Shown: piece after piece, positions 1-35,856 of the stretch
Position numbering within the stretch: position 1 is the stretch's first letter
Layout of the letters: each line of letters opens with the position of its first letter
Source of the DNA: Succinivibrionaceae bacterium WG-1
Lineage (GTDB): Bacteria > Pseudomonadota > Gammaproteobacteria > Enterobacterales > Succinivibrionaceae
DNA length: 35,856 bases
Reading direction: 5' to 3'
Assembly: GCA_000222855.1 (NCBI GenBank)
Contig: GL995195.1
Coordinates: 29,485 to 65,340, forward strand
Notes under the pieces: generated by a model
The model's input: only the letters and a program-made list of their open reading frames with translations
What the model was told of the DNA's origin: nothing
Database searches by the model: none
Made by a program: the position numbers and the translations under genes

Positions 1-23
1 GCATAAAATTTTATAAAAAATTA

Positions 24-587
24 TTATACACGCTTCTTGAATTCGTTAGTTCTTGTGTCGATTTCGATCTTATCGCCAGTCTTAACGAAGTCAGCTACAG
101 TAATAGTGAAGCCAGTGCCCTTTAATGTTGCAGGCTTAGTTACTTTACCAGAAGTATCACCACGTACAGAAGGTTCAGTGTATTCAACTTCTCTTACGAT
201 AGTGATTGGTAATTCAACGCTGATTGGCTTTTCGTTGTAGAAAGTTACTGAGCAAACGTCTTCCATACCGTCGATGATATAGTTAACAGCTTCGCCTAAG
301 TATTCTTTTTCTACTTCGTATTGATTGTATTCTTCATCCATGAATACATACATTGGATCAGCAAAGTAAGAGAATGTACAATCTTTATGTTCAAGAATAA
401 CGTCTTCTAACTTGTCGTCAGCCTTGAATACAGTTTCTGTACCACCTTCGCTAAGAAGGTTCTTTAATTTCATTTTAACTACAGCAGCGTTTCTGCCTGA
501 TTTGTTAAATTCAGTCTTGAGAACAACCATTGGGTTCTTGCCAACCATGATTACATTACCAGCGCGGATTTCTTGTGCGGTTTTCAT
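24..587 (-). CDS. efp: Elongation factor P (EarP-rhamnosylated type)
   Basis: Elongation factor P, 187 aa, the usual length. It binds stalled ribosomes between the P and E sites and helps peptide-bond formation at polyproline stretches. The N-terminal KOW-like domain carries the loop '[10 protein letters not shown]', with Arg at residue 32 where E. coli EF-P has the modified Lys34. Arg32 is the known acceptor of rhamnose in species that have EarP. The later domains contain '[18 protein letters not shown]' and the C-terminal '[17 protein letters not shown]'. The EarP gene lies immediately upstream on the same strand with a 67-base gap, so the substrate and its modifying enzyme are likely co-transcribed. 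The sequence uses codons such as AAG, AAC and TTC more than its neighbours do, as expected for a highly expressed protein. Identification is firm. Confidence 0.97.
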
Positions 588-654
588 GTATAGTTCCTAA
601 TATTATTTATTATGTGTTTAAAATCCTAACAGCTAAAACAAAGTAAGATTTAAG

Positions 655-1803
655 TTAGTTATTTTGTTTAAGAAACTCTTTTATAAAGAGTAATAAATTG
701 CTGCTTAGGTTGTGAAATTTTATCAATGTTGTAGATTGTTCTTTTGTAATCATACAAATTTGCTCGTATTTTATCATAAATTTATCAAAAATTGTATTAT
801 TTGAAAGATCCTTTAGGTAGGATTCATCATTTAAAGACAATAATGATAATTTTAAAATTTCTTTGTTTTCATTGCTTGTAACATCTTTTAAGTACATGTC
901 GCAGAATGCTAATAATTTATCAATATGAGCATTTTCTTCTTGTTTATAGATATGCCATAAGAAAGGTTTGCCACAAATTATAGCTTGAGTTATGGAGTCT
1001 TCTCCTCTAACAATATTAAAGTCTGAAGCTTTTAAGATGTAGTTAAAGACATCTTGTGGAACCATTGAAAATTTATGCCATACAGAGTTTGGGTATTGTT
1101 CTTGTAGTTTTAAAACTATATCCTTGTTATCTTCTAATAGATATTTGGTACTACGGCTATCAGGTAGAAGTAGTATAGCATTATGGTGTTTTCTTAAAAT
1201 TGCCTCTATAAGTGGAAATAAACTTGTGGTTTCATAGGTGAATATTAGAGCAATAAAATCATTTATGCGTTTTGGATCTAAGCTTAGATATTTAAAAACA
1301 TATTCTTTAGCTTGTTGATAACTTACGTCTAAAAGCCATTTTTCAAAATTTAAACCACCTGTTTTGGCGGTAAAACCTGGAAAAAAGAAATATTTATTTA
1401 AGCAATTATTTTGTAGAGATGGAAGTTTGTGGCACTCTTCAACCCAAGTTTCTGCACTTAAATATTCTAAATTTATCCACAGATTGTGCATAGTAAATTT
1501 AGAGGTATATTTTTCACCAATTTTACAACCAAAAGCTTCAATTATGACTAAAGAAGGTTCGTAATCGTTTGGCTCTTCATCCCAATATTTTATAGTTATA
1601 TCATTATATTTTTGTAATGATGTATAATTAGCATCTATTGTAGGATTTATTGCTTTAAATGCGTTTAAATCGTCTACATATAAGGTCACTATTGCAGAGT
1701 CTGTTGATAGTTCCTTGGCTAATCTGAAACATACTCCAATATCTCCATAGTTGTCGATAACAGAGCAAAATATATCAATAGTTATTGGTGTGATTGTAGG
1801 CAT
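655..1803 (-). CDS. earP: EF-P arginine rhamnosyltransferase EarP
   Basis: EarP, 382 aa, a cytoplasmic GT-B glycosyltransferase that moves rhamnose from dTDP-rhamnose to Arg32 of EF-P. The N-terminus has the family motif 'DIFCSVIDNYGDIGV', with Asp17 and Asp21 at the positions of the two functionally required aspartates known from the family. The C-terminal half has the nucleotide-sugar binding signature 'RGEDSITQAIICGKPFLWHIY' split over 'RGEDS' and 'PFLWHIYKQ', followed by 'AHIDKLLAF'. It sits just upstream of efp on the same strand. Its start is only 37 bases from the divergent pqiA start, so the two promoters must overlap each other or the coding ends. The reading frame is intact. Confidence 0.95.
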   Translation of the reverse strand: MPTITPITIDIFCSVIDNYGDIGVCFRLAKELSTDSAIVTLYVDDLNAFKAINPTIDANYTSLQKYNDITIKYWDEEPNDYEPSLVIIEAFGCKIGEKYTSKFTMHNLWINLEYLSAETWVEECHKLPSLQNNCLNKYFFFPGFTAKTGGLNFEKWLLDVSYQQAKEYVFKYLSLDPKRINDFIALIFTYETTSLFPLIEAILRKHHNAILLLPDSRSTKYLLEDNKDIVLKLQEQYPNSVWHKFSMVPQDVFNYILKASDFNIVRGEDSITQAIICGKPFLWHIYKQEENAHIDKLLAFCDMYLKDVTSNENKEILKLSLLSLNDESYLKDLSNNTIFDKFMIKYEQICMITKEQSTTLIKFHNLSSNLLLFIKEFLKQNN

Positions 1804-1840
1804 TTTTGGTTGTTTAATTTATTTAATTATTTTTTAATGA

Positions 1841-3075
1841 ATGAGTAACAAAAAGAAAATAATATGTGAATGTTGTGGGATTATCCTTGATACCCCAACC
1901 ACTTCTTCTAATTTTGTGGGCAAGTGTCCAAGATGTGGTAAGAAGTTAGTGTATTTACATAAACATTGGGTGGTGTATTCTTTTTGCTTTGCTATAACTA
2001 GTTTTCTTTTTGCGATTCTTGCTGATATTTTACCTTATTTAGAAATAAATTCATCAGGTATCACAAGTGGAATGAAGGTTCTAGATTACTTTGATGTGCT
2101 TGCTAATCAAAATTACACTATCATAAGTGTAATTATTTTACTATGTATGCAAGTCTTACCTTTATTCGTCTTACTGTGCATTATATTGACTGATTTAGCT
2201 TGTATTTTCTTTATAAAAAATAAAATTTTTTATTGTTACTAAGATTTTATAAGGTTGCGACTCATTGGGCCATGGTTGATGTCTTTTTAGTTGGAGTGCT
2301 AGTTAGTTTAGTTAAACTAGTGTCTTTAGTAGACGTTAGCTTTGGTGGTGGTTTTTTCTGTTTTATTATATTTGTAATATTTTATTTACTAGCTATTCAA
2401 AAATATAATGTTGGAAAAATTTGGAATTTCTTTGAACCTTATCCTAATTTAGGTTTTGCTGTTAAAAGCGGTATGATTGGTTATAAAAAAGGATTTTATG
2501 CTTGTCATACATGTAATGCTTTAGTTGATATAAAACAATCTCATACTTGTCCAAGGTGTGGTAGTCATGTTCATGAAGTAACACCATATTCAAATATTAA
2601 ATGCTTAGTGTTATCAATATCGGCGTTGTTTTTATATGTAGTATCAAATATTTATCCGATGATGATTACAACGTATTTGGCTAATGATACTCCTTCTACA
2701 ATTTTAGAAGGGGTTATAGTGCTATGGGATTTAGGTTCATATTTTGTGGCATTTGTAATTTTCTTTGCTAGTGTTTTTATTCCTATTTTTAAAATATTAG
2801 TACTTTTTTATTTATGTTATATAACTAAAAGGGTAAAAAGAACAAAGAATAAACGTAAATTAAGTTTACTATACGCTATTGTTGAATTTATTGGTAAATG
2901 GTCAATGATAGACGTTTTTGTAGTTGCAATTATGGCAACTATTGTACAGATAGGCAATTTAATGGTGATTTATCCAGGTAGTGCTGTAATATTATTTTCC
3001 GCTGTTGTTATTCTTACAATGTTAGCTGCTAATAGCTATGATTGTAGATTGTTGTGGCAACAATATAAAGATTAG
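1841..3075 (+). CDS. pqiA: Inner-membrane protein PqiA (one frameshift)
   Basis: PqiA, about 411 aa when the frame is repaired (E. coli about 417). It is the polytopic inner-membrane component of the PqiABC lipid-transport system. Two similar halves are visible. Each begins with a zinc-ribbon: 'CECCG...CPRCGKKL' near residues 9-34, and 'CHTCNALVD...CPRCGSH' in the second half. Each is followed by about four hydrophobic segments. As printed the frame breaks at 2222-2231 (AAAA then TTTTTT): the first part (1841-2242) runs into TAA, while the rest reads on in the next frame from about 2233. One extra base in this A/T run joins '..KNKIF' to 'LLLRFYKVATHWAMVDVF' and restores the protein. The rest is well conserved, so I treat this as one gene. 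pqiB follows after 13 bases. Confidence 0.88.
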
Positions 3076-3088
3076 GAAAACAGTAAAA

Positions 3089-4758
3089 ATGTATCAAAAA
3101 ATTAAACTAAAAAAGAAAATTTAAACTATGTTATTTGGATTATTCCGATCATTAGTTTAATTATTGCATGCTCTCTAATCTATAATACTTGGCATAATAA
3201 AGGCGAAGTTGTTGAATTACATTTATCAAAAGCAGATGGGCTTGAAGAAGGAAAAACCTTAATAAAAACTAAAAATATTGTAGTAGGTAAGGTGGTTTCT
3301 ATCAAATTATCTTCAGATTTTAATTCTGTTATTGTAAAAGCTCAGATGAATAAAGATACTCATTCTTTATTAAGAGGTGATACCTATTTTTGGATACAAA
3401 AGCCAAGAATGGATAAGAAGGGGGTTTCTGGGTTAAGTACTATTTTATCAGGATACTATATCGAATTAAGTCCAGGTACAAAAGGTGTAGCCCAAAAGTA
3501 CTATGAGGTTCAGGAAGATCCTCCAATTCATTTACCAGATGATGGTTTAATAGTGGTGCTTGAAACCAAATCAAGTAAAGATTTATCTATTGGTGATTTA
3601 GTCTTGTTCAAAGGCTTAGAAGCTGGTTTTATTTACGATAAGAATTATGATTTTTCAAGTCAAAAGTTAGTTTATAAATGCTACATTGATAAAAAATATT
3701 CAATGTTAGTTTCTCCACGCACTAACTTTTGGATAAATAATGGGGTGGCTATAAACTTTGGCTCAGATGGTTTAAAGATAAGTTCTGATACTATTCAATC
3801 AATGTTTAAAGCTGGAATTAGTTTTGATATTCCTGATGACTATGAATATAAAAGCGATACCGTGGTACAAGATTTTACTAAATTTAAGTTGTTTGATAAT
3901 AAATTATCCGTTGAAAAAAGTTATACCACTTCTATCAATTTTATAATTATTTCTCCAAAAGAGAAGAAAGAATTATCAACAGGTTCTCCTGTTATGTATA
4001 GAGGGGTACAAGTTGGTAGAGTTGAAAAGGCTCCATACTTACCAAATGATTTTAAATTATTTAAAAGCCATGAAAACTATTATGCTTATTTAATATCTAT
4101 TCAACCTGAACGTTTTGAACAATCAGAAGAAAGAACTGTTGCAGAGTTACATAATGATATTTTAGATTCTTTAAAGAATAATTTATTGACTGCAAGATTT
4201 GATTCAATGAATTTATTAACAGGTAAAGGTTATATTAATTTAGTTGATACTATTCAAGTTAACGATAAATCTAATCAAGACAATAAATCAAATTTAGCTA
4301 TTAACAAACCTGAAAAACTCAAGTTATATGATGGATTTGTAGTGATTCCAAGTTCTGAAAATGAATTAGCAAGTATTCAAGAAAGTTTAAATAAATTCTC
4401 ATCAAATTTAGCTAGTTTAAATCTTAAAGAACTTAGTGATAATTTAAATCAAATGTTAAAGAATTCATCTAGTACTACAGCAAGTTTAACTAATTTAAGT
4501 AATTCTATTGAACAACTTGTAACTGGTTTACAGCAAGAAAACTTCTCAGCTGAAATTGTTAATACTTTAAAAGAATTACAAAAAACTTTAGATAGTTATC
4601 AAGATGGTGGTCAGATTTATGGAGAATTGAAGGATACTTTAGAAAATGTTAATTCAACTCTCAATAATGTAAAACCGGTAATTAATAAATTAAATGAAAA
4701 ATCTAACTCATTAATATTTGAATATGAGAAAAAAGATCCTATTCCAGGAAGAAAGTAA
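3089..4758 (+). CDS. pqiB: MCE-family lipid transport protein PqiB (N-terminal frameshift)
   Basis: PqiB, about 556 aa after frame repair (E. coli 546). It is a periplasm-spanning MCE protein anchored in the inner membrane; known homologues form stacked hexameric rings plus a coiled-coil needle reaching the outer membrane. The start is the ATG at 3089 ('MYQKIKLKK'). The frame then breaks in the A6 run 3109-3114; one more A gives 'KKENLNYVIWIIPIISLII', the expected transmembrane helix, followed by 'GEVVELHLSKADGLEEGKT'. Three MCE domains follow: 'ADGLEEGKT..IVVGKVVSI', 'LSIGDLVLFKGLEAGFI' and 'STGSPVMYRGVQVGRVEK'. The last 130 residues are a low-complexity coiled coil rich in Leu, Asn and Ser, ending 'LNEKSNSLIFEYEKKDPIPG', very like the E. 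coli C-terminus. Confidence 0.9.
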
Positions 4759-5342
4759 TGTTAGGTGATTATATGAAATATCATTATTATTTGATAACAA
4801 TTATTATGTCAGTATTGATATTGGGATGCTCTACTTCTCATGAAATAAAATATTATTCTATAGATTCACTTAGTGCGTTATCTGTAAGTGATTCAAAAGA
4901 ACCTGAAACTATTTATTTAAAACGTTTATCCATTCCTGAATTTTTAGACTCAACAAATTTGGTATATCGTAAATCTAAGTATGAATGGATACAAACTAAT
5001 AATCATAAGTGGATTAGTCCTTTAAAAGATATTTTAAAAATATCATTAAAAAAACAGTTTACCAATAATGGATATATATTATTGGATGTAAAGTGTCCGA
5101 GTGAACTAAATTGTGGAGAATTAAGTATCCAAATTAAAGATTTTAGTGGTTCTTTTAATTCTGAATCTACTGTAGATTTTGATTGGATTTATTCTAAAGA
5201 TAACAAGATTTGTTATGGCAATGTAGCTAAAGTTGTGAATTTTAAAGAAAATTCTTATGAAAGTATGATAGATGCTTTAAATGAAGCATGGCAAGATGTT
5301 AATTTCAAGTTGATTAGTGAAATTAAAACATGTAAAAAATAA
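4758..5342 (+). CDS. pqiC: ABC-type transport auxiliary lipoprotein PqiC
   Basis: PqiC-type lipoprotein, 194 aa from the first ATG. The protein has a hydrophobic signal ending in the lipobox 'LILGC', so it is likely lipidated on that Cys and anchored in the outer membrane, where PqiC docks the PqiB needle. The body has the family's 'YYSIDSL..' start and the 'IYLKRLSIPEFLDSTNLVYR' strand region. The first ATG overlaps the pqiB stop (TAATG), giving translational coupling. A second ATG at 4773 ('MKYHYYLITIIMS') is preceded by TAGGTGA at good spacing and gives a more typical lipoprotein signal, so the real start may be there. It is the last gene of the pqiABC operon, followed by a strong terminator. 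Confidence 0.88.
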   Translation: MLGDYMKYHYYLITIIMSVLILGCSTSHEIKYYSIDSLSALSVSDSKEPETIYLKRLSIPEFLDSTNLVYRKSKYEWIQTNNHKWISPLKDILKISLKKQFTNNGYILLDVKCPSELNCGELSIQIKDFSGSFNSESTVDFDWIYSKDNKICYGNVAKVVNFKENSYESMIDALNEAWQDVNFKLISEIKTCKK

Positions 5343-5355
5343 AAATATCTTGTTA

Positions 5356-5393
5356 AAAATCCTCTAAAGTGTTTTTAGAGGATTTTCTTTTTT
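5356..5393. terminator. Bidirectional terminator between pqiC and mnmE
   Basis: The arms AAAATCCTCTAAA (5356-5368) and TTTAGAGGATTTT (5374-5386) are perfectly complementary around a 5-base loop. A T run follows on the plus strand and an A run precedes it, so the hairpin can end both the pqiABC transcript and the mnmE transcript, which converge here. Confidence 0.88.
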
Positions 5394-5407
5394 ATGGCAA
5401 TATTGGA

Positions 5408-6780
5408 TTATTTTCCAACACAAAATGTATTAAAAATATTGCCTAGTAAATCATCAGCTGTATATTCGCCTAAGATTTCATTTAAGCATTGTTGTGTGCT
5501 TCTTAATTCTTCTGCGGATAATTCAAACATTGATTGATTTTGTATCAATTCTATAGCTGTTTGGATGTGGTCTTCCGCTTTTTGAAGTGAAACAATATGT
5601 CTTCTTCTTGCAGAAAATACCCCTTCAGTGGAATTATCGTAACCTGCACATTGTTTTAAATGTTCTTTTATCACATCTAGACTGTTAGCATCTTTGGCAC
5701 TAATTTTTATAGATGCAATGTCAGTAAATTCTTTTGGTGGTACAAAATCAGTTACTAAATCTAATTTGTTATAAATAATACTAAAAGCTATTTTATTGTT
5801 AGTTTTATCTTTAATTAGATTAAATAAATTAATCTGTTCTTCGTAATCTTTTTGGGTAGAATCAAAAACAAAAAGAATACGATTAGCGGTTTCTATTTCT
5901 TTCCAAGCTCTATCGATACCAATTTTTTCTACAATGTCATTGGTATGATTACGTAGACCTGCGGTATCTATGATGTGTAGAGGCATGCCATCGATATTTA
6001 TTTGTTCTTTTAAAACGTCTCTGGTGGTGCCTGCTATATCTGTAACGATTGCAGATTCTTTGCCACTTAAAAGATTTAGAAGACTTGATTTGCCTGCATT
6101 AGGTTGGCCTGCTATTACGATTCTTAAACCTTCTTGTAGTAAAACACCTTGATTAGCTGTTTTTCTGATGGCTTCTAATTCTTTGGTCAGTTCATTTAAA
6201 CCAATTAACACTTGGCCATCATCTATGAAGTCGATGCTTTCATCTGGAAAATCTATGGTTGCTTCTACATAAGTTCTAAGCTTGATAAGTTTTTCATTTA
6301 GCTCTTTTATTTTATTTGAGAAAGCACCTTGTAATGAATTTATCGCACTAATAGCGGCTTTTTCACTTGTGGCGTTTATTAAGTCGGCAATGGCTTCTGC
6401 TTGAGTTAAGTCGATTTTGCCATTTAAAAACGCTCTTTCGGTAAATTCTCCAGCTTGAGCTTGTCTTGCTAAACCTGATTTTAAAATTTCATTAAGAAGT
6501 AGATCAAGAACTACACTACCGCCATGACATTGAAACTCAAGTACATCTTCGCCAGTGTAACTATGAGGTTTTTGGAAGTATATCGCAATACCTTCATCAA
6601 TAATTTTATCGTTACTACCTTTAAAAGGTAAATATTCTGCATATCTATTTTTAGGTAATTTTTTAGAATAAGATTGGCGATAGAAGCGCAATTATCACCT
6701 GATACACGAATAATTCCTACACCACCTGTTCCTGATGCGGTCGCTATCGCTGCTATTGTTTGATCATCTTTTATTAACAT
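5408..6780 (-). CDS. mnmE: tRNA-modification GTPase MnmE (one frameshift)
   Basis: MnmE (TrmE), about 457 aa after repair (E. coli 454). With MnmG it makes the cmnm5/mnm5 modification of wobble uridine-34 in several tRNAs. The N-terminal domain begins 'IAAIATASGTGGVGIIRVSG'; the central G domain has the P-loop 'GQPNAGKSSLLN', 'DIAGTTRD', 'DTAGLR' and 'NKLD'; the C-terminus is 'FNTFCVGK' with the catalytic Cys motif C[IV]GK. The printed frame breaks in a T6 run at 6659-6664 (A6 in the mRNA). One added base joins 'GDNCASIANLIL' to 'KKLPKNRYAEYLPFKG', matching the family closely. It follows yidC on the minus strand, the common gamma/betaproteobacterial order, but a terminator lies between them, so it may have its own promoter. 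Confidence 0.92.
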
Positions 6781-6798
6781 AAAAATTTTCCACCTAAA

Positions 6799-6834
6799 AA
6801 AAACTCCATAACTATATCTAATTATGGAGTTTTT
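6799..6834. terminator. Hairpin terminator between yidC and mnmE
   Basis: The arms AAAAACTCCATAA (6799-6811) and TTATGGAGTTTTT (6822-6834) form a strong stem flanked by A and T runs. It lies just after the yidC stop on the minus strand and 18 bases before the mnmE start, so it likely ends or attenuates the rpmH-yidC transcript. Confidence 0.85.
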
Positions 6835-6859
6835 CGCTAGTTATTACAATTCTAAATTA

Positions 6860-8490
6860 TTATTTTTTCTTTAAAGATAGACCTTTCTTTTCAAGAGCTC
6901 TATATATTAAGAATTGTTGAATAATAGAAACTGTATTAGATACAACCCAATAAATAGTTAAACCAGCAGGGAAGTAACAGAACATTGCTGTAAATACTAT
7001 TGGCATTGCTGTCATGATCTTCTTCTGCATTGGGTCTGTAATAGGGGTTGGAGACATCTTCTGTAATAAGAACATTGTTACGCCCATTAAAATAGGTAAT
7101 ACGAAATATGGGTCATGTACAGATAAGTCTCTAATCCATAATACAAATGGTTGATGACGTAATTCAGTTGATTCCATTAAAGTCCAATATAAAGCAATAA
7201 ATATTGGCATTTGAATCAATAATGGTAGACAACCACCTAATGGATTTGCATTTTCTCTCTTATACAACTCCATCATTTCCATGCTTAATCTTTGTCTATC
7301 ATTCTTATAGCGTTCTTTTAATTCGTTTAATTTTGGAGCAAGTAAACGCATCTTAGCCATAGAAACATATTGTTTCTTAGTAAGTGGATACATTAAACCA
7401 CGAACACAGAATGTTAAAATGATAATAGCAAGACCCCAGTTAGCAATATTTAAGTAACTTAAGCCTGCGTAAATCCACTTTAAGCATTTGAATAAGAATA
7501 CAGAAATAAAAGATAACCAACCGTAATCTACTGTTAAATCAAGATATTGCGCAGTTTGTTCCATTTCTTCTTGATTCTTTGGACCAATCCAAAGCTTGTT
7601 TTCTAAGCTAACAGAATCACCTGTAGATACTTTTAATGGTTCACTTACAATATTGATAACAGCGTTTTGGTTATTATTTTCACCATACATGTTTATGGTG
7701 TTTTTACCTGTTTGACCTACCCATGCTGCTACAAAGTAGTGTTGAATCATACTAATCCAACCACCGTTTTGAGATAAAACAGGGCGAACTGAATTTGAAG
7801 CAATATCATCAAATGATTCTTTAGTATATCTTGAACTATCAGTTGAGAAGGCAACTCCACGATAAGCAGAAGTTCCAAAAATACCAGAACTTAATTCTGG
7901 ATCAACTACAGATTGTTCTAATCCTGATTGAATTGATATTAAAGAGTTAGTATTAACATTAGCGATTTCATGTTTTACAGATACAGAGTGTGATCCACGG
8001 TTAAAGGTGTAGATTTTTTGTATGTAGTATCAGAACTATCAGTAAATGTTAATACCACTGATAAAGAATTTTCATTATCTGATAATTGGTATGAGTTTTG
8101 TTCTGTTTTATAAACAGGTTTAATTAAACTTTGAGTTTTTATACCATTGGCATCAGAAGTCATTAAAAGAGATGAATTTACAGCATACTTAAAGTTATCA
8201 TTGCTTCTAAGTAAATGGAAATTTTCATCTGAATCAATATCTTGTTTTTGGTCTTTTAAATCAGCTTTAACTATATCACCACCATTTAAATCTATTTCTA
8301 TATAGAATAAATCTGTATTAACAGTGATAATTTTAGAAATAACTTCTTCAGTTTTTCCTGCTGAAATAATTGAAGCTGTTGGGATATTTTGTTGGTTTAA
8401 GGCTGCTGTTTTATCACTATTCCAAGTGAAAAAAATGTAGGCCGTTACCATTAAAAATAAAATAAGTATGGTGTTACGTTGAGAATGCAT
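6860..8490 (-). CDS. yidC: Membrane protein insertase YidC (one frameshift)
   Basis: YidC, about 543 aa after repair (E. coli 548). It inserts and folds inner-membrane proteins, alone or with SecYEG. The first segment (8490-7975) has the N-terminal signal-anchor 'TILILFLMVTAYIFFTW' and the start of the periplasmic beta domain. The second carries 'GGWISMIQHYFVAAWV', 'LDLTVDYGWL', the conserved TM region 'WGLAIIILTFCVRGLMYPLT' with its functional Arg, and 'NPLGGCLPLLIQMPIF'. The two overlap in different frames. The junction is a T6 run at 8014-8019 (A6 in mRNA); one extra A joins 'TDSSDTTYKK' to 'IYTFNRGSHSVSVKHEIANV', which aligns with the E. coli periplasmic domain. YidC is essential in its relatives, so true loss is unlikely. 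yidD ends 9 bases upstream. Confidence 0.93.
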
Positions 8491-8498
8491 TTTATAGT

Positions 8499-8774
8499 CT
8501 ACTTTTGATGTTTAGTGTTATTACTCTTTTCAAAAAAAGTCTTGTCAGGTACTAAGTCTATACCACCAGGATGAAAAGGATGACATTTTAGGATTCTTTT
8601 AAAACCTAAATAGCAACCACGAAAAAATCCATGGATCAAGATAGCTTGTTTAGTATATTCTGAGCAAGTAGGATAAAATCGACATTGATGTCCAATGACA
8701 GGGCTTAATACTTTTTGATAGCAAAGTATTAAAAAACATCCTATTTTTTGTAGCGGCGAGATATCGTTTTGCAT
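8499..8774 (-). CDS. yidD: Membrane protein insertion efficiency factor YidD
   Basis: YidD, 91 aa, a small membrane-associated protein that assists YidC-dependent insertion. It shows the family core 'YQKVLSPVIGHQCRFYPTCSEYTKQAI' (in pieces: 'CRFYPTCSEY' with two conserved Cys) and 'HGFFRGCYLGFKRILKCHPFHPGGIDLVP'. The start overlaps the end of rnpA by 34 bases in another frame, the normal arrangement. yidC follows after 8 bases. Confidence 0.95.
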   Translation of the reverse strand: MQNDISPLQKIGCFLILCYQKVLSPVIGHQCRFYPTCSEYTKQAILIHGFFRGCYLGFKRILKCHPFHPGGIDLVPDKTFFEKSNNTKHQK

Positions 8775-9097
8775 AACTTGGTTATTAAAATGTCTAGTTC
8801 TTCATTGCTAAGTTTATCTATTCCTATCTTGGCAATAAACACTATATCAAGTTTTTCCAAAGTTTGTTTAGATTTGCGAAAATTTTCTCTAATTAATCGC
8901 TTAACTCGGTTGCGACTAGTAGCATGTTTCAAAGCCTTTTTAGGGACAATCAAACCTAATCTAGGAAACGTTAGACCAGAATCTTTCGCCAAAACTGTTA
9001 AATAAGGAGATGCAGCTCTGATAGGATTTTGGAATACGTTATTGAAATTTTCGGGAGTGACTATACGTTCCTCCCGAGGGAAATTCTCATTAGCCAT
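8741..9097 (-). CDS. rnpA: Ribonuclease P protein component
   Basis: RnpA, 118 aa, the basic protein subunit of RNase P, which trims the 5' leaders of tRNA precursors together with the catalytic RNA. The family signature '[14 protein letters not shown]' is present, as are '[16 protein letters not shown]' and the C-terminal '[19 protein letters not shown]'. Its ATG overlaps the last codons of rpmH by 8 bases, so the two are translationally coupled, and its 3' end overlaps yidD. Confidence 0.96.
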
Positions 9098-9233
9098 TAA
9101 CTGTAGTTAAACGGGCACGACCCTTAGCACGACGACGAGAAAGCACTTTACGACCATCAGCAGTCTTCATACGACTACGAAAACCGTGAGTACGAGCGCG
9201 CTTCAAAACAGAAGGTTGGAATGTACGCTTCAT
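9090..9233 (-). CDS. rpmH: 50S ribosomal protein L34
   Basis: L34, 47 aa, starting '[20 protein letters not shown]' and continuing '[20 protein letters not shown]', an almost invariant sequence. It is slightly longer than the usual 44-46 residues because the tail reads 'RLTTVNG'. A GGAG Shine-Dalgarno sequence lies just before the ATG. It is the first gene of the rpmH-rnpA-yidD-yidC operon and is read from the promoter at 9287-9315. Confidence 0.97.
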
Positions 9234-9611
9234 AATCTACTCCACATAACAATAATAGAAATAATATATTGATAAAAATCAGCGTGATTATATACGCACT
9301 TTTAAAGTTCGTCAATAATATTTAGTTTTTCTAATCAATGTTTATTTTATTACAGCCTTAAAGATATGAATTATTGGTTAAATTTACTTAGTGTTATTTT
9401 GGTGGATGGTAATAGGTTGGGTCTACTAATACTTACGGTTATAATAGTTTATTATCATTTGATTTAAGAATATCACTGTAACATTTTGCAATAATTTTTA
9501 TTTAAGAAAAGTTAAATAGTATGTATAATAATGTGCTAATTTTTACAAAAATTACCTTTTATTTATCTTTTATTTTATAAATATTTTTGTTGAGTGAAAT
9601 AGGGTGCGACT
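9234..9611. other. rpmH-dnaA intergenic region (possible origin side)
   Basis: This 378-base AT-rich gap separates the divergent rpmH and dnaA genes, the place where many gammaproteobacteria-like genomes have oriC or where strand bias flips. It holds the rpmH promoter at one end. Near dnaA there is a TATAAT at 9524-9529 with no good -35. I find no TTATCCACA-type DnaA box in it, so an origin here is not demonstrated. Confidence 0.5.
9287..9315 (-). promoter_or_regulatory. Sigma70-type promoter of the rpmH operon
   Basis: On the minus strand there is TTGACG (9315-9310), a 17-base spacer and TATAAT (9292-9287). Five of six -35 bases and all -10 bases match consensus at ideal spacing. The expected transcript start is about 45 bases before the rpmH ATG. 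Confidence 0.85.
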
Positions 9612-11498
9612 TTGTCTACGATGGATGAAAGCTTAAGCTTGGTTGTTGATTATTTAGATAATATACCTAATGCTTATGATGAAGTAAAAAAGAAACAATT
9701 ATTAGTTTATTTCAACTGTTCAAAAATCATCTCTAAAGGAAATGAGGTTTATTTAGTTGTTTTAAATGCACTTGTAAGAAATCAATTAAACAAAATATTT
9801 GGATTAATAGAAGAAGCGTTTAGAGAAATTTCTCAAAATGAAAAATTATCTTTATCTATTCAAGTTAATAAAGGTTTTTCTTTTAATGAAAAAATAGAAA
9901 ATAAACAAAAGAAAAATTATTCGTCTTTAAGTGATAATAGTTCTAAAGCGTCTACTTCAAATACAAAATCAGAATTTGATGAGTCAAATAATAGAACTTT
10001 GAGTAACAGTCATCTAAATAACGAATATTATGCTAATTCTAATAATCATTCTTCAAACAATAATGGTAGTTTTGTAAATAATAACGATCATTTTAATAAT
10101 CATTACTCTTTTTCTGCTCATGAAAACTCTAATAATCAAGGTCAATTTATAAATGAAAGTTTTGGTGGTAATGGTTATTTCGGGGCAAATCAAAATAATA
10201 ATTTAAATAATGTTAGATATACTAATAATGATTCTGAAGAAATTATTACTATATCTTCTAAATCTACGCTGATTGCTCCACCTGAAATGAACATATCTAA
10301 TGGTGGTATTAGCCCATCAATGTATGTTTCAGAATTTAACTCAAATCAAAATCATCATGACTTGGGAAGTGTTAGTAGCGCATTTTATGTTAATAATGCC
10401 ACTCATAAGCTTACTTTAGAAGAGTTAAAGAAAAACATTTTTTATAAACCTAATTCATATGCTAAAAGTAAGACTTTTGATAATTTTATTGAAGGTCCTA
10501 GTAATAGAATTATTTATGAAAATTGTAAAGAAATTGCTAGAAATCCAGGGGAAAGTAATTTAAATCCTTATCTTGTTTGTGGGGAACCTGGTTTAGGTAA
10601 GACTCATATATTGTCGGCAATAGCTAACTCTATTAGTGGTGAAAAGAAACAAATTAAATTAATGTATGTATCACTATTACAATTATATCAAGACTTTGTT
10701 TCTGCTATTACAGATAGAAAAGAAAAGAAAAATTCAAATAGTTCATTATTAAAAGATTTTAAAAATCTTTATAGAAGCTTAGATGTTTTATTAATAGATG
10801 ATATTCAAGAACTTGAAAAGGTTCCTGCTATTAGTGATGAATTTATTGCTTTAATGAATGATTTAAATAGTAATCAACAATTAGTTTTTGCATCTAGTAA
10901 ACATCCTTCTGAAATGCAAAATATAATTCCAAAATTACGTGATAGATTATCTAGTGGGGTTATTATGAAAATAGAACCTCCTGATGTTGATACAAGAAGA
11001 AGAATTATTCAACAAAAAGCAAAAGAAGTAAAATTAAGATTAGACAAATCGAGCATTGAATTTATAACTCTTAGTTTTAAGACTAATATTAGAAAACTAG
11101 AAGGTTATATAAAGACTATAGCTGCAAATGTTGGTAATAGAAAAGACATTGTAGTGGATGTTAATTTTGTTAAGAGTATTTTAAGTGATGATATCCATAA
11201 AAATGCCAAGATGGCAACTCTTGATAATATTAAGCAAACAGTAGCAGAATACTTTAAACTTACCACAAATGATCTAGATTCTAAGACACGTGCTAGAAAT
11301 GTTGTTCACCCTCGAATGATAGCAATGTATTTTTGTCGTGAATTAACACGTGAAAGTTTTCCTAGAATTGGCAAAGAATTTGGCGGTAGGGATCATACAA
11401 CAGTAATGAATGCTGTAAAAAAGATAAAATTATTAAAAGAAAAAGATGTTTCAATTAGAGAAGCATGTGACAACTTAAAGATTAGATTTACTAACTAG
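9612..11498 (+). CDS. dnaA: Chromosomal replication initiator DnaA, with very long Asn/Ser-rich linker
   Basis: DnaA, 628 aa against about 467 in E. coli; it melts the origin and loads DnaB. Domain I (about 1-85) is typical. Domain II, about residues 86-260, is an unusually long linker rich in Asn, Ser and His. Domain III has the Walker A 'GEPGLGKTH' (Gly324-Thr331; Glu-Pro replace the usual Gly-Val/Ala) and the Walker B 'LLIDDIQ' (Asp396-Asp397). Domain IV ends with the box-binding signature 'GGRDHTTVMNAVKKI' (DHTTV at 594-598). The TTG start at 9612 has AGGGTG five bases upstream; an in-frame ATG at 9621 is the alternative but is farther from it. The extra length is confined to the linker. 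dnaN follows after 17 bases. Confidence 0.95.
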   Translation: MSTMDESLSLVVDYLDNIPNAYDEVKKKQLLVYFNCSKIISKGNEVYLVVLNALVRNQLNKIFGLIEEAFREISQNEKLSLSIQVNKGFSFNEKIENKQKKNYSSLSDNSSKASTSNTKSEFDESNNRTLSNSHLNNEYYANSNNHSSNNNGSFVNNNDHFNNHYSFSAHENSNNQGQFINESFGGNGYFGANQNNNLNNVRYTNNDSEEIITISSKSTLIAPPEMNISNGGISPSMYVSEFNSNQNHHDLGSVSSAFYVNNATHKLTLEELKKNIFYKPNSYAKSKTFDNFIEGPSNRIIYENCKEIARNPGESNLNPYLVCGEPGLGKTHILSAIANSISGEKKQIKLMYVSLLQLYQDFVSAITDRKEKKNSNSSLLKDFKNLYRSLDVLLIDDIQELEKVPAISDEFIALMNDLNSNQQLVFASSKHPSEMQNIIPKLRDRLSSGVIMKIEPPDVDTRRRIIQQKAKEVKLRLDKSSIEFITLSFKTNIRKLEGYIKTIAANVGNRKDIVVDVNFVKSILSDDIHKNAKMATLDNIKQTVAEYFKLTTNDLDSKTRARNVVHPRMIAMYFCRELTRESFPRIGKEFGGRDHTTVMNAVKKIKLLKEKDVSIREACDNLKIRFTN

Positions 11499-11515
11499 GG
11501 ATTGGGAATATAAAG

Positions 11516-12762
11516 ATGAAATTTAGCCTAAATAGAGAAGCATTTTTAAAACCTTTAGAACGTTTAGCAGATATATCTGTATCTAACCCTGAAGCAGAAA
11601 TGGCTATTCTTGCCAACATTTATTTGAGTGTTGAAAAAAACGATCCTAATAGTGAAATTAAAGATGCAAATTATCGTTTAAAGATGATTTGTGCTGACAA
11701 AGAATTACAAATGTATTCAAGTATTGGTTTGTTTTCCAATGATTTAGAAGAAGGTGAAACAACTGCCAATGTTAAAAAACTACTTGAAATTGTACGTTCC
11801 TTACCTGTTGGTACTACAATTGAAATTTCTGAAAATAATGGTTCTATGTTAATTAAAACTAACAAGACCAAAGCTAACTTATTAACTCAATCTCCTTATA
11901 AGTTCCCTGCTATTAGCACATATAATGCTTTATATGAAGCTAAACTTGATGAAGAAGAATTGGCAACAATGTTAAAACTAACTGATTTTTCTGTTAGTGC
12001 TGACAATTATCGTAAATTCTTACGTGGTATTAGATTTGAATTTGATGGTAATACCGTTTCTGTTTATGGTGCTGATGGTCATAGATTATCTTTGTATGAA
12101 GGTAAGATATTAGAACCTATTTCATATTTTGAAGAAAATCAAATTGATAATAGAGGTTTTATTTTACCTAAAAAACATCTAGTGAATTAAGAAAGTTGTT
12201 AGCTTTAAATGAAAAAAGCAAAGCTGCTAATAAAGATGTAAAAGTAAATGATGAAATTACTTTGTCAGTAGGGCAGAACTATATTTCAGCAACTATCTCT
12301 GGTATTACTATTGTTAGTAAGTTAATTGATGAATTATTCCCTTCAATTAGAAATCTAATTCCTACTAATTGTAATAGAATAATTTCAATTGAAAGAGATT
12401 ACTTTAAAGAAGTTTTAAGAAGAGCATTAATTTTATGTAACCCTAAAAATAATGCAATTGTATTTGAAGTTGTTGATAATTCTCTTAATATTCTTGCAAG
12501 TAATCCTCAACATGAAGATTTTGTTGAACATGTTGAATCAGGTTGTGAATGTGAAAATGACAATTTTAAAATGGCTTTTAATGCGCAATTTTTAATTGAC
12601 GTTTGCAACACTCTAACTTCTCCTAAAATTCAATTAGCAATGGCTAAGAGTTCTAGTAATTTAAAAATTACAACAATACAAGAAGAAAATGCAGATAATA
12701 ATGCTGCAAATATTTCTCGTGAAAAAAATGCTTGCTACATCATAAGCAGATTCCAATTGTAA
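11516..12762 (+). CDS. dnaN: DNA polymerase III beta clamp DnaN (one frameshift)
   Basis: Beta sliding clamp, about 415 aa after repair (E. coli 366), tethering Pol III and other factors to DNA. The first part (11516-12190) holds domain I and most of II, including 'RKFLRGIRFEFDGNTVSVYGADGHRLSLYEG' in pieces such as 'GADGHRLSL'. The frame breaks in the A6 run 12170-12175; one added A turns 'FILPKKHLVN-stop' into 'FILPKKTSSELRKLLAL', the expected motif, and joins the second part. Extra length comes from small inserts, e.g. 'NDPNSEIKDANYR' and the stretch after 'KITTIQEE'. The C-terminus ends 'YIISRFQL' rather than 'VVMPMRL'; a further one-base shift near 12725-12750 would end it 'PIVM', so a second error there is possible. 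Essential in bacteria, so inactivation is unlikely. Confidence 0.9.
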
Positions 12763-12812
12763 TGTAAATTTGATTGCGGTTAGTTATTATATTAACCGCA
12801 AATTGTTTGAAT

Positions 12813-13898
12813 ATGCTATTAAAACAAATTAATATTACAAATTTTAGAAACATTATCCAAGAATCTATAGCACCAAGTGATGGTATAAACGTAATTGTTG
12901 GTGACAATGGTTCAGGGAAAACTTCAGTTTTAGAAAGTATTTATTACTTATCTCTTTGTAAATCTTTTCGTACAAAACATCATCAAAATATAGTTAATCA
13001 TGAGTCCAAGTCTTTATTATTATTTGCTAAATTAGCAGATAAAGAGTCTCATGAACACAAATTAGGAATTGAACGTCTAAGAGAAGGGGATATAAATATA
13101 AAATTTGATGGTGCGATTTTAGATAAGGTTTCTGAGATTGCTTCAAAATTCTGCGTGCAGTTTTTATCTCCTGATTCTTTTAATTTATTAGATGGTAGTC
13201 CACAACTTAGAAGAGCTTTTTTAGATTGGGGATGTTTTTATCATTTTACAGAATATGCAGAAATATATAAAAACTTTAAACATGTACTAAAACAAAGAAA
13301 TGCTTTACTACAGCAAAAAATAAACAATGATTATTTTTATTTTTGGAATGATAAGTATATAGAAATCAATGAAGCCTTAAATAAGATTAGAAAAGAATAC
13401 ATTAAAATTTTTAATCAAGAAGTACAAGATGTTCTCAAAATTTTCTTACCAAATAATGATTTAATAATAGAATTATCTCCGGGATTTAAAGAAGGAAATT
13501 TAAGAGAACAATTAAATTCAGCCATGAGTAGAGAGTTTGCTTTTGGATATTCATTATATGGATGTGGTAAAGCAGATATAAAGATTAGACAAAAGAATAT
13601 TGATGTAATTGATATTTTATCTAGAGGACAAAAAAAATTATTAGTTACAGCTTTAAAATTAGCTCAAGGAAAAATATATTCAAAATTATGTGGTAAACGA
13701 TGTGCTTTTTTAATTGATGATATATCTTCAGAATTAGATGAACAAAATTTAAATAAACTTTTTAGTTATATTGTTGAACTAAAAAATGATCATCAATTTT
13801 TTATAAGTTTACTTAATAATAATTCAAAATTCATAAAAGATAATAAAGATATCATTAAAGAGTTTTCAATTAAAACAGGTAATATTGAAACTAAATAA
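12813..13898 (+). CDS. recF: DNA replication and repair protein RecF
   Basis: RecF, 361 aa from the ATG at 12813 ('MLLKQINITNFRNI'), the usual length and start; an upstream in-frame start at 12774 would add 13 unconserved residues. RecF is an SMC-like ATPase that with RecO and RecR loads RecA at gaps. The Walker A is 'GDNGSGKTS', the ABC signature is 'LSRGQKKLLVTALKLAQGK' and the Walker B is 'CAFLIDDISSELDE'. It lies 50 bases after dnaN. The transcript probably ends at the palindrome directly downstream. Confidence 0.95.
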   Translation: MLLKQINITNFRNIIQESIAPSDGINVIVGDNGSGKTSVLESIYYLSLCKSFRTKHHQNIVNHESKSLLLFAKLADKESHEHKLGIERLREGDINIKFDGAILDKVSEIASKFCVQFLSPDSFNLLDGSPQLRRAFLDWGCFYHFTEYAEIYKNFKHVLKQRNALLQQKINNDYFYFWNDKYIEINEALNKIRKEYIKIFNQEVQDVLKIFLPNNDLIIELSPGFKEGNLREQLNSAMSREFAFGYSLYGCGKADIKIRQKNIDVIDILSRGQKKLLVTALKLAQGKIYSKLCGKRCAFLIDDISSELDEQNLNKLFSYIVELKNDHQFFISLLNNNSKFIKDNKDIIKEFSIKTGNIETK

Positions 13899-13903
13899 TT
13901 TCT

Positions 13904-13935
13904 AAAAACAATGTTTCACGTGAAACATTGTTTTT
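13904..13935. terminator. Perfect 32-bp palindrome after recF, likely terminator containing parS
   Basis: The sequence 13904-13935 is a perfect inverted repeat (AAAAACAATGTTTCAC and its complement) starting 6 bases after the recF stop. It is followed by further T-rich sequence, giving a long stem with an oligo-U tail. The parS core 13912-13927 is its centre, so the same bases may serve both as a terminator and as a ParB site. Confidence 0.7.
13912..13927. promoter_or_regulatory. parS site 1
   Basis: TGTTTCACGTGAAACA, a perfect match to the widely conserved bacterial parS palindrome bound by ParB. It is the first of four copies in this gap. Confidence 0.92.
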
Positions 13936-13939
13936 CTTT

Positions 13940-13957
13940 TTATTCTTATTCTTATTC
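13940..13957 (+). repeat. TTATTC x3 tandem repeat
   Basis: Three head-to-tail copies of TTATTC lie within a T/C-rich stretch just after the recF palindrome. No function is evident. Confidence 0.6.
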
Positions 13958-14203
13958 TTTTGTTTAAGTTTCTTTTTTTATTTAAAGAAAGAGTAGGGGA
14001 GATTGGGTTAAACTTAATTTTAATCTATACAGTTTTTTTATAATTAGTTCTATTATAACAGTTATAATTTAAATGCAAATGAGTATGTGTATATGTTGAT
14101 TTCATAAAAATTGAAAATAGTATTTTTCTAGTTTTATATTTCTAAAATTCCTGTCGTTAGTATCCTTAAATTTGTTTATTAAAATATTTAAAATTTGAAT
14201 TAT

Positions 14204-14219
14204 TGTTTCACGTGAAACA
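14204..14219. promoter_or_regulatory. parS site 2
   Basis: TGTTTCACGTGAAACA, identical to the other copies. The palindrome extends to 24 bases (14200-14223). Confidence 0.92.
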
Positions 14220-14378
14220 ATAACTTAATAAAATAATATCTACTTAAAAATAATTTTTAATTTAATAATTTTGAATTATTTTATTAAATTTTTCTGTTAC
14301 GGCGTGATTGAAATTTCTTATTTTATATTAAGAAGTTTTATGGTTTTAAAGCTACTTTTTATTATTTGAAAATTAAAA

Positions 14379-14394
14379 TGTTTCACGTGAAACA
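14379..14394. promoter_or_regulatory. parS site 3
   Basis: TGTTTCACGTGAAACA. The palindrome extends to 24 bases (14375-14398) with AAAA/TTTT flanks. Confidence 0.92.
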
Positions 14395-14536
14395 TTTTGT
14401 TTAGTAATTTATTTATAGATGAAAAATAAAATATTACCAAAATAATAACTAAAACTTAAAAAAGTACTTTTATTCTTATGACATAGATTTGGAAGTAATT
14501 TTAATTTGCTTAATTAAAATTTAAATAAAAAGTCAT

Positions 14537-14552
14537 TGTTTCACGTGAAACA
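14537..14552. promoter_or_regulatory. parS site 4
   Basis: TGTTTCACGTGAAACA. Here the palindrome stops at the 16-base core because the flanking bases do not pair, showing that the core rather than a hairpin is what is conserved. Confidence 0.92.
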
Positions 14553-14939
14553 TTTCTATATTTATACGTCTCGTAAATAAAATAATATTATTTTTATTAA
14601 AATTATAAATATCATTTTTATGAAAAATTCATGTTATACATTTTTATTTTTTCTTCTTATTGTTTTAAATTTTGTAATTTTTTAGGCAAAAAAAACTTAA
14701 AAATTTTCATGTAAAACATTAGATAAAATACTAAAAATTTATCCATAATTTTATTAAAAATAGTATTGTTAGAAGGTGCAAAATAATGTGTTTTTTGAGT
14801 GTTTTACTTGATGTAAAAATGGCTAAAAAAGTGAAAATATGATAAAATATATGCGGTTTTTAAATAAAGTTTAAATATATTTTTTTATCGAATTAGAAAA
14901 ATAATTATTGTGTTTTTTACAAAAGAGAATTGGTCTTAA

Positions 14940-17363
14940 ATGAGCGAAGAATCTAACTACAGTAGTGGATCTATAAAAGTTTTAAAAGGTCTAGAAGCAG
15001 TACGTAAACGTCCTGGTATGTATATTGGTGATACTGACGATGGTTCTGGTTTGCACCATATGGTATTTGAAGTTGTAGATAACTCCATCGACGAAGCTCT
15101 AGCAAAATATTGTGACACTATAAATGTAAAAATTCATGCAGATGGTTCTGTAAGTGTTAGAGATAACGGGAGAGGTATTCCTGTTGATATCCATCCTGAT
15201 GAAGGTGTATCTGCTGCAGAAGTTGTTATGACAGTTCTTCATGCTGGCGGTAAATTTGACCAAAATTCATATAAAGTTTCTGGTGGTCTTCATGGGGTTG
15301 GTGTATCTGTTGTTAACGCATTATCTGATAAATTACTTTTAACAATAAGACGTCAAGGACATGTATGGCAACAAACATATCTTGACGGTGGTCACCCAGA
15401 AGCTCCTTTAAAAGCTATTGGTGATACAGAAGAAACTGGTACAGAAGTAAGATTTTGGCCAAGTAAAGAAGTATTTAACAATAATACAGAATTTCATTTT
15501 GAAATCTTAGAAAAAAGATTAAGAGAATTATCATTCTTAAATTCTGGTGTGAAGATTGTTCTTGAAGATGAACGTGATCATAAAGAAGAAGTTTTCCACT
15601 ATGAAGGTGGTATTGAAGCATTTATAAGATATCTAAATAAAGGTAAAAATACTTTATACGATAGCGTGTTTGTTTGTTCTAAATATAATGAAGAACACGG
15701 TATAAATGTAGAAATCGCATTGCAATGGGTTGATTCATATAATGAATCTATATTCTGTTTTACTAATAATATACCACAAAAAGATGGTGGTACCCATAAA
15801 GATGGTTTTAAGAGAGCAATTGGTCTTACTGTAAAATCATATATTCAAAATGAAAAAGTTTTAACAAAGAAACAAAAAGTAGATATCAACTTTGATGACT
15901 GTCGCGAAGGGGTTGCTGCAATTGTTTCTGTTAAGGTTCCTGATCCAAAATTCTCTTCACAAACAAAAGATAAATTAGTTTCTTCTGAAGTTGCCGATGT
16001 TGTATCTTCAATTGTGAGAGAAAAGTTCGCGGAATATTTAATAGAAAATCCAGAAACAGCTAAAAAGATCGTTGAGAAAGTTGTTCAAGCTGCTATCACA
16101 AGAGAAGCGGTTAGAAAGGCTAGAGAAACATCTAAAAAGACTACAATAAGTTCATTACCTGGTAAACTTTCCGATTGTGTAAATAAAGATCCTGCTGTTA
16201 GAGAATTATATATAGTCGAAGGGGATTCGGCTGGTGGTTCTGCTAAGAATGGTCGTGAAGCTGAATTCCAAGCTATTTTACCTTTAAGAGGTAAGATTCT
16301 TAATGTTGAAAGAACAAGTTTCAATACCATGTTAAAGTCTGAAACAATAGGTACTTTAATTACAGCATTAGGATGTGGCATTGGTAAAGATATGTATAAT
16401 CCAGACAACTTTAGATATCATAAAGTTGTAATAATGACCGATGCCGACGTCGATGGTGCTCATATTAGAATTCTATTATTAACATTCTTCTATAGACAGA
16501 TGCCTGAAATCATTGAAAGAGGATATGTATACATTGCTCAACCACCATTGTATAAATATACTTCTGGTAAACAAGTTAAGTATATTCTTGATGAAAAAGA
16601 AAAGAATGAGTACGAAACTTCATTAGCATTAAATTCAGCTGAACTTTATGTTAATAGCCAAACTGCTCCAATTTTTGGTGAACAGTTGGAAAAGATTTTC
16701 TTAAAGTATGCTAACATTTTCTCTTTACTTCGTCGTTTAGATAGAAAATATCCTTCTGTGCTTACTAAGGAATTAATGTTTGTTGATGCCTTAACAGAAG
16801 AAAAAATGAAAGATGAAAATTTAGTAAGAGAATGGATTGCAGAATATCAAGCAAGATTACATTTACTTGAAAATCCTGGTTTAACATATACTGTTACTGT
16901 TGAATATAATCAAGAACAAGGAGTATATCTACCAAAAGTGTTAATGTCTCATTTTGGTGTAACACATACTTATTCTTTAGCTTATGAATTCTTTATGAGT
17001 TCTGATTATTATCAAATACTAACAGTTCAAAAAGACATTTATCAATTGCTAGAAAATGATGCTTATCTCATGATTAAGGATAAGCGTTATGATAACCTTA
17101 GAGACTTTGGTGTTGTTCATGATATATTGCTTAAACAAGCAATGAGTAATGTTGAAGTACAACGATACAAAGGTCTTGGTGAAATGAATGAGGATCAATT
17201 ATACGAAACTACAATGGACCCTGAAAATCGTATATTCTTAAAGGTTACAATAGATGATGCTATTGAAGCTGATAAGGCATTTTGCGATTTAATGGGTGAA
17301 GATGTAGCACCTCGTAAAGAATTTATTTCAGAAAATTCTCATTTAGCAGAAATTGATTCTTAA
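14940..17363 (+). CDS. gyrB: DNA gyrase subunit B
   Basis: GyrB, 807 aa (E. coli 804), the ATPase and Toprim subunit of gyrase. The GHKL ATPase domain shows 'EVVDNSIDEA', 'DNGRGIPVDIHP' and 'GGLHGVGVSVVNALS'. The Toprim domain has 'EGDSAGGSAKNGRE' with Glu427, 'PLRGKILNVE' and 'DADVDGAHIR' from Asp501. After this comes the roughly 170-residue insert typical of proteobacterial GyrB. The C-terminal 'RYKGLGEMNEDQLYETTMDP' is intact. No frameshift is seen. It stands apart from recF by the parS-bearing gap and so likely has its own promoter; no clear Shine-Dalgarno precedes the ATG. Confidence 0.98.
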   Translation: MSEESNYSSGSIKVLKGLEAVRKRPGMYIGDTDDGSGLHHMVFEVVDNSIDEALAKYCDTINVKIHADGSVSVRDNGRGIPVDIHPDEGVSAAEVVMTVLHAGGKFDQNSYKVSGGLHGVGVSVVNALSDKLLLTIRRQGHVWQQTYLDGGHPEAPLKAIGDTEETGTEVRFWPSKEVFNNNTEFHFEILEKRLRELSFLNSGVKIVLEDERDHKEEVFHYEGGIEAFIRYLNKGKNTLYDSVFVCSKYNEEHGINVEIALQWVDSYNESIFCFTNNIPQKDGGTHKDGFKRAIGLTVKSYIQNEKVLTKKQKVDINFDDCREGVAAIVSVKVPDPKFSSQTKDKLVSSEVADVVSSIVREKFAEYLIENPETAKKIVEKVVQAAITREAVRKARETSKKTTISSLPGKLSDCVNKDPAVRELYIVEGDSAGGSAKNGREAEFQAILPLRGKILNVERTSFNTMLKSETIGTLITALGCGIGKDMYNPDNFRYHKVVIMTDADVDGAHIRILLLTFFYRQMPEIIERGYVYIAQPPLYKYTSGKQVKYILDEKEKNEYETSLALNSAELYVNSQTAPIFGEQLEKIFLKYANIFSLLRRLDRKYPSVLTKELMFVDALTEEKMKDENLVREWIAEYQARLHLLENPGLTYTVTVEYNQEQGVYLPKVLMSHFGVTHTYSLAYEFFMSSDYYQILTVQKDIYQLLENDAYLMIKDKRYDNLRDFGVVHDILLKQAMSNVEVQRYKGLGEMNEDQLYETTMDPENRIFLKVTIDDAIEADKAFCDLMGEDVAPRKEFISENSHLAEIDS

Positions 17364-17388
17364 TTTTTAAATTTTACAAGATTTATAG

Positions 17389-17419
17389 AAAAGGCATGAT
17401 TTTAAATCATGCCTTTTTT
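17389..17419 (+). terminator. gyrB terminator
   Basis: The arms AAAAGGCATGATTT and AAATCATGCCTTTT form a stem with almost no loop, followed by a T run to 17419. It lies 25 bases after the gyrB stop. Confidence 0.9.
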
Positions 17420-17567
17420 ATGTAAAAAAACAAAAATACATACTTATTTTTTAAGAAATAAAATTAATTTTTGATAGTTTATTTACATCTCATAAAATAA
17501 TAAACAAATAGTATAAAATACAAGATATTAGTATTAGAAATAAAAAGGTTCAAGAGGATTTTTACTA

Positions 17568-18962
17568 ATGTCATTTTTTAATAATATATTAAAGTTTGCC
17601 GTTACAGGAGCTTGTTTAGGTGTTCTTGCTAATGCATCTTATGCAAGTAGCGATTATGGATACAGACAAATAAACCCAACAACTTCTGAACAAAAGGTAA
17701 ATTCTTCTGAGTACAAATTTGTATATAGCTTTGCTGTTGTTACAGAAGGCCCAAGTGGCATGAATAAAAGAAATGAATTTGATGCTCTTTATATTGCTTT
17801 AAAGAAAGCTCATAAAGATGATAAATTAACACCTGAAGGTGAAAAATTCTTTTCTTTAATTGATAAGCTTTATAATCGTTTAAGAGCTGTTCCTCAAGAA
17901 AGTTTAACTGAACTTGGAGCAAAACAAGTAAATAATATTGGTCAGTTATATGCGCAAGGAAGACTAGATTATATTAAGTCTAAAGCTGATTATGATAATA
18001 ATATTTCAATATTGTTCTCATATGGTGATGATTTATCTTTAAGAACAGGTGAACAATTTGTTTTAGGTATGACAAAAGCTTTAGGCCCAAATTATGAAGT
18101 AATTTTTGAACAAAATTTTGATGGAGATACATTAGCAGCTTATCGCAAGAAAGACTATAAAAACTATTTAAATAGTAATGCTGATTTAGATAAAGCTATT
18201 GGTCGTTTAAAATATGATAAAGCTAATGAAAGTCTTGCTCAAAAAAATGGTACTCAAAGAGATAAAGGGGTACTACAGAGAATTTTTAAGAAAGAATTGG
18301 TTGATGAAATTACTCATATAGGTTTAATTGATCAAGTTCGAAGAGTAAAAATTGAAGATAAAACAATTGTGGAAGCAATCTACGATTTATATAAAATCTT
18401 ACCAAGTTATGATCAAAAACTAGCAGAAACAGTAACTAATTTCTTAAATGATTATATTATGCGTGAATCTGAAAGAGTGTATTTGGCTAGGAGAGAAAAT
18501 GCAGAAGCTTTCTTCCAATATGGTCCTGGTTTTATTGGTAATATGATTACTCAAAATTCTGGTAAAGCTGTAGAAGATGATATTGGTAGAGAATTAGAAC
18601 GCTTTATAGAAAATTCTTCTATTGAAGAAGCTGTAAAATTATATTTTACAGATCATCGACAAATGCTAAATATTTTAAGTTTCTTATTATCAGATTCATT
18701 GGCTCCAAAATTCAAAGCATCTGATATTAACACTTTAAGTGTGGAACGTTCTTCATTCTTTAACTTAGGTGACTTAATACCTATGAATACCATGTTAGTA
18801 TTTGATGTTTATAGAGATAAGAGTGATGAATTAGTCTTAAAAGTTATGCTTAATGGTAAGGACTTAAAGTTAAGAAAAGGTTGTTTCCCTGTTGCTGAAG
18901 GAAGTTACTTCTATAAATGGTCATCATTAAATGACTGTTTTATACATAATACAGGATTGTAA
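17568..18962 (+). CDS. Secreted histidine-acid-phosphatase-like protein, catalytic residues missing
   Basis: 464 aa with a signal peptide (hydrophobic 7-22, likely cut after 'ASYA' at residue 26), so periplasmic or exported. Its layout follows the histidine acid phosphatase/phytase family: a first strand 'YKFVYSFAVVTEG', then 'LTELGAKQVNNIGQLYAQG', then 'LFSYGDDLSLRTGEQFVLGM' (the family's S..R..S region), and near the end 'FTDHRQMLNILSFLLSD'. In active enzymes the first strand ends in the RHGxRxP motif and the last block contains the HD pair. Here the first is 'TEGPSG' (residues 59-64), so the nucleophilic His is Glu, and the second is His363-Arg364, so the acidic proton donor is lost. The frame is open and full length, suggesting a retained non-enzymatic role. 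Family placement is by eye and moderately sure. It has its own terminator. Confidence 0.6.
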   Translation: MSFFNNILKFAVTGACLGVLANASYASSDYGYRQINPTTSEQKVNSSEYKFVYSFAVVTEGPSGMNKRNEFDALYIALKKAHKDDKLTPEGEKFFSLIDKLYNRLRAVPQESLTELGAKQVNNIGQLYAQGRLDYIKSKADYDNNISILFSYGDDLSLRTGEQFVLGMTKALGPNYEVIFEQNFDGDTLAAYRKKDYKNYLNSNADLDKAIGRLKYDKANESLAQKNGTQRDKGVLQRIFKKELVDEITHIGLIDQVRRVKIEDKTIVEAIYDLYKILPSYDQKLAETVTNFLNDYIMRESERVYLARRENAEAFFQYGPGFIGNMITQNSGKAVEDDIGRELERFIENSSIEEAVKLYFTDHRQMLNILSFLLSDSLAPKFKASDINTLSVERSSFFNLGDLIPMNTMLVFDVYRDKSDELVLKVMLNGKDLKLRKGCFPVAEGSYFYKWSSLNDCFIHNTGL

Positions 18963-18990
18963 TATTTTCAAAATTTTTATAAACAATCAG

Positions 18991-19024
18991 AAAGGAGAGC
19001 TACAAAAAGCTCTCTTTTTTTTGT
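18991..19024 (+). terminator. Terminator after the phosphatase-like gene
   Basis: AAAGGAGAGCT (18991-19001) pairs with AGCTCTCTTTT (19008-19018) and a T run follows to about 19022. Confidence 0.9.
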
Positions 19025-19103
19025 CTTAATAAAAATTATAAGTGTAAGTTTGTTATATTGTGTTTTATATTTTTAATAGTTATTAAGTTAAATATGAGTT
19101 CAT

Positions 19104-20500
19104 ATGTTTCAAAAAAATACTAATGAAGAATTTTCTTTATTTGGAATTACTTGGCCATTATTTTTAGATCTGGCATTACATACTTTAACTTTATCTCTAA
19201 ATTTATTGTTAGTTAGTAAAGTTTCTTTAGATGCCGTTGCAGAATTAACAGTTGGTAATCAAGTATTTGAATTTTGCATGATTGTTTTTAATTTTATTGG
19301 AGTTGGGGTGTGCGTTGTTACAGCCCAATCTTTAGGAGCAAAGAAATTAAATGATGTGACAAATATTGCGCACATTGGTATTTTGTCAAATATTATTATT
19401 GCAATATTAATAGGGATATTTATTTTTGTTTTAATGAATATATTTTAGACTTAATGCAAATTGGTCCAGATTTAAGAGCTGGAAGTCAAAAATATCTCCT
19501 AATTATTATATTAGCTTTAGTTCCTGAAGCACTAAATTTAGTATTGGCTTCAATACTAAGAGGTTTTGGATATACTAGAGAATCAATGTTAGTATCTCTT
19601 GCGGTAAATACTATTACAGTAGTTGGTAATTTAATTTTTCTTTTTGGATTCTTGGGATTACCAAAAATGGGAGTTGCAGGAGTTGCATTAAGTACTGTTA
19701 TTGGCAGAATAATCGGTACATTTTTACTATTTAAAATACTAAGTAATAGAACAAAAATTAAAGTAAAAATGAACCAAATGTTACTATGGAATAAAAATCT
19801 AGTAAAAAGAATTCTTGGTATTGGACTACCTGGTGCTGGTGAAAATTTATCATGGCACATGCAATTTATGGTGTGTACTTCATTTGTTGCAAGCTTAGGA
19901 GATATATATTTATCAACTCATGCAATATACTTCCAAATTTGTATTTTTATAATGTTATTTGCGCAATCTTTGGCTATGGGAACAGAGGTTATTATTGGTC
20001 ATTATGTTGGAGCTTTTAAATTACGTAAGGTTTACAATCGTTTACTAAAAAGTTTAAAAATAGGATTTCTATGTACGATTATTATTGCATTAGGTAATGC
20101 GTTTGTTTTTGGAAAACCTTTGTTATCATTAATTTCAGATGATAAAGAAGTTTTAGAAATAGCTAAAAATCTCTTTCTGTTATCAATAATAATGGAGCCT
20201 GGTAGAATATTTAATATTATTGTTATAAACTCTTTACGCGCCACAGGAGATGCAAAATTTCCTTTGGTGATGGCATTAATATCAATGTGGGGTATTTCTA
20301 TTCCATTGGGGTATTTTTTAGGTATATATTGTGAATTAGGATTGCTAGGTATATGGATAGGTTTCTGTGCTGATGAATGGTTCCGAGGCATTAGCATGTA
20401 TATTCGTTGGAAAAGTCGTATTTGGGAAAAGAAACTTGTCTTAACTAAACGACCTAATCTATATCAATTTGCACATCAAAAATTAGTAAATGGGAAATAA
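19104..20500 (+). CDS. MATE-family efflux protein (one frameshift)
   Basis: Multidrug and toxin extrusion (MATE) family inner-membrane antiporter, about 465 aa after repair, with about 12 hydrophobic segments. Typical features are 'GITWPLFLDLALHTLTLSLNLLLV' in the first helix region, 'LASILRGFGYTRESMLVSL' and 'NSLRATGDAKFPLVMALI', the paired 'R..GD/T..' loops of the two halves. The substrate cannot be inferred. The frame breaks at the T4 run 19443-19446: the first part stops at TAG, and one added T gives 'MNIFLDLMQIGPDLRAGSQKYL' and joins the second part. T4 is a short run for a sequencing error. The 3' end nearly abuts the YhcH-like gene, so they are probably co-transcribed. Confidence 0.85.
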
Positions 20501-20504
20501 AAGT

Positions 20505-20990
20505 ATGATATGTGGTAGCTTAAAAGATATAACAATTCTAAAAAATTATAATTTGTTATCATTGGAAAATTTAATTAGTACAGCAATGTCTTTTTATAAA
20601 GAAAATCCTGATTTTGTTGGTAGACATACTCTTAAAGAAGGCTTAGTTTTTGCTAATTTCGACCAAGGTGCAACAGAAAATAAGGAAGCAAGAAGATTTG
20701 AATATCATAAAGATTTTCTTGATGTTCATATTATTTTAAAAGGTGCTGAAAAAATTGGTTTTAGAACATCATTTTTAAAAGATGAAGATTTAGTAGTGCC
20801 ATTTGATGATGCAAAGGATCTTGGTTTCTTACAAGACTATCATAACGATTGTGACTACGTTACTTTAAATGAAAATGATTTTGCTATTTTTGCTCCATTA
20901 GAAATTCATAAACCTTTATGTGCTGTTGATACTCCTAAACCAATTAGTAAAATTGTGTTAAAAGTTCATAAAGATTATTTAATGAAATAA
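20505..20990 (+). CDS. YhcH/YjgK/YiaL family protein
   Basis: About 161 aa, matching the YhcH/YjgK/YiaL (DUF386) cupin-like family, some of whose members are sugar anomerases or associate with sialic-acid or sugar catabolism. Family features are the start 'MICGSLKDI', 'EYHKDFLDVHIILKGAEKIGF', 'FAIFAPLEIHKPLCAV' and 'KIVLKVHKDYL'; the repeated His and Glu residues would bind the metal. An earlier in-frame ATG at 20490 would overlap the MATE stop, but the ATG at 20505 matches the family start better. No sugar-catabolism genes lie next to it in this window; it is paired with a MATE exporter, so its substrate is unknown. Confidence 0.85.
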   Translation: MICGSLKDITILKNYNLLSLENLISTAMSFYKENPDFVGRHTLKEGLVFANFDQGATENKEARRFEYHKDFLDVHIILKGAEKIGFRTSFLKDEDLVVPFDDAKDLGFLQDYHNDCDYVTLNENDFAIFAPLEIHKPLCAVDTPKPISKIVLKVHKDYLMK

Positions 20991-21017
20991 AAAATTTTAA
21001 TAATAAAAATTAAATTG

Positions 21018-21060
21018 AAACAAGAAATCCCCAAAAGTATTTTTGTGGATTTCTTGTTTT
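21018..21060. terminator. Bidirectional terminator between the YhcH-like and HDOD genes
   Basis: AAACAAGAAATCC (21018-21030) pairs with GGATTTCTTGTTT (21047-21059), with an inner CAAAA/TTTTG stem. It lies between two convergent genes and has A and T flanks on both sides. Confidence 0.88.
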
Positions 21061-21073
21061 GAAATTTTTCTTG

Positions 21074-21924
21074 TTAATAAAGAATATTATTCTGATACAT
21101 CCAAAGTTTTAGATGTTCTAAATCTTCATCTGATAGCTTTATACTGATTACTTCACCTAAATTCTTTGGCGATAACAGTGAAAGATTGTGACTTTCTTGT
21201 TCGTTTACATAAAGCTTACTATAAGCTAAAGCATTAATATAAAATTCCTGTGACGGATCTGCTACTAAGGTTATAGTACTTTCAAAACTCTTATCAAATT
21301 GCCAATGTCTTAAAATTGCAGTTCCTAAGGAAATAGAAATTTTATCACAACATTCAGCTAACTCATCTTTAGTTAAAAACATGGAGGTCGCACCACCTTG
21401 CTTTTGAATGTAGTAGTTTTCTATTTGGTATAAGAATGGTAAATAGCATATATTTAGTAATGATGAAGCTAAAATTAAATAATCAAAAATCACAGGTGGA
21501 ATTTTGCCATATTTGATTGAAGCCATCCCAAGAGCATAAGTACATAAACGATTAGAATATAATAATTTTTGAGTACAAAAATCATTAAGTAGTTTTAATT
21601 TAAATTTAAAATTTTGTTCAATTGCGAGAGCTAAAGCTAAGTGAAGAGAACTATTTACCCCTATTCTACTGATTGCGGTAGGAATTGATGTAACTGTAGT
21701 TCCAGGATTAGAATAGCGCATAGTTTGAGCTGTTCTAATAACTTGGCTTGTTATTCCTGTATCTGAACATATTATTTTGGTTAGTTCTTGTACTGATAAA
21801 TTGGGATTATTTAATTCCTTACTAAGTATGTTGACATAGTCAGGGATACTAGGAATTTGTAATTCATCCTTTTTTAATTCTGCTGCTAATTTTTTATAAT
21901 AAAATCAATTTCAGGAATTATCAT
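21074..21924 (-). CDS. HDOD-domain protein (one frameshift near the start)
   Basis: About 283 aa after repair. Reading upstream of 21721 in the same frame gives 'LQIPSIPDYVNILSKELNN' and 'TKIICSDTGITSQVIRTAQ', followed by 'TAISRIGVNS', the standard HDOD layout (IPxIP, D-x(2)-L/I-T-x-Q-V/L, short helix, ISxIG). HDOD proteins are regulatory relatives of HD phosphohydrolases without the metal site, usually involved in signalling. The frame breaks on + strand AAAA 21901-21904 (T4 in mRNA); one more base joins a start 'MIIPEIDF' (ATG 21924) to 'YYKKLAAELKKDE'. There is no effector domain such as GGDEF or EAL. The role is unknown; it is divergent from tcdA with about 100 bases between. Confidence 0.7.
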
Positions 21925-22024
21925 AATAAAACTCTTCTTTAATAGTGTAACTGTTTTATAATAAACTTTTATACGAAAAAAAAATTTGTTTAATGTTGTA
22001 TTTATGAAAATTTAGGTAAATATT

Positions 22025-22773
22025 ATGTCTGATATTAGACTTTCTGCAGAACAATTAAATCATAGATATCGTGGTATCCGTGGTTTATATGGTGATGAAA
22101 ATTTTGCAAAATTGCAAAGTAAGCATGTTTGTGCCATAGGATGTGGTGGTGTTGGTTCTTGGGGAATTGAATGTTTAGCAAGAACAGGGGTTGGCCATAT
22201 AACTATTATTGACCATGATACAGTTGATGATACCAATTGTAATCGTCAAGTTCCTGCGTTAAATTCGACTATTGGTCAATATAAAGCAGATGTATTAGCA
22301 GCAAGATTAAGAGATATAAATCCGAATATTGTTGTGGAAACAAAAAAATTCTATTAACCAAAGAAAATATATCTCAAGAAGTGCCATGGAACGCAGATGT
22401 TTTTATTGATGCAATAGATGATATTGATGCTAAGTCTGCTATTGTTGATTATGCTTTAAAGCATGGAAAAAATATGATTACCGCAGGTGGGGCCGCTGGT
22501 AAAACCAATCCTTCTTTAGTAAAAAGCGCAGATTTAGTACAAGCAACTCATGACCATTTGTTAAGAAAACTTAGAACTGTATTAAGAAAAGAATATGGAT
22601 ATAGTAAATTAAAGAAAAAATATCATATTCCGGTTATATATTGTGCACAAGAACCACATATTTCAGATAGATCTTTAAATGATGTTCCTATTTATGGAGC
22701 AAGTATGTGTGTGACAGCAGTAGTAGGTTTAAATATTGCAGCTTGGGTATTAAATAAGCTACAGGAACAATAA
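22025..22773 (+). CDS. tcdA: tRNA threonylcarbamoyladenosine dehydratase TcdA (one frameshift)
   Basis: TcdA (CsdL/YgdL), about 249 aa after repair (E. coli 268), an E1-like ThiF-fold ATPase that cyclises t6A37 of ANN-decoding tRNAs. The N-terminus is typical: 'RYRGIRGLYGDENFAKLQ', then the nucleotide-binding 'AIGCGGVGSWGIECLARTG' and 'IDHDTVDDTNCNRQVPAL'. The second half has 'DVFIDAIDDIDAK' and 'ITAGGAAGKTNPSLV', ending 'VTAVVGLNIAAWVLNKL'. The frame breaks in the A7 run 22342-22348; one more A joins '..VVETKK' to 'ILLTKENISQEVPWNADVF'. It starts a near-gapless group with the zinc-finger protein and rep. Confidence 0.93.
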
Positions 22774-22775
22774 AA

Positions 22776-24362
22776 ATGCAAGATCATAGACTTATTGAAT
22801 TTTTAAAAGGACAAATTGTTAAATTTTTAAATTTAAACAATATTGATATTTCTACAGGTTATTTTAAATGTCTAAATCCTAATCATAATGATTCCAAGAA
22901 TTCAATGAGTTATGATGCAAAACAACAAGTTGTTCATTGTTATGGGTGTGGATGTTCTTATAATATTTTTGATTTAATAGGAATCTTTTATGGCATATAC
23001 GATTTTGAAAAACAAGTTGCCTATGCCCAAAAAATATTGCTAGATAATAAGGAAAATAATAAGTTATCCACAACTTTATATGCAGATAAAGATTATACAA
23101 TTCAAGTGCGTTCAATTAACGTTGAAGATGTTCAAGTTGAACATGAAAGTTATGTCGAACAATGTTTTAATCAGATATATGATACAGATCTCTTTGAAAA
23201 ATATCATATTTCCTTAGATTTAGTAAACAAATTAAAAATAGGTTTTGAACCTTGTTTTAACTTTGATAAAAAAGAAGCCCAAGCAGTTATATTTCCTATT
23301 AGTGCGCAGAATTTTATTGCTTTAGATTTTAATGAAGGTAATTATTTCAATAGAAGTAATGATATTTTTGGAAAGATAAATAATGCAGATAAGTCTTTAT
23401 TTATAGCAAAAGATGAATTTGAAGCTTTGTTATTAATCAATTTGGGTTTTTCTGCAATTGCTATTCATGAATTGTCGCAAGTTGATAATATTTTGAATGT
23501 TGTTGATAATTATCTTGTTAATAACATTTATATATTGATTGATTCTGAAGACTATAATTTAAATTTATGTGAATCTATATTTAATGTCACAAATGAAGAT
23601 AATTTAAAATCTACAATTATTGATTTATCTTTTCCATACAATTCACTAAAAGAGTTTGCCCTAAGAGATATCCACAAGCTAAAAGATAGAATAGAACATA
23701 TATCGACTTTACTTTTATCTAAAACAAAACAGTTAAAATTAAATACCGAAAAATTGTACGGTGTTGATAAAGAAGGTTTCTTAAATTTTGATTTAGAAAA
23801 AACTATTTTTTACGGAATTGTTTGTGATGCCAATATTAGACGTAAATTTATAGCTCATTGGTTATTATCAACAGAACGTAGATTTTTATTATGTTCTTCT
23901 TATGGCGATTGGGATATTTTTGGTTCTTTAATGAATGATAAAATCATGAAATATGGCATGTCATATAAACAAAGACTAAGCAAGATTTCATTATTAGAAA
24001 TTAAGGAATCTGCCATTGAAACAGCTAATGGCATTGTAAATTATTTCTTAGCTCAAAAGATTAAATTACAGTCAAATACTGATTTGATAATTAATATCAT
24101 AGGTCGAAAACCTGAATATACTTTAGAGCTTTTTAATATATTAAGTAAAGAATTAAAAATATATGATATTGCGACTATTGTATGTGCCACCAAAGATCAA
24201 TTAGCGATATTAAAAGAATTTTGTAGTTACCAAATAAATATGACTAAAGTAAAGATTGATGATGAAGAAAATCCTTATAATGATGATGCTATAAAGTTCG
24301 TATGTACTTCATTCTTAGGTGAAAAGAATGATTCTTATATTTCTGTAGAGGATTTTGAATAA
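22776..24362 (+). CDS. CHC2 zinc-finger / Toprim-like protein of unknown function
   Basis: 528 aa. Residues 32-58 form a CHC2-type zinc finger (Cys32, His37, Cys55, Cys58, in 'CLNPNHNDS...HCYGCG'), as in DnaG and phage primases. It is followed by a linker and 'YHISLDLVNKLKIGFEP...VIFPI', the same arrangement as primase-like proteins. Residues about 206-260 look like a Toprim fold: 'KSLFIAKDEFEALLLINLGF' fits '..EGxxDALx..G', but the catalytic Glu position reads Lys/Asp (residues 211-214 Ala-Lys-Asp-Glu), and 'ILIDSED' stands in for DxD. The C-terminal 250 residues have no Walker A or other motif I recognise. It is not the normal DnaG (too short, no RNAP-basic domain). It sits 3 bases after tcdA and directly before rep, so it is likely co-expressed with the helicase. 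Confidence 0.65.
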   Translation: MQDHRLIEFLKGQIVKFLNLNNIDISTGYFKCLNPNHNDSKNSMSYDAKQQVVHCYGCGCSYNIFDLIGIFYGIYDFEKQVAYAQKILLDNKENNKLSTTLYADKDYTIQVRSINVEDVQVEHESYVEQCFNQIYDTDLFEKYHISLDLVNKLKIGFEPCFNFDKKEAQAVIFPISAQNFIALDFNEGNYFNRSNDIFGKINNADKSLFIAKDEFEALLLINLGFSAIAIHELSQVDNILNVVDNYLVNNIYILIDSEDYNLNLCESIFNVTNEDNLKSTIIDLSFPYNSLKEFALRDIHKLKDRIEHISTLLLSKTKQLKLNTEKLYGVDKEGFLNFDLEKTIFYGIVCDANIRRKFIAHWLLSTERRFLLCSSYGDWDIFGSLMNDKIMKYGMSYKQRLSKISLLEIKESAIETANGIVNYFLAQKIKLQSNTDLIINIIGRKPEYTLELFNILSKELKIYDIATIVCATKDQLAILKEFCSYQINMTKVKIDDEENPYNDDAIKFVCTSFLGEKNDSYISVEDFE

Positions 24363-26393
24363 ATGTTACTGAATAAGCAACAAATGGATGCAGTTTTATA
24401 TACATATGGACCTTGTTTGGTTATAGCAGGAGCAGGTTCTGGCAAAACTCGCGTAATTACTGAAAAAATAGTACATTTAATTGCTAATTGTGGATATAAA
24501 TCTTCTGAAGTTTGTGCGGTAACATTCACCAATAAAGCAGCCAAAGAAATGAAAGAAAGAATATCTTTAGAATTATCTGCGGAACAGATAAAAGGTCTAA
24601 GAGTTTCTACTTTCCATTCTTTAGGTCTTGAAATTATAAGAAATGAATTTAAAACTATAGGTTTACGTAAAGGATTTTCGTTATTTGATGAATATGATCA
24701 GCATTCTGTTATAAAAGAAATATTACAAAAATTTTCTGCAAATGACACTTCTGAAGAAATAAAAGAAAAAGTTCTAGATTGTTCTAATAAAATTTCAAAA
24801 TTTAAAAATGATTTATTAACACCTGATGAAGTTTTAGCGCTGGCTAATGATGATTATACTCAGTTCTTTGGTTTGATTTACAAAGAATACCAAGAATGCT
24901 TAAATTCATATAATGCGATAGATTTTGATGATTTAATTTTTATTCCTGTAAAACTTTTTGAAAGAAACGAGATTGTTAGATCTAGATGGAGTAGAAGAAT
25001 ACAATATTTATTGGTTGACGAGTATCAAGATACCAATCTTTCGCAATATAAACTAATAAAATTACTTGTAAAAGAACATCAACATTTTACTGTGGTAGGT
25101 GATGACGACCAATCTATTTATTCATGGCGTGGGGCAAGACCGCAAAATATTCCGTTATTAAAGCAAGATTTTCCTAATTTAAAAGTAATAATGTTAGAAC
25201 AAAATTATCGTTCTAAAGGGATTATTTTGCACTGTGCGAATGCTTTGATTAGTAATAATCAACATGAATATGAAAAAAAATTGTATTCCGAACTTGATTA
25301 TGGCTCCAAAATAAGAGTTATTGAAATAGCAAAGTCAGATGAAGAGGGACGCAAGCTTGTCGCTGATATTATTTCGCATCATTATGTCAAAGGAACAAGA
25401 TATCAAGATTACGCAATTTTATATCGCGGAAACTATCAATCTGTAGAAATAGAAAAAGCATTACAAGAAAGTAATATTCCATATCGTATTGTTGGTGGAC
25501 AAAGTTTCTTTTCGCAAGTAGAAGTAAAAGATTTTATGTGTTACTTAAGAACTTTAGCAACCAATGACAATAGGGCTTTTTTAAGAATAATAAATATTCC
25601 TAGAAGAGAAATAGGTCCAGTTGCAATTTCTCATTTAACAGAACTTGCGGATAAATATAAATTATCTCTATTAGAAGCTTGCTTAGACTCAAGAGTTCAA
25701 AGCGAATTAAAGCCAAAAGAAGCTGAAAAATTTACTAATTTTGGTTATATGATTCAAAATATTCGTGGAGAAATATTAGCAGACACTAAAAACTCAGTGA
25801 TTGCTAAATTATCTGAATTAACAGGCTACGATAAATGGTTAAAAAGTGAAGCGTCATCTGAAAAATCAGCTGAAATAAAATCTAATCATGTAGATATTCT
25901 ATTAGACTGGGTTACCAAATCAATGACTGAAGATGGTTTGGATTTTGATGAAGCTGTACAAAAAATTTCACTTCGTGAATTATTAGATCGAAATGAACAA
26001 GATTTTGAGTTAGATGAAGTTCAATTGATGACTTTACATTCATCTAAAGGATTAGAGTTCCCATATGTATATATGATTGGAATGGAAGAAGGCTTATTAC
26101 CTCATAAAAATAGCATTGAAAGTGGTGATATAGATGAGGAAAGAAGACTTGCATATGTTGGAATTACTAGAGCTCGTAATGAATTAACATTTTTGGTATG
26201 TAAAGAACGAAAAACAAGAATAGCAGGAAACAATCAATCAAAGCAAAAGGTAGAACCAAGTAGATTTTTGGATGAATTACCAAAAGAAGATTTAGATTGG
26301 AAAAGAATTGAAGAAGCTTCTACACAAAAGGACATTGATGAAGCTGCTAATAATGCTATGGCTGTGTTAAGAGCTTTATTTCCCAATAAATAA
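24363..26393 (+). CDS. rep: ATP-dependent DNA helicase Rep
   Basis: Rep, 676 aa (E. coli 673), a UvrD-family 3'-5' helicase that removes proteins ahead of the replication fork and aids restart. Motifs in order: Walker A 'GAGSGKTRVITEK', 'AVTFTNKAAKEMKER', 'STFHSLGLEII', Walker B 'VDEYQDTN', 'VVGDDDQSIYSWRGARPQN', 'LEQNYRS', 'LMTLHSSKGLEFPYVYMIG' and 'DEERRLAYVGITRAR'. The C-terminus 'EPSRFLDELPKEDLDW' also matches Rep rather than UvrD or PcrA. The ATG touches the stop of the preceding zinc-finger gene. Intact. Confidence 0.96.
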   Translation: MLLNKQQMDAVLYTYGPCLVIAGAGSGKTRVITEKIVHLIANCGYKSSEVCAVTFTNKAAKEMKERISLELSAEQIKGLRVSTFHSLGLEIIRNEFKTIGLRKGFSLFDEYDQHSVIKEILQKFSANDTSEEIKEKVLDCSNKISKFKNDLLTPDEVLALANDDYTQFFGLIYKEYQECLNSYNAIDFDDLIFIPVKLFERNEIVRSRWSRRIQYLLVDEYQDTNLSQYKLIKLLVKEHQHFTVVGDDDQSIYSWRGARPQNIPLLKQDFPNLKVIMLEQNYRSKGIILHCANALISNNQHEYEKKLYSELDYGSKIRVIEIAKSDEEGRKLVADIISHHYVKGTRYQDYAILYRGNYQSVEIEKALQESNIPYRIVGGQSFFSQVEVKDFMCYLRTLATNDNRAFLRIINIPRREIGPVAISHLTELADKYKLSLLEACLDSRVQSELKPKEAEKFTNFGYMIQNIRGEILADTKNSVIAKLSELTGYDKWLKSEASSEKSAEIKSNHVDILLDWVTKSMTEDGLDFDEAVQKISLRELLDRNEQDFELDEVQLMTLHSSKGLEFPYVYMIGMEEGLLPHKNSIESGDIDEERRLAYVGITRARNELTFLVCKERKTRIAGNNQSKQKVEPSRFLDELPKEDLDWKRIEEASTQKDIDEAANNAMAVLRALFPNK

Positions 26394-26402
26394 AAAAATA
26401 AA

Positions 26403-26487
26403 TGGTACGAATGGAGGGACTTGAACCCTCATGTCGCAAGACACTAAGACCTGAACCTAGCGCGTCTACCAATTTCGCCACATTCGC
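26403..26487 (-). tRNA. tRNA-Leu(CAG)
   Basis: Reads 5' GCGAATG... with D-loop 'GGCGAAATTGGTAGACGC', anticodon loop TTCAGGT (anticodon CAG), a class II variable arm, the TΨC loop 'GGTTCAAGTCC' and a 3' end with an encoded CCA. The acceptor stem pairs fully apart from a G-U at the terminal pair. Confidence 0.95.
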
Positions 26488-26498
26488 ATAATTGACTT

Positions 26499-26573
26499 TG
26501 CTCTCGACGGGAGTCGAACCCGTGACCACTGCCTTCGGAGGGCAATACTCTATCCAAACTGAGCTACGAGAGC
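26499..26573 (-). tRNA. tRNA-Arg(CCG)
   Basis: Reads 5' GCTCTCG... with 'TAGCTCAGTTTGGATAGAG' in the D arm, anticodon loop CTCCGAA (anticodon CCG), 'GGTTCGACTCC' in the T arm and an acceptor stem GCTCTCG/CGAGAGC with discriminator A. CCA is not encoded, unlike in the neighbouring tRNA-Leu. Eleven bases separate the two, so they are likely one transcript. Confidence 0.95.
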
Positions 26574-26588
26574 ACAAAAAACAGTTTC

Positions 26589-26615
26589 ATTTTAATAAAA
26601 AAGGTTTTATGTCAA
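26589..26615 (-). promoter_or_regulatory. Putative promoter of the tRNA-Arg/tRNA-Leu unit
   Basis: Minus strand: a perfect TTGACA (26615-26610) and TAAAAT (26594-26589) with a 15-base spacer, shorter than ideal. The transcript start would be a few bases before the tRNA-Arg 5' end. Confidence 0.5.
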
Positions 26616-26641
26616 GTGAATAAAATTATACTTTGATATAA

Positions 26642-26671
26642 AAAAACGAGAAGATAAATCTTCTCGTTTTT
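26642..26671. terminator. Terminator of acrAB
   Basis: AAAAACGAGAAGA (26642-26654) pairs with TCTTCTCGTTTTT (26659-26671). It lies just after the acrB stop on the minus strand, with T tails in both directions. Confidence 0.9.
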
Positions 26672-26698
26672 ATTTCTTTAGTTTAAAAATTTACATTC

Positions 26699-29600
26699 TT
26701 AAGCTTGATTAAGTTTTGCTTTCTCTGCTTTTGGAATGTATTTAGTAAAATATCTCATTACTAATACAAAGAATACCGGAACAAAGAATACCGCTAAAAC
26801 TGTTGCAGATAACATACCGCCGATTACGCAAATACCAATTTCGTTACGACCTGCTGCACCTGCACCTGTACTTATAGCTAAAGGTAATACCCCTAATATA
26901 AATGCCATAGATGTCATTATTATTGGACGTAAACGGATATGGGCAGCTTGAACTACAGATTCTGTTAAGCCTTGTCCCTTATCATATAATTCTTTTGCGA
27001 ATTCTACGATAAGAATTGCGTTCTTAGCAGATAAACCTACAGTTGTTAATAAGCCTACTTGGAAATAAACGTCATTTTCTAATGGGTCTGTCCAAGCTAA
27101 TAACCAAGGGAATACTTGAGTAATATATGCAGCACCTACTGCACCAATAATACCTAATGGTACTACTAACATTACCGCAAATGGAATACTCCAACTTTCG
27201 TATAATGCAGCTAAGCATAGGAATACGAATAATAGTGATACCGCATATAAGGTACCAGCTTGAGCTCCAGCTTGCTTTTCTTGGAATGAAACACCATGCC
27301 ATGATAAGCTATAGTTACCATCAAGATTATTTACAATTTCTTCCATTGCATCCATTGCTTGACCTGTTGAAATACCAGGTTGAGCTTCACCATTAAGCTG
27401 AACAGCAGGTAAACCATTAAATCTTTCAAGACGTGGAGAACCGTAAGTCCAATTTAAAGATGCAAATGAAGGGAATGGTACTAACTTACCTTGAGCATTA
27501 CGAACATACCATTTATTAAAGTCTTGTTCATTCATACGCGCATAAGGTTCTGCTTGTACATATACCTTTTTGATACGATTGTTATGAATGAAGTCATCAG
27601 TATATGCAGAACCCCACGCTGTAGAAAGAGTAGTGTTGATGTCTGAAATACTTAAACTTTGTGAAATAGCTTTTTCGTAATCAAGTTGTACTTTGAGCAT
27701 AGGAGTATCATCCATACCATTAGCACGAACTTTAGTTAGTATAGAGCTATATTTTTGATCAGATGTTTGCTTGATTGCTGCATTACGAGCATTCATCAAA
27801 GCTTCATGTCCAGCTGCTTCTTGGTCTTGAATATAGAGGTCAAAACCAGATGCTGTACCTAATTCAGGAATTGCAGGTAAGTTAAATGGAATAACTAGAC
27901 CTTCTCTAATGCCAAGTAAAGCAGGGAAAGAACGAGCTACAATGTTTTTAACGTGTTGTCCTGCTCCTTTTCTTTCTGACCAATCCTTTAACTTAATAAA
28001 AGACATACCAGCATTTTGACCGGCACCAGCAAATGAGAAGCCTGCAATTGTCATTACAGATTCAATATTTTGAGCTTCATTCTTCTCAAAATATGTTCTC
28101 ATTTTTTCAAGCACTTCATTAGTTCTTGCAATAGTGGCACCAGATGGTAACTGTACCATTACCATTAACACCCCTTGGTCTTCTTCTGGTAGGAATGAAG
28201 ATGGAATTCTTACGAACATGAAAGCGATAGTTAGGCAGATACCGATATATATCACAACATATAAGAATATAGTTTTAACTACGTATCTTACGAATTTTAC
28301 ATATGTATCAGTAAACCATTTGAAGCTCTTATTAAATATAGCAAAGAACTTTGATAAAACTAATTTATGGAAGCCATCTGCAATCGCATCTTTTAGTTTT
28401 AAGAATAGACCAATGAGTCCACGGTAATTAGTTTCTTTATAGCCTTCTGGTTTTAAAATTGTGGCACAAAGAGCAGGTGTTAAAGTTAACGCAACAACTA
28501 CAGATAATAACATTGCTGATACAATTGTAATTGAGAATTGACGATAAATAACCCCAGTTGAACCACCGAAGAATGCCATAGGAATAAATACAGCTGCTAA
28601 TACTAATGCAATACCTATCAATGCACCTGTAATTTGATCCATTGATTTTCTTGTAGCTTCTAAAGCTGAGAGGTTTTCTTCGTGCATGATACGTTCTACG
28701 TTTTCAACAACCACAATGGCGTCGTCCACAAGAAGACCTATCGCAAGTACCAAGCCGAACATAGTTAATGTATTTATAGAGAAATTTAATGCAGACATAA
28801 TACCAAAGGTACCTAGTAACACTACAGGTACAGCAATTGTTGGAATTAATGTTGCACGGAAATTTTGAAGGAATAAATACATAACGAAGAACACCAAGAT
28901 GATTGCTTCGAATAATGTATGAACTACTTCAGAAATAGATACTTGAATGAAAGGAGTGGTATCAAATGGAATAACATAACTCATACCTTTAGGGAAGTAT
29001 TGAGATAATCTATCCATTTCTTTCTTTACATTTTCTGCAGTACCTAAAGCGTTAGCACCTGTTGCCAAACGAATAGCAATACCAGAAGTTGGTTTACCAT
29101 TGTAATTAGCATCAAAGTTATAATTTTCATTACCTAAGATAATTCTTGCTACATCTTTAAGTAGAACTTTTGTACCGTCTTCATTCATTCTAATTACAAT
29201 GTTTTCAAACTGTTCAATGTTATTTAAACGAGTTTGACCTGAAATTGTGTATGAATAAACTTGACCTTCTACAACTGGAGCAGAACCTAAAGCACCATAT
29301 GTAATCTGAGCATTTTGAGCCTTAATAGCAGCAAGAATTTCAGGAACTGTTAAGTTTACATGGTTTAGTTTATCAGGATCGATCCATATTCTCATTGCAT
29401 ATTGAGAACCGAATACTTGAATATCACCTACACCTTGTAATCTACTAAGTGGTTCTTGGATATTAGCAATTGCATAGTCAGAAATATCAATTTGTTTAAA
29501 ATTAGGATTATCTGATACAAAACCAATAACCATTAAGAAACTGTTAGTACTTTTCTTAACATTGATACCATTTTGTTGTACCACTGTTGGTAATTGAGAT

Positions 29601-29944
29601 TGAGCTTGTTGTAATTTGTTTTGAACCTGTACTTGAGCAATATCAGGGTTAGTACCTGGTTCAAAAGTGATTTCAATTTGTGAATTACCGTATGAATCAG
29701 ATGTTGATGACATATACATATAGCCATCAAGACCAATCATATTTTGTTCAATAATTTTGGTAATAGTATCTTCTACAGTTTGAGCATTAGCACCAGGATA
29801 TGTTGCACTAATTGAAACAGATGGAGGTGCAATTGTTGGATACTGTGATACTGGCAGAGTATTTACTGCAAGTAAACCAACAAGCATGATTACAATGGAT
29901 ATAACCCATGCAAATATTGGTCTATCTATAAAAAAACGAGCCAT
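26699..29944 (-). CDS. acrB: RND multidrug efflux transporter AcrB-like
   Basis: AcrB-type RND transporter, 1081 aa (E. coli AcrB 1049), a trimeric proton-driven drug pump in the inner membrane. It opens '[20 protein letters not shown]', the invariant RND start. The first periplasmic part has '[17 protein letters not shown]'; TM4 carries the paired Asp of the proton relay in '[18 protein letters not shown]', and the partner Lys is in '[16 protein letters not shown]'. The drug-binding domain shows '[15 protein letters not shown]' and '[16 protein letters not shown]'. A somewhat longer central loop after TM6 accounts for the extra length. acrA lies 15 bases upstream. An outer-membrane partner (TolC type) is not in the window. 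Substrate range cannot be read. Confidence 0.95.
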
Positions 29945-29959
29945 TTTTCAGAAAATCTC

Positions 29960-31138
29960 CTATTCTGCTTTTGTTTGGTCGCTAGAAGTTGTTGCTTCAA
30001 TCGGACTAATTGGAGCACCTGGACCAATCTTTTGAAGATTAGAAGTAATAACTTTATCGCCAGCTTTTACGCCAGATTTGATAATGTATTTATTGCCAAT
30101 TTCTCCACTAGTTTCTATAACTTTCATACCTACGCAGTATTGTACATTAGGAGGACAATTTTGGTTTTCTACTGTATATACAATAGAAGTACCATTGGTT
30201 TGACGAGTTACTGCAACTTGTGGAATAGTGATAGCGTCTTTTTGGATACCTTCTTTGATTGTCGCTTTTACGTACATTCCTGGTAATAAAATATGATTTG
30301 GATTTGCCACGTTTACGCGAACTGTAAGCATACCTGTACTTTGATCAACATTTACTTCAGAAAATTCAAGTTTGCCTTTTTCACTAAATTCTTCACCATT
30401 TTCAAAGAAAATGCTTGCTTGTTGACCATCAGAATTTGGATCAAAAGAACCATTTAGGATATTTTTCTTTAGTTGTAAATGGTCAGATACAGATTGTCCT
30501 AAATCTACATACATAGGATCTAGTTGTTGGATTGTTGCTAATTGTTGCGCTTGTCCTGTTGTTACTAAAGCGCCTTCAGTTACACTAGATCTACCAATTG
30601 TTCCTGTGATTGGAGCGTAAACCTTAGTATAGTTTAGATTTATTTGAGCTGTTTTTACAACTGCTTGAGCAACTAAAACAGATGCTTCTGCTGCTTTGAA
30701 GTTTGCTTCAGCATCATCATAATCTTGTTTACTGATGGCATTAGTTTCTACTAGCTTTTGATATCTATTATAACGAACTTTGGCAGTGTAAAGATTGGCG
30801 TTAGCTTTTGCTAATTCTGCTTTTGCACTTTGAAGTTGAGCTTCATATATAGCTGGATCTATTTGATATAACTGTTGACCTTCTTGAACAATTGATCCTT
30901 CTGTAAACATACGCTTTAAGATAACACCTGAAACCTGAGGTCTTACTTCTGCAGTTTTTACGGCTGTTGTTCTACCTGTTAAAGTAGAATATACAGGAAC
31001 TTCTTCTGTTTGTGCTACAGCAAAGTCTACTGCTGAAGGTGGCATTTGTCCGCGTCCTTGTTGCGCGTCATCTCCACAAGCCATAAGCCCCATGCTCATT
31101 GTTAGGCTTGCTAAAGCAATCGTTAATTTTTTTTGCAT
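29960..31138 (-). CDS. acrA: RND efflux periplasmic adaptor AcrA-like
   Basis: Membrane-fusion protein, 392 aa, linking AcrB to an outer-membrane channel. The signal ends in lipobox 'LMAC', so it is a lipoprotein. Then come the barrel-sandwich 'AEVRPQVSGVILKRMFTEGS', a helical hairpin with 'AKAELAKANANLYTAKVRYNR' split around residues 100-170, the lipoyl-like 'YAPITGTIGRSSVTEGALV', the beta-barrel and the C-terminal proximal domain 'GVKAGDKVITSNLQKIGPG'. It is first in the acrAB operon and its promoter overlaps an AcrR-type operator. Confidence 0.95.
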   Translation of the reverse strand: MQKKLTIALASLTMSMGLMACGDDAQQGRGQMPPSAVDFAVAQTEEVPVYSTLTGRTTAVKTAEVRPQVSGVILKRMFTEGSIVQEGQQLYQIDPAIYEAQLQSAKAELAKANANLYTAKVRYNRYQKLVETNAISKQDYDDAEANFKAAEASVLVAQAVVKTAQINLNYTKVYAPITGTIGRSSVTEGALVTTGQAQQLATIQQLDPMYVDLGQSVSDHLQLKKNILNGSFDPNSDGQQASIFFENGEEFSEKGKLEFSEVNVDQSTGMLTVRVNVANPNHILLPGMYVKATIKEGIQKDAITIPQVAVTRQTNGTSIVYTVENQNCPPNVQYCVGMKVIETSGEIGNKYIIKSGVKAGDKVITSNLQKIGPGAPISPIEATTSSDQTKAE

Positions 31139-31233
31139 TTATTGCTCCCAAATAAACCAACTAAATATTTAATATCGTTAAGCAATATTGTTATTGTTGA
31201 TTTTTAAAATACAAATTTATTAATACATCTAAG

Positions 31234-31262
31234 ATTATATACATACAAACACGAATGTATAA
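31234..31262 (-). promoter_or_regulatory. acrAB promoter overlapping an AcrR-like operator
   Basis: Minus strand: TATAAT at 31239-31234 and a weak -35 TTATAC at 31262-31257, with 17 bases between. The imperfect palindrome CATACAAACACGAATGTAT (31242-31260) covers the spacer and part of the -35. It resembles the known E. coli AcrR box (arms ATACA/TGTAT), so a repressor bound here would block RNA polymerase. Confidence 0.65.
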
Positions 31263-31390
31263 GTAAAATAATTTTAAAAATGAAAATATTTTTGTTGAAA
31301 AGTTTTATTTTTAACACTTTTCACAAAATTGTAGGTAAATGGACTAAATATTTTCTTTGTTTTTCAAAAAAAATTTTTGAAAAATATATA

Positions 31391-31410
31391 CATACATTCA
31401 TGAATGTATG
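31391..31410. promoter_or_regulatory. AcrR-like operator in front of acrR
   Basis: CATACATTCATGAATGTATG is a perfect 20-base inverted repeat, close to the E. coli AcrR box (TACATACATTTGTGAATGTATGTA region). It lies 50 bases before the acrR start, so acrR is probably autoregulated. It is about 150 bases from the acrAB operator in the 321-base gap 31139-31459, which holds no gene. Confidence 0.75.
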
Positions 31411-31459
31411 ATATTTTAATAATAAATTTTCAAATGTAAATGACTTCAAAGGTTGAATT

Positions 31460-32089
31460 ATGGTTAGAAGAACTAGAGAAGATGCTCAAAAAACAAAAGA
31501 ACATATACTAAATGTTGCAAAAACCTTATTTTGTGAAAATGGTTATGAAAAGACCAACTTGAGTTATATCGCTGAAAAAGCAGGAGTTACTCGAGGAGCT
31601 ATTTATTGGCATTTTGAGAATAAAGATGAACTTTTTATGGAATTGTGGAAATATCTAGTTAGAAAAGAGGATAATTTTTTTGAAGAATTTATAAATCTAA
31701 AAATAGACCATGTTTCCGTTTTGAATCAATTTGAAAGTTGGTTAAGTTCTTTTAAAAACAATTTTAATAATGAGGAAAACGTTGTTTTTTTCAAAATTTT
31801 GGATAGTTTAACCAAAACCAACAATGCATCAGAGAGAGTAAAACAGTTAATTTTAGAGGAAAGTAATTCATTTATTGAGAAAATTAAGATGTTTATCCAG
31901 ATTGCTAAGAACAATGGTGAACTTCCAATAGATTTAGACGTTGAACTTGCTGGAAACTATGTGTTTTCCGTAATTCACGGTTATTTTCATTCTTATATCT
32001 ATGGATTAACCAAAGATGTAGGGAAGTGTTGGGATAAGATAGTAAAGCTTGTTATGAGTAATTTAAATTCAGATTATTTTTCTAATTAA
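31460..32089 (+). CDS. acrR: TetR-family repressor AcrR-like
   Basis: TetR-family regulator, 209 aa. The N-terminal DNA-binding domain 'TKEHILNVAKTLFCENGYEK' is followed by the helix-turn-helix 'LSYIAEKAGVTRGAIYWHFENK', which matches AcrR nearly residue for residue. The C-terminal ligand-binding part is divergent, as usual. It is transcribed away from acrAB, with two AcrR-type palindromes between, supporting repression of both transcripts and release by drugs or other ligands. Confidence 0.88.
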   Translation: MVRRTREDAQKTKEHILNVAKTLFCENGYEKTNLSYIAEKAGVTRGAIYWHFENKDELFMELWKYLVRKEDNFFEEFINLKIDHVSVLNQFESWLSSFKNNFNNEENVVFFKILDSLTKTNNASERVKQLILEESNSFIEKIKMFIQIAKNNGELPIDLDVELAGNYVFSVIHGYFHSYIYGLTKDVGKCWDKIVKLVMSNLNSDYFSN

Positions 32090-32157
32090 ATATTACAAGT
32101 GTTACATAGTTTTTTTTTATGATGAGTAAAAAAAATATTTTGATGTTTAGTTAAAAG

Positions 32158-32186
32158 TTGAGAATTTTTTTTGTTATATTTATAAT
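32158..32186 (+). promoter_or_regulatory. ompA promoter
   Basis: TTGAGA (32158-32163), a 17-base T-rich spacer and a perfect TATAAT (32181-32186), about 62 bases before the start of the ompA leader's coding region. A long leader with AGAAGAGA before the ATG follows. Confidence 0.85.
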
Positions 32187-32255
32187 GCATTGCAGTAAGG
32201 TTTGGAAAAACCTGTCTATTAAATAAAAATTAATATTACAGTAAGAAGAGATATT

Positions 32256-33302
32256 ATGAAAAAGTCTTTATTAACAGTTGCTTTAACAAGTGCAATCGTT
32301 TTAGCTAATACAACTTTTGCTGCAGAAGCAGAAACTGCTTATGTTGGTTTAAAAGCTGGTTGGTCTCACGTTGAATCTCACTCAGGCCGTAATTTAGGTA
32401 CAGTTCATTTAGTAAAGAGAAACAATTGGTCATACGGTGGTTATGTTGGTTATAACTTCTTCTCTTTCTTAGGTGCTGAATTAGGCTATGGCTACTATGG
32501 TAAGTTCAAGAACTCAGGTGTTTACAATGGTCAAAAGGCTAGACACTTCTCTGTTCACGGTGCTTCACTTGCTTTAATCCCATCTATTCAATTAAATGAC
32601 ACTGATGACATCTTCTTCAAGTTAGGTGCAATTATGCCTAACGTTCATGACAAGAAGCGTGATAGCACTGCAACTAAGACTTCTCCATTACTTGGTGTAG
32701 GTACTCGTGTTGCATTTGGTGATTTCCGTGTTCGTTTAGAATACGAATTTGCTCATAAGATCGCTAAGGCTTCTAAGTTTGGTTATGCTCCAGACTTACA
32801 CAACTTCTCAGTTGGTCTTGAATATGTATTCGGTGGTGCTGAACCTGCTCCAGTTGTAGAACCAGCTCCTGTAGTTGTAGAACCACAAACTGTAGTTGTT
32901 AACAAGCAAATTACTTTAAATTCAACTGCATTATTTGATTTCGGTAAGGCTACTTTATCTCCTGCAGGTAAGGAAAGCGTTGCTAACGTTTCTAACGAAA
33001 TCAACTCTAACAACTTAAAAGACGTTAAGATCGTAGTTGAAGGTCACACTGACCGTATCGGTTCTGCTAAGTACAATCAACAATTATCTGAAAAGCGTGC
33101 TCAAGCAGTTGCTAATGCATTCGTTGAAAATGGTGTTGCACCAGATTCAGTTTCAGCAGTAGGTTACGGTAAGACTAAGCCTGTTACTGGTTCAGAATGT
33201 GACAATATCAAGGCTAAGAAGAAGTTAGTTGAATGTTTAGCTCCAGATCGTCGTGTAGAAGTTAAATTCGAAGGCGTTAAAGAAGTTACTGAAACTAAGT
33301 AA
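32256..33302 (+). CDS. ompA: Outer-membrane protein OmpA
   Basis: OmpA-type protein, 348 aa. Signal peptide of about 22 residues ending 'TTFA'. The N-terminal eight-strand barrel starts 'AYVGLKAGWSHV' and includes 'NWSYGGYVGYNFFSFLGAELGYG'. A Pro/Val/Ala linker 'EPAPVVEPAPVVVEP' leads to the peptidoglycan-binding domain, with 'ALFDFGKATLSPAGKE', 'IVVEGHTDRIGSAKYNQQLS' and 'LSEKRAQAVANAFVENG'; the Asp and Arg that hold diaminopimelate are present. It ends with a Cys-containing loop and 'CLAPDRRVEVKFEGV', as in gammaproteobacterial OmpA. Codon use is strongly biased (AAG, AAC, TTC over AAA, AAT, TTT), unlike its neighbours, marking very high expression. Strong promoter and terminator flank it. 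Confidence 0.95.
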   Translation: MKKSLLTVALTSAIVLANTTFAAEAETAYVGLKAGWSHVESHSGRNLGTVHLVKRNNWSYGGYVGYNFFSFLGAELGYGYYGKFKNSGVYNGQKARHFSVHGASLALIPSIQLNDTDDIFFKLGAIMPNVHDKKRDSTATKTSPLLGVGTRVAFGDFRVRLEYEFAHKIAKASKFGYAPDLHNFSVGLEYVFGGAEPAPVVEPAPVVVEPQTVVVNKQITLNSTALFDFGKATLSPAGKESVANVSNEINSNNLKDVKIVVEGHTDRIGSAKYNQQLSEKRAQAVANAFVENGVAPDSVSAVGYGKTKPVTGSECDNIKAKKKLVECLAPDRRVEVKFEGVKEVTETK

Positions 33303-33338
33303 TTTTAGTCTAGATAATAGTACAAAATAAAAAGAAAA

Positions 33339-33369
33339 GGGCTAACATATAGATGTTGGCTCTTTTTTT
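33339..33369 (+). terminator. ompA terminator
   Basis: GGGCTAACAT (33339-33348) pairs with ATGTTGGCTC (33353-33362) with two G-U pairs, followed by seven Ts. It covers the first ATG of the downstream open frame, so that ATG is not a real start. Confidence 0.85.
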
Positions 33370-33388
33370 ATTTAGGAGAAAATTGTTT

Positions 33389-34306
33389 ATGCCATATATA
33401 ATGAAAGCAACATATGACAAAGTAAGGGCAATTATTTTTAATTGGCCATGTAAATCGAAATTAAATAGTGAACAATCATTGGTAGATTTACAAAAAGAGT
33501 TTGCTAAATTATGTATGTCAGCCTCAATGACTGTTCCTGTATTTGTTTTGGTTCCCAAAGAAGATTATGAACGTGCAAATTTTATAATTCCGCACCATGT
33601 AAATCTAATTCCGTTTGATAAAGATCTTAAAAGTAAAAATATAAATGATTTTGCACCATTGATAGTTAGAAATTCTTTAACTCAAGAATTGTGTTTATTA
33701 TTGAATGATAGTCAACAAGATAAAGATTATGGTTCACAATTGTTATCAACATTTTTAAGTAATCAATATTCTGCAAAGATTCAAAATATAGATTTTAATT
33801 TATCTAATGATGATTTTATTTTAGATAACAAAGGTTTATTTATAGGATTAAAACATAAGATATTAAATAATAATTCTCATTTGACTCAAGATGCTTTAGA
33901 AGGGCAAATAAAGCAATATTTAGGGGTATCCAAATTTATTTGGATAGATATGCCTAAAATTATAAATTTACGTTCTATTTGTGATTTTATTGCTGATAAC
34001 TGTATTTTATTGTTACATAAAAGTCATTCTATCAAAGATATCGTTAATTTATTAGAAACATCATGTAATGTTAATAATGAACCTATTGAAATTGTGGATA
34101 TTGTTAATGAGATTTTTAATGAAAATTTATCATTTTTGCAATTGAATGAAAATGTATTGATAAACCTAAAAGGTGGCATAGAAGATAATGAAACCTTAAT
34201 GGTTTTGCAACAGAAATTTGCTGAAAAGAATATTATAGGTGTTGATAGTATATTCTTAGATGATGAAAAAAATAATTTGCAAGAATGGGGCTTAAAAATT
34301 CATTAA
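33389..34306 (+). CDS. Degenerate agmatine-deiminase-like protein
   Basis: 305 aa from the ATG at 33389, which has TAGGAGA at good distance; the earlier ATG at 33353 lies inside the ompA terminator. Parts match the agmatine/peptidylarginine deiminase family (PAD_porph): 'AIIFNWPCKS' near the start, 'NDDFILDNKGLFIGLKHKIL', then 'LTQDALEGQIKQYLGVSKFIWID', and 'LNENVLINLKGG..DNETLMVLQQKF' near the end. In active enzymes the middle block carries 'EGG', 'NRN' and 'DTDGHxD' and the C-terminus carries the catalytic 'GGxxHC'. Here these are 'NLSND', 'NNNSH', 'NLRSICDF' and 'WGLKIH-stop': the acidic and His residues are gone, and the protein stops just before where the catalytic Cys would be. A terminator follows at once. 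Full-length frame but probably no deiminase activity. Family placement is by eye. Confidence 0.55.
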   Translation: MPYIMKATYDKVRAIIFNWPCKSKLNSEQSLVDLQKEFAKLCMSASMTVPVFVLVPKEDYERANFIIPHHVNLIPFDKDLKSKNINDFAPLIVRNSLTQELCLLLNDSQQDKDYGSQLLSTFLSNQYSAKIQNIDFNLSNDDFILDNKGLFIGLKHKILNNNSHLTQDALEGQIKQYLGVSKFIWIDMPKIINLRSICDFIADNCILLLHKSHSIKDIVNLLETSCNVNNEPIEIVDIVNEIFNENLSFLQLNENVLINLKGGIEDNETLMVLQQKFAEKNIIGVDSIFLDDEKNNLQEWGLKIH

Positions 34307-34307
34307 A

Positions 34308-34338
34308 AAATATGCAAGTTTTGTAAACTTGCATATTT
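34308..34338. terminator. Bidirectional terminator between the deiminase-like and CobW genes
   Basis: AAATATGCAAGTTT and AAACTTGCATATTT form a perfect stem around a 3-base loop, between two convergent genes. Confidence 0.88.
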
Positions 34339-34354
34339 CTATTTTTACGAAGAT

Positions 34355-35446
34355 TTAAATAATATCTACTTCAGATTCGTTATCTTCTTCATTTAAGAAT
34401 CTGATATTGAATTTAAGCATTTCTTCTACTTGTTTAATTATCTTTGGGGATACTATTACCACAATTTCTGTAAATGGTTTTTCGGTATCCCATTCTGCTT
34501 GGTTAGTAATAGGGTAACATTCACCACAAACCCCATGAATAATGAATGGATATCCTTCACCAAAATCAAAGATACCTTTCATTCTTAAGATTGCAGTGCC
34601 AAATTGTTGATTAATTAAATCAAAAGCTCTAATAACACTAATTCTATTTAAAGGTTTATCATAATGTAAACTTACAGTTTCATAATTTGAGTGAGTTTTA
34701 AAAGTCTTTGATGCAAGATTGGTGATTTTAGTTGGTGCAAAATTAGATGCTAATTTGATTTCGCCTCTCTTACTATTAATCCATTTTAAAACTGTGGATA
34801 AGTCTTTTGGAGTGTCAAACACATCATAGTTTAAGAAAGCTTCGAAAGGTGTTTCGGTATTGCTTGCTGTGTAAAGTACAGCTTCAGGATTTAAAGTATG
34901 AGCTGTTGCAAGTAATTCTTCTTTAGCTTCTTCTGAAATTCTATCAGTTTTGCTAAGAATAATTCTATCTGCCATACCAATCTGTTTTACAGCTTCATAA
35001 TTCTTTGATAATTCTTCTTTGCCGTTTACACCGTCAAGAACTGTAATAGTCCCTGCAAAACTATAAGCATATTCAATATCTAAATTATTAAATAATAAAT
35101 TAATTACTGGAGCAGGATCGGCAATACCTGTAGTTTCAATAATAACTCTAGAAGTATTTAATTCACCTTGAGCATTAAGTTCGCTTAAGTATAGTAATAC
35201 GTTTTGTAAACCATCTTGTAAGCTACAACAAATGCATCCTGAATCTAATAGTACTACAGGATTATCTGTACTAATTAACTTTTGATCAATACCAATTTCA
35301 CCAACTTCATTGATTATTAATGCAGTGCCCTTCATTCGTGGATCATTAATAATTTTGTTTAAAATTGTAGTTTTACCACTACCTAAGAAGCCTGTTAATA
35401 ATTGAATTGGTATCTGTTTTAAAATGTTATCTTCTGTATCTGACAT
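34355..35446 (-). CDS. CobW/YjiA-family G3E GTPase (metal chaperone type)
   Basis: 363 aa, a G3E-family GTPase; relatives deliver zinc, cobalt or nickel to target enzymes. The P-loop is 'LLTGFLGSGKTTILNKI', followed by 'LIINEVGEIGIDQKLI', the metal-binding 'CICCSL' motif (Cys-x-Cys-Cys) and the switch motif 'ETTGIADPAPV'. The base-specificity part is 'RIILSKTDRI'. The C-terminal CobW domain carries 'LRMKGIFDFGEGYPFIIHGV', including His and Cys residues. The C-terminal tail is acidic. The metal or client is not apparent; no Zur box is visible. The small acidic gene just upstream (16 bases) is likely in the same operon. Confidence 0.88.
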   Translation of the reverse strand: MSDTEDNILKQIPIQLLTGFLGSGKTTILNKIINDPRMKGTALIINEVGEIGIDQKLISTDNPVVLLDSGCICCSLQDGLQNVLLYLSELNAQGELNTSRVIIETTGIADPAPVINLLFNNLDIEYAYSFAGTITVLDGVNGKEELSKNYEAVKQIGMADRIILSKTDRISEEAKEELLATAHTLNPEAVLYTASNTETPFEAFLNYDVFDTPKDLSTVLKWINSKRGEIKLASNFAPTKITNLASKTFKTHSNYETVSLHYDKPLNRISVIRAFDLINQQFGTAILRMKGIFDFGEGYPFIIHGVCGECYPITNQAEWDTEKPFTEIVVIVSPKIIKQVEEMLKFNIRFLNEEDNESEVDII

Positions 35447-35462
35447 ATTTTTTCCTTTTTAT

Positions 35463-35798
35463 TTATTTTTTGTGGTCCTGTTTGTTTTTGTCTTTGTCTA
35501 CTTCATTATCATAAACAGGAGGTTGATAAAATTGACTGTAATCAAATTCATCATCATCTTCTTCGTCATCTTCGGTTAAAGGTTTTCCATCTTCATCAAT
35601 TGGAAAACCATCTTCATTAAATATAACGTTATTTTCCCAATATCCGTTTTCATCTTCATATCTGAAACTATCGCCGAATTCACCTCTCGCAGTTTCATCT
35701 ATTTCTTCTTCTAAATCAATGTCTTCATCATCATAATCTTGATTATGAGTATATAAACCTTTATTTCGTAAGTTTTTTATTTTTGATTGAACGGTCAT
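35463..35798 (-). CDS. Small highly acidic protein, unknown function
   Basis: 111 aa, dominated by Asp and Glu: 'DYDDEDIDLEEEIDE' and 'EDDEEDDDEFDYSQFYQ', with a Gly/Phe/Pro/Asp repeat 'GFPIDEDGKPL' in the middle. The N-terminus 'MTVQSKIKNLRNKGLYTHNQ' is basic. No signal peptide or membrane segment. I do not recognise the family. Position 16 bases upstream of a CobW-type GTPase suggests a link to metal delivery, but that is a guess from context. Confidence 0.6.
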   Translation of the reverse strand: MTVQSKIKNLRNKGLYTHNQDYDDEDIDLEEEIDETARGEFGDSFRYEDENGYWENNVIFNEDGFPIDEDGKPLTEDDEEDDDEFDYSQFYQPPVYDNEVDKDKNKQDHKK

Positions 35799-35856
35799 TT
35801 AGAGCACCATTAGTTGTTTTTACTAAGTCTTTTTCTGATAGTGTTTTGGATAAATG
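35761..35856 (-). CDS. 3' end of a gene running off the window
   Basis: Open from the window edge for 31 codons to TAA, overlapping the start of the acidic gene in another frame ('SEKDLVKTTNGALNDRS' is readable). It could be the tail of a further operon member. A second frame is also open for a few codons to 35810, so the choice is uncertain. Confidence 0.25.
   Translation of the reverse strand, partial: HLSKTLSEKDLVKTTNGALNDRSIKNKKLTK

Follow-up and report, generated by a model that had tools for sequence, protein, structure and literature searches.

A cluster of four parS palindromes between recF and gyrB in Succinivibrionaceae bacterium WG-1 as the probable main centromere of a chromosomal ParABS system

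The recF-gyrB gap and its four palindromes

The window analyzed here, a stretch of 35,856 nucleotides from the draft genome of Succinivibrionaceae bacterium WG-1, contains the gene row dnaA-dnaN-recF-[parS]-gyrB, which begins with dnaA (9612..11498, plus strand). Between recF (12816..13898, plus strand; TIGR00611, 304.7 bits against a cut-off of 172) and gyrB (14940..17363, plus strand; PRK14939, 1139.7 bits) lies a gap of 1041 bases (13899..14939; no strand assigned) that has a GC content of 17.6% and is free of ORFs, the longest open frame being at most 48 codons. An Rfam search of the window returned two tRNAs only, both outside this gap, and a hidden RNA gene between recF and gyrB was rejected on that basis. 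Elsewhere in the window, a pqiA-like gene, mnmE, yidC, dnaN, a MATE gene, and a ThiF-like gene are each divided between two ORFs (stretches 1841-3075, 5408-6780, 6860-8490, 11516-12762, 19104-20500, and 22025-22773); the splitting of core genes suggests indel errors of the assembly, not real pseudogenes.

The gap contains four copies of the 16-mer TGTTTCACGTGAAACA, none with a mismatch, and each matches the 16-bp parS palindrome TGTTNCACGTGNAACA. The copies, to which no strand is assigned, lie at 13912..13927 (site 1, the center of a perfect 32-bp palindrome at 13904-13935), 14204..14219 and 14379..14394 (sites 2 and 3, each within a 24-bp palindrome), and 14537..14552 (site 4, a palindrome of 16 bp), with spacings of 292, 175, and 158 bases. 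Positions and spacings agree exactly with those given in an earlier, sequence-only reading of the window. No further site within two mismatches of TGTTTCACGTGAAACA was found anywhere in the window, and 100 shuffled versions of the window gave at most two matches even when up to three mismatches were allowed. The sequence ATTTTCATGTAAAACA at 14703..14718 (unstranded) is a possible decayed parS, although with four mismatches it may be a chance match.

The palindrome around site 1 starts 5 bases past the recF stop codon and is followed by a T-rich tract, and on the plus strand 13904..13935 is predicted to act as an intrinsic terminator for recF (fold of -14.3 kcal/mol, z of -6.7). No other site in 13700-15000 resembles a terminator, 0.1 being expected there, and site 1 probably has the additional function of terminating recF transcription. 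This feature, together with the extension of sites 2 and 3 to 24 bp, is what could be cited for reading all of the palindromes as transcription terminators or cruciform-forming repeats instead of ParB targets. Such a reading is very improbable: site 1 alone scores as a terminator, and the 16-mer core, that of the universal parS, does not vary, whereas the flanks do. Across 91 sites from the family, only the first base outside the core shows clear symmetry (z of 5.5), and the next two show it more weakly, so a family-wide palindrome extending past the 16-mer was rejected.

Genome-wide rarity and a fifth site

Five exact copies of TGTTTCACGTGAAACA were found in the 2.95-Mb draft genome, four in the gap and one elsewhere, a total that could be slightly higher in an assembly of 43 contigs with apparent frameshifts. 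The chance expectation is 0.0007 to 0.0009 copies per genome by a Markov estimate that drew on 165 kb of the same genome. At two mismatches, only two unrelated sites occur genome-wide, and a reversed control pattern of TGTTTCACGTGAAACA had no match in the genome. The fifth copy is on another contig (C3), just past the end of a MATE-type gene adjoining coaD. It is probably also origin-proximal, since in three relatives coaD lies about 14 kb (G066) or 133 to 138 kb (the other two) from recF.

Several identical copies close together could also be a mobile or dispersed repeat that matches parS by coincidence. With only five copies in the genome, no flanking unit common to them, and a cluster that is syntenic across genera, this explanation can practically be dismissed. 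The genome-wide search thus bears out the sequence-only reading on this point, as the palindrome is not a common repeat spread evenly over the chromosome.

The parA-parB operon and the likely replication origin

The trans-acting partners of parS are encoded on the same contig (C1) but outside the window, at C1:18977-20695 on the minus strand. The gene order there, mnmG-rsmG-parA-parB-atp, is the usual, classical order of an oriC-linked operon. ParB (306 amino acids; C1:18977-19897) has the N-terminal CTPase, helix-turn-helix, and C-terminal dimerization domains, with PF02195 (ParB_N), PF17762 (HTH_ParB), and PF23552 (ParB_C) all over the cut-off, and scores 180.8 bits against TIGR00180. Both the GERRW box and the ENIQR-DLN box are present, and the protein aligns through the CTP-binding boxes with solved structures of chromosomal ParB/Spo0J proteins, such as 7bnk and 1vz0. 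ParA, in the same operon near mnmG and rsmG, is a Walker-type protein of the AAA_31 family. A second match, to parB_part on contig C20, scored under the cut-off and comes from a ParB-N/methylase-like protein whose surroundings are phage-like. The cluster had been described as remote from any visible parAB genes; this is correct for the window, where parAB are missing because it ends too early to include them, but not beyond it, as parA lies 22.7 kb upstream of the cluster. The absence of parB, which would have counted against the identification of the 16-mer as the canonical ParB target, does not apply, and the intact parA-parB operon and the lack of dispersed copies both support that identification.

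On contig C1, cumulative GC skew is lowest at position 23,300, on the border of a 0.8-kb gap upstream of mnmG; a segment of about 130 bases in this gap contains three 9-mers that resemble DnaA boxes. The origin is therefore likely to lie upstream of mnmG, between parAB, about 3 kb to one side, and the parS cluster (C1:43396-44036), about 20 kb to the other. An origin between rpmH and dnaA was also considered, but no cluster of DnaA boxes occurs there, and both the skew and the box-like 9-mers favor the position upstream of mnmG. Sites of the parS type are thus rare and concentrated near the likely oriC, four of the five copies lying within about 20 kb of the skew minimum. In the single-contig relative G066, the skew is lowest near 1,950,500, and the parS cluster of that genome is about 14 kb away.

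The parS neighborhood in other Succinivibrionaceae

RecF places the organism near Ruminobacter within the Succinivibrionaceae, with about 44% identity to named relatives. A ParB was found in 51 of 57 genomes of the family, and the 16-mer of the window, with one mismatch allowed, in only 14 of the 57. A switched ParB target in the genera without this 16-mer was considered and rejected: within the recF/gyrB stretches examined, the other genera that were read carry TGTTCCACGTGGAACA, which is two mismatches from the pattern searched and is no new target.

Among 23 other family genomes in which the stretch was read, parS sites occur beside recF or gyrB in 18 (2 to 17 sites with at most one mismatch), and one more has parS at a contig end that should adjoin gyrB. 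The remaining four have no site within one mismatch in the stretch read, which in three of them is cut off by the end of the contig shortly past gyrB. The cluster in most genera is between gyrB and glyS (gyrB-parS-glyS). It lies between recF and gyrB in WG-1, G005, and G007, whereas the Ruminobacter cluster comes after the end of recF or overlaps it, with gyrB elsewhere. On the RecF tree, the seven genomes with parS straight after recF, including WG-1, form one branch (support 99/99), and a single change is needed to account for the recF-side position. The spacings between sites are not conserved among the relatives. In records from other families of the order, parS likewise occurs at the end of recF, in the recF-gyrB interval, past gyrB, or beside glyS.

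The comparison of the gap in related genomes therefore finds clusters in the same neighborhood, with the exact side differing by clade, and the earlier suggestion that a place between recF and gyrB is special mostly dissolves: recF, gyrB, and glyS mark the usual location of parS both in the Succinivibrionaceae and in other families of the order. This neighborhood is a long-lived home of parS, and the exact side changes between lineages. The cluster in WG-1 is a known kind of centromere in a lineage-specific position, unlike that in most of its relatives. Within a limited collection of literature, no work on parS in the Succinivibrionaceae was found.

Two relatives show further features of the neighborhood. 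In G005, the recF-gyrB gap (L037:6021-11631) is 5.6 kb long, has no start-to-stop ORF of at least 80 amino acids and no Rfam match, and contains eight parS-like sites (two exact and six with one mismatch). In a Ruminobacter relative, parS sites (L039:8542 and 9220) lie inside the 3' ends of recF and a neighboring methyltransferase-like gene, and both proteins gain an MFHVEHN tail from them.

The position of the cluster directly upstream of gyrB in WG-1 might suggest that the sites are mainly local regulators, with ParB bound in the gap controlling the expression of gyrB (and recF) and segregation being secondary. In Pseudomonas aeruginosa, an excess of ParB does lower expression around parS1-4, gyrB included, but strains without ParB or functional parS show increased expression of only PA0010-PA0015 and not of the dnaA-gyrB genes (PMC5521831). 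Most members of the family, moreover, have the cluster downstream of gyrB or spread over kilobases, and the Ruminobacter sites stay with recF although gyrB is elsewhere. A mainly regulatory role is accordingly unlikely.

Condensins in the family

ScpA was found in none of the 57 family genomes, and Smc had no match at 1e-30 in 19 family genomes among the best 15 candidates scored per genome; an Smc-ScpAB for which ParB-parS could act as the loading site was likewise not found encoded in WG-1. MukB proper is present in other families of the order and was not found in the Succinivibrionaceae, where weak MukB matches proved, in the cases inspected, to be JetC/MksB of Wadjet-type operons. DUF3375 of Wadjet/MksBEF-type operons occurs in 38 of 57 family genomes. 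WG-1 has a Wadjet-like jetABCD set on contig C41 (L095:4641-12058), the jetA/mksF-like first gene of which is split between two frames in the assembly. In G012, recF and gyrB are separated by the insertion of a jetABC/mksFEB-like operon that has no jetD next to it (L080:2872-8632).

The family thus appears to be without both Smc-ScpAB and MukBEF. We consider the chances roughly even that it keeps a multisite ParB-parS centromere at a conserved neighborhood despite the loss of both, with only patchy Wadjet/MksBEF-type complexes left, such that the cluster serves ParA-driven segregation without the usual condensin client and has changed its place relative to gyrB once, between the gyrB-glyS and recF-gyrB sides. 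Should complete genomes confirm the absence, ParB-parS would work in this family without that client, making the family a natural test of what ParB-parS does when there is no condensin to load.

Proposed working of the centromere and comparison with known systems

The four palindromes are almost certainly the main centromere, or parS cluster, of a chromosomal ParABS system of the ordinary type because of the sites themselves, their rarity, the oriC-proximal position, the intact parA-parB operon, and the conserved syntenic neighborhood in relatives. In the accepted mechanism, ParB loads at parS with CTP and spreads, and ParA moves the resulting complex (PMC7022226). We infer ParB binding, spreading, and segregation at this cluster from known ParABS biology. 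ParB, encoded about 23 kb away across the predicted oriC, would load on each parS as a CTP-dependent clamp and spread over the AT-rich gap and the flanking genes to form one partition complex, and ParA would part the two sister complexes shortly after replication of the origin region. Having several sites may provide redundancy and a larger complex, and site 1 probably doubles as the end of recF transcription. For an understudied gut and rumen family, the locus allows the centromere and the likely origin to be annotated cleanly.

The ParABS system of P. aeruginosa is similar in that four oriC-proximal sites in the dnaA-dnaN-recF-gyrB neighborhood matter (PMC5521831; PMC7022226). Its sites have the form TGTTCCACGTGGAACA and are partly intragenic, parS1/2 being inside recF (PMC5521831), whereas those of WG-1 are all TGTTTCACGTGAAACA and all intergenic; unlike in P. 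aeruginosa, no Smc-ScpAB partner was found in WG-1. Bacillus subtilis, Hyphomonas neptunium, and chromosome I of Vibrio cholerae share the same core, TGTTNCACGTGAAACA (PMC7022226, Table 1), but differ from WG-1 in the number and spread of sites, B. subtilis having 10. Closer to WG-1, other Succinivibrionaceae (genus g7 with the single-contig G066, Ruminobacter [g11], and others) likewise have a dense oriC-proximal cluster of 16-bp parS sites beside recF/gyrB. Most of them differ in having the cluster in the gyrB-glyS position and a C at the variable position of the site, whereas WG-1 is a member of the clade in which parS occupies the recF-gyrB interval or immediately follows recF.
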